Part shown: positions 1 through 64,000 of the stretch, one piece after another | How positions within the stretch are numbered: the stretch's first letter is position 1 | How the letters are laid out: every line of letters begins with the position of its first letter | From: an uncultured Armatimonadota bacterium | Lineage (GTDB): Bacteria; Armatimonadota; Fimbriimonadia; Fimbriimonadales; Fimbriimonadaceae | Direction: 5' to 3' | Length of the DNA: 64,000 nucleotides | NCBI GenBank assembly: GCA_903833215.1 | Contig: CAILEM010000154.1 | Span: 1 to 64,000 of the forward strand | Notes under the pieces: model-generated | Databases searched by the model: none | What the model saw: only the letters and a program-made list of their open reading frames with translations | Told to the model about the DNA's origin: nothing | Translations under genes and position numbers: made by a program

Positions 1-380
1 CCGCCGACTACGGATCTGGTTGGTGGTTACGGTTTAGGTGTGCTTTTCGTCGGCTGCTGCGTCGGTACGATCACCGCCGACTACGGATTTGGTTGGTGAC
101 TGCGGTTCGCGAGTGCTTACGTTCTGCTGCTGCGTCGGTACGATCACCGCCGACCACGGATCTGGTTGGTGGCTACGGTTCACGTGTGCTTACGTTCGGC
201 TGCTGCGTCGGTACGATCACCGCCGACTACGGATCTGGTTGGTGGTTACGGTTTAGGTGTGCTTGCGTTCTGCCGCTGCGTCGGTACGATAACCGCCGAC
301 TACGGATCTGGTTGGTGGCTACGGTTTAGGTGTGCTTACGTTCTGCGGCTGCGTCGGTGCGATCACCGCCAACTACGTGG
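1..380. repeat. 73-bp tandem repeat array, cut by window edge
   Basis: The motif CCGCCGACTACGGATCTGG recurs with its first base at 1, 74, 147, 220, 293 and, degenerate, 366, so the period is exactly 73 bases. Units differ by scattered substitutions. Because 73 is not a multiple of three, the same peptide-like pattern shows up in all three forward frames, which argues against coding. No unique spacers separate the units, so this is not a CRISPR array. The array probably continues upstream of the window. Function unknown. Confidence 0.9.
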
Positions 381-427
381 TTGTGGGTAGTATTCACGGC
401 TTGGCGATATGGCTCAGGCACGAGGCT

Positions 428-1471
428 TTACTTTCCTTTCGGAAGCGAAATCAGTTGCTCTTTCTGAGTCACGGTACTGCGCAGTAACCACTGCCCCTTG
501 CTCAATACCCAGACGTCAATGTAGTCGTGCTGGTAGCTGACGGGGACGGCTTTGCCGGTCTTTTGGTTGAGGCCAGGGTCGGTGGTGGTTTCTCTTGACC
601 AGATGGCGGCGACTTGATCTTTGAGGGTCATTCGCACGATTTCGGTTTTGTAGAGAGTGGTATCGCTGTGCTTCTGTTTACGGAGCTTGAGCATCACGTC
701 GTACTCGGCACGCTTGATCGTCGTCCCTTGGGCGGTTTTGAGGGTGTAGTCGGGACTTAGGATGGATGCCAAGGTGGTGATGTCGTGGGCCATGTATGCT
801 TTCGACCAGCGGTCGTACTGCTTCTGGATCGCTTTGCGGGCCCGTGCCTCTGAGACTTGGTTGGTTGATGGAACGGCATGAGACTTGGTGGGGCGCATCG
901 TGGCGGCGGCTGCGTCCACTTGCGCCTGAGTTGGAATCTCTAGGGCTGTGCTCACCTCTCCCGGCTCAACAGATTCGGAAATGGGTTCAAAGTAGGAGAA
1001 TTCAGTCGAGAGCACGACAGTGCCCATCACTTCGGGGAAGTGGAAGCTGACTTTACGGACTCCCGGCTTCAGATGACCGTGGAATGTCGCTGTCATCATC
1101 ACCGGCAATCGTGGAAGCTGTCCGCCGTCAACGACCTTATGAATGTCGGAAGCGGTCGGGAAGTCGATCGAATCTACCAATCCGTCTGTGATCGCCAGGC
1201 CCTCCATGAATCGCTTTTTCGCGGCATCGAGTCGCGATTGAAGATCCGAGATTGGACCATCCAACAACGCGTTCATCGGCGCATCAAGGACAATTTGGGG
1301 AGTCTGGTCTAGCACAAAGGCAAGGATGTCGAAGGTTATCGACAGCTCGATCTTGCCATCGACATGCACCTTCGCCCGACCGACGGGGATGTTGGCGGGG
1401 TGAGCAGACGCAAGAATCGGCAAGCCGAAAGCTAGGCAGGCAAGCAAAAACCTCCCAAAGTTGATCCTCAA
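428..1471 (-). CDS. Secreted protein with C-terminal NTF2/SnoaL-like domain
   Basis: The protein is 347 residues if it starts at the TTG at 1471, which gives a signal peptide beginning MRINFGRFLLACLAFGLP and ending near ASA. The open frame extends upstream to a GTG at 1621, but that stretch overlaps the 3' end of the mannosidase gene and would bury the signal peptide. Another TTG lies at 1447. The N-terminal half has no domain I recognise. The last ~130 residues (from about ARKAIQKQYDRWSKAYMAHD to the end) look like the DUF4440/SnoaL NTF2-like fold: an AYMAHD helix, then SPDYTLKT, then a strand ending DVWVLSKGQWLLRS. Role unknown, probably periplasmic or extracellular. The chosen start lies inside a terminator-like hairpin, so the start is uncertain. 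Confidence 0.65.
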   Translation of the reverse strand: MRINFGRFLLACLAFGLPILASAHPANIPVGRAKVHVDGKIELSITFDILAFVLDQTPQIVLDAPMNALLDGPISDLQSRLDAAKKRFMEGLAITDGLVDSIDFPTASDIHKVVDGGQLPRLPVMMTATFHGHLKPGVRKVSFHFPEVMGTVVLSTEFSYFEPISESVEPGEVSTALEIPTQAQVDAAAATMRPTKSHAVPSTNQVSEARARKAIQKQYDRWSKAYMAHDITTLASILSPDYTLKTAQGTTIKRAEYDVMLKLRKQKHSDTTLYKTEIVRMTLKDQVAAIWSRETTTDPGLNQKTGKAVPVSYQHDYIDVWVLSKGQWLLRSTVTQKEQLISLPKGK

Positions 1472-1481
1472 CTTTGGGAGG
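1446..1481 (-). terminator. Rho-independent terminator after the GH38 gene
   Basis: A perfect 14-bp stem (CCTCCCAAAGTTGA / TCAACTTTGGGAGG) with a three-base loop spans 1451-1481. On the minus strand it is followed directly by TTTTTG. It begins about 30 bases after the GH38 stop codon at 1513. It also covers the likely 5' end of the next minus gene, and its 3' arm carries GGGAGG, which looks like a ribosome binding site and would be hidden in the stem. Confidence 0.85.
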
Positions 1482-1512
1482 TCCGTGCCGTAATTGCGGG
1501 GCAGGACGAGAT

Positions 1513-4500
1513 TCAGCGCTGGAAACTCTCCCAAAGGCGCTTGATCGCGGGGGCAGGAAGGTCCATGTCCCATACGGTGAGGTCCTTCACGTCGCCGCCA
1601 AGGCGTCGCCGTCGTTCCCACGCGTCAAGAGGAAGCACGCGAACCTGGCTGCTGTCATTTTCGAGAACCGTCTTCTGCTCAGCGATCTTCACACCATTCT
1701 TGTACAGCCGAACGGATTTGCCGTCGTACGTCGCCGTGAGCATCTGCCACTTGCCGAGGTCGAATGGGACGTTCGTGTGAACATCCTTGTTGCAGATCCA
1801 GAGGCTGATTCCACCTGGGAACTTGGCAAAGTAGCGACCGGTGCCTTCCTGACCGTCGATGGACCGGCCGAATCCGGCAACCAGTGTTCGATCTTCGGGC
1901 TGCTTCTCAACCTTGCAGAACACGTTTAGAGTCCAGCTATCGGTGGCATGGATTGGAAGGTTCTTCACTCTGCTGAAGACATGTGACCGAGTGGAATCGT
2001 CGAGAGGTTCGGTGAACACAGCTCCATGCTCGGTGGCGTTCACCTTCGCATGAGTCACGTTTGCCACATGTGCGAGATCCTTGACGCCTTCGACAGTCAG
2101 GCTGTCTTGATCGATGGACGCAGTTGGATTAAGGAGCAATTGGACGGTGCGCTTATCGCTGCTCAACTTTGCCTCGCTGACCTTTGATCCCGAAGCGAAC
2201 TGATAGCTGGCGACGTTTTCGGCGGTCGTTCGATTCAGCGGCTCGGAAAACTGCACCTTGGCAACTCCAAGAGCATGCGATATATTGACGGAAATGACCG
2301 ATGCCGGGGTCGTGTCACGAACCTGAATCGTTGCGGTGGCAACTTCACCCGGTCGATCGTTTCCGTCAATCTGAGCGACCTTGATGGTTGTCGGATCGTT
2401 AATCACAAACGGTTCGACGTATCGCGGAGACTTCGCACTTGGCGTCGATCCGTCGGTGGTGTAGTGGATGCTGCCCGCACGCCAATACAGTGGCGGGTCG
2501 ATTCGCACCGTCGTGGCGTCATGGTAGGAGCCGCCCGCTGGGGAAATACTCGGAGCACCGTTGGAAGCGTGGTCAGCGAGGTTGTCGGAGAGTGGCGAAG
2601 CAGGAATCGCATCGTCATTCTCTGTGTGAGTAGCTGATACGGCGAAGATCTTGATCTTCGAATTCGACGGCAGAGTAAGCGTCTTGGCGCCGGCAGGAAC
2701 GTCCAATCCGAGCTTAAACATGTACGTATAGTCGTAGAAGGTGTTTCCGGTGGGTAGATGAGCGTGCGATGCGTACCAAGCGACTTCGCCAGACTTGACG
2801 AAGGCAGGGGTTAGCCCAATCATCTCGCCGTAGTTACCGAAATTGGGTCCAGGATCGCCTGCCCACTGGCGGTTATCCCATTGACCCATATAACCTCGCC
2901 AGCCTTCTACAACTTTCGTTACCGAATGATTGCCGATCTTGAATGTCGCAGAGGTGTCCGAATTCGCTGCAGCGATGAGATACACCCGTTTCGTGCCGTG
3001 GGGAAGTGCAATCGTCTGACCTTGTGCCAAAACTGCATTCTTCGCCTTGTCCGACTTAGGTCCGAATGCGAACTTTACGCCATCCACCGTAAGTGCAGAT
3101 GGGAATTGCTCCGCAGATATTGCGCGTCTATCTGCGAATCGGCCATCCGCGGGATGCGCTGCGCTGCTGACGACGTCGGCGTTGTACTTCAGAGGAACAA
3201 CCACACTTGAGGTCGGCAAAGCAGCAAGCTTTACCTGCTTCAGCGATACAGCATAAGTCTTTAGCGAGTAGCCACCGACGTCGGCAATGAGACTGCCTGC
3301 TTTCACTGTTGCGGGACCAACTGGAAGCTCTTGGCCATTAAGCTCTCGTGCTTTGACGGCTTGGGTTCCGAACTGTACTTTCACGTTGTGAGCGGCATTC
3401 CCAGTCAACTCACGAAGGCGAACGATCACCTCATCAGAGTCCTCTGCCTTTTTGAGGGCCTGGACTTCAACTTGGCTGGAACTGGTGGAAACGAGGGAGA
3501 AGCTCTTGCCCAATGGTCCGGAATGTGAAGGAACAAGGAATGCCTTGAGAGGTTGATTCAGTCGCTTGGCCTTCCAGGGCACCTGGCCCTGTCGCCAGTC
3601 TCCCGTATGAGGTGCGATCGAGTACAGGATGGTGTTTCGACCGAAGTCCTGGGTTGCCTGATCTTCGAATCCACCACGTACTCCCGGTGTGTAGATCAGC
3701 GTTAAACGAACGGTGTCGTCGTTCGGCTTGTCGGAGGCGAACTTGCAGTCGTTGAGAATGCCGGCACCATAGCTGCCGTCAGGTTTGGTGAGGTCAAACC
3801 ACTGGTGCTGAGGGACCTCGTACTTCTTCGGATTGTTGTTACCACGCTTGGTGGTGCCTAACTGAAGGTCGTACGTTGCTTCCGGATTGCCACTGGTAAG
3901 TGGGAAGGAAGCCTTGAGCGCCCGTTCCTTCGTCTGCCAGTCGATGTTATTCAGGACTTCAACCTGGTCTCCATTGACGGAAAGACGAATGTCCTGAACG
4001 AACTTCGAGCCGAATCCCTTGCGCTCAACGCGAAGAGCGACACGGACTGGGCCGTTCTCGATGATCTGAATCTTGGCAGGACCGCCCACGACATCGCGAG
4101 GTGGAAGCTTGGCGTCGTCCCAATCCATATTCCACGCTGGGAACTGGCTGGGGTTCTCGTACTGAAGCTCAAGTCGAGAAGGAGCTTTGAGCATTTCCTT
4201 CTTGGCCTGTCGGTCGAAGATCGAAGAGATGTCGCCAGCCTTGTTGACGGTGACGCGGAAGCGACCGTTGTCGAGGTGATTTGCATCCACCTTGAGCGTC
4301 GCGGCAACAGCTTTCGAAGGGTGAACCACATAAGTGGCAAAGCCAGTCGAAGGCACGTCGGCAACGAAAGCGACGTGGAGGTTACTGCCTTCTCTCGAGA
4401 GAATCTGAACAGGAACGTCGATTCCAGCCGGCGACTTGGCGGCCAAGTTACCACGCGAACCTGGGATATTCAGTGTTGCCTCCACGACGTCATGCCGTGC

Positions 4501-5793
4501 TGTGGACAGGGGGTTGTAAACCACGAGAGAAACGCCTTTTCCTCGTGTATCCATCTGGCGGGCAACGGCGGTCACCGCATCGGTTTCTACTGCGGCGAAT
4601 TGGTTTTGGGCAAGAAGGAAATCGTTCCAGCAGAACTCATATGCCTTGGGGATAGAAGTTCCCGGAAGCATGTCGTGCATTTGGGAACCGAGGACTAAAT
4701 CCCAAGCCGTGTAAAGCCGTTGTGAAGGATACTGCGATCCACCAAGGAGCATCGCTGCGACCGAGGACTTTTCGGCGGCGTCAGCCAGCAACTCACTCTT
4801 TCGGTTCGACCGTTTCATGAACGCTTGCGAACTGATCGATCCAGCCGAGTGAGCAGTGAGCTCTAACTCACCCTTGTATCGAGGCATCGCCGCGATTTGG
4901 GATGGCTTGAGGTCTTTGAACATCTCATCTGCCTTGGCTGAGATGACTTTGATCGGGCCTTTGCCAGCAATGCTCTTTTCAACCCACTCAACGGCTCGGG
5001 CACGAGGTGCACCACCGGTGTCGCCGGTGCCGTAATAGTGGTAGTCCACATACGCGCCTGTTTTCTTGCCTGTGTTCTGAATTCGAGCAAGCCAACTGGA
5101 GTTTTGGCTCAGGTCTTCTGAAATGTCAGCGGAATAGGCACCTGGATCGAGGGCAGCGACGACGCTCTTTCCATCAGGACCTTCCCAAACGCCTACTTTG
5201 AACGGAATTCCCACCGCTGATCCCCAAGTCAGCTTCTGCGTGGAGAAACCTTTCACTCCGCAGTGGGCGAGGATCGAAGGCAGGGAATAGGGGAACCCAA
5301 AGCAGTCGGGCAGCATGAACTCTTGGCTGGCTACACCGAACTCTTTTTGGAAGTAGCGGTTGCCATACAGAACGTGCCGGACGAGGGACTCGCCGCTCGG
5401 GACGTTGGCATCACCTTCATCGACGGAGGAGCCGCAAGGGAACCAGCGCCCCTGCTTGATGTACGCCCTCATTCGCTCGTACTCAGCGGGGTAGTACTCC
5501 TTCATCATCTCGTATCGGCGAGAACCGCTGAAGTTGAAGACGTAATTCGGATACTTCTCCAGGAGGTTGAAGTTCCCATTCAGAGTATTTGCGAGGAATT
5601 CACGGATGACCTGGGGATATGCCCAGCGCCATTGAGTATCCAAATGAGAGTAAGGCACCACGTACAGTGTGTTGCCTTGGGAGACATCTCGTTGAGTTTG
5701 AGCTTGAGCCGTGCTGTGAGTTGCAAAGGCGGCAGCAAGTGAGAGGGATGTGGTTCCACCCCGAAGAATCCGATTAAGAGTTAGGTGAGCCAT
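1513..5793 (-). CDS. Secreted multidomain GH38 alpha-mannosidase
   Basis: The 1426-residue protein has a signal peptide (cleavage near residue 31, ...TAQAQ). The GH38 catalytic region starts with the zinc motif HLDTQW (residues 50-55), and LPDCFGF (161-167) contains the Asp 163 expected to be the nucleophile of retaining alpha-mannosidases. After the GH38 core come beta-rich regions. A chitobiase-C-terminal-like segment (ISPAGGSYHDATTVRI ... YTTDGSTPS) follows, then a Big/SbsA-like Ig fold (VSVNISHALGVAKVQFSEPL), then a LamG/concanavalin-like domain at the C-terminus (WQMLTATYDGKSVRLYKNG). It should release alpha-linked mannose from glycans outside the cytoplasm. GH38 enzymes are often 800-1100 residues, so the extra length is the accessory modules, which probably bind substrate. 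ATG start; the ribosome binding site is weak. Confidence 0.93.
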   Translation of the reverse strand: MAHLTLNRILRGGTTSLSLAAAFATHSTAQAQTQRDVSQGNTLYVVPYSHLDTQWRWAYPQVIREFLANTLNGNFNLLEKYPNYVFNFSGSRRYEMMKEYYPAEYERMRAYIKQGRWFPCGSSVDEGDANVPSGESLVRHVLYGNRYFQKEFGVASQEFMLPDCFGFPYSLPSILAHCGVKGFSTQKLTWGSAVGIPFKVGVWEGPDGKSVVAALDPGAYSADISEDLSQNSSWLARIQNTGKKTGAYVDYHYYGTGDTGGAPRARAVEWVEKSIAGKGPIKVISAKADEMFKDLKPSQIAAMPRYKGELELTAHSAGSISSQAFMKRSNRKSELLADAAEKSSVAAMLLGGSQYPSQRLYTAWDLVLGSQMHDMLPGTSIPKAYEFCWNDFLLAQNQFAAVETDAVTAVARQMDTRGKGVSLVVYNPLSTARHDVVEATLNIPGSRGNLAAKSPAGIDVPVQILSREGSNLHVAFVADVPSTGFATYVVHPSKAVAATLKVDANHLDNGRFRVTVNKAGDISSIFDRQAKKEMLKAPSRLELQYENPSQFPAWNMDWDDAKLPPRDVVGGPAKIQIIENGPVRVALRVERKGFGSKFVQDIRLSVNGDQVEVLNNIDWQTKERALKASFPLTSGNPEATYDLQLGTTKRGNNNPKKYEVPQHQWFDLTKPDGSYGAGILNDCKFASDKPNDDTVRLTLIYTPGVRGGFEDQATQDFGRNTILYSIAPHTGDWRQGQVPWKAKRLNQPLKAFLVPSHSGPLGKSFSLVSTSSSQVEVQALKKAEDSDEVIVRLRELTGNAAHNVKVQFGTQAVKARELNGQELPVGPATVKAGSLIADVGGYSLKTYAVSLKQVKLAALPTSSVVVPLKYNADVVSSAAHPADGRFADRRAISAEQFPSALTVDGVKFAFGPKSDKAKNAVLAQGQTIALPHGTKRVYLIAAANSDTSATFKIGNHSVTKVVEGWRGYMGQWDNRQWAGDPGPNFGNYGEMIGLTPAFVKSGEVAWYASHAHLPTGNTFYDYTYMFKLGLDVPAGAKTLTLPSNSKIKIFAVSATHTENDDAIPASPLSDNLADHASNGAPSISPAGGSYHDATTVRIDPPLYWRAGSIHYTTDGSTPSAKSPRYVEPFVINDPTTIKVAQIDGNDRPGEVATATIQVRDTTPASVISVNISHALGVAKVQFSEPLNRTTAENVASYQFASGSKVSEAKLSSDKRTVQLLLNPTASIDQDSLTVEGVKDLAHVANVTHAKVNATEHGAVFTEPLDDSTRSHVFSRVKNLPIHATDSWTLNVFCKVEKQPEDRTLVAGFGRSIDGQEGTGRYFAKFPGGISLWICNKDVHTNVPFDLGKWQMLTATYDGKSVRLYKNGVKIAEQKTVLENDSSQVRVLPLDAWERRRRLGGDVKDLTVWDMDLPAPAIKRLWESFQR

Positions 5794-5878
5794 AGGCAGG
5801 TTTCGGAGACAGTCGAGTCGCTTCGACTTCTCGTGAAACTACCTGATTTTCGTGCGTTTTGGTATGGCCAAGTGAAAG

Positions 5879-5909
5879 GAGGATTGGAACGGTACCGGTG
5901 CCAATCCTC
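5879..5909 (-). terminator. Stem-loop downstream of the beta-propeller gene
   Basis: GAGGATTGG (5879-5887) pairs perfectly with CCAATCCTC (5901-5909) around a 13-base loop that itself contains a CGGTACCG palindrome. It lies about 90 bases after the stop at 6000. The tract after it on the minus strand is only CTTTC, so termination strength is doubtful; a regulatory hairpin ahead of the GH38 gene is an alternative. Confidence 0.45.
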
Positions 5910-5999
5910 TCATTTAATGAGCAAGTTGAGTTCAAAACTCGCTAGTTAACGATGCCAGGAAGGCCCAAGGCTGTCCTGGGGATATTTTGAGCCGGCGAT

Positions 6000-7043
6000 C
6001 TACTTTCCGACTTCGATGATTGAGAAGGAACCAGGCACCATAGGGCCGCGTCTTGGGCGTCCACTCGCAGAAATGCTGTCCGATGGAGGTGCGCCATATT
6101 CGGCTGCAATAAGGAAGATTTTTCCTGTTTTCTCGTCGAAGGTGAGCGTTTTTGCGCCTTGCATCGTTTTGACCGTCTGTAGGATTTCAAACGTAGTAGG
6201 GCTTGTTTCCTTGATGATCGTCAGCGTTCCGTCACCTTGAGAACTGAAAACTTCTCGGGTCTTGGGATTGAATAACGCACCGTCACATCCTGCGCCGATG
6301 GGAAGATTTCCGAGGATCTTGCCAGTGTTCGAATCCAACATCACCATCACAGCTGGTTGGCGGCAAGCGACGAAGAGCACGTGGTTCTTTACATCCAACG
6401 CAAGCCCTGCATTCGTTCCAATCTTCTCTCCCAAGCTAAAGGTGTTGGTGACTTTTAGGCTCTTGATGTCGACAACCGCAACGGCCCCTTTGTCTTCGAG
6501 GTCAACGAACAAGTGACCTTTTCCGTCCACTGCCGACTGCTCGGGCGCACCGCCAACATTGAGTGTTCCGATGATCGTTCCATCTTTGGCATTGATCACG
6601 GTGACGTTGGGTTCGCTGTGGCTGAGAATGAATACTTTGCCGCTCGCCGCATCTTCGAGGATTCCGTCGGGCCGCCCCTCTACATCAATGGTTTTGATCG
6701 GAGCTAATGTCTTGGAATCCCACATAGCGACTGGTTTGCTGGAAGCAAAACCGTGATGGCTCTTGGTATCTACCACTGCTCCGCGGGCGTTGGTTTTGGC
6801 AATGACACCCTTCTCGGCTAATGTGTCGAGGTCAAAAGCGTTTACACGGGAGTTTTGGCCACCCCTGGCGACATAAAGGGTTCGTCCGGCAGAATCGGCG
6901 TAGACGTAATCAAAGCCGCCGTCCCCGCCAACTTTGGTGACCTTGATGACATGGTACGGGCCATCTTGGGGCTGGACCTTAGGTGAACTGGCGGTGGCGG
7001 ACACGACAAGTCCGGATGCAAGCGCTAGAAAGAATGGACGCAT
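6000..7043 (-). CDS. Secreted YVTN/YncE-like beta-propeller protein
   Basis: 347 residues with a signal peptide (MRPFFLALASGLVVSATASS). The body is built of repeated ~40-residue blades with patterns such as YADSAGRTLYVARGG, ALDVKNHVLFVACRQPAVMV and TFDEKTGKIFLIAAEYG, typical of YVTN-family propellers. The end carries a PxxPGSFSIIEV strand that would close the propeller. Proteins of this kind act as binding or scaffold propellers in the periplasm; no catalytic residues are evident. A good ribosome binding site (GGAG) lies about 9 bases before the ATG at 7043. Transcribed in the same direction as the upstream PEP-mutase-like gene, but separated from it by ~115 bases. Confidence 0.8.
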   Translation of the reverse strand: MRPFFLALASGLVVSATASSPKVQPQDGPYHVIKVTKVGGDGGFDYVYADSAGRTLYVARGGQNSRVNAFDLDTLAEKGVIAKTNARGAVVDTKSHHGFASSKPVAMWDSKTLAPIKTIDVEGRPDGILEDAASGKVFILSHSEPNVTVINAKDGTIIGTLNVGGAPEQSAVDGKGHLFVDLEDKGAVAVVDIKSLKVTNTFSLGEKIGTNAGLALDVKNHVLFVACRQPAVMVMLDSNTGKILGNLPIGAGCDGALFNPKTREVFSSQGDGTLTIIKETSPTTFEILQTVKTMQGAKTLTFDEKTGKIFLIAAEYGAPPSDSISASGRPRRGPMVPGSFSIIEVGK

Positions 7044-7158
7044 ATCTGTTGTCTCCTCGGGCGTAAGATTGGACGGCCCCCGGGTTGGGGTGGGTCACGA
7101 GATTCACGTGGTGGTCTGCAGACCTAACAAAACTCTAACGTGGAAACCGTTTACGTCT

Positions 7159-7992
7159 TTACGATCGCTTTCCGAAGAAGTCTTCAAGTTCTCGAAAGCT
7201 GACAAGATTGTCGAGTCCCTCAAAGCTTCCTTCGTCGGCGATCTTCTTGGCGGCCCCCATAAACCCAGTCCATGCCGCTCTCGCCAGAGCCGAGCCGACA
7301 CTGATTCTGCGAACTCCGAGGTCAGCAAGGTCGCCCACGGAAAGGCCCGTAAAGGAACTCATAATGGCGTTGACGGGAACGCCTTCAGCAGCACCGACGA
7401 TGGCAACCAGGTTCTCGCGAGTTGCTGGACATGGTGCGAAAAGGACATCGGCACCTGCGTCAGCGTATGCCCTGAGGCGCTTGATGGACTCGTTGAGCGG
7501 ATCTGGATGGCCAACCAGGAAGCACTCGGCGCGTGCGGTGAGCATGACGTTGCCTCCTGATGCGTCGATCACTTCTCGTGCCACACGTAGCCGCTCAACT
7601 GCTACTGAAGTGTCATAGAGCGGGTGGCTCGGATCTCCGGTGGCGTCTTCAAGCGAAAAACCAGAAACACCTGTTTCGATGCATCGTTGGACGCTCTCGG
7701 GCAAATCTTCGAGGCTCGTGGCATAGCCCGATTGGAAATCAGCATTGACGGGAATGCTGAGAGCATTTGAGATGTCAGCATAGTGAGCAAGCACTTCATC
7801 GCGCCGATTGCTATCACCGGAATCGGGGAGCCCTCGCGAGAAGGCAAAGCCAGAACTGGTAGTTGCGACGGCTTTGAAACCGAGGGACTGCAGAAACAGA
7901 GCACTCCCGATATCCCACGGATTGGGGATGACAAAGCATCCTTGCTCATGCAGTTGGCGAAATGCGAGTCGTTGGGAGGTGAAGTCAGGCAT
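7159..7992 (-). CDS. Isocitrate lyase/PEP mutase superfamily enzyme
   Basis: 277 residues, cytoplasmic, no signal peptide. The sequence follows the ICL/PEPM barrel: FRQLHEQGCFVIPNPWDIGSA at the N-terminus, then VATTSSGFAFSRGLPD, the metal-site strand IPVNADFQSGY, then GVSGFSLEDATG and MLTARAECFL. Members cleave or form C-C or P-C bonds next to a carboxylate (methylisocitrate lyase, oxaloacetate hydrolase, phosphonopyruvate enzymes). The usual KKCGH-type lyase loop of true isocitrate or methylisocitrate lyases is not visible, so this belongs to the broad uncharacterised group. Divergent from the histidine-phosphatase gene. Exact substrate not predictable. Confidence 0.85.
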   Translation of the reverse strand: MPDFTSQRLAFRQLHEQGCFVIPNPWDIGSALFLQSLGFKAVATTSSGFAFSRGLPDSGDSNRRDEVLAHYADISNALSIPVNADFQSGYATSLEDLPESVQRCIETGVSGFSLEDATGDPSHPLYDTSVAVERLRVAREVIDASGGNVMLTARAECFLVGHPDPLNESIKRLRAYADAGADVLFAPCPATRENLVAIVGAAEGVPVNAIMSSFTGLSVGDLADLGVRRISVGSALARAAWTGFMGAAKKIADEGSFEGLDNLVSFRELEDFFGKRS

Positions 7993-8063
7993 GGAGATTG
8001 TTCTCTTCAGATGTTATTGTGAAAGGGGCAAACCTTAACACTGGCGCGGCTAGAATACTTCCC

Positions 8064-8651
8064 ATGTGGATTCGTGTGGTTCGCCCCTCGTTGCTCGTCG
8101 CGCTTTGTGGCCTTTTGTCTGGTTATGCAGTTGCGGATGCGCCGCTTGCTAACGCAGTCGTAATCGTGATTCGCCATGCCGAGAAGCCGCTCGAAGGCGA
8201 CCTTTTGACTCCTGCCGGTGTTGCTCGCGCCAACGCCTACCCAAAGTTCTTCAAGACCTTGAAGATTGATGGCAAACCGTTCCATGTAGACCACATCTTC
8301 GCGAGCACGGATAGCAAGAAGAGCCATCGCCCTCGCTTGACTATCGAGCCAACCGCAAAGGCTCTGAATTTAGATGTGGATGTTCGCTACCCGAATAAAG
8401 AGTACGACGCACTTGTTAAGGACCTTGAAACACATCCGTACGGAAAGGGAATCATCATCTCCTGGCACCACGGAAACATCCCCAAGTTATTGGTTTCGCT
8501 GGGCGCTCCCGACACCCTGATACCAGATGGCAAATGGCCCGACCAAACCTTCGATTGGGCGGTTGCATTGAAATTCGACGCCGCCGGTAAAGTCATCCCG
8601 AAAGCGTCCAAGATCATCCACGAACACCTAATGCCTGGCGATTCAAAGTAG
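8064..8651 (+). CDS. Secreted histidine-phosphatase-like protein
   Basis: 195 residues from the ATG at 8064. An earlier in-frame start at 7998 would put 22 extra residues before the signal peptide MWIRVVRPSLLVALCGLLSG. The motif VIVIRHAEKP carries the catalytic RH[AG] of the histidine phosphatase (phosphoglycerate mutase-like) superfamily. A second histidine is in IIISWHHGNIPKLL, which matches the second RHG/H motif. It would act on phosphate esters in the periplasm. The conserved arginine usually found near STDSKKSHRP is plausible. Stand-alone gene, with a strong hairpin just after the stop. Confidence 0.75.
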   Translation: MWIRVVRPSLLVALCGLLSGYAVADAPLANAVVIVIRHAEKPLEGDLLTPAGVARANAYPKFFKTLKIDGKPFHVDHIFASTDSKKSHRPRLTIEPTAKALNLDVDVRYPNKEYDALVKDLETHPYGKGIIISWHHGNIPKLLVSLGAPDTLIPDGKWPDQTFDWAVALKFDAAGKVIPKASKIIHEHLMPGDSK

Positions 8652-8663
8652 CGCATAGGCCCC

Positions 8664-8701
8664 GACCCTGGGTTGATCCGTTGCCGGATCAACCCAGGGT
8701 C
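8664..8701. terminator. Perfect hairpin between convergent genes
   Basis: A 16-bp perfect stem (GACCCTGGGTTGATCC / GGATCAACCCAGGGTC) with a six-base loop lies in the 68-base gap between the phosphatase stop (8651) and the stop of the minus gene at 8720. There is no T-tract on either side, so it may be a bidirectional transcript-end hairpin rather than a classical terminator. Confidence 0.6.
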
Positions 8702-8719
8702 ATCGGTGTTGGGGGCCGA

Positions 8720-11008
8720 TTATCCTCCCGCAATCTTGAATGACATCGGCTTGATGCCCTGAAAATCGGTCGACCCGAAATTCACGATCACTGACCTACC
8801 GGACGACCATGTCGTCTTTTGAACCGTGTGATCGGGGGTCAGGTCGGCGTGCGACACCATCTCGTCGTATCCGATCTTTCGGACCCACTCACAGACGTTT
8901 TTGTATGTCTGCAGGCTGCGATCCTTTTCTTTTGCCCACCGAGCTTTATCGAACATGAGCAAAGGCGCCGTGCCGTACAGGATGTTCAAAAGGTCGCGTT
9001 GATCCCAGACTTCAGGTGCTTTATTGGAGGCATCTCCCCAATACCATTGGGCGACGGTGCAATCGTGATACACCAACTCCCACAGGGGAATGCGATAGCG
9101 CGATCCAACTTGGTATTTCAAAAAGTCGGACGTCGGCTTCTGATAATCCATCATGAAGGTGCCCGAATCGGGGAGCCGATAGGGGCCAAGGCTCATCATG
9201 CCTTCGTAGTACTCGACAACGGGCACTGACGGGTCGATGCCGGTCTCCGTTCCCGTAACCAGCTTCATATCCTTGGAGCAGAAATCGAGCAATGCCATCT
9301 TGTACGCCCGATCTTGGCCTCGTGATAGTGGGTGAACGGGGCTGTAATCTTCCCGGAATGGACTCGCCGTTGTCGTGTCGATAAATCGAGCGAGGTACGG
9401 AATCTTTGCAAGATCCTCTGGAATCTTCTTCTTCGCGCGGGTCAACGCACGTTGGGAGTTGATGACGCCGCCTTGATACCAAGTGATCGTTCCATCGGGA
9501 TGCTTGTCGGGATGAGACCAGCCCTTCATCCAATCGCCGTTGGGTTCGATAACGAGATCCTCGGGCCACCCTTCCGTCGGTTGCCAACTTAGGCTGTGGG
9601 CGGGATCCCATACATCCTGATAGATATCGTACCGACCAGGAAGATAGCCAAGATTAGCGATTGCCTTGATCTCAGACGCAGTACCACCCCGTGACCAAAG
9701 CACACGATCGAATCCCATCTCCTTCATCTCTTTACAGATGGTCAACGGCTCCATGTCCCAGTTCCAGATATTCACCGCTCCAATGAGGCGATCAACATTT
9801 GGGTTCTCAGCTTTTTTGGCTGCCAGGGTTTTGACCAAGCCAGCATCCTTGGCGTAAGCACGATATCGCTTGGCCATGGAGACAAATCCGCCTGCGTTAC
9901 TGTAACTGAGTAGTAGACGGCGGTAGTAGCCGAACGCCTGATGAGACGGCTGCCACCGAGGTTGGAAGGTGAGCAAACCATCTTCCATTTTGTACAAGAC
10001 ATCGGCATCGTTTGGGGTCAAGAGGATGGTCATCGCCCCTTCACCGGTGGCAGGGTCGATGACACCCGACCACGGCATACAAAGGCCGTGCCCGCCATAG
10101 GTCACCATCGAGTATCCGTTGATCGTGCTTTCTTCCACCGGGAAGCGAATGCCCTCGTTCATCGGCAACACAACCCATTGACCAGGTTTGGTGACCACCG
10201 AACCTAGGAGCGTGACGTTGCTTTCCATCGGGCCTTGGCCTTGGTACAGGATGCTGGCCTCGGGTTTCTTCGGATCAACGCGGATATCGACAAGTACGTT
10301 GATGTCGTTGCTGACATCGTAGGCTTCAAAGCGCGCCGATTGTGCGTCAAGTGCCTTGAGTGATCGAGCCACGTAGCCAGTGGGCCAAGGCCGATACTTC
10401 CAGGGTTTGCCGACCTTTGGCGATGCAAGCATGGAACCATCGGACTCCACTCGAAGGCTAAGTGATGCACCTTTCAGAATTATCGGAGGTGCAACGAGCG
10501 GTTTTGCCGACCCTTTTCGAATGAGGGACGGAGACTCCAACCAGGTCTTGCCCGGTCCATTTCCGATCAGTCGAAATTGGACTGTTTGGCAGTCGCTAGG
10601 GATTACAAAAACTCGTTTCACGTACTGCCATGCTGGTTTTATTGGACCTACATTGCCATACGCCCAGTCGATCGTGTCGCCTTTCGAATTTCGAGTGACG
10701 ACCGAAATGCCGCCATTGCCACCCTCGCTTTTCATCCAACCCGAGATCTCACAGATATCCCATGGAGTTGCCGCAATTGGCTCTTGTTGGACGGCCCAGT
10801 CCTTGTCTCCAGTCGAATCGACGAAGATCGCTTTCTTCGCATCATTTCGACCAGAAACAAGGGTTGCCTTCGCCGCTCCCGGATCTCGCGTCCAGATACT
10901 GGACCACCCCTCCATTTCGCGACTGAACGTCGGGTTTACCACCTGGTTGGTCCCCTGCAGAGCTTGTCGTGCAGAAAGTAGGGCCACGGCAATCAGCGTT
11001 GACACCAT
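8720..11008 (-). CDS. Secreted glycosidase-like protein with N-terminal CBM-like domain
   Basis: 762 residues. A short hydrophobic start (MVSTLIAVALLSARQAL) suggests export. Residues ~20-165 look like a CBM4/9-type jelly roll (NPTFSREMEGWSSIW ... VKRVFVIPSDCQTVQFRLIG). The rest resembles large TIM-barrel glycosidases of the GH101/GH129 or DUF5696/DUF6259 type: LIGAVNIWNWDMEPL, MGFDRVLWSRGG, GTETGIDPSVPVVEYYEG, WELVYHDCTVAQWYWGD and LLNILYGTAPLLMF. I cannot assign the family or the catalytic pair with certainty. It starts five bases after the RND pump stop, so it may be co-transcribed with the export operon, although the functions look unrelated. Confidence 0.7.
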   Translation of the reverse strand: MVSTLIAVALLSARQALQGTNQVVNPTFSREMEGWSSIWTRDPGAAKATLVSGRNDAKKAIFVDSTGDKDWAVQQEPIAATPWDICEISGWMKSEGGNGGISVVTRNSKGDTIDWAYGNVGPIKPAWQYVKRVFVIPSDCQTVQFRLIGNGPGKTWLESPSLIRKGSAKPLVAPPIILKGASLSLRVESDGSMLASPKVGKPWKYRPWPTGYVARSLKALDAQSARFEAYDVSNDINVLVDIRVDPKKPEASILYQGQGPMESNVTLLGSVVTKPGQWVVLPMNEGIRFPVEESTINGYSMVTYGGHGLCMPWSGVIDPATGEGAMTILLTPNDADVLYKMEDGLLTFQPRWQPSHQAFGYYRRLLLSYSNAGGFVSMAKRYRAYAKDAGLVKTLAAKKAENPNVDRLIGAVNIWNWDMEPLTICKEMKEMGFDRVLWSRGGTASEIKAIANLGYLPGRYDIYQDVWDPAHSLSWQPTEGWPEDLVIEPNGDWMKGWSHPDKHPDGTITWYQGGVINSQRALTRAKKKIPEDLAKIPYLARFIDTTTASPFREDYSPVHPLSRGQDRAYKMALLDFCSKDMKLVTGTETGIDPSVPVVEYYEGMMSLGPYRLPDSGTFMMDYQKPTSDFLKYQVGSRYRIPLWELVYHDCTVAQWYWGDASNKAPEVWDQRDLLNILYGTAPLLMFDKARWAKEKDRSLQTYKNVCEWVRKIGYDEMVSHADLTPDHTVQKTTWSSGRSVIVNFGSTDFQGIKPMSFKIAGG

Positions 11009-11013
11009 GACTT

Positions 11014-14000
11014 TTAGTTTGTATCATCCGGCCAGGTCCAATCTCTGTGAAGGAACGTTTTGTTCAGCCACTTCACGAAGTCATCGACATAGGTGTGCAT
11101 GATCGGGATATCGAGGAGCGAAAGGATCGTTCCCGAGATCAGTCCTCCGACGACCGCCATTGCTAACGGTTGGTAGGCATCCAACCCCGTCTTTGGAGCG
11201 AACGCCACCGGGAGCATGACGAGCAGCGTGATACCCGCCGTCATCAAGATTGGGCGAAGCCTGTCCGGACAAGCCGTGCGAATCGCCTCATCACGGGGAA
11301 CACCCTTATCCCGGTTCTTCATGATCAGGTCGATCATGAGGACCGCCGTGGTCAGATCCATGCCGGTGAGAACAATGATTCCCAGAATCGAAACCGTCGA
11401 GAACGACTGATGGGCCAAGAAGAGGGCAACAAATACGCCAGCCAACTCCAGTGGCAGCGAAGCGATCATCTGCAACGGCTGCAAGAACCCACGGAACTGC
11501 ACTACCAGTACGAGATACATCATCACCAGCGACAGCATCAGCCCGCCGATGAGCCGCTTGAAGCTGTCCATCATCTGCGTCATGTCGCCGCGCATTTCGA
11601 TGCCGTACCCAGGAGGGAAGTTGACGGGTCGAATACCGAGATCTTTGTTTCCACCATAGGCGTTTGAAACGAGGTTCATGACCACGTCCATGCTCGGCAG
11701 GTTGTCGGATCGATAGTAACCGGTAACACCGATAACCCGACGCAGCCCGTCGTGCTCAATGACGGTTGGGCTCGAAGTGGGAACGACATCGGCGACGGAT
11801 TTGAGCGGAATCTGTTTGCCATCGGGGGCCGTAAGGCTGAGTTGCTCAAGATCCTGAGGCTGCTGACGTTGGTCGCCTTCGTACCGCACCAAGATCGTGC
11901 CTTGACGTAGGTTTGGCTGGCGATAGAACTCGTTCGTCAGACCTCCGCGCATCGAGTAGTAAGCTTGTTCGGCGATTTGGGAGGGGCTGAGTCCAACTTC
12001 TTGCGCACGTTGAGAGTTCACTTGAACCCGCAGCTCTGGGACGCCGTTGGTCCAGGTTCGGGATGGCTGGAACATCTCCGGCATCTTCTTGGCCACACCA
12101 AGAACTTCGGCACCGAGCCGATCCAACTGCTTGAGGTCGGGGCCGTAGATGTTCACGTGGACAGGTGCAGCCGCAGTTGCCATCACGTCGGAACCCATCT
12201 CTTTGATCTGTAGGCGGCGAACGCCGGGAATAGACGACAGGGCTTCCTTCTGGATGCCATCAATTACTTTGAAGATCGTGTTCTTCCGTACGTCCTTGTC
12301 ACTGAACGTGAGCATCAACGCTGCGCCGTTGGTGGCTGGCATTTGATACCCAGTGAAGAAGGGTGACCAAGATTCGAACATGGATTCAGCCCCGATCTCC
12401 ACGCTCGCCTTTTGGATTTCGGGATACCGCTGAATGATTTGCTCTAGCTGCTTGACCGCCTTTTCCGTTCCGGCGAACGAGGTTCCTGGCTGCATCTCTA
12501 GGAATGCCGAAGCCTGCCCGGTGTCAGCCAACGGCATCATTTCGGACCCGATGAAGTAGTAGAAGCTGAACCCGAGAATGAGTGTCGCAAGGACTCTTGT
12601 GAAGTTTGCGAAGCGGTGCTTCAATAACCAGTCAATTAGCCGCTTGTAGCCTGCTTCCATCCTTGCCAGGCTGCTTTGGAACGGATCAACAAAAAGGTAG
12701 AGAAATCTGAGGACAGGGTGCTTGCGCTCAAGGTCGCGAACATCTTCGGTTCGAAGTAGCTTCGAAGCAAGTAGCGCGGTTAGCGTGAATGAAACGAACA
12801 TCGAGGCGAGAAGGCCGAAGATAAGAGGCCAAACCAGTTCGACGAACATCAGTCCGACGATTCCACCAGAGAAAATGAGCGGCAGTAGCGCTAACACGAT
12901 CATCAGAGTCGAAGCGATAACTGCGACTCGAACTTCGGCAATTCCGTCGATGGTGGCTTGCTTGGGAGACTTTCCCATCCTCATGTGGCGTTCGACCGCG
13001 TGGATGTCGATGATCGAGTCGTCTACAAGGCGTCCTATGCTGAGCAGTAAGCCGATCAATGTTCCGCTGTTAAAAGTCATCCCGAAGGGGACCATAAAGA
13101 GAACAGCCATCGCGAGCGAAGTGGGCAGGGTGATCATCGCGATCAATGTCCCGCGCCATTCGCCGAGAAAGAAGAGGAGCGCGATGCCGGTGAGAATGAC
13201 AGCGACCGCCAACTCATGCCACACGTTGTCAAAGAGTATTCCCACGAAATGAGCATTGTCGTAGGCAACGTGGAACTTGATCCCAGGGAACTCCGATTCC
13301 AGTTGCCCAGTGACCTTCATCACCTCTGGAACGATTTGTGCCGAACTGGCGCCCGGATTCTGAACCACGCTAGCAGAGATGGAAGGATGGACCGTCTTGG
13401 TCGTGTTGTCGAGGTAGTCGTAGCCGCTTCGTCGCTCCCAGTGGGTGTCGACTACTTTGGCGACGTCTCGAACGTACACCACACGAGTTCCGTTGGCGAC
13501 ATTAACGATAGGATAGTTGGCGACGTCGGCGGCGGTTGCTGCAAGCGTATGAACGCGGACGATCGTCTCACTTTTACCGTTCGTGAGGGTTCCTGCGCTG
13601 GCGCTGATGTTCGAGCGGTCGATGGCGTTTCGAACATCAAGGATCGAAATGCCGTAACCGGCGAGCTTGGTTCGATCAATGATTACCTGAAGCTGTCTTC
13701 GATAGCCTCCGAACGGGACGACTGCGTAGACATCTTGCACAGTCTTGAGGCGTTGGACGACGGTGTTGTCAGTGAACTCACGCACCTTGGTCATGTCCCA
13801 ACCTTGGGCTTTGTCTCCTTCGATAGAGAGCGTCAATATCGGCAGGTTGAGTGGGTCGATTGGGATGATAAACGATGGCTTGAGGTTCGCCCCCGTCATC
13901 GGGAGATTCGACTGCACGACGTTCATCAACGATTGGATGTCCGTCTGCGCCCGCTGCATGTTCGTTCCATAGGGGAACTCGAGCGTCACAATCGACACTC

Positions 14001-14286
14001 CGTCTTGCGACGTGGATCGAACCGATCGAACGCCTTTGACGTTGATTAACTGCTCTTCGATTGGCTTGGAGATGTATGTTTCCATCTCGTTGGCAGCCAA
14101 GCCAGGCATCATCGTGACGACACCCACCATCGGGCTTTCTACGTAAGGGGCGAAGCGGCGAGGCATCCTAGAGATCGCCATCACTGCGAGCGCGATCATC
14201 GCGACGAAGAATGCGATGACGGCATATGGATGCTCAATGGACCACTGTGGGATGCGATTCATCGCACCTTGAGCCTTCTCTTTCAC
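11014..14286 (-). CDS. RND-family efflux pump, inner-membrane subunit
   Basis: 1090 residues with the RND layout: N-terminal TM1 (IEHPYAVIAFFVAMIALAVM), a first large periplasmic loop, TM2-6 with the acidic relay segment GRLVDDSIIDIHAVERH, a second periplasmic loop, and TM8-12 including the second-half motif GIIVLTGMDLTTAVLMIDLI. It would couple proton entry to export through the MFP and TolC partners. Sequence patterns sit between the AcrB (HAE) and CusA (HME) groups; the copper-type features of the neighbours favour metal export, but this is inference. GTG start overlapping the MFP stop by four bases (GTGA), so translation is coupled. Confidence 0.93.
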   Translation of the reverse strand: MKEKAQGAMNRIPQWSIEHPYAVIAFFVAMIALAVMAISRMPRRFAPYVESPMVGVVTMMPGLAANEMETYISKPIEEQLINVKGVRSVRSTSQDGVSIVTLEFPYGTNMQRAQTDIQSLMNVVQSNLPMTGANLKPSFIIPIDPLNLPILTLSIEGDKAQGWDMTKVREFTDNTVVQRLKTVQDVYAVVPFGGYRRQLQVIIDRTKLAGYGISILDVRNAIDRSNISASAGTLTNGKSETIVRVHTLAATAADVANYPIVNVANGTRVVYVRDVAKVVDTHWERRSGYDYLDNTTKTVHPSISASVVQNPGASSAQIVPEVMKVTGQLESEFPGIKFHVAYDNAHFVGILFDNVWHELAVAVILTGIALLFFLGEWRGTLIAMITLPTSLAMAVLFMVPFGMTFNSGTLIGLLLSIGRLVDDSIIDIHAVERHMRMGKSPKQATIDGIAEVRVAVIASTLMIVLALLPLIFSGGIVGLMFVELVWPLIFGLLASMFVSFTLTALLASKLLRTEDVRDLERKHPVLRFLYLFVDPFQSSLARMEAGYKRLIDWLLKHRFANFTRVLATLILGFSFYYFIGSEMMPLADTGQASAFLEMQPGTSFAGTEKAVKQLEQIIQRYPEIQKASVEIGAESMFESWSPFFTGYQMPATNGAALMLTFSDKDVRKNTIFKVIDGIQKEALSSIPGVRRLQIKEMGSDVMATAAAPVHVNIYGPDLKQLDRLGAEVLGVAKKMPEMFQPSRTWTNGVPELRVQVNSQRAQEVGLSPSQIAEQAYYSMRGGLTNEFYRQPNLRQGTILVRYEGDQRQQPQDLEQLSLTAPDGKQIPLKSVADVVPTSSPTVIEHDGLRRVIGVTGYYRSDNLPSMDVVMNLVSNAYGGNKDLGIRPVNFPPGYGIEMRGDMTQMMDSFKRLIGGLMLSLVMMYLVLVVQFRGFLQPLQMIASLPLELAGVFVALFLAHQSFSTVSILGIIVLTGMDLTTAVLMIDLIMKNRDKGVPRDEAIRTACPDRLRPILMTAGITLLVMLPVAFAPKTGLDAYQPLAMAVVGGLISGTILSLLDIPIMHTYVDDFVKWLNKTFLHRDWTWPDDTN

Positions 14287-16631
14287 TTGGCGACCGCCTT
14301 GCCATTGAGCATGTTCATTGGGCAGGTGAAGTTGAGCTCCTTACCGGCTGGTTGGGCGGGGATGTCGACGACCACAGGCTGATTCAGGGGCAGTGCTTTC
14401 CGAATTCCGAGATCGGGGAAGATCACTTCGGTGCCACATGTTTTGTCATCACGTCGAATAAATGTGACCTTGAACGCCTTACCAGCAGGGACACTTATCG
14501 ACTGAGGGCTATAACCTGCAGCGGTGATTTCCACGGTCTGGTCCACCTTCTCCGTTCCTGGAGTTGGCTCGCTCATTGGGTTGCTCAATGTCACCACAGA
14601 GCCTGAATTGAGGTCTGGAGACGGAGCGATGACGACCATTTGACCTGAGGTCACGCCGGATGCGATGGAGACCCAATCGCCTGATAGGCCGTTGAGTTTG
14701 ACTTCGTGCTTGGAAACGGTGAACTGGTTATTTGTCGATGGCTCGGCAACCCAGATATAGGAGTGACCTTCGTCTGTAACGAGGGAATTGGCGGGGGCCA
14801 CCGTCGCGATGTCGTCCGTGGCCGTCGATATCTCCAGGGACAGAAACTGTCCAGGAACGAATCGGTGGTCTTTGTTTTCGTAGATGGCCTCGACCAATCC
14901 TGTACGGGTCATCGCATCCACAGACGGTGCGACAGATGAGATGGCCACTTCCAGCGGCTTGCCCGAACCATCACGAAGTTTGACCTTGACTTTGGCCCGG
15001 ACATGAATCCGAGCAAGGTCCGCTTCTGGCACGTTGGCCTGAAGTCGGATTGGGCTGACTTGGGCGACCTTCAGCACGCTTTGCCCTGGGGCGATGACCA
15101 CGCCTGGGCTAATCAATCTGGCGGTGACCACACCGTCAACCTCAGATTTCAGTTCCGAGTAATCGCGTTGGGTTGTAGCTCCCTTCAGTCCAGCATTGGC
15201 CATCTGGAGTTCCGAAGTTGCTTGCCGAATTCGTCTGCGTGCTGACTCGGCCGAAGCTCGCGACGATGTCACATGAGCCATGTGGGCGTGATGCTCTGCC
15301 TGCATTTCGCGTTGCTTGCTCATCAGCGCCACGAGTTCAGCGGCGGATTTGCTGATGGCGGCTCGGGCGCCTTGGACCCTTGCATTGGCGGCTTCGACAG
15401 CTGATCGGGCCTGGCGCACCTTTGCGGCTGCTGATTGGCTGGAGGCTTGAGATTTCTGCAACTCGTCTCTAGAAATCGCGCCTTTATCGAAAAGCTGCTT
15501 TGACCGATTCAGTTCTTGAACCCAGTAGTCGCGATCCGCTTCGGCGGCGGTGACTTGACTTTGGGCATCCACAACCGAGGCTTGCTCCATGCGGAGGTTG
15601 GCTTCGGCGCTGAGTTCGGCTTGTTTGCCAGCCGCAACCATCGCCTTTGCCTCATCGATGGCTCCTTCTCGAATTGCTTGTTCCGATTCGGCTTGAGTAA
15701 CGTCGGCCAATGCCCGCTGATATTCGCTTTGCGCGATATCGATCCCTTGTGCTGCAACTGAGGTTTGAGCCGTCTTCTCGCTTACCATTGGATCAGTGGC
15801 AGAGGTGTCGAGCCGAGCAAGGACTTGACCCTTGCTGACTTTGTTGCCGACGTAGAACGGCATCGACACGATCACTCCAGCCGCACGAGAAACGACGTCT
15901 TGTTCGACGAATCCAACTGCCTGACCAGAAAAGGTAACGGATGAGGAGAATGCTCGCCGTTCGATCTTCGCGACTTCGACTGGCAAACTTCCTTCTGGTG
16001 CCGGTGCGTTCATTTCCATGATCTGGGCTTCGAGTGGGGTCATCGCGCCCGGTCGTCGCTTGGTGTTGATCGCCCAAATCGAGATCCCGAGGGCGACTCC
16101 GAGGATAATGAGAGCACCACCCACTTGGCGGTTGAAGATGCTTCGTGCATTGAAGTGCTGTCCCGAACTTCGTACTAGTCGCACCACCACGATCAGCGCT
16201 ATGAGTGCTGCACCGATGATGAGAATCAAGGTGGTGTTGGAGCCCGTCGCCTCGTCGGATCTCTCACCGGTTGCCAGCTTGATCGTAGTTTGAGCGGCAC
16301 CGAGCTTACTTACGATGGTGATCTTGGCGTCATAGGCTCCGGCCATCCCGAAGACGGTTCGGGCACTGTAGGTTCCTGGTGCCGATTCTGCCTTAGCGGT
16401 GACCTCACGTTCTCCCATGGGCATTCCCGGCATCTGCGCGAAAACTCGGACAGTGGCGTCGGTAACCGGCTGACCGCTTTTGTCAGTTAAGGTGAGGATC
16501 AGTTGCGCACGTCCGACGGGCAAAATTCGTGGATCGGTACGCAGTGAAACTTTGTAAGGGCCAGCAATGCCATCTGTCGCCATGCTGAGAGTCGAGAGAA
16601 TGAGGAAGAGAATGGCGGTGATTAGTTTCAT
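14283..16631 (-). CDS. RND periplasmic adaptor fused to FixH-like and cupredoxin-like domains
   Basis: 782 residues, about twice a normal adaptor. Residues 1-~130 are a signal peptide plus a YtkA/FixH-like Ig domain (GPYKVSLRTDPRILPVG, PGMPMGEREVTA). Two hydrophobic segments follow (TLILIIGAALIALIVVVRLV and VGGALIILGVALGISIWAI). The HlyD adaptor comes next: lipoyl half FSGQAVGFVEQDVVSRAAG, a long coiled-coil hairpin rich in Ala, Gln and Glu (~residues 280-470), the second lipoyl half and beta-barrel. The last ~85 residues look like a cupredoxin (VEITAAGYSPQSISVPAG ... FTCPMNM), with Cys and Met residues suited to copper. It should bridge the RND pump and TolC. ATG overlaps the TolC-like stop (ATGA). 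Confidence 0.88.
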   Translation of the reverse strand: MKLITAILFLILSTLSMATDGIAGPYKVSLRTDPRILPVGRAQLILTLTDKSGQPVTDATVRVFAQMPGMPMGEREVTAKAESAPGTYSARTVFGMAGAYDAKITIVSKLGAAQTTIKLATGERSDEATGSNTTLILIIGAALIALIVVVRLVRSSGQHFNARSIFNRQVGGALIILGVALGISIWAINTKRRPGAMTPLEAQIMEMNAPAPEGSLPVEVAKIERRAFSSSVTFSGQAVGFVEQDVVSRAAGVIVSMPFYVGNKVSKGQVLARLDTSATDPMVSEKTAQTSVAAQGIDIAQSEYQRALADVTQAESEQAIREGAIDEAKAMVAAGKQAELSAEANLRMEQASVVDAQSQVTAAEADRDYWVQELNRSKQLFDKGAISRDELQKSQASSQSAAAKVRQARSAVEAANARVQGARAAISKSAAELVALMSKQREMQAEHHAHMAHVTSSRASAESARRRIRQATSELQMANAGLKGATTQRDYSELKSEVDGVVTARLISPGVVIAPGQSVLKVAQVSPIRLQANVPEADLARIHVRAKVKVKLRDGSGKPLEVAISSVAPSVDAMTRTGLVEAIYENKDHRFVPGQFLSLEISTATDDIATVAPANSLVTDEGHSYIWVAEPSTNNQFTVSKHEVKLNGLSGDWVSIASGVTSGQMVVIAPSPDLNSGSVVTLSNPMSEPTPGTEKVDQTVEITAAGYSPQSISVPAGKAFKVTFIRRDDKTCGTEVIFPDLGIRKALPLNQPVVVDIPAQPAGKELNFTCPMNMLNGKAVAK

Positions 16632-17875
16632 GATTTGGCTCCCATCGCACGGTTGAGCTTGGCGATCGCCATGGCTTGGTCGAATTGAGCTTGGGCTAAA
16701 TCCGATTTCGCTCGGATCAGGGCTTCAAGGGCATCTAGTTGCTCGACGAGAATTGCTTTGCCTGCTCGCACGCGAAGGGCAGCCACTTCGAAAGCGGCAG
16801 CAGATGCTCTTACCGCAGACTCGGATGAAGTCAGGTTTGCTTTGGCGGTTGCGATATCAAGCCAAGCCTGCCGCACGTCTCTTTCAACGGAAATGAGTGC
16901 CTGTTTCGCCGTTGCCGTGGCCTTGGCTCGCATGGATCGTGCCTGGGCCACCTGAGCATTGATGCGTCCACCATCGAAAATTGGGATGCTTAGGGTGAGC
17001 CCAGCGCTGAGTCCGCCCATGTCAGAGCGGTTCGTCGCGTCGCCCATGATCGCACCGTAGAGTTGGGGTTTTCGTTGGTCCTGAGCCGCTCGAACTTCGG
17101 AGTTCGTCGAGTTCTGTCGCGCGAGTGCCGATACGACAAGCCCGCGATTTTTCTTTGCGAGCTGAATCGAATCTTCCAGGCTCATTGTCGGTGCTTCGAC
17201 GTTCAAGTCACCGCTCGGGTCGATGGGGCGGTTAAAGTCGGCGTTCATCGCGGCTTGGAGGTCAATCAGGGCTTTGGCTTCGTCATTACGGGCCGAGGTC
17301 AGCGAACGCTCAGCGTGTGAGAGTTCGGCCTGACTCCTTTGAACACTTGCCTCGATGCCTTGACCGGCGTCGAACATCGCCTTTGCCGTCTTGACGAGTT
17401 CCTGTGTTGCTGCGACCTTTGATTCCTCTGCTCGAATCATTTGGCGGGCAAGCAAAACTCTGTCATAGGCGTCGGTGACGGCGAGCGCGATATCAGCCCG
17501 GACCTCATCGAGATCCCCGACCGCGGCTTGCGATTGTCCCTTGGCCGAATCGATCATGGATCGAAGTCTTGGCGAAAACAGCGGGACCATCAGTGAGAGA
17601 TTCGCATCGAGGAAACTTCCGGTTGGCACAAGCATCCAAACCGGTGGCTCAACCATTGGCGGGGACCCGTAGGCAGCCGCATTGTTACCGCTTGTTCCAA
17701 AGGCGTTGGCCGAGATCTGCGGTCCAGTGTTGGCACGAGCGACTCGTTCGCTGGCCTTCGCGCCTTCGAGGTCGGCTTTCGCAGCCGTTTGAAAAGGGCT
17801 ATTGGCGAGAGCATTTCGAATGGCGGACGCCAACGTGAGTTTTTCTGGTGCTTGGGCGGAGACGGATTGGAGCAA
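16628..17875 (-). CDS. TolC-family outer-membrane efflux protein
   Basis: 415 residues as drawn from a TTG. The sequence has the two repeated TolC halves with long helices (LTLASAIRNALANSPFQTAAKADL; AVTDAYDRVLLARQMIRAEE; ISVERDVRQAWLDIATAKANL; ALEALIRAKSDLAQAQFDQ). It forms the outer-membrane channel for the RND pump in the same operon. The chosen TTG cuts a signal peptide: in-frame codons upstream encode LNISLSAALILA just before it. No ATG, GTG or TTG gives a complete signal peptide nearby, but a CTG at 17911 would, so the true start is uncertain. Confidence 0.9.
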   Translation of the reverse strand: MLQSVSAQAPEKLTLASAIRNALANSPFQTAAKADLEGAKASERVARANTGPQISANAFGTSGNNAAAYGSPPMVEPPVWMLVPTGSFLDANLSLMVPLFSPRLRSMIDSAKGQSQAAVGDLDEVRADIALAVTDAYDRVLLARQMIRAEESKVAATQELVKTAKAMFDAGQGIEASVQRSQAELSHAERSLTSARNDEAKALIDLQAAMNADFNRPIDPSGDLNVEAPTMSLEDSIQLAKKNRGLVVSALARQNSTNSEVRAAQDQRKPQLYGAIMGDATNRSDMGGLSAGLTLSIPIFDGGRINAQVAQARSMRAKATATAKQALISVERDVRQAWLDIATAKANLTSSESAVRASAAAFEVAALRVRAGKAILVEQLDALEALIRAKSDLAQAQFDQAMAIAKLNRAMGAKS

Positions 17876-17991
17876 AGCCAGAATCAGCGCGGCAGAAAGG
17901 CTGATATTCAGTTTTTGTTTGGAATGGATGGTGAGAACCTCGCAGATCGTACGATGCCAAACCCACGACGCAGGTTCGGCGAAGTCAAAAT

Positions 17992-18414
17992 CTAGCGAGT
18001 TGGAGGCGCACGAAGGCCGTGAAGATTAGGATTCGGGGGGCGAATCCTCGGCACGGCAAGATGCTGCGGTTGTACGTTTCGGGCCGCTTCGGTGGAGCTA
18101 CCAATAACCGCAGGATCATTGTGAAGGATTGCGATACTGAGAGTCGGAACAGTTGTCGAGACCGCTGTGGTCTTTTGGCTGGGCGTCGACTTGACAACGC
18201 AACTCGGAGGACACTTGCTCGCCTGTTTGATGGAATGCTTGGCCGGTGTCTTGCAACAAGCACAGCAGGTCTTCATCCCCATTGGGCACGCAACGGCGCT
18301 TTTCTGCTTTGGTGAATTCGACGGACCTATTGGGCATCCGCAAACCGCTAGCCCAAGAGAACTTTGGACCAAGAACACCACGAAGGCGATCATCACGCGA
18401 GTTGCAGATTGCAT
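17992..18414 (-). CDS. Small exported Cys-rich protein leading the efflux operon
   Basis: 140 residues from the ATG at 18414; an earlier start at 18447 adds 11 residues ahead of the signal peptide MQSATRVMIAFVVFLVQSS. The mature part contains nine cysteines in the first half (CGCP, CPMG, TCCACCK, CPPSC), then a low-complexity linker, and ends RPPNPNLHGLRAPPTR. Small Cys-rich periplasmic proteins ending in an RPP/RAPP-like tail are found beside copper resistance operons (DUF2946-like), so metal binding is plausible. It is the first gene of the minus operon, ~115 bases before the TolC-like gene. No enzymatic function is evident. Confidence 0.65.
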   Translation of the reverse strand: MQSATRVMIAFVVFLVQSSLGLAVCGCPIGPSNSPKQKSAVACPMGMKTCCACCKTPAKHSIKQASKCPPSCVVKSTPSQKTTAVSTTVPTLSIAILHNDPAVIGSSTEAARNVQPQHLAVPRIRPPNPNLHGLRAPPTR

Positions 18415-18549
18415 AGCTCTAACGAATCCGACACAAAACGTCATCAATACGTTCCAGAGCTATTGTGCATCACTTGATATCGGTGCCGGGAGTCGGTAAT
18501 TGCGGGTCAGTGAAATCACCGACAGTTTGGAGGTTCAGGATTGCTAACT

Positions 18550-18787
18550 ACCACCTGTGATGATGCCTCCACCCGGAGTGAAACGGAGCGTGGAGGCTAC
18601 CCCACAGAGTGCTCGGAAGGCCACCGTATCGACGCCTTCTGAAGCAAGAGATTCGAGCCTCCAGACTCCACTTCGTTCCGGCTGGAGGCATCATCGCTAG
18701 GTGGTGTTCCTACCGCCGTGGATTTGGAAGCAGTTCGGGCCTCCAGACTCCACTTCGTTCCGGCTGGAGGCATCATCGCGGGGTGGT
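18550..18787. repeat. Three copies of a ~49-bp REP-like element
   Basis: Two direct copies at 18657-18705 and 18739-18787 share 41 identical bases running from GCCTCCAGACTCC to GGAGGCATCATCGC. A third, inverted and diverged copy lies at 18550-18597. Each has a GCCTCCA/TGGAGGC inverted repeat and ends in GGTGGT. The elements fill the gap between the efflux operon and the sugar dehydrogenase gene; the rest of this 455-base gap shows nothing I can assign. Confidence 0.8.
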
Positions 18788-18869
18788 AGGCGCTGGGCGA
18801 ACCTGTGCTAATCATCTCTAGGATCCAACCGTATAAAATTAGAGTCCTTCCTAGCCTCGAATCACACCT

Positions 18870-20207
18870 ATGTCACGTCAAATGTCACGTTATCGATCGA
18901 CCATGCCTCGACTTGCTGTAGCCGTCGTTGTAACCGGAATTCTCGCCGGAGCAGTTGCGACGACTTCGCACCTCGACCACAAGCAGACCCTAACCGGCAA
19001 AGCCGCGATGGGAGACTGGACTACAGATGGTCCTGGAGTTCGACGAAAAGTTACGGTTGCTGATCTACCTAAGCCGTACGCGACCCGATCTGTGGATAAC
19101 GGTCCCCGACAAGTTCAGCGACCGGACGGAGCATGGCCCAAGGTGCCGGCCGGTTTCAAAGTGGAGCAGTACATCACAGGACTATACAATCCACGTGAGA
19201 TTGTCACAGCACCGAACGGCGACCTGTTTATTGCCGAAAGTGAGCCGGGACGCGTGCGCGTACTGCGGGGCCGAAATGAAAAGGGTGCTCCCCAGTCAAA
19301 TGCTGTCTTCGCGTCCAATCTCAAACTTCCGTTTGGCATCGCATTCTATCCAGCGGGACCAAACCCCAAGTGGGTCTATGTAGCTAACACCGATTCGGTT
19401 GTTCGCTATCCCTATAAGAACGGCGACGTTCAGGCATCGGGAACAGGAGAGGTCGTTGTCGCTCAATTGCCTGGCTACGGTCGCCTTCGGGGCGGCGGTC
19501 ACTGGACACGCGATATTCGATTCCGAGCCGACGGCAAGAAGATGTACGTCTCGGTGGGATCGCTGACCAACGACCATGAGGACCCCAACGCAAAAGATGA
19601 TCGACGTGCAGACATCCTCGAGTTTGATCCAGATGGCAAGAACGAGCGAATCTATGCCTCCGGCATCCGCAACGCAGTCGGACTCGCGATCCATCCCGTC
19701 ACAGGTGACCTTTGGTGTTCGGTTAACGAGCGAGATGGACTCGGAGACGACCTCGTTCCCGACTACATTTCTCGAGTGAAAGAAGGCGGCTTCTACGGTT
19801 GGCCATGGTTCTACATGGGTGGCAACTACGATCCTCGACACGTTGGCGAGCATCCTGAATTGAAGTCGAAAGTTCTGACTCCAGACGTACTTGTTGGTTC
19901 TCACTACGCCTCGCTCTGCATGACGTTCTACACAGGCAAGAGCTTTCCCCGCGAATTCAAGAGCGATGGGTTCGCTGCCGAACATGGATCTTGGAATCGA
20001 GTCCGCCGCGTCGGCTACAAGGTAGTACGAGTTCCGCTCAAGAACGGAGTTCCCTCCGGTGAGTTTGAGGACTTCATGACCGGTTTCGTAACCCCTGAGG
20101 GCAACGTTTGGGGACGACCCGTTGGTGTCACCGTGGCGAAAGACGGTGCCCTCATGGTCACCGACGACGCCAGCGGGACCGTCTGGCGAATTCAGCACGA
20201 GAAGTAA
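18870..20207 (+). CDS. PQQ-dependent sugar/sorbosone dehydrogenase-like beta-propeller
   Basis: 445 residues. An N-terminal hydrophobic stretch (LAVAVVVTGILAGAVA) exports or anchors the protein. The propeller shows family motifs: GLYNPREIVTAPNGDLFIAE, LPFGIAFYPAGPNP, HWTRDIRFRADGKKMYVSVG, YASGIRNAVGLAIHP, NERDGLGDDLVPDYI and FAAEHGSWNR. These match the soluble glucose dehydrogenase / L-sorbosone dehydrogenase family, which oxidises sugars in the periplasm using PQQ. The cofactor dependence is known for the family, not shown here. It probably passes electrons to a cytochrome. Monocistronic, convergent with the pseudopilin gene. A TATAAA at 18832 may be a -10 but no clear -35 was found. Confidence 0.85.
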   Translation: MSRQMSRYRSTMPRLAVAVVVTGILAGAVATTSHLDHKQTLTGKAAMGDWTTDGPGVRRKVTVADLPKPYATRSVDNGPRQVQRPDGAWPKVPAGFKVEQYITGLYNPREIVTAPNGDLFIAESEPGRVRVLRGRNEKGAPQSNAVFASNLKLPFGIAFYPAGPNPKWVYVANTDSVVRYPYKNGDVQASGTGEVVVAQLPGYGRLRGGGHWTRDIRFRADGKKMYVSVGSLTNDHEDPNAKDDRRADILEFDPDGKNERIYASGIRNAVGLAIHPVTGDLWCSVNERDGLGDDLVPDYISRVKEGGFYGWPWFYMGGNYDPRHVGEHPELKSKVLTPDVLVGSHYASLCMTFYTGKSFPREFKSDGFAAEHGSWNRVRRVGYKVVRVPLKNGVPSGEFEDFMTGFVTPEGNVWGRPVGVTVAKDGALMVTDDASGTVWRIQHEK

Positions 20208-20216
20208 GAGTGCGAC

Positions 20217-20912
20217 CTACGGCTTTAGCCGCGGGTCTCGGAACCATTGGACGTGGGTGTCTAACATGAGGCGGTTTCGGCCGCCTCGGTGAACTGAGGC
20301 GCCTTTGAGGTTCGCGGGCACGGCGGCGATGGTAGTGGGGAAGTAGGGATCGACAGCGAGTTCTACTTCGGCTGCACTGCTCGGGAAACCGGCTTGTGGG
20401 TTCTTGGCAGCTTGAATGTCAAGCACTCCCTGCTCAGTCGTTTTGCCCCAAAGGTCATCCAGAGGGACTGGGTCGAGGATTTGGTCGAATCGCCAAAGCC
20501 AGTAGCGGGTTGTCGGAGCTCCCACATCGGTTGTGGTTGGTTGGGCAACCTGGACCGATTCGCCCATGATCGAGCCCTTGATGCTTGGGCAGGTCCATAC
20601 CTCGACTGATTTTAAATAGGGCGCGAAGACGATCTCAGCCCATCCACCTCTCGGGTCGCTCGTGGGCCAGGAGTTCCATGGTTTCCATCCACCCGGGAGG
20701 GATTGTTTGAGGTCTCGCCGATCCGGAAGGCGCTGATCACTGTCGGATAGGTACATCTCAAACGCGTAGCCGACTTGCTTTAGGTTGTTGAGGCAGGTTG
20801 TCTTCTTCGCTGACTCCTTCACTTGGGCGAACACTGGAAAGAGGATTGCGGCAAGGATGGCGATGATCGCAATCACCACCAGAAGCTCAATCAAAGTGAA
20901 TGCGCGCCGCAT
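20217..20912 (-). CDS. Pseudopilin-like protein (prepilin N-terminus)
   Basis: 231 residues beginning [25 protein letters not shown] is the type IV prepilin/pseudopilin methylation motif, with Glu at +5, followed by [13 protein letters not shown] and a globular domain. The C-terminal segment [15 protein letters not shown] resembles the DGHxxx end of the DUF1559 group. It should be cut by a prepilin peptidase and sit in the inner membrane or a pseudopilus. No secretion apparatus genes are nearby. Only 9 bases separate its stop from the convergent dehydrogenase stop. Confidence 0.85.
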
Positions 20913-21066
20913 AGGGATGTCTACGAAAGGAGAAGGCGTTTGAGTCGATTCGATGAGAATTGGTTGCGCAGGATTTTACATCGGAAGCAGGACCGACTCC
21001 GATAAAATCGGTATTTTCGGGGCTATCGCATGCATTGATTATCGGCAAATTCCCACCATTCGGTAT

Positions 21067-21170
21067 GGTTCGCCAAAGGCAATGCTCTCGAAAAAGCGAA
21101 GGCTTGCGCTGGCGACAGCGCTAGCCTGGTAATCCCAATATGGCGTTCCTATGCCAAAGGCATTGCGTCA
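21067..21170 (-). repeat. 104-bp palindromic element, copy C (inverted)
   Basis: Reads GGTTCGCCAAAGGC ... AGGCTTGCGCTG-GCGA-CAGCGCTAGCCT ... ATGCCAAAGGCATTGCGTC. It is the inverted and diverged homologue of the two direct copies at 21247 and 21387, with the same length and the same hairpin layout. The main hairpin is at 21100-21127: five pairs, a T-T mismatch, six pairs, a tetraloop. Confidence 0.8.
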
Positions 21171-21246
21171 CCGGCCCTGGAGCGATCGACCTCTAGAGGT
21201 GGTTACATGAGTTACCACCGACGCGGGATGACGACCAACGCTTCCA

Positions 21247-21350
21247 GACGCATCCCTTTCAGGGATGACGATCCGGGTGGGGAGTCACCAGGCAAGCCCT
21301 GTCGACAGGGCATGCCTTCGCTTTATGGAGAAGATCGCCGTTGGCGAACC
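21247..21350 (+). repeat. 104-bp palindromic element, copy A
   Basis: Begins GACGCATCCCTTTCAGGGAT and ends GCCGTTGGCGAACC. The main hairpin at 21290-21317 has arms AGGCAAGCCCTG / CAGGGCATGCCT around TCGA, with one A-A mismatch. The start of copy B follows exactly 140 bases later. Confidence 0.85.
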
Positions 21351-21386
21351 GGATGATTTCGATCGTTGGGGGCTTCAACTTTTCCG

Positions 21387-21490
21387 GACGCATACCTTTC
21401 AGGGAAGGCGGCCCCGTTGGAGAGTCACCAGGCAAGCCCCGTCGACGGGGCATGCCTTCGCTGTTTGGAGAGGATCGCCGTTGGCGAACC
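21387..21490 (+). repeat. 104-bp palindromic element, copy B
   Basis: Direct repeat of copy A. The hairpin at 21430-21457 reads AGGCAAGCCCCG / CGGGGCATGCCT around TCGA. Relative to copy A one T-A pair has become C-G on both sides, so pairing is kept. It ends 27 bases before the stop of the GH5 gene, so it could also serve as its transcript end. Confidence 0.85.
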
Positions 21491-21517
21491 GGAATCTCGG
21501 TTGCTTTTGGAGCTGTG

Positions 21518-22669
21518 CTAATTCACCTTGTAGAGGTGTTTCAACGTCACTGGATCTAACACGACTTTCCCGTCTTTAACTGATCGGCCGAAACCGAACG
21601 CGTCGTCGTATCCCCAAACGGCGTTGGGGAGGCCGAGTTTTTGGATCGCGTCGTGGGCTGCATCGAACCAATGGGCCCGTGATTCCAATGGACAGACGGG
21701 TGGGTAGGAGCCAAATTCTCCTAAAAGAACGGGGACGTGGTTTTGGGCACCCCATCGCATTCCCGCACTGAATCTCTCCAAAAGATACTGGGCGCCATAG
21801 CGCTTTTCACCGTAGTCGCGTACCGAAGCTTGATATTCAGCGGGGAGCTTGTTGATCATTGCCTCTACTGCTTCAGGGCTTGAAGGGAATGGAATGTCAC
21901 GCATCACCTTTTGCTGCTCGCCTGTCCATGTCGCACCCTGGTGGCTGAACAGGAATGGGTCGTAGCAATGGAATGAGTAGATGAGGTTCTTCGCCTCAAG
22001 GGGCTTCATGGCAAGGAGAGCATCGATGCCGTTCCATGCTGTTGACGCAACCATGATTGTGCGCTTGGGGTCGATGGCCCGAACTGCGGCAACCGTCTTG
22101 GCTTGAAGTTCGTACCAAACGTTCGCATTCTGCTGGAAAACGGGTTCGTTGACAAGTTCGAATACGGTCGATGATTCTTGACGCCCTTTGTAATGTCGAG
22201 CCAGCGCTTCCCAGAATTTCGTGAAACCGCTGTTGTCATGACCGGGGGCATCCAATTTCATCTCCCCGTTGTCATGTAGATCCCAGAGGACGGCGAGTCC
22301 CGCTTTCTCTAGCTTGTCGATCGCTTGATCGATGTAACCCAGATTAGTGGCGTCAGGCTTGCCCTCACAGTAGATGACACCAGGTGTAACGCAAAGTCGA
22401 ACGAAGTGAATCCCCAGTTTCTTGAAATGCTGGAGGTCTTCATCGAGCAGGTACCCCTTGAAAGTGGCAGTGTCATCCGCCTTCACGTAACCAAACCATC
22501 GGGTGATGTTGACTCCGCGTGTGAGCTTGCTCATCAGGGCGGATGGAACTCCATTGGGCGCTTGTGCCAAGCTGCCTCCTTGAGGACCCGCCGCGGCTGT
22601 CGCCAAGGATCCTCCTACGATCACTGCCGCGCATAGAGCACGGCGATGTGCTGAACCAAAAAGTGTCAT
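21518..22669 (-). CDS. Secreted GH5 endoglucanase/mannanase-type enzyme
   Basis: 383 residues from the ATG at 22669, which has GCGAGG about 8 bases upstream and yields a signal peptide (MTLFGSAHRRALCAAVIVGG). An upstream GTG/TTG would add 12 residues. GH5 motifs are clear: LTRGVNITRWFG, DLQHFKKLGIHFVRLCVTP, VLWDLHDNG, VFELVNEPVFQQ (Glu of NEP is the acid/base) and VPVLLGEFGSYPP (Glu nucleophile). It would cut beta-1,4-glucan or mannan; the subfamily cannot be fixed by eye. The 3' end abuts a 104-bp palindromic element. The 5' region holds a CGTTAACG palindrome that may be an operator. Confidence 0.9.
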   Translation of the reverse strand: MTLFGSAHRRALCAAVIVGGSLATAAAGPQGGSLAQAPNGVPSALMSKLTRGVNITRWFGYVKADDTATFKGYLLDEDLQHFKKLGIHFVRLCVTPGVIYCEGKPDATNLGYIDQAIDKLEKAGLAVLWDLHDNGEMKLDAPGHDNSGFTKFWEALARHYKGRQESSTVFELVNEPVFQQNANVWYELQAKTVAAVRAIDPKRTIMVASTAWNGIDALLAMKPLEAKNLIYSFHCYDPFLFSHQGATWTGEQQKVMRDIPFPSSPEAVEAMINKLPAEYQASVRDYGEKRYGAQYLLERFSAGMRWGAQNHVPVLLGEFGSYPPVCPLESRAHWFDAAHDAIQKLGLPNAVWGYDDAFGFGRSVKDGKVVLDPVTLKHLYKVN

Positions 22670-22770
22670 ACGATGCCTCGCTGCGAAAGTGAGGTGCGGG
22701 AGCATGACGAAGCAGACCGTGCGCCGCCACGCAGTCGGCTCACCCTCTCATTCGGACTTTACCCGCTCGC

Positions 22771-22790
22771 GCGTTTACGCGTTAACGTTT
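22771..22790. promoter_or_regulatory. Possible LacI-type operator upstream of GH5 gene
   Basis: GCGTTTACGCGTTAACGTTT contains the palindrome CGTTAACG and lies about 100 bases before the GH5 start. LacI-family operators commonly have such CG-centred or AACGTT-rich palindromes. No regulator gene of that family is in the window, so this is tentative. Confidence 0.25.
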
Positions 22791-22903
22791 AGCCTCTTAG
22801 ACGAGTTATTCATGACTTCGTAATCCGAGTCGAACTTTCTTGTTCCGGACCCTGCGGGTGAACCGAATCTTGGCAATTACAGAGACTATTTGATGCGTAA
22901 GGT

Positions 22904-23020
22904 AGCCCTGGAAGGGCGAGCCTATACCAGCCACAGGTCGCCAGACCTGGGTGTGGTCAGGGACAAAGACCAGAGCCCTGTAAGGGCGACATATATCGTC
23001 GGTGGGTACCACCCGCCGAC
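22904..23020. repeat. REP-like hairpin cluster before the catabolic operon
   Basis: AGCCCTGGAAGGGCGA (22904) and AGCCCTGTAAGGGCGA (22974) are two near-identical small hairpins about 70 bases apart. Between them is an ACAGGTC/GACCTG hairpin, and a 10-bp stem GTCGGTGGGT / ACCCGCCGAC lies at 22998-23020. It occupies the leader or promoter region of the SDR-led operon. The remainder of the 419-base gap shows only the possible operator. Confidence 0.6.
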
Positions 23021-23088
23021 TTCGTCCAGCCAAAAAGTCCGACTGAATTGCTTGACGGCCCATGCAAAAGAGGGGTTAGCTAGGAGAC

Positions 23089-23886
23089 ATGGGGGATGGT
23101 CGGCTGCAGGGTCGCAGCATTGTGATTGTCGGTGGGACAACCGGGCTTGGGCTCTCGGCGGCACGAGCTTGCGTGGCGACAGGTGGCCGAGTGGTGTTGG
23201 TCGGGCGTAATACCGAGAGTGCCAACTCGGCACTGACCGAATTGGGTGAGAGTGCTCGAGTCGTCGTTGGAGATGCGGTCGAACCCGCAACCGCAGCCGA
23301 GGCTGTCTCTCTGGCCGTTTCCGCATTTGGGAGCCTGGACGGCCTGTACCACGTTGCGGGCGGAAGTGGTCGACGGGCAGGCGATGGCCCGTTGCATGAA
23401 ATCACCGAGGACGGATGGGATTTCACCCTCGATTTGAACTTGAAGTCGCTGTTCCTTTCCAACCAAGCCGCCGTTCGCCAATTTCTCGAACAAGGATCTG
23501 GCGGAGCCATTTTGAATATGAGTTCGGTTCTTGGTGAGAGCCCATCGCCACGGTATTTCACGACCCACGCCTATTCAGCAGCGAAATCCGGCGTTTTCGG
23601 ATTTACCAAGTCGATTGCAGCGTACTATGCGCCATACAACATACGTTGTAATGTGATTTGCCCAGCGCTCGTTGAGACCCCGATGTCGAAGCGTGCAATG
23701 GGCGATGATGAGATCCTTCGTTTTATCCGGACGAAGCAGCCTCTCGATGGCGGTCGAGCGGGATTGGCCGCCGACCTTGATGAGGCAGTGGTGTTCTTTC
23801 TATCGGATGCATCTCGATTCGTCACCGGGCAAATTCTGTCCGTCGACGGTGGCTGGTCAGTAAGCGAGGGACAGATTAATGATTAG
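23089..23886 (+). CDS. Short-chain dehydrogenase/reductase
   Basis: 265 residues, first gene of a nine-gene operon. The Rossmann motif GGTTGLGLSAAR (residues 15-26) is a TGxxxGxG variant. LDGLYHVAGGSGR stands in the NNAG position, with Asn absent. The catalytic Ser is in ILNMSSVLGE and the YxxxK in YSAAKSG. The C-terminus DASRFVTGQILSVDGGWS is standard for classical SDRs. It should oxidise or reduce a sugar-derived hydroxyl with NAD(P). The ribosome binding site AGGAG lies very close to the ATG. The stop overlaps the ROK gene start by eight bases. Confidence 0.9.
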   Translation: MGDGRLQGRSIVIVGGTTGLGLSAARACVATGGRVVLVGRNTESANSALTELGESARVVVGDAVEPATAAEAVSLAVSAFGSLDGLYHVAGGSGRRAGDGPLHEITEDGWDFTLDLNLKSLFLSNQAAVRQFLEQGSGGAILNMSSVLGESPSPRYFTTHAYSAAKSGVFGFTKSIAAYYAPYNIRCNVICPALVETPMSKRAMGDDEILRFIRTKQPLDGGRAGLAADLDEAVVFFLSDASRFVTGQILSVDGGWSVSEGQIND

Positions 23887-24787
23887 GGAGCCTTATTATT
23901 TAGGATTCGATGTCGGCGGTACAAACGTAAAAGTCATCGCTATAACCGAGACCGGGGAAACTGTCAAAAAAGAACACTTCCCGACCAATGATGCGAATTC
24001 GGCAGAATGGGCGGTAGCGGTTCCCGCAAAACTTGCCGAACTGATCACAGAGCTCGGCGAACCGACGGGTGTGGGGGTGTCGTGCCCTGGCATCGCAAGC
24101 GAAGATCATCGAACGATGACTTGGATGACGGGCAGGATGGAAGAAGTGGTCGGCTTCGATTGGACTGCGCACCTAAAGCTTCCGTTCTTCGTGCCAGTCC
24201 TCAATGACGCGAAGGCGGCATTGGTTGGCGAGGCTTGGATCGGAGCAGCTAAGGGAGCCCGTAATGTCATCCTCCTCACGTTAGGAACCGGGGTTGGCGG
24301 AGCTGCAATCGTCGATGGCAAACTTCTTCATGGTGCTTGCGGAAGGGCAGGGCACTTGGGCCACATCAGCCTCGACCCCAATGGAGGGCCCGATATTTGC
24401 CGCACACCGGGAAGCCTCGAAAACCTCATTGGAGACGTCACGATTGGGCCGCGCAGTGGCGGGCGATTTAACGACACCAAGACGATGCTACAAATCGCGC
24501 GAAGTGGTGACCCCAGTGCCAAGCAGATTTGGGCGAAGTCAGTTCAGGCACTCGCTGCAGGAATTGTTTCACTTGTGAATGTGCTTGATCCCGAGGTCGT
24601 GATCTTGGGTGGGGGGATGATTTCGGCGAGGAGTGAACTCTTTGAGCCTCTCATGAAGCACATGGCGGAGATGGAGTGGCTGCCATTCGGTTCCAAAGTT
24701 CCGATTGTGCCCGCAACATTAGGTGAGTTTGCGGGCAGCATCGGTGCCGCAAGATTTGCCATGACACATGGCAAGGAGAATCCGTAA
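23879..24787 (+). CDS. ROK-family sugar kinase
   Basis: 302 residues. N-terminal phosphate motif GFDVGGTNVKVIAI, then GVSCPGI, catalytic-region NDAKAALVGEAW, and the second phosphate loop LLTLGTGVGGAAIVDG. GRAGHLGHISLDPNG is the ROK HxxGH-type zinc histidine area. The family Cys motif CxCGxxGCxE is reduced to DICRTPGSLE, so two of three zinc cysteines are lost. It probably phosphorylates a sugar or amino sugar in the cytoplasm. No helix-turn-helix is present, so it is a kinase rather than a ROK repressor. Overlaps the SDR gene. Confidence 0.88.
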   Translation: MIREPYYLGFDVGGTNVKVIAITETGETVKKEHFPTNDANSAEWAVAVPAKLAELITELGEPTGVGVSCPGIASEDHRTMTWMTGRMEEVVGFDWTAHLKLPFFVPVLNDAKAALVGEAWIGAAKGARNVILLTLGTGVGGAAIVDGKLLHGACGRAGHLGHISLDPNGGPDICRTPGSLENLIGDVTIGPRSGGRFNDTKTMLQIARSGDPSAKQIWAKSVQALAAGIVSLVNVLDPEVVILGGGMISARSELFEPLMKHMAEMEWLPFGSKVPIVPATLGEFAGSIGAARFAMTHGKENP

Positions 24788-25573
24788 ATGCTTCCTTCGG
24801 TGATGTATCTGGAAAAGTCTCGCTCAATTATCGACCGAGTCCAAGCCCAGTTGCCTGAGATTCAGCGGGCAGCCGATCTTTTTGCAGAGACCATTTTGGC
24901 TGACCGGATGGTGCATGTTTTCGCTTCCGGCCATAGTCGCATCATGGTTGAGGAGATGTGGCCACGGTACGGTTCTTTCCCAGGCTTCAATCCAATCGTC
25001 GAGCTATCTCTCACGTTTCATAATCTCGTGGTCGGAGCCAACGGCCAACGTCAGGCGATGTTCCTAGAGAACGTCAGCGGACTTGCGGATCGTATCCTGC
25101 GTAACTACGACATCGCTCTACCGGATAGCGCGCTGGTGATTTCGTCAAGCGGGTGCAATGTCGTACCGATCGAATTTGCGGAAGGGATGAAGAATCGAGG
25201 CATTCCTGTGGTCGCTATCATCACTCAGCAACATGCCGATGCAAGCACCAGCAACGATAAGCGCGGTGTGAAGCTATCCGATTTTGCACAGATTATCCTC
25301 GACACCGGTGCCCCAGCCGGTGATGCGATGGTGAAACTGGAGGGCCTGGATACCCCAGTGGCTCCTGGATCTACGGTTGGTGGTTGCTTGTTAATCAACT
25401 GCCTGAAGGCGGAAATCGCTGCCCGATTAGTAGCTGCCGGTCGGCCCCCTAAAGTTCTTACAGCCAAGTCGACGGTTGGAGCTGACCGTGCGACGCAACT
25501 CTTTGAAGCCGCCTACGATGAACATGGCCGACGACTCGCCAAGCTTTACGCAAATCTGGGTGCTACCGAATAA
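24788..25573 (+). CDS. SIS-domain sugar isomerase-like protein (UPF0309 type)
   Basis: 261 residues with no gap after the ROK stop. The SIS fold is shown by MVHVFASGHSRIMVEEMW (first phosphosugar loop) and DSALVISSSGCNVVPIEFAEG with IPVVAIITQQHA (the classical Ser-rich loop and next strand). It resembles the UPF0309/GmhA-like group, which binds phosphorylated ketoses or amino sugars. Directly following a sugar kinase, it is likely to isomerise the kinase product. The stop overlaps the next ATG (TAATG). Confidence 0.85.
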   Translation: MLPSVMYLEKSRSIIDRVQAQLPEIQRAADLFAETILADRMVHVFASGHSRIMVEEMWPRYGSFPGFNPIVELSLTFHNLVVGANGQRQAMFLENVSGLADRILRNYDIALPDSALVISSSGCNVVPIEFAEGMKNRGIPVVAIITQQHADASTSNDKRGVKLSDFAQIILDTGAPAGDAMVKLEGLDTPVAPGSTVGGCLLINCLKAEIAARLVAAGRPPKVLTAKSTVGADRATQLFEAAYDEHGRRLAKLYANLGATE

Positions 25574-26928
25574 TGCAAAAGGCCTGGAGCCCACCGATGA
25601 CAGAGTTACCCAGCGCCGACGTTGTGGTGGTCGGTGCCGGTTCAGCAGGATGTATTGCGGCCCTAGCCGCCGCTCGAAAGCTTGGCCCGAATCAAGTCCT
25701 ATTACTTGAGCGATATGGCTTTCTGGGCGGAACAAGCACGGCCGTGCTGGACACGTTCTATGGTTTCTATACGCCTGGCAGCGAACCCAAAAAGGTCGTC
25801 GGCGGGATACCTGATGAAGTAGTCACTGCACTTGCCCATGGCGAGGGAATAATGCTCCGTCCAAACACCTACGGTGCCGGAACTGGCGTGACTTACAATC
25901 CCGAGCTACTCAAACGAGTGTGGGACGAGATGATGGCGGGAGCCGGAGTTCGCGTGCTGAACCACGTGCTTCTCGTGGATGTGGAACGCGAACTGGATGG
26001 ACGAGTTTCCGCTGCGATCCTTGCATCAAAGTCGGGGTTTCTAAGAGTTGAGGCTCCGTACTGGATTGATGCTTCCGGTGATGCCGATCTCTGCCACTTG
26101 GCAGGATTCGAATACGAGATGGCAGGAGAAATCGAGCCTGCTCAGACGTTGACGACCACTTTTCGAATGGCGAATGTCGACCTTAAGCGATTCAAACTTG
26201 AGGGCGGAAAAGCGATGATGCACGAGCGGATGAAATCCGCAGTTGGTCTTCCTCGCACCAAAGGAAGTGCCCACGACATGGTGATCGAAGGCTGTATTGC
26301 GACCGTCGCTGTACGTGTCGCCGACGTGAATGCCACCGATGTCGTTGCGTTGAGTGCAGCGGAAGCAGAAGGCAGGCGGCAGGCATTTGTCTACGAGCAG
26401 TTCTTTCGAAACCAAATCCCAGGCTACGAAAACGCTCGAATTATTGGCCTCGCAACTGGAATCGGAGTTCGGGAAACACGTCGCGTTTACGGGGAATATC
26501 GACTGACGCGGGAGGACTGTTTGACGGTGGCGAGATTTGACGACCGTGTTCTCTTGTGCGGTGCCCCGATCGAAGATCACCGAATGGGAGCGACAGGCGA
26601 AGAAGAAACCGCGTGGGCGTATGTCCCTGGAGGGTTGGCCTATGACGTCCCCTACCGATGTCTCGTTCCGAAGAAATCCCTGAATGTTTGGGTTGTCGGG
26701 CGATGCTTCAGTGCAACTCACGATGCACATGCGTCCTGCCGCTCGATGGGACAGACCATGAGCATGGGGCAGTCGGCTGGAACCGCCGCTGCGATGTGTT
26801 CTACGCAATCCACGAGCCCGGAGGATTTGGATATCGGCTGCCTGCAGGAGGAATTGAGGGCTTTGGGAGCCGTACTCGAGACCCCGGACGTCGTGAGCGA
26901 CGTATCACGTTGGGGGTTGAGCTCTTGA
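25573..26928 (+). CDS. FAD-dependent oxidoreductase (PF12831-like)
   Basis: 451 residues. The dinucleotide-binding strand DVVVVGAGSAGCIAALAAAR begins around residue 17 and continues into VLLLERYGFLGGTSTA, typical of FAD-dependent oxidoreductases of the PF12831 type. Later motifs are YWIDASGDADLCHLAGFEYE, GIGVRETRRVYGEY and the C-terminal FAD strand NVWVVGRCFSATHDAHASCR. The substrate is not known; the context suggests a sugar or sugar acid. ATG at 25573 overlaps the SIS stop; an ATG at 25597 is an alternative. The last codons overlap the next gene by four bases. Confidence 0.85.
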   Translation: MQKAWSPPMTELPSADVVVVGAGSAGCIAALAAARKLGPNQVLLLERYGFLGGTSTAVLDTFYGFYTPGSEPKKVVGGIPDEVVTALAHGEGIMLRPNTYGAGTGVTYNPELLKRVWDEMMAGAGVRVLNHVLLVDVERELDGRVSAAILASKSGFLRVEAPYWIDASGDADLCHLAGFEYEMAGEIEPAQTLTTTFRMANVDLKRFKLEGGKAMMHERMKSAVGLPRTKGSAHDMVIEGCIATVAVRVADVNATDVVALSAAEAEGRRQAFVYEQFFRNQIPGYENARIIGLATGIGVRETRRVYGEYRLTREDCLTVARFDDRVLLCGAPIEDHRMGATGEEETAWAYVPGGLAYDVPYRCLVPKKSLNVWVVGRCFSATHDAHASCRSMGQTMSMGQSAGTAAAMCSTQSTSPEDLDIGCLQEELRALGAVLETPDVVSDVSRWGLSS

Positions 26929-27881
26929 GTTTTGTAAGAACCGTTTGTGGCGATGTGTCGCCAGACACTTTGGGTATCTGCTACGCCCATGAACATGTCG
27001 TCATTCGTGGGCCGTTTGTTGAGCAGAACTTTCCTGACTTCCTACTTGAGGACTTCGACAAGATCTGTGAAGAACTGAATCACCTTCGGTCGCTCGGGGT
27101 TGGCACGATGATTGACGCGATGCCGATAGACTCCGGACGGTCAGCGGTGGACCTTGCCACGGTTTCGAGAAGGACGGGAATGGACGTTGTAGCGCCAACA
27201 GGACTGCACTTGCGTCTTTACTATCCAACCGATCACTGGTACGACACCATTGATGAGGATTCGCTCACGCAACGCTTAATCGACGAGATTGAACGGGAGA
27301 TCACCGACGACGGCGAACCCTCCGGTGTGAAAGCAGGCGTCATCAAGATTGCCGGTAGTCGCGATCAACTAACCGATCTTGAACGCAGGAACTTCCGGGC
27401 AGCGGGACGTGCTCAGGCAGTAACGGGGTGTCCCATCCTTACCCACACCGAACAGGGAACCGCTGCTCTTGAGCAGATTCAACTGTTGCGAGATGCTGGG
27501 GCCAACTTAGAGCACGTTGTGCTTTCCCATGTCGATCGAATCGCTGACGTCACCTACCACAAGGAGATCTTGAGCACGGGCGTTCGATTGGAATTTGATA
27601 GCGCGATGAGATACCCGGCGAACGCCAACGTGACCTTCGATCTGGTGATGGCACTTGCGCCAGAGTTTTCTGATTCGATCGTACTCGGGATGGATGCCGC
27701 ACGATTTTCCTATTGGTCCAGCTTCGGTGGTAAGCCTGGCCTTGATTTCTTAGTGACGCAATTTGCACCCAAACTTCGGGCAGAAGGGCTGGATGAGCAA
27801 CTCATCCAAAACCTGTTGGTGAATAACCCGGCCCAAGCCTACAGTTTTGATCGAAACAACGGAATGGAGAACAAGCAGTGA
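26925..27881 (+). CDS. Phosphotriesterase-family (COG1735) lactonase-like hydrolase
   Basis: 318 residues from a TTG at 26925 that overlaps the FAD-gene stop as TTGA, with GGGGG about 8 bases upstream. A much longer open frame from 26658 is mostly out-of-frame overlap and is not chosen. Metal-site motifs of the PTE fold are intact: ICYAHEHVVIRG (HxH), the VKAGVIKIAGS lysine, ILTHTEQG, VLSHVDRI and IVLGMDAAR. Members of COG1735 include hydrolases of phosphorylated furanose lactones, which fits an operon with dehydrogenases and a kinase. Activity on organophosphates would be incidental. Coupled to the next gene by a GTGA overlap. Confidence 0.85.
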   Translation: MSFVRTVCGDVSPDTLGICYAHEHVVIRGPFVEQNFPDFLLEDFDKICEELNHLRSLGVGTMIDAMPIDSGRSAVDLATVSRRTGMDVVAPTGLHLRLYYPTDHWYDTIDEDSLTQRLIDEIEREITDDGEPSGVKAGVIKIAGSRDQLTDLERRNFRAAGRAQAVTGCPILTHTEQGTAALEQIQLLRDAGANLEHVVLSHVDRIADVTYHKEILSTGVRLEFDSAMRYPANANVTFDLVMALAPEFSDSIVLGMDAARFSYWSSFGGKPGLDFLVTQFAPKLRAEGLDEQLIQNLLVNNPAQAYSFDRNNGMENKQ

Positions 27882-28705
27882 GTCGAATCATCGGAGCGCA
27901 AGCATTTCATTGGTCGCAGTATTACTACGACCTCAACAAGAACTATCGGGAAAACCTGGACGAGTTGTTCTCTACCATCAGCGGCGCAGGATTGAACGCA
28001 TGGGAAGACTCCACTGACTCTGAGGAATATGCTGAGCAGCTTGGGCTACTGCTAAGAAAACACGATCTGAAATTGCCTTCGATTTATGCCAACAGCACCT
28101 TGCACACCGATGAGTGGGAAGAATCCATTTCATCTGTGCTTCAGCAAGCAAAGTGGGCAAAGGCGTTGGGTGCATCGATTGTGGTTTCCAATCCAAACCC
28201 GATCAGTTGGAGTGATCCTGTCGATAAGACCGATGAGCAACTTCGAACACAGGCGCACGCACTCAATGTGTTGACCAAGGAACTCGACAGCCTTGGTATG
28301 ACGATGGCGTATCACACCCATGCTCCCGAAATGCGCCAGGGAGCGCGTGAGTTTCATCACATGCTCTTGGCTACCCGAGAGTCGGGAATGAAGTTCTGTC
28401 TCGACTTCCAGTGGTTGCACCGCGGAACAGGCAATAGCCAAGTCGCACTTGAGGACCTCATTGAGCTTTATGGTGACCGTGTCGTTACGACCCATATCCG
28501 GCAAACGAACAATGGGATTTGGAGCGAGTCTCTAAATGATGGGGACATCGACTATGGTCGATTGGTTTCGAAGCTCAACGTGCTCGGGTACGAGGGGCCT
28601 CTCATTATTGAGAACGCTCGTGAAGAGGGAACCACAATCGCTCCATCCATGCTTGCGGCGTACAGCGACAGCAAGATGTGGGTCGATTCGACGTTTTTGA
28701 AATGA
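27878..28705 (+). CDS. Sugar phosphate isomerase/epimerase-type TIM barrel
   Basis: 275 residues, GTG start overlapping the lactonase stop. It belongs to the AP-endonuclease-2/xylose-isomerase-like barrel fold, with likely metal ligands in MAYHTHAPEM, KFCLDFQWLHRG, VTTHIRQTN and LIIENAREEG. In levoglucosan and C-glycoside degradation, proteins of this fold act next to Gfo/Idh/MocA enzymes on 3-keto sugars. Here it precedes two such enzymes, which suggests the same kind of chemistry. That is inference from context. Confidence 0.85.
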   Translation: MSRIIGAQAFHWSQYYYDLNKNYRENLDELFSTISGAGLNAWEDSTDSEEYAEQLGLLLRKHDLKLPSIYANSTLHTDEWEESISSVLQQAKWAKALGASIVVSNPNPISWSDPVDKTDEQLRTQAHALNVLTKELDSLGMTMAYHTHAPEMRQGAREFHHMLLATRESGMKFCLDFQWLHRGTGNSQVALEDLIELYGDRVVTTHIRQTNNGIWSESLNDGDIDYGRLVSKLNVLGYEGPLIIENAREEGTTIAPSMLAAYSDSKMWVDSTFLK

Positions 28706-28726
28706 TCTTTTAGGCAGGTGACAACG

Positions 28727-29803
28727 ATGACAGGGCCTTGGAGAATAGCTGGAATCAATTTCGATCATATGCACATGGGAGACCTTCTCCGAATGGTGCG
28801 AGAACACCCGAACGCAGAGATCGTCGGGATTGCCGATGAGCAAATGGACCGTATGCGAGGCACGATGGCCGCGCTTGAGATTCCGGAATCTTGCGCGTTC
28901 GAGGATTTCGGGCGCTGCCTTGATCTCACAACTCCCGACGTCGTGATCTTATGTCCAGCCACAGCTTCGCACGGCGAGTGGACCGAAAAAGTTGCTCCCT
29001 ACGGAACTCATGTCTTTATTGAGAAGCCCTTTGCCGCGAGTTTGGCCGAAGCTGATCGCATGATCAACGCTATGGCTGCGACCGGCAAGCAGATGGTGAT
29101 CAATTGGCCTTTGAGATGGTATCCGTCTCACGTCACCGCTAAGAGATTAATTGATGAGGGACTCATTGGCGAGGTCATAGAGGTCCATTACTACGACGGC
29201 AATCGTGGCCCACTACGGCACGTCATGGACAAGATCGAAGTCCCCGAAAGCGATCCGGCCGTCAAGAGCAAGGCATGGTGGTACCAAAAGGCAGCGGGCG
29301 GAGGTTCCATGCTCGACTATCTAGGCTACGGCGTGACTCTCGGCACTTGGTATATGAACGGTAGGGCCCCTAACGAAGTTACCGCCGCTGTTGACAACCC
29401 AACTGGCTTGGAAGTCGACGAACACAGCATCACCATTTGCCATTACGACACCGGACTAAGCAAGTTCGAAACGCGATGGGGTGCCTTTACCGACCCTTGG
29501 AAGATGCAGCCCCAACCAAAGTGTGGATTTGTGCTTGTAGGCACCAAGGGAACGATCTCGTCTTATGACTACGAGCCGACGATTCGTGTCCAGACGTCAG
29601 CTCATCCAGAAGGCTATGAGGTCCCTGCCGATAACCTCACTTATCCGCAGCGGAACCCGATTGAGTATTTCTTAGACTGTATTGAGAGAGATGTGCTGGC
29701 GGAAGGACCGCTGTCTCCCACGATCGCCAGAATTGGGCAGCAGATTGTGGATACCGCGCGGGAGAGTGCTGCACAGAAGCGCACTCTTCCGCTGATTCAA
29801 TGA
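28727..29803 (+). CDS. Gfo/Idh/MocA-family oxidoreductase (atypical Rossmann loop)
   Basis: 358 residues from the ATG at 28727, preceded at a good distance by AGG; a GTG at 28718 is possible. The family EKP motif is present (THVFIEKPFA), as are INWPLRWYPSH and a substrate-domain DYLGYGVTL. The usual GxGxxG loop is replaced by WRIAGINFDHMHMGDL, so the cofactor loop is unusual. It probably oxidises a sugar hydroxyl with NAD(P). Start codon and spacing differ from the next paralogue, with which it shares low similarity. Confidence 0.85.
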   Translation: MTGPWRIAGINFDHMHMGDLLRMVREHPNAEIVGIADEQMDRMRGTMAALEIPESCAFEDFGRCLDLTTPDVVILCPATASHGEWTEKVAPYGTHVFIEKPFAASLAEADRMINAMAATGKQMVINWPLRWYPSHVTAKRLIDEGLIGEVIEVHYYDGNRGPLRHVMDKIEVPESDPAVKSKAWWYQKAAGGGSMLDYLGYGVTLGTWYMNGRAPNEVTAAVDNPTGLEVDEHSITICHYDTGLSKFETRWGAFTDPWKMQPQPKCGFVLVGTKGTISSYDYEPTIRVQTSAHPEGYEVPADNLTYPQRNPIEYFLDCIERDVLAEGPLSPTIARIGQQIVDTARESAAQKRTLPLIQ

Positions 29804-29830
29804 GGAGCATTCAATGAGGAGCATTCAATG
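29800..29830 (+). repeat. Duplicated 14-bp start region (two ATGAGGAGCATTCA copies)
   Basis: ATGAGGAGCATTCA occurs at 29800 and 29814, followed by the true ATG at 29828. The first copy overlaps the previous stop (ATGA). Each copy supplies a GAGGAG ribosome binding site, so the downstream gene has two tandem ones. ATGs at 29800 and 29814 open only very short frames. Confidence 0.85.
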
Positions 29831-30943
29831 GCTGAGAATAACTATGAAGTGAAGTCTGGTGATCAGGGCGGGACCGTTAGGGCACCCGAGATCGCTTACA
29901 AACCGCAAGACCCGGAAAAGTACAAGCCGAAGATCGGATTGATAGGATGCGGAGGCATCACTGAGTGGCACCTGAAGGCCTATAAGGCTGCTGGCTACGA
30001 CGTCGTAGCAATGTGCGACATGATGATCGAACGTGCCGAGCAAAGACGCTCGGCCTTTTATCCCAATGCCAAGGTCTTCACGGACTACCGAGCGCTTCTA
30101 GATCTGAAGGATGTCGATGTTGTGGACACCGCCACTCATCCAGAAGCCCGCGTCGAGGTCATCGAAGCAGCCCTCAATAGTGGCAAGCATGTACTCAGTC
30201 AAAAGCCATTTGTGACGGATCTGGATACCGGTGAACGTCTCGTGGCGCTTGCTGACAAAGTTGGCAGGAAACTTGCCGTCAACCAAAACGGCCGTTGGTC
30301 ACCCCACTTTAGCTATGTGCGTCAAGCCATCGCCCAGGGCGCGATCGGAGAAGTGATGGGAGCTCACTTGGATGTCCACTGGAATCACGACTGGGTTGCA
30401 GGCACACCATTCGATGAGATCTACCACGTCGTGTTGTACGATTTTGCGATTCACTGGTTCGACATCCTGTGCTGCTTCATGGGCGACAAGCAGCCTAGCC
30501 GCGTCTTTGCAAGTGTGGCAAGGGCAGTTGGCCAAACCGCGAAGCCACCATTGCTTGGTCAAGCGCTGGTGGAGTACGACGGCGCACAAGCAACTTTGGC
30601 CTTTGACGCATACACGAAGTACGGGACAAAGGATTCCGCTTACGTGACAGGTTCGAAAGGCACACTGTTTAGTACAGGCCCCGATTTAGCCCAGCACAAG
30701 GTGACCTTAACCACAGAAGCTGGGATGGCATCGCCAAAGCTCGAAGGATCTTGGTTCCCTGACGGCTTCCATGGCACGATGGGTGAATTACTTTGCGCCA
30801 TTGAGCAGGATCGGGAACCGAGTAATTCGGCGAAAAACAACCTCAAGTCGCTCGCCCTTTGCTTTGCTGCACTTCGAAGTGCCGAAACAGGACTACCTCA
30901 AATTCCCGGCGAAGTTCGCCGACTCTCTACAAAAAAACCTTAG
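29828..30943 (+). CDS. Gfo/Idh/MocA-family oxidoreductase
   Basis: 371 residues. The Rossmann loop KIGLIGCGGITEWH is canonical. The EKP motif has become HVLSQKPFV, keeping Lys and Pro. The substrate segment VLYDFAIHWFDIL contains the Asp/His expected at the active site. The extra N-terminal ~35 residues before the Rossmann fold are unstructured and rich in charged residues. With the preceding paralogue it forms a dehydrogenase pair, like LgdA/LgdB2 in levoglucosan degradation. Confidence 0.88.
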   Translation: MAENNYEVKSGDQGGTVRAPEIAYKPQDPEKYKPKIGLIGCGGITEWHLKAYKAAGYDVVAMCDMMIERAEQRRSAFYPNAKVFTDYRALLDLKDVDVVDTATHPEARVEVIEAALNSGKHVLSQKPFVTDLDTGERLVALADKVGRKLAVNQNGRWSPHFSYVRQAIAQGAIGEVMGAHLDVHWNHDWVAGTPFDEIYHVVLYDFAIHWFDILCCFMGDKQPSRVFASVARAVGQTAKPPLLGQALVEYDGAQATLAFDAYTKYGTKDSAYVTGSKGTLFSTGPDLAQHKVTLTTEAGMASPKLEGSWFPDGFHGTMGELLCAIEQDREPSNSAKNNLKSLALCFAALRSAETGLPQIPGEVRRLSTKKP

Positions 30944-30950
30944 GTAATAA

Positions 30951-33494
30951 ATGCTCACGATATCTGCTCTCGCGTTGCTTCTCGGTCAACAGGGGTGGTT
31001 CCCATTTGTTATTCCATGGAACGATGCGTCACACACAGTGACGGATATGTCCTACATGAATGTGTGTCCAGCCGGAAAGAACGGACGCATTGTGCCTCGT
31101 GATGGCCATTTTGTGGAACAGACAACCGGGAAGCGCGTGAGATTTCTCGCCGTGAATATGGTTGCCGCGGCGGCTTTCCCGAGTCATGCCGATGCCGACG
31201 CGACAGCCGCTCATTTAGCGAAGTTGGGTGTGAATCTCGTGCGCTTCCACCACCTTCAGAATCCGTGGGATGTTGAGGCCGGTGGCTCGATCTGGAAGAA
31301 AGGGCGTGTTTACATCGAACTCGATCCCGTTCAACTCGACAAGATGGACTACTTGTTCGCGGCGCTGAAGAAGCACGGAATCTACTCCAACATGAACCTG
31401 CAGACGACGCGAAGCTATCTGCCGGAAATGGGATTCCCGAAGTCGGTACTCGACCTTCCGTTTGAGATGGACAAACGCATCGATAAAGTAGACCGCCGCA
31501 TGATTGAACTCCAAAAAGAGTATGCGGCGAGTCTGCTGGGCCGAAAAAACCGGTATACGGGCCTGTTCTACAAGGAAGATCCTTCACTGGCATTCGTGGA
31601 GATCAATAACGAGAATTCCCTTGTAGGTTGGCCGGGTGAATCTGCAGCGGATACGTTCAACAACCTTCCCGAGCCGTTCCGTGGTGAAGTGATTGCCGCT
31701 TGGAACAAATGGCTCGTAAAGCGCTATGGTAGCGACGCCAGCTTGACCAAAGCGTGGTCAGCGGGTTACGAAAAGCTTGGAGACAGTATCTTTAAGCCAG
31801 GAGTTGCTTGGACAACTGAGAATCAGAGCAATGGCGATGTAAAGTTTGAATCACCAAATCCGGGTGAAACGAGGTCGCCTCGTGCATTTGAAGTGCCATC
31901 TTTGCGCGCAACTGTGAACAGCAACTCCGGACCAGATTGGAATGTGCAGATTCACGTCCCTGGCCTGACATACGAAGCAGGCCGCGCATACACTTTGAGA
32001 TTCCGCGCTAAGTGTTCAACACCGTCTTCGATGCTTGCCTCGGCTGTGCTCGATGAACCGGATTGGCACAATGTCGGATTAAGTCAGTCGGTTAAAGTTG
32101 GGCCGGCTTGGCGAGAGTATTCCGTGCCGTTCACCGCAACCGAGCCGCGTCCAGAACACAACCGAATTGGATTTACGATCGGCGCACTGCGTGGCGTTTT
32201 GGAAATTGAAGGCCTGACGGTTTTGCGAGGCATGGACCGTGGTCCGATTGTCGGAGGCACTTTGACGGCAGGCACGGTGCCACTTCCGCAAGCGGGGATC
32301 AAGACGAGGACCGAAGACTTCTACCGTTTCTTGACTGCGACTGAGACAGCATATGGAGACGAGATGCGAGCCTTCCTTAAGGGCAAGATGGGAATTCGCT
32401 CGAATCTTGTCGACACTCAAGTTGCTTGGGGGGGCATCACATCTGTAGTCAGAGAAAGGGCCTCGGAGTATGCCGACAATCACGCTTACTGGCAACATCC
32501 AAACTTCCCAGGCAAGGCTTGGGACACTAACAACTGGACCATCGCCAATACACCCATGGTCGATGCGATGTTGACTCATACCGATGAGCTATCCAATTTG
32601 GCTAAATTCCGCTTTGCTGGGAAGCCGTATACCATCAGCGAATATAACCATCCAGCTCCAAGTGACTATCGCGTCGAAATGATGCCGCTATTGGCTTCTG
32701 TTGCCGCGCTTCAGGATTGGGATGGCTTCTATTTGTTCGAATACGGTGTCTTTGGTACAGGTCGAAAGAATGATCAGATGGGAGGATTCTTTGACGTTGG
32801 AGCTGACCCTGTGCGGGCAGGATTCATGCCAAGTGCGGCGATGATCTTTCGGACGGGTGACGTATCGCCGCTTCCAGGTCATATACAAGTGCCAGTGCCG
32901 GCAGATAGAGCTGCATCGATGTCGGTGAGTCCATGGGCTGGTCGAACCGTCGATATCCTCAACCGCAAACTATCGATCTCCGGGGACGCTGTGTCTTCCA
33001 TGAATTTGGCCAAACAAGACCAAAGAGCCTCAGTTGTCAACACATCGCACGGTGCCGTCTTCAAACTGGTGGATCCCAGAGCTTACGCGTGTGTTGGAGC
33101 GGTTTCCAATCAGACCGTTCACCTTCAGGCAGGTGGCTCAGCCGCCGACATTACGCTCAAATTTGGAGAGTTTGGCCGCGGATTTGCAGCGGCGACCTGG
33201 ACCAAGACTTCGAAAGGGACCTATCTGCTCACTTTGGCAAGTCGTGCGGAGAACCAAGGCATTGAATGGAATGCCAACCGGACGAGTATCGGAGCGAATT
33301 GGGGCCATGGCCCCGTTCTGGCCGAGGGTGTCCCGTGTGAAATCGAAATCAAAGGTGTTCAAATACATCATGTATGGGCACTCGAACCAACCGGCAAAAT
33401 CCTTAATGAAGTGCCGTGTGAAGTTCGCTCTGGAGCCTGTTTCGTAAGGCTAGGGGCAGATCAGCGAACGATTTGGTACGAATTCTCCAAATAG
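30951..33494 (+). CDS. Secreted glycoside hydrolase (clan-A type) with CBM4/9-like domain
   Basis: 847 residues, short N-terminal hydrophobic signal (MLTISALALLLGQQG). An N-terminal TIM barrel reads VRFLAVNMVAAAAFPSHADA, LGVNLVRFHHLQNPWD, and SLAFVEINNENSLVGWPG, where NEN holds the likely acid/base Glu. A CBM4/9-like jelly roll is inserted at about residues 295-425 (NVQIHVPGLTYEAGRAYTLR). The barrel then resumes with YTISEYNHPAPSDYR, whose Glu is a candidate nucleophile, and a beta-rich C-terminus follows. The architecture resembles GH5/GH39/GH42-like enzymes; the family is not assignable by eye. Last gene of the operon, seven bases after the second dehydrogenase. Confidence 0.82.
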   Translation: MLTISALALLLGQQGWFPFVIPWNDASHTVTDMSYMNVCPAGKNGRIVPRDGHFVEQTTGKRVRFLAVNMVAAAAFPSHADADATAAHLAKLGVNLVRFHHLQNPWDVEAGGSIWKKGRVYIELDPVQLDKMDYLFAALKKHGIYSNMNLQTTRSYLPEMGFPKSVLDLPFEMDKRIDKVDRRMIELQKEYAASLLGRKNRYTGLFYKEDPSLAFVEINNENSLVGWPGESAADTFNNLPEPFRGEVIAAWNKWLVKRYGSDASLTKAWSAGYEKLGDSIFKPGVAWTTENQSNGDVKFESPNPGETRSPRAFEVPSLRATVNSNSGPDWNVQIHVPGLTYEAGRAYTLRFRAKCSTPSSMLASAVLDEPDWHNVGLSQSVKVGPAWREYSVPFTATEPRPEHNRIGFTIGALRGVLEIEGLTVLRGMDRGPIVGGTLTAGTVPLPQAGIKTRTEDFYRFLTATETAYGDEMRAFLKGKMGIRSNLVDTQVAWGGITSVVRERASEYADNHAYWQHPNFPGKAWDTNNWTIANTPMVDAMLTHTDELSNLAKFRFAGKPYTISEYNHPAPSDYRVEMMPLLASVAALQDWDGFYLFEYGVFGTGRKNDQMGGFFDVGADPVRAGFMPSAAMIFRTGDVSPLPGHIQVPVPADRAASMSVSPWAGRTVDILNRKLSISGDAVSSMNLAKQDQRASVVNTSHGAVFKLVDPRAYACVGAVSNQTVHLQAGGSAADITLKFGEFGRGFAAATWTKTSKGTYLLTLASRAENQGIEWNANRTSIGANWGHGPVLAEGVPCEIEIKGVQIHHVWALEPTGKILNEVPCEVRSGACFVRLGADQRTIWYEFSK

Positions 33495-33552
33495 TGTTCG
33501 CAGCAGCAACCATCGGCCTGTATGCGAAGAATTGCGAAGATTTTGATTGGGT

Positions 33553-33582
33553 TTGGTGAATTCCTTAATCCTCTCTTATAAT
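33553..33582 (+). promoter_or_regulatory. Sigma-70-like promoter of the pseudopilin gene
   Basis: A perfect TATAAT at 33577-33582 has TTGGTG 18 bases upstream (33553-33558), which matches -35 TTGACA only partly. It lies ~55 bases before the pseudopilin ATG, in an AT-richer stretch than its surroundings. Confidence 0.5.
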
Positions 33583-33635
33583 TCGCCAAGCCAAAAATAT
33601 TTGGTGGATCTCCAATTCTTCCTTCCGGAGTTAAT

Positions 33636-34520
33636 ATGAAAAAAGCCTTTACGCTTATTGAATTGCTGGTGGTTATTGCCATTATCGCTATCCTCGCTGC
33701 TATCCTCTTCCCAGTTTTTGCTCAGGCGAAATTGGCTGCCAAGAAAGCTTCTTCTCTCAGTAACGTGAAAGAAATCGGCCTCGCTGAGATCATGTATCAG
33801 GGCGACTCTGACGACTACTTCATGCTCGGCAACAATGGTAACGACGCACTCGGTACTTCGCTTGCTGCCCAGCTACAGGCTGGCACAGCTCAGAACTGGC
33901 CATTGATCGTTCAGCCATACCTCAAGAACTACGGCATCCTGCTTGACCCAGGCGTAGGCGATCCAGACGGCTTCTTTGTCGGTGGCCAGAGCACAGATCC
34001 AGCCGCTCGAAACGGTTTCTACAACCAGGAGCGATTTGTATCTTACGGATACAACTACATGTTCCTGTCCCCTTGGTATGACTGTGTTAGCTCGCTCGGA
34101 CGATCTTCGTCACAAGCTGCGGCACCTGCCGACACGGTAATGTTCACGACTTCACAGTCGTTCACAACCGCTCCAAATCGCGGTTACTATCAAGCCAACC
34201 CTCCTGGTGCATGGCCAATCACTGCTCCAGCACCTTACGCCTGTATCCGATGGGACGGCACGAAGGGATCGGGTAACTGGTCTGCCAACAACGGTTCGGT
34301 TGGAAAGATCACATCTAGCACCCGTGCAGTCAAGCCATACGGCGGAGCAAACGTTTGCTGGGTTGACGGCCACGCCAAGTTCACCAACGATGGTGCTCTC
34401 GCAGCTGGTACGGACTACGGTTCTGCAACGTACAGCAACTCCAGTGATGGCGCTGTCGTTACTGACGTTAAGAAGTACAAGTGGTCTCTCGACGGTACAC
34501 TCAACGACCTCAGCTTCTAA
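33636..34520 (+). CDS. Pseudopilin-like protein (DUF1559-type)
   Basis: 294 residues: [20 protein letters not shown], then [13 protein letters not shown], and a globular domain ending with [14 protein letters not shown], the DGHxKF end typical of DUF1559-like pseudopilins. A clear promoter with TATAAT precedes it. It shares the leader almost exactly with the genes at 20217 and 41414. Six bases after its stop lies a small lipoprotein gene, and the same order recurs at 41151-42292. Codon use looks like that of a highly expressed gene (many Lys and Glu codons of one type), but this was judged by eye only. Confidence 0.9.
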
Positions 34521-34526
34521 GCAAAT

Positions 34527-34766
34527 ATGAATAAGCGAAACCTATTGATTGCAGCGGTATTTGGCATCTTTGCTTTGCAGGGGTGCCAACCAGACACAGG
34601 AACTGCAAACACCACGAAAGTGGATGCGGTGCAGGCTGCAAAAACCCAGTCTGGTCAGGGTGGATCTAAAGCCGCTCGTGGCGGCGGAGTCGCTGATGAG
34701 CCCGCGATGGGCCCGATTGACAAAAATGCGAAGCCTGTTGGGGCTGGTGCCAAGTCTGGTGGCTAG
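34527..34766 (+). CDS. Small lipoprotein paired with a pseudopilin
   Basis: 79 residues. MNKRNLLIAAVFGIFALQGC is a lipoprotein signal with lipobox LQGC (Cys 20). The rest is low-complexity Gly/Ala/Lys/Ser, with no fold. Starts six bases after the pseudopilin stop, is probably co-transcribed, and is closed by the terminator at 34791. Function unknown. Confidence 0.7.
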   Translation: MNKRNLLIAAVFGIFALQGCQPDTGTANTTKVDAVQAAKTQSGQGGSKAARGGGVADEPAMGPIDKNAKPVGAGAKSGG

Positions 34767-34790
34767 GTTAGCCTAGTTCACACTCAATAT

Positions 34791-34830
34791 AAGGCCGAAT
34801 CCGTATACTAGGATTCGGCCTTGTTTTTTG
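34791..34830 (+). terminator. Rho-independent terminator
   Basis: AAGGCCGAATCC pairs with GGATTCGGCCTT around the eight-base loop GTATACTA, followed by GTTTTTTG. Ends the pseudopilin-lipoprotein transcript. Confidence 0.95.
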
Positions 34831-34851
34831 TGCTTTGAGGTATTTCGAGTC

Positions 34852-35328
34852 ATGAAGATGCGTGTTTCCTTTTTTCTGGTATGTCTGTTAGTCGTTAGCC
34901 TTGCTGCTGCCCTCCAAGGAAGAAGGAGGAGTGGGCCAAAAGTGAACCTTTGCCCGTTCTTCAGGCTGTCCGCTACAGCAGGCTTTGATGTCATTAAGGC
35001 AGACAAAGCGATATTTAACGAGATGCAGGGGTTGACGGTTTCCGTCGGGTCTGAAACGATCCCACAGTTTAAGCACCCACAAGTCGCTATCCAAATGGAG
35101 TACGGCTATAAGAAGGGCGGAATCTCAATGGTCTATGAGACGCTCAAGGCCCCCGGGACGACCGCAAAAGCAGTGTTTGAAAAGATTATTGAGAGCAGAA
35201 TCTTCCGGGATCACCAGTACAAGTCAACTTGGTCGATCGTTCCCGTAGAAGACAAGAAGTTGTTCATCATGGTCTCGGGAACGACGCCCGAAGTGCGAGA
35301 CGCAATGGTCAAGGCACTAAAGCATTAA
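34852..35328 (+). CDS. Small secreted protein, unknown function
   Basis: 158 residues from the ATG at 34852, which gives the signal peptide MKMRVSFFLVCLLVVSLAAA; the frame is also open from 34828. The mature part is an alpha/beta-looking domain (TVSVGSETIPQFKHPQVAIQ, STWSIVPVEDKKLFIMVSG, EVRDAMVKALKH) that I do not recognise. It lies between two strong terminators, so it has its own transcript. The start region overlaps the tail of the terminator at 34791-34830. Confidence 0.6.
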   Translation: MKMRVSFFLVCLLVVSLAAALQGRRRSGPKVNLCPFFRLSATAGFDVIKADKAIFNEMQGLTVSVGSETIPQFKHPQVAIQMEYGYKKGGISMVYETLKAPGTTAKAVFEKIIESRIFRDHQYKSTWSIVPVEDKKLFIMVSGTTPEVRDAMVKALKH

Positions 35329-35352
35329 AACACTTTCAGTGTCACCTGATGG

Positions 35353-35390
35353 CCCGCCATCCGACTTTTTCTCGGATGGCGGGTCTTTTT
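35353..35390 (+). terminator. Rho-independent terminator
   Basis: CCCGCCATCCGA pairs with TCGGATGGCGGG around CTTTTTC, followed by TCTTTTT. Located ~25 bases after the stop at 35328. The ~160 bases from here to 35549 contain a short open minus frame (35317-35523) that I do not accept as a gene. Confidence 0.95.
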
Positions 35391-35549
35391 GATTTGCCCA
35401 CTCTTTTGAAATAAGTTCCGTGAACCCAGGTTTTCCTTTTTTGAGCATCTCCTCAAAGTGAATAGGCTCAATACCTAGGCATCCATGTCCGTGGCAGGGC
35501 AGCCTTTCGATCTCCAGAGCCACACGGGCGTTGAAGGCGATGGGGGAGA

Positions 35550-36560
35550 CTAGATTTCCAAAACACTCACAGGCCGGTTGCCTTCATCGAGAGACGTGAT
35601 CGCGGCTTGAATCGCGATTTGGGCGGCGAGACCTTCGGCACCGGAACCGTCTACTTGCTCGGGAGTTCCACCATTGGCGATGTGCTGAATGAATTTCGTG
35701 AGCCGTTCGCGGAAGGTGTCGTCGAAGTCTCGATAGCCACCAAAGACTGGATTAGCGACGACGCGCCGCTCGGCAGATGCGGCAGGGAAGAGGGTGGCTT
35801 GGTGCCACATCTCATCAATGACGACTCGGCCACCCGTCCCTCCGACTTCACATCTCTCTACACTGTGGGCACGGGCGATGTCGTAGCTAGAGGTCAGATG
35901 GCCAACGGCACCCGACTCAAAGCGCATATTGATGCTTGCCGTAGACCAGATATTTCTGTTCGGTGCCACAGTCGCGAAGCACTGCACGGTTTCAATGGGT
36001 CCACAGAGCCACTGCATCAGGTTCACCGAATGCGGATTCAGCGCCTTGAGGTGGTAGTTCTTGGTTTCGAACTCACCGAATCGTCCGATCCAGAGCGCCA
36101 TATTGCAGAACAGCGTGTGACCGAGTTCACCGGCGTTCACCCACTGCTTAGCTGCATAGGCAGCCGGAGTAAACCGATGGTTGAAGTCGATCGCAAAACA
36201 GCGTTTGAGCTTGTCAGCCATTGCGACCATCTCGCGAGCCCGGGCAATCTCGTTCGAAATGGGCTTTTCGCACAGAACATGACAACCATGTTCAAGTGCT
36301 TGCATCGTTGGCTCGTAGTGGTCGCTTGAATATTCGAAGCCTCCCGTTGCGACACTTACAACCGTTGGATCGATCGCGTTGAGCATCTCAGTGAGGTCGG
36401 TGAAGCAAGGAACACCGTACAAAGCACCTGCCGCTTGTGCCTTTTCTGGAATTCTGTCGCAAACCGCCACGAGGTCTGCGACAGAATCCGCCTTATAGAT
36501 CCGCGAGTGCAGGTTGCCAATATGCCCCAACCCAACGACTGCAGTTCTAACAGATTTCAT
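35550..36560 (-). CDS. Gfo/Idh/MocA-family oxidoreductase
   Basis: 336 residues. Rossmann loop VRTAVVGLGHIGNLHSRIY and EKP motif HVLCEKPISNEIA are both canonical, with the active-site strand AIDFNHRFTPAAYAAKQW. The last gene of the minus cluster, one base after its paralogue's stop; the two share HVLCEKP and the NNN/NHxF element. No terminator follows on the minus strand. Confidence 0.9.
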   Translation of the reverse strand: MKSVRTAVVGLGHIGNLHSRIYKADSVADLVAVCDRIPEKAQAAGALYGVPCFTDLTEMLNAIDPTVVSVATGGFEYSSDHYEPTMQALEHGCHVLCEKPISNEIARAREMVAMADKLKRCFAIDFNHRFTPAAYAAKQWVNAGELGHTLFCNMALWIGRFGEFETKNYHLKALNPHSVNLMQWLCGPIETVQCFATVAPNRNIWSTASINMRFESGAVGHLTSSYDIARAHSVERCEVGGTGGRVVIDEMWHQATLFPAASAERRVVANPVFGGYRDFDDTFRERLTKFIQHIANGGTPEQVDGSGAEGLAAQIAIQAAITSLDEGNRPVSVLEI

Positions 36561-36561
36561 G

Positions 36562-37653
36562 CTAAATGCGCTCGACTACAGGGTCGCCGTGGGCAGCAGG
36601 CAAAGCATGCGGGCGAACTAACTCGCCACCCTGCTCATAAGAGTCGATAACGGCAAAGATATACTCCATCGTTGCCAATGCATCTCGCCCAGAAGCCCGA
36701 ATATGTTCGGGATGCACCTTGTTCGTAACATCTTCCAAGAACGCGTGAATGCGATCGGGGAAGGTCTGTTCAAAATTGGTAATTCCGGTGTTGGTCACAA
36801 CCGGTTCCGGCTTGCCATCCTTTGTTGGTGCGCCCCAGTAAGTCAGTTTCTCGACACAGTTCTCGATACAGAATGTGCCTTTGCTTCCGGCAACCTCAAA
36901 GCTCCACCAGCCACCGAGCCCCCACATTGCGTCGCCACGTTGACTCAGCAGATAGCCAACCGTGTCATCGGCGAAGCGGACATGCACGCTGTTGACGGAC
37001 AACAAGAGATCGCCTTTGTTCTTCCGGAAACCTGGCTTTGTTGAGAACGATTGTATATGGGTGATATCTCCGCAGAAGTGACGCATGACGCTAAACGGGT
37101 GGGTTAAGAACGCCTTCATGTGTCCGTAAGCCTGCTGAAACCTCGCGGAACCCTTTCCTCCGTAGGTGAATTCACCACCATCAAACCCAGTTTTGAACAG
37201 GGCATATACCGTTTCACCAATCTTGTCATCAGCCATTAGCTGCTTGGCGAGTCGGGAGGTTTCACTGAAATAGTGATTGAGGTTGCACCCAAGGTAGAGC
37301 TTCTTCTTGGCAGCGACGCGAACCATTTCACGACATTCTTCAATGTTGTTTGACAGTGGCTTTTCGCAAAGGACATGCTTTCCAGCCTCAAGAGCTTCCA
37401 TCGTTGGTTCAAAGTGCCAACTTCCATTTTCGTAGCCGCTGGTGGTGACGTCGACTATGTCGAGATCTTCATTCGCAAGCATTTGTTCAAGCGACTCATA
37501 CCCGCGTACGCCGTATTTCTCAGTCGCAGCGTCAACCCGCTCTTTGCGGACATCGCAAACTGCCACGAGTTCGGCCAACTCATCTTTCATATATGCGGCG
37601 GCGTGTACGTTTCCGATGCCGCCCATTCCAACCAATCCGATTTTGAGTTTCAT
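36562..37653 (-). CDS. Gfo/Idh/MocA-family oxidoreductase
   Basis: 363 residues. KIGLVGMGGIGNVHAAAY is the dinucleotide loop, HVLCEKPLSNNIEE the EKP motif, and GCNLNHYFSETSRLAKQ the NHxF element shared with the next gene. Likely oxidises a sugar or cyclitol hydroxyl with NAD. Two bases separate it from the sulfatase-like gene. The pair with the downstream gene looks like an old tandem duplication. Confidence 0.9.
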   Translation of the reverse strand: MKLKIGLVGMGGIGNVHAAAYMKDELAELVAVCDVRKERVDAATEKYGVRGYESLEQMLANEDLDIVDVTTSGYENGSWHFEPTMEALEAGKHVLCEKPLSNNIEECREMVRVAAKKKLYLGCNLNHYFSETSRLAKQLMADDKIGETVYALFKTGFDGGEFTYGGKGSARFQQAYGHMKAFLTHPFSVMRHFCGDITHIQSFSTKPGFRKNKGDLLLSVNSVHVRFADDTVGYLLSQRGDAMWGLGGWWSFEVAGSKGTFCIENCVEKLTYWGAPTKDGKPEPVVTNTGITNFEQTFPDRIHAFLEDVTNKVHPEHIRASGRDALATMEYIFAVIDSYEQGGELVRPHALPAAHGDPVVERI

Positions 37654-37655
37654 GG

Positions 37656-39050
37656 CTACTTATTTCCTTCCGTCTGTTTTGCTTGCAGTTTTTGGGCTGC
37701 TCCGGGAGTACCTATGTGAAGCGTGTCGTAAGCCTGCTGTGAACTTTCGAAGTATTCGATCCCTTCGGCACCATGCCAGCCTGGTTGATTGGTGATCGGG
37801 TTTTTCAAGCCCGTCTTCTGTTCACGGAAGTGGATCCAATTATCCATTCGGCCTTTTAGGAAGGCAACTACATCGGGCGAGGCTTCAGCGACGTTATTGA
37901 GTTCTTCGGGGTCTTGGATCAGGTTATACAATTCCACCGGAGGTTTGAAGTGAAAGTCTGGTTCAAGACTCACGATGAGTTTCCATTCGGGAGTGCGCCA
38001 TCCATGCTTGCGCATCCATGTGCACTCTGTGAAGTAGAACTCCGGTGTGTGCGTAGCGATATGTCCCTGGGCCATGGGTAGAAGGCTGCTACCATCGAAC
38101 TCATCGGCTACTGCAATCCCGGCAAGGTCAAGGATTGTTGGCACGAGATCCATGTGGCGGGCATACCCGTTGACGCGCTTGCCAGCTGGCATTTTGCCGG
38201 GATAACGAATGATGAGGGGCACGTGAAGGGTGTTGTCGTAGGTGCCATGGTGATCGAACCAGCATTCGTGCTCGTCAAGCGTTTCACCATGGTCAGCGGT
38301 TACCACGACAATCGTATTTTCGGCGATACCTAGGCTCTCAATGGCCGTGAAAATTCTTTGGATACACGAATCCATGTAGGCGATCGCGCCATCGTATTGA
38401 GCGACTTCATACTTTGCATCGGTAATTCCTTCAGGCATCCAAGATGCGAAGTAGTCGCAGAACGGCTTGAATTCCATCACCGGCCTCATAGAGGTCTTGG
38501 TTGGGTCGCAGGGGTCACCCTGATAGAAAATCTGGTCGAATGGAGGAGGCGGCAGGTAAGGACTGTGTGGGTCCATGTGGCGCATAAACAGGAAGAATGG
38601 CTCCTCTGAACTTGCCAGCCTTTCAAGTTCAGGAATTAAAACGGTGTTGAGGTTTTCTGCTTTGTGGCTGTATCCGTCGGCTCCAGGACCCCATCCCTCA
38701 AAGTCGAGGTACTTGTCAAAACCGCGCACCGATGGTGACTGAAATCCGACGCACGTCGTCGTGTATTTCGCTTCTTTGAGGATTGCCTGGATGGGCCGAA
38801 TATCCTCGTGCATTTCCCCCTTGTGTCGTAGGGCAACGACTTGAGTTCGGAACACGTCCATCCCCGTGAGCATGTTTGCGTAGGCGCTCGTGGTGGGAAT
38901 GTGTGGGCTGAAGTAATTCTCAAAGACGGTCGCATCCTTTGCGAACTCGTTAATGTGGGGCGTTGTATTTCGGTTGTATCCGTGCAGGCTCATGTGGTCG
39001 GCACGAAGCGAGTCGATTCCTAAGAGAATGATGTTTGGTTTCGTTGGCAT
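37656..39050 (-). CDS. Alkaline-phosphatase-superfamily (sulfatase-like) enzyme with Thr at the formylglycine site
   Basis: 464 residues, cytoplasmic-looking (no signal peptide). Metal ligands of the sulfatase fold are present: NIILLGIDSLRADHM (Asp 13), VVTADHGETLDEH and HGTYDNTLHVPLIIRYPG. Sulfatases carry CxPSR at the position ten residues before the G of LTG; here the segment is IPTTSAYANMLTG, so residue 53 is Thr and the Arg position is Tyr 57. A thiol or Ser for formylglycine is therefore missing. Thr nucleophiles occur in phosphotransferases of the same superfamily (for example LtaS), so phosphodiesterase or phosphotransferase activity is as likely as sulfatase. The neighbouring sulfotransferase keeps a link to sulfate esters open. 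Confidence 0.82.
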   Translation of the reverse strand: MPTKPNIILLGIDSLRADHMSLHGYNRNTTPHINEFAKDATVFENYFSPHIPTTSAYANMLTGMDVFRTQVVALRHKGEMHEDIRPIQAILKEAKYTTTCVGFQSPSVRGFDKYLDFEGWGPGADGYSHKAENLNTVLIPELERLASSEEPFFLFMRHMDPHSPYLPPPPFDQIFYQGDPCDPTKTSMRPVMEFKPFCDYFASWMPEGITDAKYEVAQYDGAIAYMDSCIQRIFTAIESLGIAENTIVVVTADHGETLDEHECWFDHHGTYDNTLHVPLIIRYPGKMPAGKRVNGYARHMDLVPTILDLAGIAVADEFDGSSLLPMAQGHIATHTPEFYFTECTWMRKHGWRTPEWKLIVSLEPDFHFKPPVELYNLIQDPEELNNVAEASPDVVAFLKGRMDNWIHFREQKTGLKNPITNQPGWHGAEGIEYFESSQQAYDTLHIGTPGAAQKLQAKQTEGNK

Positions 39051-39065
39051 CTCTGTGTTTCCTAA

Positions 39066-39863
39066 TTAACGAGTGGCGCAAGCTTGGACGCAAGCCTGCA
39101 TATGGCCGCGGGACTCAGCGGCAATGACACAACATTGTTCGATCGAGTAGTCCTTCGCGCCGATAATCTCCAGATCAACTGGGCCGGCATAGCCGTGATC
39201 AGCCAAAACTTTGATGTATCCCAGTAGATCAATATCACCTCGACCGTTGGCTTGCATTTCTGGTTTTCCGGGCCCTTGTTGCATTCCCTTGCAGTCCCGA
39301 ATGTGGACGTGTTTCACGCGGGAAATGACAGCCTTGAGTGCCTCAACTGGATTTTCGCCAGCGCGATGGATATGGGAAGGGTCCATGTCAATTCCGAAGT
39401 TCGGTGAACTAATTGCCGACATCGCCTGTAGCGTTGTAGGTGTGTTGTCAATCGACGCGCCGACGTGAGCCTTTACGCAGAGTATGACTCCGTACTTCTC
39501 TGCCAGCTTGGATAAATTGCCAAGTGAGTCGATGGATTGCTGAAGGCTTTCCAGATTCCCAGTCGTACCGCCGGGGCCACAGTTGATGATAGGGATGCCG
39601 ATTTCAGCAGCAGCTTGAAATGCAGCTTCCATGACCACTGGATCCTGCGACGGCTGTTCCATCGCCAAGAGCTCTAGGCTGTACGTTTTCGAAAGACGTT
39701 TAATCTCTTCCGCGACCTCCTGCCAGCGGTCAATCACAAGGTGCTCGCTCATTCCGCCAATGGCGGACATCTCAATGCCGTCGTAGCCCGCCATTGCTAG
39801 GCATCGAAATGCCGTTTCCATATCGTATCCGCCAAAAAGAACCGAATTTGCTCCAAATTTCAT
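39066..39863 (-). CDS. Sugar phosphate isomerase/epimerase-type TIM barrel
   Basis: 265 residues from the ATG at 39863, which overlaps the sulfotransferase stop as ATGA; a longer frame to 39947 lies inside that gene. Barrel motifs include KFGANSVLFGGYDMETAF, LELLAMEQPSQDP, NFGIDMDPSHIHRAGENP, VKHVHIRDCKG and GPVDLEIIGAKDY, which provide the usual Glu/Asp/His metal set. It corresponds in the plus-strand operon to the gene at 27878, so both clusters pair this fold with Gfo/Idh/MocA enzymes. Confidence 0.85.
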   Translation of the reverse strand: MKFGANSVLFGGYDMETAFRCLAMAGYDGIEMSAIGGMSEHLVIDRWQEVAEEIKRLSKTYSLELLAMEQPSQDPVVMEAAFQAAAEIGIPIINCGPGGTTGNLESLQQSIDSLGNLSKLAEKYGVILCVKAHVGASIDNTPTTLQAMSAISSPNFGIDMDPSHIHRAGENPVEALKAVISRVKHVHIRDCKGMQQGPGKPEMQANGRGDIDLLGYIKVLADHGYAGPVDLEIIGAKDYSIEQCCVIAAESRGHMQACVQACATR

Positions 39864-40588
39864 GACTGGTTGACCTCCCATGGCCCGTTGTAAAGTGCTT
39901 CTGAAGGGAAGATGTCGAACGCATCGGAGTGCTGCATCTGCCTCCACCGACCCACCGAATCGACGCGTATCGGTATCGTCGCCATTGGGATACCCAGGAA
40001 TCCTTCCAAGCGTCGTAACGTATCCTGCTGACGAATAATGAACTCCTCAAACCGCACATCGATTCGGTTGGCGGGGGATGGGGTGTTCTTCATGATCTCA
40101 AACTGATACTGCCAACTGATCGCCCTTCGTTTGATCAAATCGTCAGTAAAGTCATAGGGCACCCCGAAATCGGAGAGGTCGTCGGTAAGGTGCCCATCCA
40201 AAACGTTATCTCTAGGGTCTCGAACCCAATAGATATAGTGCGCCTCTGGAAATATCCGAACAATCCAAGGCAGGATTAGCGTGGTTTCCGGAAGTTTCCA
40301 ACCTTTGTTCGTGAAGTCACTGTTTAGGACTGAGGACAGATAGGATTCAACCAAACGGGTGAAAGCGGGATCGATCGGCCCTGAATGGAGTCCTGAGAAG
40401 TCCCAGTTGAGACCGCCCTGGTGAACGACATATTTGGCCATCACGCGACAGGCTTCGTATAAGTCTTGAGGAGGAAGTAAGTCGCCCGACTTGTTCAGTT
40501 GGTCGCCCATAAACACACCGCTTTCCGACAAGGTGTGCGACATCGCCCTCGTCCCTGAGTGACCCCGTCCAATGACCGTAATGAGCAT
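39860..40588 (-). CDS. Sulfotransferase-family protein
   Basis: 242 residues from the ATG at 40588 (the frame is open to 40633). The PAPS-binding loop is the N-terminal ITVIGRGHSGTRAMSHTL and the 3'-phosphate motif is YIYWVRDPRDNVLDG. Such enzymes transfer sulfate from PAPS to a hydroxyl; some bacterial members of this fold act on glycans or lipids. First gene of the minus cluster, so it may modify a substrate that the downstream enzymes later process. Its sugar target is unknown. Confidence 0.8.
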   Translation of the reverse strand: MLITVIGRGHSGTRAMSHTLSESGVFMGDQLNKSGDLLPPQDLYEACRVMAKYVVHQGGLNWDFSGLHSGPIDPAFTRLVESYLSSVLNSDFTNKGWKLPETTLILPWIVRIFPEAHYIYWVRDPRDNVLDGHLTDDLSDFGVPYDFTDDLIKRRAISWQYQFEIMKNTPSPANRIDVRFEEFIIRQQDTLRRLEGFLGIPMATIPIRVDSVGRWRQMQHSDAFDIFPSEALYNGPWEVNQS

Positions 40589-40695
40589 CTCGTTTCGCGA
40601 ACAGACTACTCCAAAAGTGACGAGTATCCCCACTCGGGGGGGCTCTCAAAAGCGACATTTACTTGTTTCGTCAAAAGCCCCAGAGATTACGCTGA

Positions 40696-41103
40696 TTACG
40701 GCTTTCGATTCATGACGGTTTTTGACTTGAGGCTGCCCGTGGAAGTAAGGGTCAGTTTATCCCCCGACAACTCAACCGAGTAAGCAGCAACATTTCCAGC
40801 TTGATCCTTGAAGAGCATGTTGCCGCCCTTGATAGCCCAGTTACCAGTTAGGTGAGATTCGATGGGCTTTTGCTTGGATACCTGGATGGTTTGGTCAAGC
40901 TTGTACGATCCACTTTTATCGATCGTATAGGTCGCATCCCCAACTTCAGACTTCCATGTGCCTGCGTATTTAACATCCGGAGATCCTTCAAATGCGACCG
41001 ACGGTTTATCGGGCTCAATGACTTCGGTGTCGTCTTTTTTGCATCCTTGAGCAAAGAACACGCTGGAGAGGCCGATGAAGGCTAAAAATTGGAGTTTCTT
41101 CAA
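40696..41103 (-). CDS. Small lipoprotein with beta-rich domain
   Basis: 135 residues. Lipobox FFAQGCKK at residues ~17-22. The mature domain alternates strand-like segments (YAGTWKSEVGDATYTIDKSG, GNWAIKGGNMLFKDQAGN, VELSGDKLTLTSTG) reminiscent of small lipocalin or META-like copper/stress lipoproteins. Function unknown. It follows the lipoprotein-pseudopilin pair on the same strand after a hairpin. Confidence 0.7.
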   Translation of the reverse strand: MKKLQFLAFIGLSSVFFAQGCKKDDTEVIEPDKPSVAFEGSPDVKYAGTWKSEVGDATYTIDKSGSYKLDQTIQVSKQKPIESHLTGNWAIKGGNMLFKDQAGNVAAYSVELSGDKLTLTSTGSLKSKTVMNRKP

Positions 41104-41115
41104 AACACAAATTCC

Positions 41116-41140
41116 TTGGGCCGACTTTCGTCGGCCCAGG
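41116..41140 (-). terminator. Hairpin between two lipoprotein genes
   Basis: TGGGCCGAC pairs with GTCGGCCCA around TTTC. On the minus strand it is followed by AGGAATTTGTGTTTTG, a weak T-rich tail. Lies in the 47-base gap between the genes, so it may attenuate rather than stop transcription. Confidence 0.5.
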
Positions 41141-41150
41141 CAATAGGGTC

Positions 41151-41435
41151 CTAGTGGGCACCCTGTTGTCTCATCATCTGCATCGCTTTAACGCGAGCAG
41201 GATCTGAGCTCATTTTTTCTTGGGCCTGCGCTTGACCCATGGCGGCTGCCGCCGAAGCTTTCGCTTCAGCAGGCATCGTGCTTGGCAGATCCTGTGCCGA
41301 CTTCGGCGCGGCGGCGGCAGCCTTTTTAGCTACTTCCGGGTCCGAACCTGCACTTCCGCTGTCGCATCCAATGAGGAGTGCGGACGAGAGTCCGACTGCA
41401 ACGAGGATCGAGGCTATCTTGCGTATGCTGCGCAT
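41151..41435 (-). CDS. Small Ala-rich lipoprotein paired with a pseudopilin
   Basis: 94 residues from the ATG at 41435 (the frame is open to 41465). Signal MRSIRKIASILVAVGL and lipobox LLIGC. The mature protein is Ala/Gln/Lys rich without recognisable fold. The start overlaps the last 22 bases of the pseudopilin gene, so translation is coupled. It is the second pseudopilin-then-lipoprotein arrangement in the window. Confidence 0.7.
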   Translation of the reverse strand: MRSIRKIASILVAVGLSSALLIGCDSGSAGSDPEVAKKAAAAAPKSAQDLPSTMPAEAKASAAAAMGQAQAQEKMSSDPARVKAMQMMRQQGAH

Positions 41436-42292
41436 GCGTTTCCTGGGGTGAACAACCAGTCCCAATTGTCGTTATAGTTCGTCGACTTGCCTTTCACGTA
41501 AACGTACTTGCACCAGTTGAATGCACCCTTCTTTACGTACTTGGCATGGCCATCTGCGAATGCTGAGTTCAAGCCTTCTGTGTAGCGATATCGAGGCATC
41601 GCCCATGTTGGCCAGTAAGTTGCATCCAGATCCCATTTTTCAGCTGACGTTGGGCCAGTGAAGACGGGTGGCCACTGACCGCCGCCGAACCACCACCAGG
41701 AACTATCTGCGACATCGCCGCTTGCTCCCCAGTCTGGGTTAACGCCAACGGTCCATGTTGCCGAGATGTTTGCAGGTGCATCGAGTTCAGTGGTCGAAAC
41801 CGAAGGGAACGGTGCGCTACCTGTGGGTTTTCCAGTGTTCGTGTCCTGGTCGCAGCGGCTGCTTCCGGCAGCGTTATCCCACTGGCATTGTGCAGGCATC
41901 AAGTTGTTGTTCGCTTCGTAAACGCCACGAACACCCGTCTTGGCTGGGGTTTCCCAGATTCCGCCCTGGGCGAATTCCTGGGACTTGTTGCCATCCCAAT
42001 AAAGGGTCTTGCCGTTGTTGACGTAAGGGAGAATGGCTTCTCGCCATGTATGAGGAGTTTGCCAACCCCAGAGGTTCACATTGCTTGTATAGACTTCGCG
42101 TGGAAACACGTCGTCGTTGTCACCCACATACATGTGAATGCCGAGCGAATGCTGCTTGGTGTTGGAGAGGTCTAGAGTCTTCTTCGCTGCAGTCTTGGCC
42201 TGTGCGAACACGGGGAAGAGGATGGCGGCGAGAATGGCAATGATTGCGATGACGACTAGAAGTTCAATTAAAGTAAATGCTTTACGATTCAT
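41414..42292 (-). CDS. Pseudopilin-like protein (DUF1559-type)
   Basis: 292 residues: [33 protein letters not shown], then a Trp-rich globular domain (ADSSWWWFGGGQWPPVFTG) ending EGLNSAFADGHAKYVKKG, the DUF1559-like DGHxxY. A third copy of the near-identical N-terminus in the window, and the second linked to a lipoprotein gene. The ~170 bases upstream to the AAA ATPase gene include AT-rich promoter-like sequence (TAGAAT) but no clear -35. Confidence 0.9.
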   Translation of the reverse strand: MNRKAFTLIELLVVIAIIAILAAILFPVFAQAKTAAKKTLDLSNTKQHSLGIHMYVGDNDDVFPREVYTSNVNLWGWQTPHTWREAILPYVNNGKTLYWDGNKSQEFAQGGIWETPAKTGVRGVYEANNNLMPAQCQWDNAAGSSRCDQDTNTGKPTGSAPFPSVSTTELDAPANISATWTVGVNPDWGASGDVADSSWWWFGGGQWPPVFTGPTSAEKWDLDATYWPTWAMPRYRYTEGLNSAFADGHAKYVKKGAFNWCKYVYVKGKSTNYNDNWDWLFTPGNACAAYAR

Positions 42293-42461
42293 TGTTCGAA
42301 ACCTCGACTGTGAGATTTAGGTTGAAACGCGGCCGCTTCGACCTTATTTCGGATGCACCATTTACGGGTAAATCAGAGATATTCTACACAACTTTTGACA
42401 GATTGCTGTGCAAATTGTTCACAAATATTCAGAGCCTAACGCTAAAAAGTGTGAATAAATT

Positions 42462-43256
42462 TTATTCCAATAATCGCTTGAGAAACGCCTTTGGATGCTC
42501 TAGGAATGAGCGAGTTAGTGTATAGTGCTCGGTCTCTTCGTACTCTACTTGGCGTATTCCGTCACCACTCAATTCATAGATAATGCTGTCGGGATATGCC
42601 ATCAAGATGGGTGAATGGGTGGCGATCACAAATTGGCATCCAGTGCGAACAAGCCAGTCGATTTCCTTCAGGGTCGCAATCTGTCGTGTCGGTGACAGCG
42701 CGGCCTCGGGCTCGTCCATGATAAAGAAGCTCTCTGCCTTCATGCGGTTCTGAACGATTGCCAGAAACATCTCACCATGTGATCTCGCGTGCAGTGATTT
42801 GTAGCCGTACCGCTGAATGAATTTCCGGTCTTCGATAGCCTCACGATCAATGTGAGAAGCGTAGTTGAAAACTGTTTCGGCTCTGAGGAAGAATCGGTCT
42901 CCAGGTCGGCGGTACAAACTTGATTGAATACGAATCGCGTCGTGAAGACCACCGTCGAGAGGTCGTACTTCGAAATTGGCGTTTGCATCTCCTCCCGATT
43001 CATCAAAATTGAGTCGAACCGCCATGGCTTCTAGCAGGGTGGATTTCCCAGATCCGTTCTCTCCGATGATGAAGGTTACGGCAGGATGTAAGTTCATCCG
43101 ACCCATCTTTTTGATCGCAGGGATAGAGTACGGGAAAGTATCCGGATCCCCGACTTCATCCCACACGATGTGGACTGAGTGAAAGAAGGGTTCCCTGTTT
43201 GCGGGGCGTGATTGCACAGTAGCCCACCGTACCTTGAGACTATAGGTGGGGGGCAA
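42462..43256 (-). CDS. AAA/ABC-type ATPase
   Basis: 264 residues. Walker A GENGSGKST (residues 65-73), an ABC-signature-like SHGE, Walker B FFIMDEPEAALSP and the H-loop-like FVIATHSPILM. No membrane domain or second subunit is visible. Such stand-alone ATPases of the AAA_15/AAA_21 group occur in repair, phage-defence or toxin roles; nothing nearby decides. TTG at 43256 is taken as start; a GTG at 43217 is possible. Divergent from the VOC gene with only ~15 bases between starts. Confidence 0.8.
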   Translation of the reverse strand: MPPTYSLKVRWATVQSRPANREPFFHSVHIVWDEVGDPDTFPYSIPAIKKMGRMNLHPAVTFIIGENGSGKSTLLEAMAVRLNFDESGGDANANFEVRPLDGGLHDAIRIQSSLYRRPGDRFFLRAETVFNYASHIDREAIEDRKFIQRYGYKSLHARSHGEMFLAIVQNRMKAESFFIMDEPEAALSPTRQIATLKEIDWLVRTGCQFVIATHSPILMAYPDSIIYELSGDGIRQVEYEETEHYTLTRSFLEHPKAFLKRLLE

Positions 43257-43271
43257 GAGTAGGATTCACTG

Positions 43272-43664
43272 ATGCGAATCTTGGAATCTATCCTTTACGC
43301 TGAAGATCTCGAGGCTGCCCACAGGTTTTATGTTGGGACCTTGGGCCTAGAACCGATCATCTTCGACCCTGCGCGCGATCTATTCCTTCGCTGTGATGGC
43401 AGCGTTCTGATCTTGTTTAAGGCCAGCAAAACTCGAGTACCCGATGCTGGAGTTCCGCCCCACGGAACGGATGGCAGTGGGCACCTCGCATTCTCCTGTT
43501 CCCATGAAGAAATCGCCACATGGAAACAGAAACTTGTAGGTGCATCCGTAGAAATCATCCAAGAGATCCACTGGCAAAACGGCGCTCACTCAATCTACTT
43601 CAAAGATCCAGCAGGCAATGTCTTGGAGTTCGCGACGCCAGACCTTTGGGGTTTGTCGAGCTGA
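43272..43664 (+). CDS. VOC-family (glyoxalase-like) protein
   Basis: 130 residues with the two beta-alpha-beta-beta-beta units: RILESILYAEDLEAAHRFYV and GHLAFSCSHEEIATWKQKL, followed by IYFKDPAGNVLEFATPDLW, the common end of VOC proteins. Usually a metal-dependent lyase, isomerase or resistance protein; the substrate is unknown. The start has TAGGAT upstream. The 3' end overlaps the convergent gene at 43595 by 70 bases. Confidence 0.85.
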   Translation: MRILESILYAEDLEAAHRFYVGTLGLEPIIFDPARDLFLRCDGSVLILFKASKTRVPDAGVPPHGTDGSGHLAFSCSHEEIATWKQKLVGASVEIIQEIHWQNGAHSIYFKDPAGNVLEFATPDLWGLSS

Positions 43665-44218
43665 GGTGCGAGGAAGCGAATGTGACTTCGATTCGTCACA
43701 AAGACTCCCTTTGGAACGAGGTCGAAGGCCGCTTGGACCTCGCTTTTCCTCTGTTCATGCAATAGCGGAGGCAGCGGACCACCTATCCATTTGTCTATGG
43801 GTGCATCTGTTCGGTAGGTCAATCGAAGTTCGTAGTTACCTGCATTTCCTGACAGTTTTTCGATGAGCTTCGGGTTCCAGTGGATCCATCCCTGCAACTC
43901 GATGAATTTTCGAGGTTCGATTTCTACGAATTCAGATAGGTTGACTGGGTTGGTGTTTCCACACGTTGGGTGCTCATCGAGATCGATCCATTCCGATGAA
44001 CCCAATCGGCGGCACGCGAATGCGACAAGCGGGCTTCTGAGGTCAGTTGCACCGACACCCCTCGGAACAACTCGGATCGACGCGGACGTTCGATTCGTAA
44101 CCCGGACTTTAAAGTTGAATGGTCGGCCAATCGTGACCGACCGCTTTGGCAATATAAAATCGAATGCCAAAGGAGAGCGGTCAGGCTGAAACAGGGCCAA
44201 GTACGCAAAAGCCAGCAT
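43595..44218 (-). CDS. Secreted protein with Ig-like region, unknown function
   Basis: 207 residues. The start MLAFAYLALFQPDRSPLAF may be an export signal. An Ig-like stretch (SVTIGRPFNFKVRVTNRT, KFIELQGWIHWN, GNYELRLTYRTDAP) resembles BsuPI-type or similar beta-sandwich inhibitors. Its 3' 70 bases lie inside the VOC gene on the other strand. The hairpin just 5' of it has its T-tract on the plus strand. Confidence 0.55.
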   Translation of the reverse strand: MLAFAYLALFQPDRSPLAFDFILPKRSVTIGRPFNFKVRVTNRTSASIRVVPRGVGATDLRSPLVAFACRRLGSSEWIDLDEHPTCGNTNPVNLSEFVEIEPRKFIELQGWIHWNPKLIEKLSGNAGNYELRLTYRTDAPIDKWIGGPLPPLLHEQRKSEVQAAFDLVPKGVFVTNRSHIRFLAPQLDKPQRSGVANSKTLPAGSLK

Positions 44219-44230
44219 CAGATGATTGGT

Positions 44231-44264
44231 GTCTGAACCCGAGATTCGGGTTCAGACTTTTTTT
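44231..44264 (+). terminator. Rho-independent terminator, plus-strand orientation
   Basis: GTCTGAACCCGA pairs perfectly with TCGGGTTCAGAC around GAT, followed by seven T on the plus strand. It would stop transcription running rightward from the VOC gene, although it lies between two minus genes. It is also the 3' end region of the GH9 gene, but as a minus-strand terminator it lacks the T-tract. Confidence 0.8.
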
Positions 44265-46121
44265 CTATTTTGCGAATTGAGCCACGAGGCGCACATAAAT
44301 GGCCTGGTAGTAGATCGCAGGCTCGCTAAGCTCCCAACTACTTTCTGGCCAGGCAAGGTTGAAATCAGCATACGCCTTCGCCCTCGGCTGGCTCTTGATC
44401 CATTCCACTGAAGGTTTCCCTTCCGCCGCTTTCCCGGAAAATTGCTGATTCGGACCACCAACCACGTATCCCGGAGGTGGGTTATGCGAGAAGGGCGTTC
44501 CATCGCCATATTTCGCGTGATAGATCGTCGAAAGCGAATATTCGGCACCGTACTTGCCCATGTTGGTGAGATAGACAATTCCGAACGGATTGACACCATG
44601 GAAGGAATGAAGCATGTCCGCAGCTCTTTCCAATAGCTGTTGCTTGCGAGCGGAATCCAATTCGCCATGCTCAGCGGCCAGTAAGGACACTAAGCCCCAC
44701 GAGGCGCGAACCGTGTTACTGCCCCAGTGATAATTGGTCGATTCCATCCACGCTCGGTAAAGGTCCGTGGCTACAGGTGGTGCGAAATGATCATTCGAAG
44801 CGGATTTCTTGAGCTGATCCTTGATCCGACTTACCACTGTGGAATCTGCCCCAGGGAGGGAAAGGTAGTCAATCAGAGATTCTGCTACTCCCGCCTCATA
44901 GGGGCTCCAGATCGACTCGCTTAGCTGCCTGGACGCACCAACATTTTCACGAATGGCTTTCTGGAATTGGCCGCCGTGTGTTAGCGCAAACAGGTGGATG
45001 CCTGCGTAAGCCTGCATGCGGTCCTGGTCGCCCTTATCGCGATTGGCAATGCCGCTCTTGATCTCACCGGTGTCGGATTTGTAGGTCCGAGGGTGCGTTT
45101 CGAACCAGGTCCAGGCTTTAATTGCCCGGTCCTTAAGTGCCAGAGAATAAGATTTCCATTGGGGGAATTGGCCATAGACCCTGGCGGCATGGGCAAAAAT
45201 CGCACAGGTGTAAATGGTTGCTCCGGAATCTTTGGGGCCGTAATATCGTGGACGCAGATCTTGGCTGAGTGGATACTTCCCGCCATAGTCGATGTTTCCC
45301 ATTTTTACGGGCAGCGACCCGTCTTCGAATTGGCATCGGATCAGCCAGTCGATTTGGTATTTGACTTCATCAAGGATGTCAGGTAGACCATTTCCAGATT
45401 CGGGAATCCCTGTTTTGTCTGTAAATGCCCTTGGATTCGCCCGATATGCGTAAAGCAACGGATGGATCACGTCGGCGTTGAAGGGTGGATATTTGTCGGT
45501 GTCGCCTGCATCCATCCATCCTCCCGACATGTCTCTTTCGGCACTGACAGATTGCTTGTCAGTGACAGACTTCATATGTTTGTCTTGGACAAAAATGGCC
45601 TCATCTACCCACGGTCCTTGAGCAAATTTCGGCTCGATCGGAGTCCCAATGCGCTGGTAATAGAACATCCGTGTCGCAGCCAAAAGGGGACCGGAAAAGA
45701 CGTCGGCACCGATATGGAAAACGGGTGAGCGCTTCTGGGTTGACGGGTCAAAAATGTAGTATTCGCCTGGCTCGGTGACATTTGAAAAATCAAACCACCA
45801 CCCTTTGTCGCCGGAGTCCGTATGAACGGCTCCCCCATTCCAAACCGTGGGCGAGCCAACAAACACTGCCTTGCCCGAACGCTTTCTTACTTGCAGCTTC
45901 GATCCTGGCGAGTAGTGGTCGCCCGCGTTGAAACCGTTGACGGGATCGTTGATGACCGCAACCTTCTTTGAGCCTGAAAGATATCCAAATTGGTCGACAC
46001 AGATGTGTCCTGTGACGGCGGGCAAACCGGCAATTGTGACACCGGACAGTGGCTTAATTGAGTAGGCGGGAAACGCGGATCCTGCCTGGCCGAACAACAG
46101 GGCAACGGTGACCGTGAGCAT
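44265..46121 (-). CDS. Secreted GH9 endoglucanase with N-terminal Ig-like domain
   Basis: 618 residues with an N-terminal hydrophobic signal. Residues ~35-135 are a CelD-N-like Ig domain (GHICVDQFGYLSGSKKVAVI ... YYIFDPSTQKRSPVF). The (alpha/alpha)6 catalytic core carries SGGWMDAGDTDKY, where the two Asp form the base pair. The catalytic Glu is near the end in SSWELSEPAIYYQ, and HGVNPFGIVYLTNMG is a family segment. It would hydrolyse cellulose or other beta-1,4-glucans. Length is ordinary for CelD-type GH9. Followed on the minus strand by the hairpin described above. Confidence 0.95.
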   Translation of the reverse strand: MLTVTVALLFGQAGSAFPAYSIKPLSGVTIAGLPAVTGHICVDQFGYLSGSKKVAVINDPVNGFNAGDHYSPGSKLQVRKRSGKAVFVGSPTVWNGGAVHTDSGDKGWWFDFSNVTEPGEYYIFDPSTQKRSPVFHIGADVFSGPLLAATRMFYYQRIGTPIEPKFAQGPWVDEAIFVQDKHMKSVTDKQSVSAERDMSGGWMDAGDTDKYPPFNADVIHPLLYAYRANPRAFTDKTGIPESGNGLPDILDEVKYQIDWLIRCQFEDGSLPVKMGNIDYGGKYPLSQDLRPRYYGPKDSGATIYTCAIFAHAARVYGQFPQWKSYSLALKDRAIKAWTWFETHPRTYKSDTGEIKSGIANRDKGDQDRMQAYAGIHLFALTHGGQFQKAIRENVGASRQLSESIWSPYEAGVAESLIDYLSLPGADSTVVSRIKDQLKKSASNDHFAPPVATDLYRAWMESTNYHWGSNTVRASWGLVSLLAAEHGELDSARKQQLLERAADMLHSFHGVNPFGIVYLTNMGKYGAEYSLSTIYHAKYGDGTPFSHNPPPGYVVGGPNQQFSGKAAEGKPSVEWIKSQPRAKAYADFNLAWPESSWELSEPAIYYQAIYVRLVAQFAK

Positions 46122-46157
46122 GGATGAAGCCTACCCTTTGTTGCTTAAACCGTCGAC

Positions 46158-47102
46158 CTACGCTGCTGTGTGAATCGCCTCAATGGTCTCATCGAGTTTC
46201 ACGCGTATATTCGCTTCGTGGTCACTGGGTAGGTGGCGATATCGGCACTCAATCACCATGATTAGAAATAGGTAGAGGTCGTACAGGTGACGGCGCAACT
46301 TAGCATGCTCACCCTGCAATATCTCATCCCCATACGTTTGGATAAAGCCAGACCGGATGTGCCCGAAGTTCGTTTCAATTAATGGGTCGGCCCAGAGCAC
46401 TCTCTCAAAATCGATAATTCCAGTGACAACTCCTAACTTGGGATCGACAAAGATGTTTCCATCCCACAGGTCCCAGTGAACTAAAGTTGGAGTCTGAACA
46501 GACTCAAGGGCTTCGGTATGACGATCTACGATGCTGAACACACCTTTGGGCAAATGGACACCTAAATCTGTCGCGTCTTGATGCAACCAGCCCATCAGGC
46601 ACTTGAATGCATCGGCCCATGTTTCATGCTCCGCCTGATTAAATGTGCCAAAACGGGGACCGGTGATCGTGTGTATTGCCCTCAAAATCGTTCCGACTTG
46701 GGCGTCGACCTGTTCCTGCAAGTCGAGAGACATTTCTCCTCGAACTTGATCGAGAGGACGACCCGGTAATCGATCCGTCAAGAAGAATTCGGACTCGGCG
46801 AATTCTCGGGAGGAATCGTAGGCATAAACTGCCGGTACAGGAACGTCCGTCATCGCCTTCACCATTCGGATGGCCGAAACTTCGGCGTGCATCAAGTTTC
46901 TCTCGTAGCGCATCAGCTGAACAGAATCGGGCGGTGCCGCTTTGAGAACCGATTCTTTGCCTCCAACTGTGCGCAATAGAAAGGCTGCGTTGAACCAGCC
47001 ATCCTTGAGCTCGATTGCTTCATCTAAAGCGTCACCAAGGTGATGTTGACAAATCGTGGCCAACTGTTCTTGGCTCATTTTTGGTTTGGTGATACTCTCC
47101 AT
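46158..47102 (-). CDS. Aminoglycoside-phosphotransferase-like (APH) kinase
   Basis: 314 residues. The catalytic loop VHWDLWDGNIFVD and the metal motif GIIDFERVLWADP are typical of the APH/choline kinase fold. The segment LVHWDLW and an N-terminal ATP-site region (ESVLKAAPPDSV) fit. The substrate could be a sugar, aminoglycoside or amino alcohol; the isolated position does not decide. No resistance-associated mobile element is near. Divergent from the GH26 gene. Confidence 0.85.
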   Translation of the reverse strand: MESITKPKMSQEQLATICQHHLGDALDEAIELKDGWFNAAFLLRTVGGKESVLKAAPPDSVQLMRYERNLMHAEVSAIRMVKAMTDVPVPAVYAYDSSREFAESEFFLTDRLPGRPLDQVRGEMSLDLQEQVDAQVGTILRAIHTITGPRFGTFNQAEHETWADAFKCLMGWLHQDATDLGVHLPKGVFSIVDRHTEALESVQTPTLVHWDLWDGNIFVDPKLGVVTGIIDFERVLWADPLIETNFGHIRSGFIQTYGDEILQGEHAKLRRHLYDLYLFLIMVIECRYRHLPSDHEANIRVKLDETIEAIHTAA

Positions 47103-47202
47103 CTCTGTATGACATTAGCCTGAATAATCGCGTTAACTAACTGGATTAGCCCAAATCCCGTTATTCAAAGTCGTAAAATGTGGCTCCAACGAAGGAGTTA
47201 TC

Positions 47203-48474
47203 TTGAGACCATCGACTTTGCTAACACTGGGGTTTGCACTCGTATTGGGTGTTGCTACGGCGCAGCAACCCGGACGACCAGGCAGAACTTGGACCGATCC
47301 TCATCCTGAGATTCCTTATCTTTCAAAGCCAGTTGCGCAACCGGCGAACTGGCTGGTCGAACATCCACCGGTCACGCCCAATGCGTCGCCGGAGGCCAAG
47401 GAGCTTCTTCGGATGCTGTATCGGATTTCTGGCCGCAACACGCTTACGGGGCAGCATAATTTTGCCAACGAACAAGAGCTCAACACGAATTTTGCGGCAA
47501 TCTTTTCGGGGAAGACCCCTGCCATCTATGGCACGGATTTGGGTTTCTCAGCGGCGGGAGATAAGGACTCAGCCTATTCGCGGCATCAAATGGTTCAGGA
47601 TCTCATCCGGAAGTTTCGCTCAGGTCACGTGATTGCGCTTTGTTGGCACGAGGTTCCACCAACGATGGACGAACCGGTGACTTTCCGAGGGCAGATCCAG
47701 AGTCATCTCACTGACCAACAGTTCGATGACCTACTCACCCCTGGAACGGCTATCCATAAGCACTGGCTGGCGCAGTTGGATGGCGTGGCTGAGTACTTAA
47801 AGGAACTACAAGATGCTCACGTGCCAATCTTGTGGAGACCGTTTCATGAGATCAATGGCGACTGGTTTTGGTGGAACGGGCGTCGTGGTGATGCGACCCA
47901 CGGGTCGAAGCAGCTCTTTCGGTTGATATTTGATCGTCTCGTGAACTTCCACCACCTGACAAATCTCCTTTGGGTGTGGAATCCAGACCAGCCATCCCGA
48001 GCAGACCGAGAATTCGTTGACTATTTTCCGGGGCAGGAGTTTGTGGATGTCTTCGGATTTGACTGCTACGGCGAGTTTAAGCAGCAGTTCTACGATGACC
48101 TGAATGCGCTTTCAGGCGGTAAGGTGATGGCAATCTCGGAAACTTCAAATCCGCCAGCTATATCCGTCTATGAAAAACAGCCAAAGTGGGCCTATTGGAT
48201 GCGATGGTCGATGGACAAGGCGCCGATCTTAAATATGTTCAAATCACTCGTTGCTCCAACGGTTCCGCAAAGCCCCAACCCGACTGGGACCGCAGTCAAC
48301 CCAGCTTCCGTACAGCGACGCGGCATGACGAGGGCGCAACTACAGGAAATAGTGAGCCATCCTAGAATGATGAGCCTACAGGACCGAAACTATCTCAGGA
48401 GCGTGAATGAAGTTTTGAAGGCAGCAGGTGCTCACGCGATTCGTCGACCGGAAACAGTTCCCACAAAGCTCTAG
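47203..48474 (+). CDS. Secreted GH26 endo-beta-mannanase
   Basis: 423 residues from a TTG, backed by a GAAGGAG ribosome binding site six bases upstream and a signal peptide (MRPSTLLTLGFALVLGVATA). GH26 motifs: LTGQHNFANEQ, VIALCWHEVPP, WRPFHEINGDWFWWNG (Glu 216, acid/base) and VMAISETSNPP (Glu 313, nucleophile). It should cleave beta-1,4-mannan or glucomannan. It ends immediately before the BTAD regulator ATG, so the two are translationally coupled. Confidence 0.95.
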   Translation: MRPSTLLTLGFALVLGVATAQQPGRPGRTWTDPHPEIPYLSKPVAQPANWLVEHPPVTPNASPEAKELLRMLYRISGRNTLTGQHNFANEQELNTNFAAIFSGKTPAIYGTDLGFSAAGDKDSAYSRHQMVQDLIRKFRSGHVIALCWHEVPPTMDEPVTFRGQIQSHLTDQQFDDLLTPGTAIHKHWLAQLDGVAEYLKELQDAHVPILWRPFHEINGDWFWWNGRRGDATHGSKQLFRLIFDRLVNFHHLTNLLWVWNPDQPSRADREFVDYFPGQEFVDVFGFDCYGEFKQQFYDDLNALSGGKVMAISETSNPPAISVYEKQPKWAYWMRWSMDKAPILNMFKSLVAPTVPQSPNPTGTAVNPASVQRRGMTRAQLQEIVSHPRMMSLQDRNYLRSVNEVLKAAGAHAIRRPETVPTKL

Positions 48475-51400
48475 ATGGATCGGATCGAGTTATCGCTGTT
48501 TGGCACTCCACGGCTTGTCGCAGGGACGACTATTATTGAGTCGTTTCCTACTCGGCGTTCACTACACCTACTTGCTAGACTCGCGATAGACCCTCGTCGA
48601 AAGGTGCAGCGCCGGGAGCTTGCCGCAATGCTGTGGCCAGATGAACCTTACGAGGCAACCGGTCCCCGGCTCCGCCAAGAATTGGTGCGACTGAGAAAGG
48701 CGCTTGGCGATTTAGCGCGGTTGATCACATCAGACGGGGATTGGGTCAAGGTTGACTCATTGGAATTGTCGACAGACGTGGCGAGATTCGAGAGCTTGAT
48801 TCGAGAGAGCGTCAAGACAGATGGACCAGATGCACTATCTTACTTGTGGGATGCATATCAACTTTCGAAAGACCCATTTTTGGAAGGTGCCCTTGACGAT
48901 TGGATCGACAATGAACGACGTCGGCTTCTAGCTAAGCGTTATGATCTTTTGGTCCGCCTTGCCGAGATTCTGGGGGAAATTGGCCGTACGGAAGAAGGTT
49001 GGCAATTCACGCAAGAAGCCATCTTACTCGCACCGAATCGGGAGCCGGGATACGTGGTTTCGATGCGATTACTTCAACAGATGGGGCGTGTTGACGACGC
49101 GCTGCGCCAGTTTCAGCAACTCCAAAGGATGTTCGTCGAGTCTGGCCAGGGCCAGATCAGCATCGCCGCACAAGTTGCCAAAGATGAATTGACGAAAGCC
49201 AATGTGGTGCCGAGAGCTGCGGGATCACTGAGATCGAACTTTGGCGTGGGTAGGGAAGAAGAAATCTCACGACTGTGCAACTGGCTCGATCATGACGCGG
49301 GGCCAGCTAGACTTGCGAGTGTACTAGGACCCGGTGGGGTCGGAAAGACTCACGTTCTCACTCAAGTCGGCAGACGCTTGAGCCCAAGCTACCTTGACCA
49401 GACGGCGTTGGTTGACCTTTCAAACGTCTTCGATGTATCTCTGGTTCCGGTCGAGATCTTAAAGGCATTAGGTCAGGATTTTCAATCTATTGGCGATCCA
49501 ACGCGGAGGCTCAATTCGATTCTGGAGGGTAGGGTCTTTCTTCTCGGACTCGACAATCTTGAACAGTTCGGTAACTCGATCAACGATTTGATCGCTCACC
49601 TGTTGGATTCGAATGCTGACCTACGAATCGTGTGTACGAGCCGTTTAGCGCTGAATATTGCCGGAGAGTATCGACTCGCGCTAACGCCACTCCAGATTCC
49701 AGAAGAATCTGCAGATCGGGCAGAAGCCTCGGAAACGGAGGCAGTTCGGCTCTTCCTGCATTATGTCGGCGCATCGGGTTTGGTCATCTCGGATGAGAGC
49801 ATTGACTGGAAACTCATTGTGCGGATCGTTCGATGCCTTGAGGGCTTGCCTCTTGCCCTGATCCTTGCCGCGCCTCGCCTAAGAACTTTGGGGGCGAAAG
49901 GCTTGCTGGAGCACCTTGAAACAGATCCAATTGCGGTTGAAACTTCGATTGTAAACGTGCCCGACCGGCATCGAAGCCTCCGAAATGTACTGAGGGGCAC
50001 ATTCGAGCTCTTGCCGGAAGAACTCAAGATCGCTATGGCTCGACTGTCGGTGTTTCGAGGTGGGTGGACGATTGAGGCGGCATCCAAGGTATGTGGTCTC
50101 GCCGAGGCAGTTTCTGCGATGGACTTGCTCCTCGACGCTTCACTCATCAATCGGATGTACGATGTCGAAGTGCCGAGATTTCGGATGCTCGAAACGGTTC
50201 GAGCATATTCGGCGACATTGCTTTCGGAATCTGATTTGTTTGAAGTCCGCAAGCGGCACCTTGATTGGCTCGTCAACTACTCGATGCCTCTGGCCGGCCA
50301 CCTCGTATCAGAAGCCAAGCTCACAAAGTTTGCTGATTTTGAGCTTGAGGATGAGAACATACGGGAAGCAATCCAATTTGGCATCGAACATTTCCCGGAA
50401 GAGACCTTCCGACTGACGGCAAACCTATCTTCGTTTTGGCTCTACCGAAGCAACGGATACGAAGCACTGCTCGCGTACAAAAGGTTGTTCGAGAAACACA
50501 GCGGCCGTGCTCCGTCACAAGCGATGCTGGATTCCGCAATGGGGCATTGCCTGCTTGCCCACTTCTTTCAAGACCAAAACCGGCGACAAATTCCTCATGA
50601 GGCGATATACAGCCGAGCGCTTTCCATTGCCGAAGCTCTTGGCAGAGACGACTTGGCTCTCGGAGTCTGGGCCTTCCAGGCTTTTCATAAGAGCAGTGAG
50701 GTCAACTATGAGGCATGTGAATCCCTCATCAAGCAAATCGATTCGAGAACCACAATCCTGGGAGAAGGTGACTACCATGGACTGGTGACGATGCTCAAAG
50801 GAAAACTTGCTGTCTTCGAAGGTGACTTTGAAGCATCCGCATATTGGTACCGTATATCACTCAAATGGCACCAGACTCAAGGCGATGTCTTTCATGTCTT
50901 GAGGATCAAAATGTCGATGGCGAGGGTGTTTATTGAATTGGGTGATTTGGACCGAGCCGAAGCCAGCCTTAGCGGATTGATCGACGATATTCTGCGAATT
51001 CGGTTCGATCAGTTGCTGTCCGCAACCCACTTTCTTCAAGGTCGACTTGATGAAGAGAGGGGGAGGTTCGAAGACGCGATGGCCCGAATGGAAGGAGCGC
51101 GGAAGATGTGGGCGCGCCTCGGGAATGAATTCCAAATTGCAGAACAGGATGCGGCTATCGCTAAGATCATGTTCAAGCAACGGCGCTATCGGGAAGCTTT
51201 GGTCAGATACGTCGCTGCTGCAGAACTGTGGATCCGTTCCGGATATCCGACGGCCACCGCATTAGCTATTTACTGTGCCGGTGCTGCATTCTTCAAGCTA
51301 GGGGCCACTGAGAATGCAAAGCGGCTGGTGCACGCCGCGAATGCTCAGTTTGAGAGCATGCCTCCAAGGTTCATCCCTAACCAACGTACATTTTTGAAGC

Positions 51401-51510
51401 AACTTGCTGAAGAAATGGCTCCTCTTTTTGTTGGGGATGCATCTCAAACCACTACGATGTCCCTCGAAGAGGCTGTGCCGCTAGCTCGGCTTGTTTTGAA
51501 CAAACTATGA
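48475..51510 (+). CDS. BTAD/AfsR-type transcriptional regulator with NB-ARC and TPR-like repeats
   Basis: 1011 residues. N-terminal winged-helix of the SARP type (LSLFGTPRLVAGTT ... RRELAAMLWPDEPYEATGPR LRQEL), then a BTAD domain (~residues 97-245). The NB-ARC ATPase begins at FGVGREEEISRL, with P-loop GPGGVGKT (285-292) and Walker B VFLLGLDNLEQF. TPR-like helices run from about 600 to the end. The layout matches AfsR-like STAND regulators that sense a signal and activate transcription. Start codon directly after the GH26 stop, which suggests it regulates or is expressed with the mannanase. A hairpin follows. Confidence 0.92.
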   Translation: MDRIELSLFGTPRLVAGTTIIESFPTRRSLHLLARLAIDPRRKVQRRELAAMLWPDEPYEATGPRLRQELVRLRKALGDLARLITSDGDWVKVDSLELSTDVARFESLIRESVKTDGPDALSYLWDAYQLSKDPFLEGALDDWIDNERRRLLAKRYDLLVRLAEILGEIGRTEEGWQFTQEAILLAPNREPGYVVSMRLLQQMGRVDDALRQFQQLQRMFVESGQGQISIAAQVAKDELTKANVVPRAAGSLRSNFGVGREEEISRLCNWLDHDAGPARLASVLGPGGVGKTHVLTQVGRRLSPSYLDQTALVDLSNVFDVSLVPVEILKALGQDFQSIGDPTRRLNSILEGRVFLLGLDNLEQFGNSINDLIAHLLDSNADLRIVCTSRLALNIAGEYRLALTPLQIPEESADRAEASETEAVRLFLHYVGASGLVISDESIDWKLIVRIVRCLEGLPLALILAAPRLRTLGAKGLLEHLETDPIAVETSIVNVPDRHRSLRNVLRGTFELLPEELKIAMARLSVFRGGWTIEAASKVCGLAEAVSAMDLLLDASLINRMYDVEVPRFRMLETVRAYSATLLSESDLFEVRKRHLDWLVNYSMPLAGHLVSEAKLTKFADFELEDENIREAIQFGIEHFPEETFRLTANLSSFWLYRSNGYEALLAYKRLFEKHSGRAPSQAMLDSAMGHCLLAHFFQDQNRRQIPHEAIYSRALSIAEALGRDDLALGVWAFQAFHKSSEVNYEACESLIKQIDSRTTILGEGDYHGLVTMLKGKLAVFEGDFEASAYWYRISLKWHQTQGDVFHVLRIKMSMARVFIELGDLDRAEASLSGLIDDILRIRFDQLLSATHFLQGRLDEERGRFEDAMARMEGARKMWARLGNEFQIAEQDAAIAKIMFKQRRYREALVRYVAAAELWIRSGYPTATALAIYCAGAAFFKLGATENAKRLVHAANAQFESMPPRFIPNQRTFLKQLAEEMAPLFVGDASQTTTMSLEEAVPLARLVLNKL

Positions 51511-51514
51511 GTGA

Positions 51515-51551
51515 GGTCGCTGGTAAAGCTTCCTTTGCTCCACCAGCGACC
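51515..51551. other. Hairpin between convergent genes
   Basis: GGTCGCTGG pairs with CCAGCGACC around a 19-base loop in the 50-base gap between convergent stops. No T-tract on either side, so only a possible transcript end. Confidence 0.5.
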
Positions 51552-51560
51552 ATCCTCGGA

Positions 51561-54272
51561 CTAGAGCCGGATGACGCCAGCCGCGTCCGGCATAATCGGT
51601 CCGCCGACTGCCAAAGTGATCATGAGACCATTGCCGCCGTTTGTGGTCGAAACGGAATATCCGACACCAGGCGTGAGGCCTGTGACGAAGTTCGTGGTTG
51701 TCGTGCTCGGAACCGTGTATGTTAGGCCCGTAAATGTCTGCCCCAGGGTCTTCGCGAACATGAAGCATGTGTTTCCGACGACCGCGCCATCGTAGGCGGA
51801 TCCACTCACGTTGGATGCGAGGGACGTAGGGATCGTCGGAGCACCTGCGTCCAACCCCTCAATGACATTGAGGAACCGGACGCTCATCGGCTTCGCCAAA
51901 TCCTCGACCTGAACACGGAAGTGCATTAACTCTTCGGGAGTTGACTCGTTCCAGCCCCAAGTTGTGCTCGGTTGATCCCATTTCATCGTTCCACCCATTG
52001 GAAGTAATGAACTCACCGCGACTTGCTGACCTTGGGGCGTCACAGCAACGGCGGTGTTGCCGGTAACGATCGGATGATTTGCCAAGTTCAGAGAGAATCG
52101 CTTCGCGTGTCCAGCTGTTTTCGAATCTGCGCGGTCGTATACAACGACCACGTCAGGTTTTAGCCAGAAGATGGAACGGCTGGCGTGTTGCACGTCGGTA
52201 GCCTTGAGTTGTGTTGAGTTATATCGCTTTGTAGCATCGCCTTCGGCGAAGACGTAGTCGGTTCCAAACGATGTCTTGACGATCGGATCACCGTCGCTCA
52301 TGTAGGAGTATTGGCTACCATGCGCAGCCTCATCGAGGACAAAACCAGAGCTTGCTACCAGCGGTGGATTGTCGATTGAGACGTTGTTTTGGAAGTCAAC
52401 TGCGCCTATGTTCTTCCCGTAGCCGGACCATTCTTTTGTGAGGAACTCCCCTTTGCGGTAGAAGCTGAACGAATTGCTGTCTCCCCACTGATGATCGATG
52501 GAGTTAAAGCCCGAGATGAACGTGAACCATGATGCGTTGGTGCTCCAATCAGACCGGCTAAGGAGCCGATTCAAGCTCGGTGCAAAGTAGTTTGTACTTA
52601 AGGCATTGCGTGGATCTGCCGGGGGTGCTGCTTTGGGATCGAACGTCAGGAAGTAGAGAATCGGCAACATCGTTCCGTAGTTGTTTGGGGACGAAGTTAG
52701 TCGATTATCCAAGCTCGCCATGCCCCCTGGTGCTAGCCAACTTTGGATCCATCGGACGTCGTTGAGTCGTTGTGAATTGCTGTTACCATCGGCAATATCG
52801 ATCGCGGCTAGAGGACCGAAGGCTCGAATCATGTCAATGGTTTCAAATCTGAGAACGTCGCCGAAGCCGGCGGGTAAGTACATAGGAGGTTGCCAGCTAT
52901 ACATCTTTGCCGTTTGTGGACTCAAAGAATGGATGTAGGCGTCAGTCACTTCGTGAGTCCAGAAAGGGTTGTTGATCATCCCAGCAGCAGGGCCGTAGGC
53001 ACCGACGTTGTCGTATCCTGCGGTGTGCAGTGCGAGCATCATCATCGTTAGGCCGCTGAAGGAACTCTCGCTGTATCCTGGACCCTCTGGAGAGATTCCT
53101 CCTGCCAACTCGTGAGTGTCCGCGAAGTTTCGAACGTACATCCAGGCGCCAATAGCATTGCCAATGTAGTCTCCGAGATATCCAGACGGATAGTCACCAG
53201 TGAAGGACGGGACATCGTCCTGGTCATCCAGAGCCAGAGACATCATCGCGATATCCCGGGCATGGTTGCACCAATAGTTATTGGCCGCCCATCTTTGTTG
53301 GCCCTTCCCAAGCAAACTGGAGTTGTTGACGACACCAGCAGGTGAGACGGTGTAGCTCCCTCCTGCGACGTTGTAGTCGAGTATTTCGTGAGTCCAGCGA
53401 ACAAATACCTTGCGAATGGTTACCTTTTCGGCGGCTGAAAATGTGTTGTAGCACCAGTCCACAACCAGAGGAAAGGCCTCGCCGTACCACCGACTGCGAT
53501 TGAAGGTTGCGAATTTAGGAGTTCGAAACTTCTGATTTGCTGCAGGGCCCAAAACCGCTTGGTTCATCACGAACATCAAAAGGTCGTGTGCCCGTTTTGC
53601 CCAGTCAGCACGATTGGAAGCGACGGGGTCAACCATGGACATAAACGCAAATAGCTCCGCGATTTCTTCAGTTGCATAGGGATAGGCGTTGCCTTCGCCA
53701 TCTCCGCTGTCCTGATTGGGAACGATCCCTTGGTTCATCTGAGACTTACGAAGGTTGGCGACGCTTTGAAGATCCTGCCAAATATGGTTGGAAGGCACTG
53801 CCCAGCTTTGAAGGCGGGGAATATCTGAACCTCGAACCCACATACGAGGGTGGCTGGTGAGCGCATTGATTGGTCGCGGAATGTGCGGAGGTGGCGGCAC
53901 GATATTGGTGGTGTTTCCGCCCCCATTACCTCCGCTACTCGTCGTTACGTTGAATGCCTGAGGACTCGTTGCAGACCCCATTGGGCCAGAGCAGACAATT
54001 GGGCCGGTTGTCGCACCAGTCGGAACGATGGCTTGGATTTCATAAACCTTTGTTGACTTGAAGTTCGCAGTCACACCGTTGAACTTTACCGAGGTGGTTT
54101 GGACTCCCAGAGACGAGCCAGCCATTGTTACGACAGTTCCTATGGGGCCACTCGTCGGAGTGACGGATACGATTGTATATTTGGGTGCCTCCTGGCCCAT
54201 GACCACCGCGCCCGTCGCAGCGAGGGTGAAGGCGATCATAGATCTCGAAAGGCAGGTTCGGATTCGTTGCAT
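51561..54272 (-). CDS. Secreted protein with IPT/TIG domain and heparinase II/III-like region
   Basis: 903 residues from the ATG at 54272, which has GGAG nine bases upstream and gives a signal peptide (MQRIRTCLSRSMIAFTLAAT). Residues ~30-110 form an IPT/TIG Ig domain (VSVTPTSGPIGTVVTMAGSS). A Gly/Asn/Pro linker precedes a large alpha-helical region (residues ~125-500; HPRMWVRGSDIPRLQSW, WAANNYWCNHARDIAMMSLAL, GISPEGPGYSESS) and a beta-sandwich (HQWGDSNSFSFYRKGEFLTK, IFWLKPDVVVVYDRADS). This two-part form is that of heparinase-like polysaccharide lyases. Substrate and active residues are not certain. Confidence 0.75.
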   Translation of the reverse strand: MQRIRTCLSRSMIAFTLAATGAVVMGQEAPKYTIVSVTPTSGPIGTVVTMAGSSLGVQTTSVKFNGVTANFKSTKVYEIQAIVPTGATTGPIVCSGPMGSATSPQAFNVTTSSGGNGGGNTTNIVPPPPHIPRPINALTSHPRMWVRGSDIPRLQSWAVPSNHIWQDLQSVANLRKSQMNQGIVPNQDSGDGEGNAYPYATEEIAELFAFMSMVDPVASNRADWAKRAHDLLMFVMNQAVLGPAANQKFRTPKFATFNRSRWYGEAFPLVVDWCYNTFSAAEKVTIRKVFVRWTHEILDYNVAGGSYTVSPAGVVNNSSLLGKGQQRWAANNYWCNHARDIAMMSLALDDQDDVPSFTGDYPSGYLGDYIGNAIGAWMYVRNFADTHELAGGISPEGPGYSESSFSGLTMMMLALHTAGYDNVGAYGPAAGMINNPFWTHEVTDAYIHSLSPQTAKMYSWQPPMYLPAGFGDVLRFETIDMIRAFGPLAAIDIADGNSNSQRLNDVRWIQSWLAPGGMASLDNRLTSSPNNYGTMLPILYFLTFDPKAAPPADPRNALSTNYFAPSLNRLLSRSDWSTNASWFTFISGFNSIDHQWGDSNSFSFYRKGEFLTKEWSGYGKNIGAVDFQNNVSIDNPPLVASSGFVLDEAAHGSQYSYMSDGDPIVKTSFGTDYVFAEGDATKRYNSTQLKATDVQHASRSIFWLKPDVVVVYDRADSKTAGHAKRFSLNLANHPIVTGNTAVAVTPQGQQVAVSSLLPMGGTMKWDQPSTTWGWNESTPEELMHFRVQVEDLAKPMSVRFLNVIEGLDAGAPTIPTSLASNVSGSAYDGAVVGNTCFMFAKTLGQTFTGLTYTVPSTTTTNFVTGLTPGVGYSVSTTNGGNGLMITLAVGGPIMPDAAGVIRL

Positions 54273-54424
54273 AGTTTGCATCTCCACACCGCCAAAACCC
54301 AGGAAATGGTCCCAGGTGACTGGCGGTTTTGATGCATTGTGCGGGGCCGCTTCAGGGGTGTATGAACCTGTTGCGGATTCGTAGCGCAGTTGTAACGCTC
54401 CAGGGGGCATAGGTCCCAATAAAC

Positions 54425-54460
54425 AAAGGCTGGCACATCCATTGAGATGTGCCAGCCTTT
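54425..54460 (-). terminator. Terminator-like hairpin after the cytochrome operon
   Basis: AAAGGCTGGCACATC pairs perfectly with GATGTGCCAGCCTTT around CATTGA. On the minus strand it is followed by GTTTATTG. Lies 16 bases after the stop at 54476. Confidence 0.75.
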
Positions 54461-54475
54461 GTCGTCGAAAGCAAA

Positions 54476-56284
54476 TTAGCCTTTTGACTCGTCGTTCGCA
54501 GCCTCTATCCGTTCAAGTTCGATCGGATGGTGATGCTGCATTTCTTCATGAGATAGTGTTCCCGTGAGCCAAACCTTGCTCATGGGGAAGTTATCTGGGT
54601 TGAAGTGTTCGTTGTAGAGGTGCCACATGATGATGGCGCTGAAGGCAAGGGTTGCTTCCCATCCGTGAGCAACGACGGCGACAGCCACTGCCTGCTCTGG
54701 GAGGCGATTGCCCCAGTAGATTGGGAACCACAGGATAAATCCCGTAAGAACCATGATTGGGACGCCCCAATATTCGGCCAAGTAATCCATCTTTTGCCGG
54801 AATTGGAATCGATCGTATTTGGGCTCCGAGTTGGCCAACCCCACGTATGCCAGAGAGGTGTGGAAGAAGTCTCGCACATCTTTCATGTTGGGGAGCATGG
54901 TGAGAGCACTGAACTTAAAGCCCTGCTTCTTCCATCGCCAAAGGAGATCTAAGACGTGCCAAGTCCAGATGAAGATCAGCGTGACGGCGCCGATTCGGTG
55001 GATCATACGTGCACCCGTGAGGCCCCCAATAAAGGACCAAGGCTGGTGAAGAACGTCCACCTGGAAGAATCGTAAGGGCATTCCCGTAAGAATGAGTAGC
55101 GTAAAGCTAACCATTAACAGGATGTGCTGAATACGATGCACCTTGTCGAAACGCGTGTAATGCGGTTGCGGTGCGGTTTGATTTCCATTGGCCGGATTCT
55201 TTGCTCGCGTTACAAAGTACACGAGATAAGCGAGTAACAGCACCCCAATAGACGCCGCGAAGCAATATGTTGCTTCGAGAACCCTATCGAATGCAGCTAC
55301 GGTGAGTGCGACAACCATCCCCATAAAGCTCAGCGAAGTCAGCAAAGCGGGAATTCGACCGCTGCGTGGGGGAACTTTGCCGAAGACCTTCTTCCTAAGG
55401 TCGAGAGCAACCCCACCCGTGAGGAACAGAATCATGCCGCCGGTCAACACGCGGAAGAAGAGGTCTATCGCGTGGAGAATCGGCCCCTTCTTTACCATTA
55501 GTCTGAGGTGGTTGGCCCCCGACATCGCAAACGTAACGTTCGCGCCAGGGTGGCAGTCAGGCTTGCTACACAACATCGCCCCGTTGGCGCGGTTTGTGTG
55601 TGCTTTCGGGTTTTCCGGAGGGAGCACGTCGTGTACCCCGTGGCAGTCGATGCAGATCGCTGCTTTAAGGTTCTTGAACTTCAAGACTGCCTTACCGTGG
55701 AAGCTCTCGTTATATGACGAGACGGCGTCGGTATCGACCCCGTATTTGCTCATTCGGTCGACCTGCTGGTGGCACGAACTACATAGCAGAGCAGTATTGG
55801 CCCGGGTCGCGCTTTTCACAGCAACGACATCGTGGGAATCTCCATTCGCGTGACACGTTACGCACGTGGGATGATCTCCCTTGGATTTGTCCGGATGAGA
55901 GTGCGAACTTTGGCTATAGGCATCCTGCTCTTCTGCATGGCACTTTCCGCAGGTGGCCTTGTCCGCTCGCATCTCCTTGGTATGAGGGAATGTGTTTATG
56001 GAGGAGTGACAGTCTTGACACTTGAGGTCCTTGTGAACGCTCTTGCCAAGTGCCTTATCGTGCACTGCTTTGAAGCCTTCTTGGGCTTCAGCATGGCAGG
56101 CCATGCATGCGGCAGTGTCTTGTGAGTCGATCTTGTCAGCCGAATTTGCGTCTGGTTTGGCCGGCTTTGCTTGGCCGGCCATCGCCACACATCCTATAAC
56201 TAACAAGGCGAGGGCGAAACTTGGAAGTGTTACGGCTCTAAGTTTCGCAAACTGAAATAGGCGGAGGATGCGCGACTTATCCAT
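54476..56284 (-). CDS. Multihaem cytochrome c fused to a cytochrome b561-type membrane domain
   Basis: 602 residues. Signal/TM at residues ~18-37. Six CxxCH haem sites (CMACH, CQDCH, CGKCH, CVTCH, CSSCH, CIDCH) plus one CSKPDCH with four-residue spacing, all in the first ~250 residues. The rest has about five TM helices, with His residues in VHRIQHILLMVSFTLL, MIHRIGAVTLIFIWTWH and HGWEATLAFSAIIMWHLYNEH suited to b-type haem. The fusion would carry electrons between periplasmic multihaem carriers and the membrane, perhaps the quinone pool. Co-transcribed with a monohaem cytochrome (23-base gap). Confidence 0.9.
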   Translation of the reverse strand: MDKSRILRLFQFAKLRAVTLPSFALALLVIGCVAMAGQAKPAKPDANSADKIDSQDTAACMACHAEAQEGFKAVHDKALGKSVHKDLKCQDCHSSINTFPHTKEMRADKATCGKCHAEEQDAYSQSSHSHPDKSKGDHPTCVTCHANGDSHDVVAVKSATRANTALLCSSCHQQVDRMSKYGVDTDAVSSYNESFHGKAVLKFKNLKAAICIDCHGVHDVLPPENPKAHTNRANGAMLCSKPDCHPGANVTFAMSGANHLRLMVKKGPILHAIDLFFRVLTGGMILFLTGGVALDLRKKVFGKVPPRSGRIPALLTSLSFMGMVVALTVAAFDRVLEATYCFAASIGVLLLAYLVYFVTRAKNPANGNQTAPQPHYTRFDKVHRIQHILLMVSFTLLILTGMPLRFFQVDVLHQPWSFIGGLTGARMIHRIGAVTLIFIWTWHVLDLLWRWKKQGFKFSALTMLPNMKDVRDFFHTSLAYVGLANSEPKYDRFQFRQKMDYLAEYWGVPIMVLTGFILWFPIYWGNRLPEQAVAVAVVAHGWEATLAFSAIIMWHLYNEHFNPDNFPMSKVWLTGTLSHEEMQHHHPIELERIEAANDESKG

Positions 56285-56307
56285 TTTTGGGCTACGCCCC
56301 CTTTTGG

Positions 56308-56634
56308 CTAGTCGACTCCAGGATTCTTTCCAGCTTTGATCTTATCGATATTCTTTGTGCCGGTCTTGGTCGAATCGAGGTTATCGATCTTGTGCAAGAT
56401 TTCAGCGGTGAGTTTTTTGGTGTTGGCCGCCTTCATAACGACCTGCATATCCTTGCCATATGCGTTCAATTTGCCGCCAAATTTCTTGACATGGCATACC
56501 GCGCAAGAGGCTTTTGCCAACGGAGAATCGGCGGGAATGTTGTACGTCTTTGTGAAGACGCTGTTGAAGCTTGCTAACGCGAGTGCGACGACCGAACACG
56601 CTGCAAGACCAGAAAGTGTCAAAAATCGCTTCAT
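56308..56634 (-). CDS. Small exported monohaem cytochrome c
   Basis: 108 residues. Signal MKRFLTLSGLAACSVVALALA; one haem site CAVCH (residues 44-48), with KNIDKIKAGKNPGVD at the end. No distal Met is obvious. Upstream of the multihaem fusion in the same direction, it may exchange electrons with it. Confidence 0.8.
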   Translation of the reverse strand: MKRFLTLSGLAACSVVALALASFNSVFTKTYNIPADSPLAKASCAVCHVKKFGGKLNAYGKDMQVVMKAANTKKLTAEILHKIDNLDSTKTGTKNIDKIKAGKNPGVD

Positions 56635-57057
56635 GCGATACCTCCCATTGCTGCCTCCATCAGTGGAGGCTCAAGGGACGTCCGGTCGCCGCTGACGCAG
56701 ACTCCCTACCTCTAAAAGTGTGGGCAATTCATCGCAAGATTCCATGGAATGAGTTGTGTGTCAGGGAAAAGGTTTCTAGACGTATGTCTGCTTTGAATAT
56801 AAGCATGTTTATTCTGTAAAGCTGCACAGAATCGGTAGACACGCTTCATCGACCGAGATGATCCGTCTACTAAACACTAATCTTTTCTAACGAAGACTCT
56901 GCGGTTCTGATTGCCCTGTTGACGAGTACACGCCACTACTGGGACATAGAGTTCATTTCGACTGATGCTTCTGGGAAGGTAACGCTTACAACTTGCCGAA
57001 ATGCAATCGATGCCACCACTGGTTCTGTTGAACTCAGACCTCAGACTCCTCTCGCAT
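56635..57057. other. Gene-free 423-base gap
   Basis: No supported open frame. It must hold the promoter of the minus cytochrome genes. ATTCTGT (56811) and ACAGAAT (56826) form an inverted repeat with an eight-base spacer, which could be an operator. Nothing else stands out. Confidence 0.5.
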
Positions 57058-57375
57058 TCAGCGCACGTAGTCGAGGCCGTGTGACTTAACGAGAGAGAGT
57101 AGCTTCAAAGCCGCACCAGACGCCTTTCGCTCACCTCTCTCCCACTGACTAACGGTATTTAGGCTCACTCCCAGCGTTCGAGCGAGTACAGCTTGACTCA
57201 CGCGCTCTCGCGTTCGAAGTGCCGCGACATCCTCGGCACTCATTTCGGGCGTCGGTGTTAAGCACTTTTCGTCGAACCGACGCATGGTCGTCTTGTCTAC
57301 AAGATTCGACTCGAATAGGTCGGTGACGCCTTCGTGAAGGCTCCTCATTAAGTCATTTTTGTAAGTTCTCACCAT
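57058..57375 (-). CDS. XRE-family HTH protein (HigA/NadS-like antitoxin type)
   Basis: 105 residues. The helix-turn-helix at residues ~58-85 reads RERVSQAVLARTLGVSLNTV, followed by SQWERGERKAS. The N-terminal extension with DLMRSLHEGVTDLFE is typical of antitoxin-like regulators normally downstream of a HigB/RelE toxin. No toxin is adjacent: the gene three bases upstream encodes a BNR-type protein. Likely an orphan regulator, possibly of the upstream gene. Confidence 0.75.
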   Translation of the reverse strand: MVRTYKNDLMRSLHEGVTDLFESNLVDKTTMRRFDEKCLTPTPEMSAEDVAALRTRERVSQAVLARTLGVSLNTVSQWERGERKASGAALKLLSLVKSHGLDYVR

Positions 57376-57378
57376 CTT

Positions 57379-58449
57379 CTAAGTTCCCTCAGTTTGCCCG
57401 ACTCGAAGAGAGAAGATCCGGCCCGTTGGATCTGCCCAAACAGCAAATGCGCCTCCTGAGGTGGAGGTGATCGCAGGATTCGATCCGGGACCTAGGATCA
57501 TCGGTTGGTCGGCACCACGTTTGAGCATAATTTGCCCCAGCGATTGCCACGTGACAATGGGTCCGGATTTGGAATTCGCAATCCATGGTTGCGTACCTGG
57601 TCCGACTTCTATCTCGGGTTGGCCGGGACGGCAAATATAGCTTGTTTCTTTGCGACGCCACACGGATGTGACGGCTCCATCTTCGGCGAATGAGATTGCA
57701 CCACCATCCATGGGACAGTAGTTGAGCAGCCAACTTCCTATGCCCAGTTTCTGGGCTGGTTTGAAGCTTTTCCCGTTATCGCTTGATCGGCTGAGGAACA
57801 TATCGCGGTATCCGCCCAGGGCATTTCGAAACATCACGGCGATGTCTCCAGTCGGGCTGAATTGAATCGATGGATGGCAGCACTCGCAGACGTGGCCATC
57901 CGGAGATCGGTATACCATCGAGTTCTTTGTCCAAGAGGCGCCCCCATCGCTTGATGCCGAAGCCCAGACTTCGGTTCCTTTGTTTCTCAAGTCCAACCAT
58001 GTGCATGCAATGCGCCCGTCTGAGCTCGATGCCATGGCATGTAAGCCTTCGCGTGCCGACCCATCGGAATCGTTGACTCGCGCGGGCCCGACCCAATGAT
58101 TCCCGTTATCTGTCGACCTAAAGGACACCAGATCGCCGTCCCGTCCGCCCCCCTTGAGACCATAAACAGCGGTTATTACCACCGCTGACTTCGTTACTGC
58201 AATCCGGGGTCCTCGGCGCATTCCAAGCGCCAAATGACCCGACGTGGGGATGGGAATCGGGGCGCTAAAGGTGTTTCCACGATCGCTGGAGCGAAACAGG
58301 AATAGTCGGTCACCATTACCGCATACGACATAGACTCGATTTTCAAACGCGACGACTTGGGGATCGACACCAGAAAAACCAGCCGGACTTATCTGAGTTG
58401 GGACAAGTTTGGTGGCGGCCAAAATGAAAAGGGCAATCGCAGTAACCAC
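57379..58449 (-). CDS. Secreted BNR/Asp-box repeat protein (sialidase-like fold)
   Basis: 356 residues with an N-terminal hydrophobic signal. Asp-box-like motifs FRSSDRGNTFSAP, FRSTDNGNHWVGP, SASSDGGASWTKN and LSRSSDNGKSFKPA place it in the six-bladed BNR propeller group. Exo-sialidases share this fold but the Arg triad and nucleophile Tyr are not confirmed, so only a fold is claimed. Followed closely by the XRE gene. Confidence 0.78.
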   Translation of the reverse strand: MVTAIALFILAATKLVPTQISPAGFSGVDPQVVAFENRVYVVCGNGDRLFLFRSSDRGNTFSAPIPIPTSGHLALGMRRGPRIAVTKSAVVITAVYGLKGGGRDGDLVSFRSTDNGNHWVGPARVNDSDGSAREGLHAMASSSDGRIACTWLDLRNKGTEVWASASSDGGASWTKNSMVYRSPDGHVCECCHPSIQFSPTGDIAVMFRNALGGYRDMFLSRSSDNGKSFKPAQKLGIGSWLLNYCPMDGGAISFAEDGAVTSVWRRKETSYICRPGQPEIEVGPGTQPWIANSKSGPIVTWQSLGQIMLKRGADQPMILGPGSNPAITSTSGGAFAVWADPTGRIFSLRVGQTEGT

Positions 58450-58482
58450 GCCCCATTATGAGAAGCAGACCATGGCCACCTT

Positions 58483-59748
58483 TCAGGATTGGCTCGAAAA
58501 GCCCTGCACGGTGCTGCTCAATATCGTGAGCGTCGCTGCTCCTTTTCCAATCGCGGGCGGAGAAAGCAATTCTCTAATCCGACTGAAAACTTGGGATTTA
58601 GCTTCAGCCGGTAGGCCTTGAAAGGCTGAAGAGTAGATCATTGGACTGCATCGGTATCGGAGAAGCCGTGCCTTGAGATCAAGCTCGCTGAGTCGGTGTC
58701 CGCCTTTGTCTTGCGGTGAACTTGCCGAATACATTGTCGTGAAGGAACTGGTGCCCTTGATCGGTGAGGTGAATTTGGGCTCCTCGAGTCCCGTAAGAGC
58801 AAAAACGAGTGGTTCGCAAGCGCTCTTCACGCGATCGTGAATCGTTTCGGCGACATGTTCGGCGGAAAAGCCAAACTTACGAAGTCCCTCCGCATCCTTC
58901 AAAGCATTCCGAGACAGGAACCCGGCTTTCGTAATGAGATTCTGAATCACCATTTGCTGCTCGGCAACCATGAGCGCGACGATATCCGAGTGTGGCGTCA
59001 GATATCCATCGACATCGAAATATGGGTGTAAGTCGGTGACGTTGGCACCTTTTTCGATATTGATGGTTGGGGACTGCTCGTTCCCCCGCGCCACCTCATT
59101 TCCCATGTGCCGTTGCTCACCATGGGTGCCAGTGACGTACCACCCACCCCATCGCTCTTTCATCGGACTCGTGGGACCGGTGATGAAGGAGCCGCCCGCC
59201 AGCATCGCTGTGCCATCTGGCCCCGCATAGACCGACCGTGCCATGAGACCAGGGACGTGCTTCGTCATGCCAGAGTTGTGACACTGCAGGCACTCGTCGT
59301 TTTGCCGCACGGGCTTCGCCTTTGGCGTAACCTCATTTGTCAGAAGAAAGAACACTGGACCCACTTGGGGATCAATCCCGACGACTTCCATGTACGGTGC
59401 GCCTGGAATCCAACCCACATAGGCGTGATCGTTGAAGTAAAGCGCGCGAGGGGTGGTTGGCGAGATATGCGCCGATTGAAGGCTCGTTTTGGAAAAGACG
59501 AGAATCTGTGATGTAGGAGAGATGTCCAGATGCTTCAGCAGCGACCGCAGGTAGCCCTGCTTTGGTTCGTAAGTGAGTTGAGCGGAACCCGACTGAATCT
59601 TGGAGATAAGTTGTGTGACCGGGTCTGCAACTTTTGCCGCGAGATACTGAGCCTCAAACTCGTTGTCAGAGCTTTGACGAAGCGCCGCGACGGCAAACGG
59701 GCTCAGGACCAGGCTCCAAATCACCAAGCTGCGGACATGCTTGAACAT
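58483..59748 (-). CDS. Exported protein with single haem-c site, unknown function
   Basis: 421 residues from the ATG at 59748 (open to 59766). Signal MFKHVRSLVIWSLVLSPFAVAAL. One haem-binding site, DECLQCHNSGMTKHVP. The context GIDPQVGPVFFLLTNEVTPK and MLAGGSFITGPTSPMKERWGG resembles haem-c proteins with a DUF shared by planctomycetes and acidobacteria. Electron-transfer or sensing role only guessed. Opposite end overlaps nothing. Confidence 0.7.
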   Translation of the reverse strand: MFKHVRSLVIWSLVLSPFAVAALRQSSDNEFEAQYLAAKVADPVTQLISKIQSGSAQLTYEPKQGYLRSLLKHLDISPTSQILVFSKTSLQSAHISPTTPRALYFNDHAYVGWIPGAPYMEVVGIDPQVGPVFFLLTNEVTPKAKPVRQNDECLQCHNSGMTKHVPGLMARSVYAGPDGTAMLAGGSFITGPTSPMKERWGGWYVTGTHGEQRHMGNEVARGNEQSPTINIEKGANVTDLHPYFDVDGYLTPHSDIVALMVAEQQMVIQNLITKAGFLSRNALKDAEGLRKFGFSAEHVAETIHDRVKSACEPLVFALTGLEEPKFTSPIKGTSSFTTMYSASSPQDKGGHRLSELDLKARLLRYRCSPMIYSSAFQGLPAEAKSQVFSRIRELLSPPAIGKGAATLTILSSTVQGFSSQS

Positions 59749-59808
59749 CTCTCTCAAGCATGGCACTTAGAGATCATCGAAGACTCCCCAATCCCCATGT
59801 CCTTCAGA

Positions 59809-60111
59809 TTACGGATGTTGCGTGATGGCAATGATTGTGATCACGCCCTTGCCTGGACCGTAGTGCCAGAAGACCCGCCATGCCGCCGATACATTGTTTT
59901 CTACATACGCTTCCCAGACTTTTTCTCCGTTAAGCCCTTGAAGGGATCTGAACTCGTGGGTTCGGAGGCTTGGATGCTTTGGACTTTCTTCAAGTAATCC
60001 CAGGCATTTTCGGACCTTCCTCAGCCTCACTAGATCCTGTCTGTCGGGATGGAATTCAAGATCGCGAAGCTGTTCCTTCGCCTCTGGTTGAAAGATCAAC
60101 TCAAAGGCCAC
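59809..60111 (-). CDS. RelE/HigB-type toxin
   Basis: 100 residues. The pattern FELIFQPEAKEQLRDLE at the start, RKCLGLLEESP in the middle, and AAWRVFWHYGPGKGVITII at the end is that of RelE-superfamily mRNA interferases. Five bases after the antitoxin stop, so coupled. The usual catalytic Arg/Lys/Tyr set is suggested by R, K and H near the end but not proven. Confidence 0.78.
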   Translation of the reverse strand: MAFELIFQPEAKEQLRDLEFHPDRQDLVRLRKVRKCLGLLEESPKHPSLRTHEFRSLQGLNGEKVWEAYVENNVSAAWRVFWHYGPGKGVITIIAITQHP

Positions 60112-60116
60112 AATGA

Positions 60117-60401
60117 CTAGTCCTCATCCTCGTCTTCAGCGTATTGAGCAAAGCTTCCAAGGCTCTCTCCTTCGCCACGAGCGGACTGCTCAAGTCCTCT
60201 CCTAACCGATGCTAGAGCCTCTTCGTTTTTCCACAGCCAGAGTTCACTTTTTGGAATGACGGCGACGGGGGTCAGCACAATGGTCCCGTCTGGAGTCTCA
60301 TTGACTTCGTATTGCTCTCCAGCGCGTTCTTTGCCGAGAGACAGTCGACCCGAAGGGTCAAGTTTCCGTATTTCCTTGTGCAGTGGAGAGGTGGCGTGCA
60401 T
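60117..60401 (-). CDS. Antitoxin-like protein (AbrB-like)
   Basis: 94 residues from the ATG at 60401 with AAGGA about eight bases upstream; the frame is open to 60446. PSGRLSLGKERAGEQYEVNE followed by DGTIVLTPVAVIP is an AbrB/swapped-hairpin-like N-terminal domain. The acidic C-terminus ends YAEDEDED. Precedes the RelE-like gene. Confidence 0.75.
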   Translation of the reverse strand: MHATSPLHKEIRKLDPSGRLSLGKERAGEQYEVNETPDGTIVLTPVAVIPKSELWLWKNEEALASVRRGLEQSARGEGESLGSFAQYAEDEDED

Positions 60402-60537
60402 AAAGATTTCCTTCAGAGGGTTCAACCCATTATGGATTGGACCCAAATCATTCTATCTCAATGTGGCCGGATATCAAAATCAACTGCAATGAGTCGCAAC
60501 GTGAGCCATGAGAGCTGGTGCGGCCCACTTCAGTGAT

Positions 60538-60999
60538 ATGCTAACCATCGTGAAACGCATCCTTGCTGCGGTTGCGGTCGTTTTCTCGGGTTGGTCGTGT
60601 AGTGACTCGAAACAGTTCGTTGGCACTTACGACGTCGTCCGGCCAGCGATTGGCAAACCTGCGGATATGCCTCCTGGCCAACGGATGGTCATGGAAGTCA
60701 AGAAGGACGGCACCTGGTACATGCGCGATTTTCTCATCGGATTCGATGGAACCTGGAGCTATGCGAAAGGTGAACTCTCGCTCGTGACGACAATGGGGCC
60801 GGCTGGGAAGTTGGCAAAACCTGACGTCATTGTTCTGCATCCTTCACCCGACCACAAGAAACTCGTGATCATTCGTCCAAAGGCGTACGTGGGAAAACTT
60901 GAATACCTGTGGAACCCAAAGGCATTTCAGGAATGGAATGATCGCGTCACCAAGGCGATGGACGAAGCCAACCGAACCTTCAAAAAGCGGAAGGGCTAG
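60538..60999 (+). CDS. Small lipoprotein-like secreted protein
   Basis: 153 residues from the ATG at 60538; a GTG at 60550 is possible. MLTIVKRILAAVAVVFSGWS is followed by Cys, a lipobox-like SGWSC. The rest has strand-rich text (MRDFLIGFDGTWSYAKGELS) and a basic tail KKRKG. Unknown function. Divergent from the antitoxin gene. Confidence 0.6.
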   Translation: MLTIVKRILAAVAVVFSGWSCSDSKQFVGTYDVVRPAIGKPADMPPGQRMVMEVKKDGTWYMRDFLIGFDGTWSYAKGELSLVTTMGPAGKLAKPDVIVLHPSPDHKKLVIIRPKAYVGKLEYLWNPKAFQEWNDRVTKAMDEANRTFKKRKG

Positions 61000-61018
61000 G
61001 TTGCGTTTGTGAGCCTAT

Positions 61019-61468
61019 ATGCGACCTATGAAGTGGATTCTGCCCGGGCTGCTGGTCTTCATTGGAGGACTTTATTGGGCGTTTACCACGGTGCGGGCTG
61101 AATACCAGCGGATGCTTCATCCTCAACCAACATATCGTGAGTTTGATCGACTGAGCAGGGAACTTCAAGTGATGTTTGGCAACTCAGTGAAGTTGAAAGA
61201 TGTCGATTTATTTGACAACGACATGTGGGCTTTGGTTGGTAAGGTCGAGCCGAGAGATCCTCACCCCGCGGCGGATTGGTTTGCGAAAGTGCCAACTGGC
61301 TCAGGTGGGCAAGTAAAGGTCATGACGGAACAAGGCGTAACTATCTACGCCTCTAACGACACCTGCATTGGTCTCGAGCGAACTCCTGCGGGAGTGCTTT
61401 GTTACGAAGCCAGACATGCCGAATCGATCCTTCAGATTCGAGAGGATTACAGGAACAGGCCCAAATAG
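61019..61468 (+). CDS. Small membrane-anchored protein, unknown
   Basis: 149 residues. One N-terminal TM (ILPGLLVFIGGLYWAFTTV), then a soluble domain with WALVGKVEPRDPHPAADWFA and ILQIREDYRNRPK. Not recognised. Twenty bases after the previous gene; likely one small operon with 60538 and 61485. Confidence 0.55.
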   Translation: MRPMKWILPGLLVFIGGLYWAFTTVRAEYQRMLHPQPTYREFDRLSRELQVMFGNSVKLKDVDLFDNDMWALVGKVEPRDPHPAADWFAKVPTGSGGQVKVMTEQGVTIYASNDTCIGLERTPAGVLCYEARHAESILQIREDYRNRPK

Positions 61469-61484
61469 AGCCCAAAATAAGAAA

Positions 61485-61670
61485 TTGAGGTCGAGAATAC
61501 AACGCGCAGGTTTCTTGCTGTTCATGGTAGGAGTTCTCATGACCACCTACGGCCTACTAACATTGAGTCATGGCCAAGTTATGGGAGGAATCCCCGTTTG
61601 GACTGCCTACTTTGGCGGAACCGCTGCATTCGTGGTGTGCGGATTTCTACTCATGCGCGGATCCAAATGA
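61485..61670 (+). CDS. Small two-helix membrane protein
   Basis: 61 residues from a TTG at 61485 (a frame open from 61368 lies inside the previous gene). Two TM helices: AGFLLFMVGVLMTTYGLL and VWTAYFGGTAAFVVCGFLLM. No further identity. Translation start weakly supported. Confidence 0.45.
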   Translation: MRSRIQRAGFLLFMVGVLMTTYGLLTLSHGQVMGGIPVWTAYFGGTAAFVVCGFLLMRGSK

Positions 61671-61715
61671 TCAGATTTCATGCTTTGATGGTCACCTGCA
61701 GGGTGCACAAGAAAG

Positions 61716-62102
61716 ATGCCAAAGTCTATCCTGAAGCTAACTGTTGGTCTACTGATATCGTCTGTGGCGATGGGTACTTACCTGTGGTGTGCTGAATCTC
61801 GTGCCGCCCGCATGTTCGCGTTCCTAACGGGAAGTTGGTCAGGGATCGAATCTAGTTCGAGACTGGTCTTTTTGCCGAATCATCGCCTAATAGTGACAGG
61901 ACCTGCGATTAGTGGAGTACGGACCAAGCAGTTGAAGTGGTCCTGCGATTTGTTTGGCAACCTAGCAATCGAGCAATACTCTGTTGACTCCGTCGCAACA
62001 TCCTATATTCAAGTCGAATGGGCGGACAAAGCACCCGATCAGATCAAACTAAGTCGCAAGATTTGGCCAGGAATAAGCTGTCTGAATTACAGGAGAAACT
62101 AG
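61716..62102 (+). CDS. Small exported protein, unknown
   Basis: 128 residues. An N-terminal hydrophobic signal (ILKLTVGLLISSVAMGTYLW) precedes a domain with GSWSGIESSSRLVFLPNHRL and SYIQVEWADKAPDQI, resembling small lipocalin-like or extracellular repeat proteins. It ends near the shared terminator at 62119. Confidence 0.5.
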   Translation: MPKSILKLTVGLLISSVAMGTYLWCAESRAARMFAFLTGSWSGIESSSRLVFLPNHRLIVTGPAISGVRTKQLKWSCDLFGNLAIEQYSVDSVATSYIQVEWADKAPDQIKLSRKIWPGISCLNYRRN

Positions 62103-62118
62103 AGTCTGGGATAAATAC

Positions 62119-62155
62119 AATTGGCCCCTCACGACAGTGTCGCGAGAGGCCAATT
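62119..62155. terminator. Convergent terminator hairpin
   Basis: AATTGGCC (62119) pairs with GGCCAATT (62148), with an inner CTC/GAG extension. The plus-strand tail is TTGTTGGG and the minus-strand tail GTATTTATC, so it may end transcripts from both sides. Confidence 0.7.
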
Positions 62156-62170
62156 TTGTTGGGTTGTGGC

Positions 62171-64000
62171 TTACGGGGTGATCGTAAGAGTAGCTGTCTT
62201 CGAACCAGATCCCACGGTTGTAGTGATCGTCGAAGTTGTGTTAGCTGTGACCGCCTTTGTTGTGATCGCGAACGTGCCCGTTGCCGAGCCTGCAGCGATT
62301 GAGAAGGAAGCAGCGACGGTCGCTGATGTCGAGGATGACTTCAGAGTTACCGTGATGGCGCTAACTGGAGTCGCATTCAGCGTTACCGTTCCTGTCGAAG
62401 AGGCTCCACCCTTCACCGATGTTGGCGAGAGTGTGAACGTCGAGATTGCAAACGGATTGACCGTGAGCGTCGCGCTCTGAGACGAGGTCCCTGACGTTCC
62501 CTTGACTTTAACCGTGGCGGCTTTTGTGACCACCAAGTGAGTTACTGAGAAGGTGGCGCTCGTTGCTCCTGCTGGAACTGTGACCGACACTGGGAGGGTC
62601 GCAGACGTTGTTGAAGAGCTAGATAGAGTAACGACAGTTCCACTTGGGCCAGCAGCACCACTCAAGGTTACGGTGCCAGTGATGACAGCATTGCTGCCGC
62701 CAACCACGGACGTCGCCGAGAGCTTCACGCTTGCGACCGTCGGAGGCGTTACCGTTAGGGCAACACTTGCAGAGAGGGTTCCTTGAGTGGCGGTGATCGT
62801 TGCCGATGTATTCGCCGAAACCGCGGTTGTTGCCACTGAGAAGGTTGCCGTGGTCGCGCCAGCCGCCACCGTCACCGAACTTGGGACTGTCGCGCTTGTT
62901 GCACTCGATTTGAGGCTGACGACCATTCCGCCAGTCGGAGCGGCTCCCGTCAGTGTTACTGTGCCAGTTGACGCTACACCGCCAACCACCGATGCTGGTG
63001 AGAGGCTAAGCTTGCTGAGAGTCGGAGCTGTGATTGCGAGAGCCACAGTGGCCGAAGCCGATCCTGAACTTGCCGTGATCGTCGACGATGTAGAAGCCGC
63101 GACTGCGACGGTAGATACCGTAAAGGTGGCCGTCGTCGATCCGGCCGCGACGGTAACGCTTGCTGGCACGGTTGCGCTGGTGCTGCTCGACTTGAGGTTC
63201 ACAACGAAACCGGTCGAAGGTGCCGCCGTTGTCAGTGTTACCGTTCCTGTGCTCGATACTCCACCGGCCACCGAAGTTGGACTCAGAGTGACGGAGCTCA
63301 CTGAGATAGGACTCACGGTCACGACCGCTGTCCGAGGAACATTGTTATAGGTTGCGGTGATTGTCGAAGTCTGGGCTGCAGTTACTGCCAGCGACGTTAC
63401 CGTGAATGTTGCTGAGGTTGCGCCGGCGGCGACTGTCACCGATGCGGGGACACTTGCCACTGACGTGTTCGAGCTTGCGAGGCTCACCACAGCACCACCC
63501 GTTGGTGCGGCTACCTGGAGCGTCACGGTACCGGTGCTTGTCGATCCACCTGTGATCGAAGCTGGTGCGAGAGTCAAGGACGAGACACCCTTTTCAATCT
63601 GAGCGAGAAGACCCGTCATGATGATGGGACCCCAACCAGAGTCTGTGTCCCAGCCTGGACCAGCATTGGAGACTTTTCCATTTGGCAAAGTTCCGTTTGT
63701 GCCGGAAGTGACATCGAAGAACACGCTTGAGTTGCCGTTGTAGGAGTAGAGAAGGTCCTGGATACGACCCATGCGGAACTTGCTTCCATTGGCAACCAAC
63801 GCTCCATCGGCGATCAACTGATCTTCAAGGAGAGCCAGCAATCCAGCGAAGCATGGCGACGATGCGCTCGTGCCACCATATTGGGCTTTCGCGCCATTGA
63901 CGTAAATCAGATAGCCCGTGTTTGGGTCGGCATCAAAGGCGATGTCGGGAACCAGACGGTAAGGAACGCTGGTCAGGTTAGGAACTCCGGGCCCAGCAAG
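62171..64000 (-). CDS. Sedolisin (S53) peptidase with five Ig-like repeats, N-terminus outside window
   Basis: Only the C-terminal 609 codons are inside; the frame is open to the edge. The first residues read [14 protein letters not shown] and [14 protein letters not shown]: the second holds the catalytic Ser (codon at 63866-63868) and the first is a hallmark of sedolisins, which are acid endopeptidases. The peptidase end is followed by five repeats of ~88 residues, each starting LSPTS/LAPAS and ending LTVTP-like. They are Thr/Ser/Val/Ala-rich Ig-like modules (for example [14 protein letters not shown]). Secreted, probably cell-surface bound by the repeats. Most open frames on the plus strand here are shadows of the repeats. 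Confidence 0.88.

Follow-up and report, generated by a model that had tools for sequence, protein, structure and literature searches.

The window analysed here, a stretch of 64,000 nucleotides from a contig of an uncultured member of the Fimbriimonadaceae (CAILEM010000154.1, positions 1 to 64,000), carries between positions 21062 and 21495 three units of ~109 bp in the order C, A, B. They lie between a type IV pilin-like gene on the left (20217 to 20912, minus strand; N_methyl, DUF1559-like) and a GH5 cellulase-like gene on the right (21518 to 22705, minus strand), both recognised from their ORFs and Pfam and both outside the element. Unit C (21062 to 21169, minus strand) is of type II, with the inner context GGCCGGTGACGC, and forms the left arm of an inverted pair whose right arm is unit A (21247 to 21355, plus strand), of type I with the inner context TTCCAGACGC; the pair spans 21062 to 21355, a REPIN/BIME-like form of ~290 bp with a spacer of 77 bp. 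Unit B (21387 to 21495, plus strand), also of type I, is an extra copy in direct orientation behind A, and the two are 88% identical over 104 bp (21247 to 21350 against 21387 to 21490) and 86% over 118 bp. An initial annotation made from the letters alone had described three 104-bp elements at 21247 to 21350 (A), 21387 to 21490 (B) and, inverted, 21067 to 21170 (C). All three are present there, and each extends a few bases past these limits, to a terminal AACCGGA. A covariance model built from 46 copies in this genome (R1) matches A, B and C with 105, 108.7 and 101 bits, respectively.

Each unit contains three hairpins. The innermost, H1, has a loop of TTC or the like, the central H2 one of TCGA or a similar sequence, and the outermost, H3, which precedes AACCGGA, one of GTT or TTT. 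On the plus strand, the hairpins H1, H2 and H3 lie at 21251 to 21267, 21290 to 21317 (inverted repeat I3) and 21332 to 21350 (ATCGCC-GTT-GGCGA) in unit A, and at 21391 to 21407, 21430 to 21457 (inverted repeat I4) and 21472 to 21490 in unit B. In unit C, on the minus strand and aligned in A1, they lie at 21149 to 21165 (columns 5-21), 21100 to 21127 (columns 47-75; loop TCGC) and 21067 to 21085 (columns 90-109). The hairpin of five pairs, a symmetric A·A mismatch, six pairs and a tetraloop that had been reported at first is H2 and is found in all three units, and the second reported hairpin (CATCCCT/AGGGATG against ATGCC/GGCAT) is found at the inner end; that inventory was right for these two hairpins and overlooked the third, at the outer end. 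The GT[AG]G foot canonical for REP elements is absent at H1 and H3. A [CG][AT]AG motif lies inside H2, at the mismatch, and occurs as GGGTAGC in many phyla and is absent from CCCAGGGCGTTGCCCTGGG forms.

The A·A stem mismatch is kept in 45 of the 46 aligned genome copies at H2, in 44 at H3 and in 34 at H1, and the outward boundary of the unit is sharp after AACCGGA, save for a weak G run. Because the structure was derived from the same 46 related copies, the shuffle and slide controls lean somewhat in its favour: 92.7% of the pair cells are paired compared with 72.8% after shuffling, pairing falls to 26-52% for every structure in which the partner was slid, and 210 cells are changed on both sides compared with 78.4 after shuffling, a number reached in 0 of 500 shuffles. 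The double changes bear out the earlier observation that pairing is kept between copies by covariation.

With copy A as the query, blastn returned 42 matches, far more than chance would give, in the genome, which is assembled into 6.2 Mb in 168 contigs. The genome scan with a covariance model that the initial annotation had proposed revealed at least 104 matches at E ≤ 0.001 (150 of 2363 candidates scored), and the number may be higher. With genes called simply from codon usage, 79 of 80 units are intergenic, and convergent gene neighbours are enriched (31 of 69 for the units compared with 30 of 143 overall, p = 0.0003). The many dispersed intergenic copies support the original guess of a repeat of the REP/MITE type, whose mobility we infer. 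Of 45 pairs of neighbouring units less than 400 bp apart, 31 are divergent, most of them separated by 73-77 bp, and the inverted pair is probably the mobile form. Some copies are in tandem, as are A and B in the window and those at a second locus (L020). Several copies lie at most a few hundred bases from the end of a contig (C56, C90, C109, C149, C150 and C79 of G000), and thus the assembly may break at the repeats and the copy number may be underestimated. Three inverted pairs have unusually long interiors (L018:2047-2610, L057:1347-2150 and L058:973-2085), and tblastn found no transposase remnants inside them.

A search with PF01797 (Pfam) identified seven Y1 genes in the genome. Four of these (L048-L051) encode proteins of 150-151 residues with the motifs DHVH, WQ and YI--Q--HH, and all four are flanked by hairpin arrays, of a different family at each. 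L049 and L051 have three-hairpin families of their own (GTCGCCCTTTCAGGGC... and CCAGGGCTGCGCCCTTCGCT..., respectively), and several parallel families therefore coexist in the genome. The gene at L048:3921-4454 (C25), of the subclass 1.2 type and with CCTAGGGCGATGCCCTAGG arrays, has on either side large ORFs that by eye resemble phage structural genes. Three-hairpin units are absent from the flanks of the genome's three class 2-like Y1 genes. Three further Y1 transposases with an NP-type Y motif, L052 (C99:28500-35000), L053 (C59) and L054 (C109), are flanked by other repeat arrays, for example CGTCGGTACGATCACCGCCGAC at L052, CCGGACGACGCCACGGAGACGTCGACTACGGGG at L054 and the TIR-like CCGGATGTTTCGTGCCGGCG at L053.

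The search for a REP-associated tyrosine transposase, likewise suggested at the outset, led to a single-copy HuH-tyrosine transposase gene (C50:399-851) with related units on both sides. Its two flanks match R1 in inverted orientation, at 37.4 and 21.8 bits compared with ~105 for the units of the window. The upstream flank carries the type II inner context GGCCGGTGACGC and the downstream flank the type I context TTTCCGGACGC, and the same two contexts also face each other in the ~290-bp pairs. Because the pairs share the contexts and the inverted layout of this locus, they resemble it with the transposase gene taken out. We regard the C50 gene as the leading candidate for the cognate enzyme, with a flank match that is not close. 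Since no transposase flank in the genome closely copies the window subfamily, the enzyme that amplified this subfamily may be another one, lost or unassembled.

Using blastn, we found no close DNA relatives of the units in 30 other genomes; relatives in other genomes were detected by the structure model instead. R1 matches number 45 and 31 in two congeners (G004 and G007, respectively), and none were found in ten further congeners or in eight genomes of other genera. The initial annotation had named the lack of other copies and of covariation in relatives as what would count against it, and the opposite was found, with at least 104 copies in the home genome, related units in two congeners and the module in other phyla. 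The transposase gene is enclosed by four R1 matches in G007 and by two in G004, and the gene is flanked by matches in other congeners as well. All 28 of the aligned transposases share DH.H, WQ and Y---Q--HH, and R1-type flanks are clustered on the transposase tree (4 changes compared with 7.8 after shuffling, 0 of 500 shuffles as low), a pattern that joint evolution of enzyme and unit would produce. A second, cross-phylum covariance model (R2) has matches in 8 of 14 genomes of the genus with the transposase gene and in 0 of 6 without it (p = 0.024).

At one orthologous site a pair is missing from a congener. In the genome that carries the window, hisG and pyrD converge on a spacer of ~350 bp with a unit pair, and in G004 (88% and 77% protein identity for hisG and pyrD, respectively) the genes lie a few bp apart with no unit between them. 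This difference is most simply read as an insertion, at one locus where loss and gain are not separable. Another ~60 bp around the pair also differ, which leaves the junction approximate, and no target-site duplication is obvious at this single site. Two congeners (loci L219 and L220) have a different ORF of ~1 kb between hisG and pyrD, with no unit. At the site of units C, A and B the empty site is not readable, because the GH5 and pilin genes are directly adjacent in no congener; in one congener locus (L241), a pilin-like match lies ~1 kb from GH5.

A scan of species genomes yielded 80 loci with homologous transposases, chiefly in Verrucomicrobiota and Planctomycetota and further, by record title, in Acidobacteriota, Bacteroidota, Chloroflexota, Armatimonadota and others. 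In the 300 bp on either side of these genes, 13.6% of the sequence lies in hairpins, compared with 3.7% in stretches 1.2 kb away, and a strict three-hairpin descriptor fits 58 of 148 outward flanks compared with 9 of 276 control stretches and 2 of 444 mononucleotide shuffles, both contrasts with the control stretches being inflated because these are partly coding. Flanks read inward also fit the descriptor (32 of 148), because each hairpin is palindromic by itself. The window unit can be aligned with units of these phyla and shares with them the surroundings of the H2 mismatch, which in the selected rows are TAG in one arm and CAA in the other. In the cross-phylum alignment, GCT after H2 is invariant, and 51 cells are double changes compared with 10.8 after shuffling (0 of 500). 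Of the 68 loci that were not part of the training set of R2, 32 have an outward unit by this model, 18 of them on both sides, and R2 matches adjoining the genes are outward in 74 cases compared with 11 inward. By this model, 36 of the 80 subclass 1.2 loci have no adjacent unit at E ≤ 0.001. At E ≤ 0.01, dispersed copies number 112 and 109 in two Verrucomicrobium genomes, 36 in Haloferula, 35 in a Verrucomicrobiota MAG, 20 in a Verrucomicrobiales MAG and 5 in an Akkermansia MAG, and none were found in a Terriglobus genome.

Compared with known systems, the units resemble REP, BIME and REPIN elements with their TnpA-REP (RAYT) enzymes in being imperfect palindromes of high intergenic copy number, in forming inverted pairs and in flanking a gene for a HuH-Y1 enzyme (PMC3116915, PMC2817692 and PMC8266576). 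As in the E. coli REP, where a mismatched bulge is required, the stem is interrupted (PMC8266576). They differ from the E. coli REP and Pseudomonas REPINs in carrying three hairpins in each ~109-bp unit, where those have a single one of 20-40 nt, in lacking a GT[AG]G hairpin foot, and in their enzyme, which has Y---Q--HH instead of the Y---NP type of class 2. The enzymes themselves bear the signature of TnpAY1 subclass 1.2, an assignment made by motifs and length: the published subclass is defined by Y---Q--HH, has DH[IV]H, WQ and about 148 residues, and was listed as REP 'no' and mostly in Cyanobacteria and Bacteroidetes (Quentin et al. 2018, PMC6006769), and the genes found here share its ~150 residues, DHVH, WQ and Y---Q--HH, low copy number and low identity within a genome. 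Unlike the published members, they are often flanked by three-hairpin units and occur in Armatimonadota, Verrucomicrobiota, Planctomycetota, Acidobacteriota and others. TnpAY1 class 3 also combines a Y1 gene with flanking non-GTAG structures in high copy (~600 in Solibacter) but is set apart by its description, with NHVH, W[TA], a Y motif ending in EQ without HH, and the foot CnGA (PMC6006769). In TIRYTs and TIRtrons, too, inverted repeats enclose a Y1 gene, and some of these repeats belong to dispersed families, but the enzymes are mostly of class 2.1 and many carry a GGGGWSAS motif; in the consulted passages of their description, a three-hairpin unit was not found (Di Nocera et al. 2013, PMC3733652). 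Literature searches, which covered open journals, few subscription journals and no preprints, returned no relevant paper for the hairpin strings of the module and no later work naming subclass 1.2. Overall, the elements agree with REPs and REPINs in copy number, placement, pairing and transposase linkage and depart from them in the GTAG foot, and our verdict is that they are an apparently new class of REP element, with three hairpins and no GTAG foot, tied to an orphan subclass of Y1 transposases.

We consider it very probable that the copies are non-autonomous REP-type mobile DNA units that a HuH-tyrosine transposase bearing the signature of subclass 1.2 has spread. This reading builds on the structure, the copy number and dispersal of the units, their absence at one orthologous site and their linkage to transposase genes in many genomes. 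Two inverted units make up the REPIN/BIME-like element of ~290 bp. Once its DNA is single-stranded, as it may be on the lagging strand, its hairpins would fold and be bound by the transposase, for which the analogous enzymes TnpA-IS200 and TnpA-REP lead us to expect binding of the folded single strand (PMC6006769 and PMC8266576). In the E. coli REP, the stem mismatch is required for activity, and irregularities of stem or loop help the enzyme to distinguish the strands (PMC8266576); the conserved A·A mismatches here may likewise mark the correct strand. GGAG before H3 and [CG][AT]AG at the H2 mismatch are no more than candidates for the guide. The enzyme would then cut and rejoin beside the unit, and in trans the pairs would be carried to new intergenic places without target duplication. 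For the window subfamily, the C50 gene could encode the enzyme that spread it.

It is unlikely that the units are instead the ends of autonomous insertion sequences of the IS200/IS605 type together with internal-deletion derivatives, an IS plus its MITEs. Elements of that type have a single subterminal hairpin at each end, frequently a tnpB gene, and copies with the gene that are nearly identical to each other. By sequence, the enzymes belong to the same superfamily as those of IS608 and ISDra2: the profile of the enzyme matches only IS200-type structures (IS608, ISDra2 and other IS transposases), and three of the four genes in the L048-L051 group exceed the NCBIfam transpos_IS200 cut-off. Subterminal hairpins of IS200/IS605 elements also contain an unpaired or mismatched base (PMC8266576). 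The likeness of the pairs to a transposase locus minus its gene would fit this reading. However, the four genes of the group are only ~45-66% identical to each other, each with its own repeat family, and the units, with three hairpins each, stand in inverted symmetry around the gene and outnumber it by about 100 to 1.

Very unlikely, in our view, is a structured RNA family, be it a cis-regulator, a terminator or a small RNA, acting in transcripts at gene ends. The intergenic position, the enrichment between convergent genes and the strong covariation would fit it, and stabilising or ending transcripts is a known side effect of REPs (PMC6006769). Against it, only 16 of the 1023 paired cells in the 46 copies are G·T, the other 1007 being Watson-Crick, and across phyla only 2 of 473 are. 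In ordinary RNA helices G·U pairs are not so scarce, and their near-absence here argues for pairing maintained in DNA rather than RNA, via selection on the hairpins or templated repair of quasi-palindromes. Further, the inverted pairs place a unit on both strands, and gene context is not constant, with linkage to transposase genes instead. A scan of the window element against Rfam gave no match at E ≤ 1, which leaves in place the suggestion of the initial annotation that this may be a new family. A riboswitch was dropped from consideration since both G·U pairs and a constant gene context are missing, and an integron attC site, considered from the GTTGGC end, was rejected because the R' box GTTRRRY does not fit. 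Least probable of all are passive repeats that the host retains (as gyrase, IHF or termination sites) and that spread through recombination or duplication, the transposase locus being just another insertion place: the bias towards convergent genes and tandem copies such as A/B and L020 speak for them, but the transposase link recurs in many phyla with outward symmetry, the six congeners lacking the gene have no R2 matches, and the genome's three class 2-like Y1 genes have no such units.

On a broader proposition we are evenly divided, namely that subclass 1.2 runs its own REP system in many phyla. Its enzymes would recognise three successive single-stranded DNA hairpins as one unit, with A·A stem mismatches and a GCT that always follows H2, and would use no guide made of a single hairpin and GTAG; enzyme and unit would co-evolve into a private family per genome. 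The elements give the HuH-tyrosine enzymes of subclass 1.2, left without a substrate or role by the published survey, a candidate substrate. The unit can be synthesised as an oligonucleotide, and R2 serves as a model for searches across phyla. REP/RAYT systems are thereby extended past GTAG elements to Armatimonadota, Verrucomicrobiota, Planctomycetota and others, dispersed families in these newly covered phyla can exceed 100 copies per genome, and the spread of REP elements can be put to the test in bacteria that are in culture, for example Verrucomicrobium and Haloferula.
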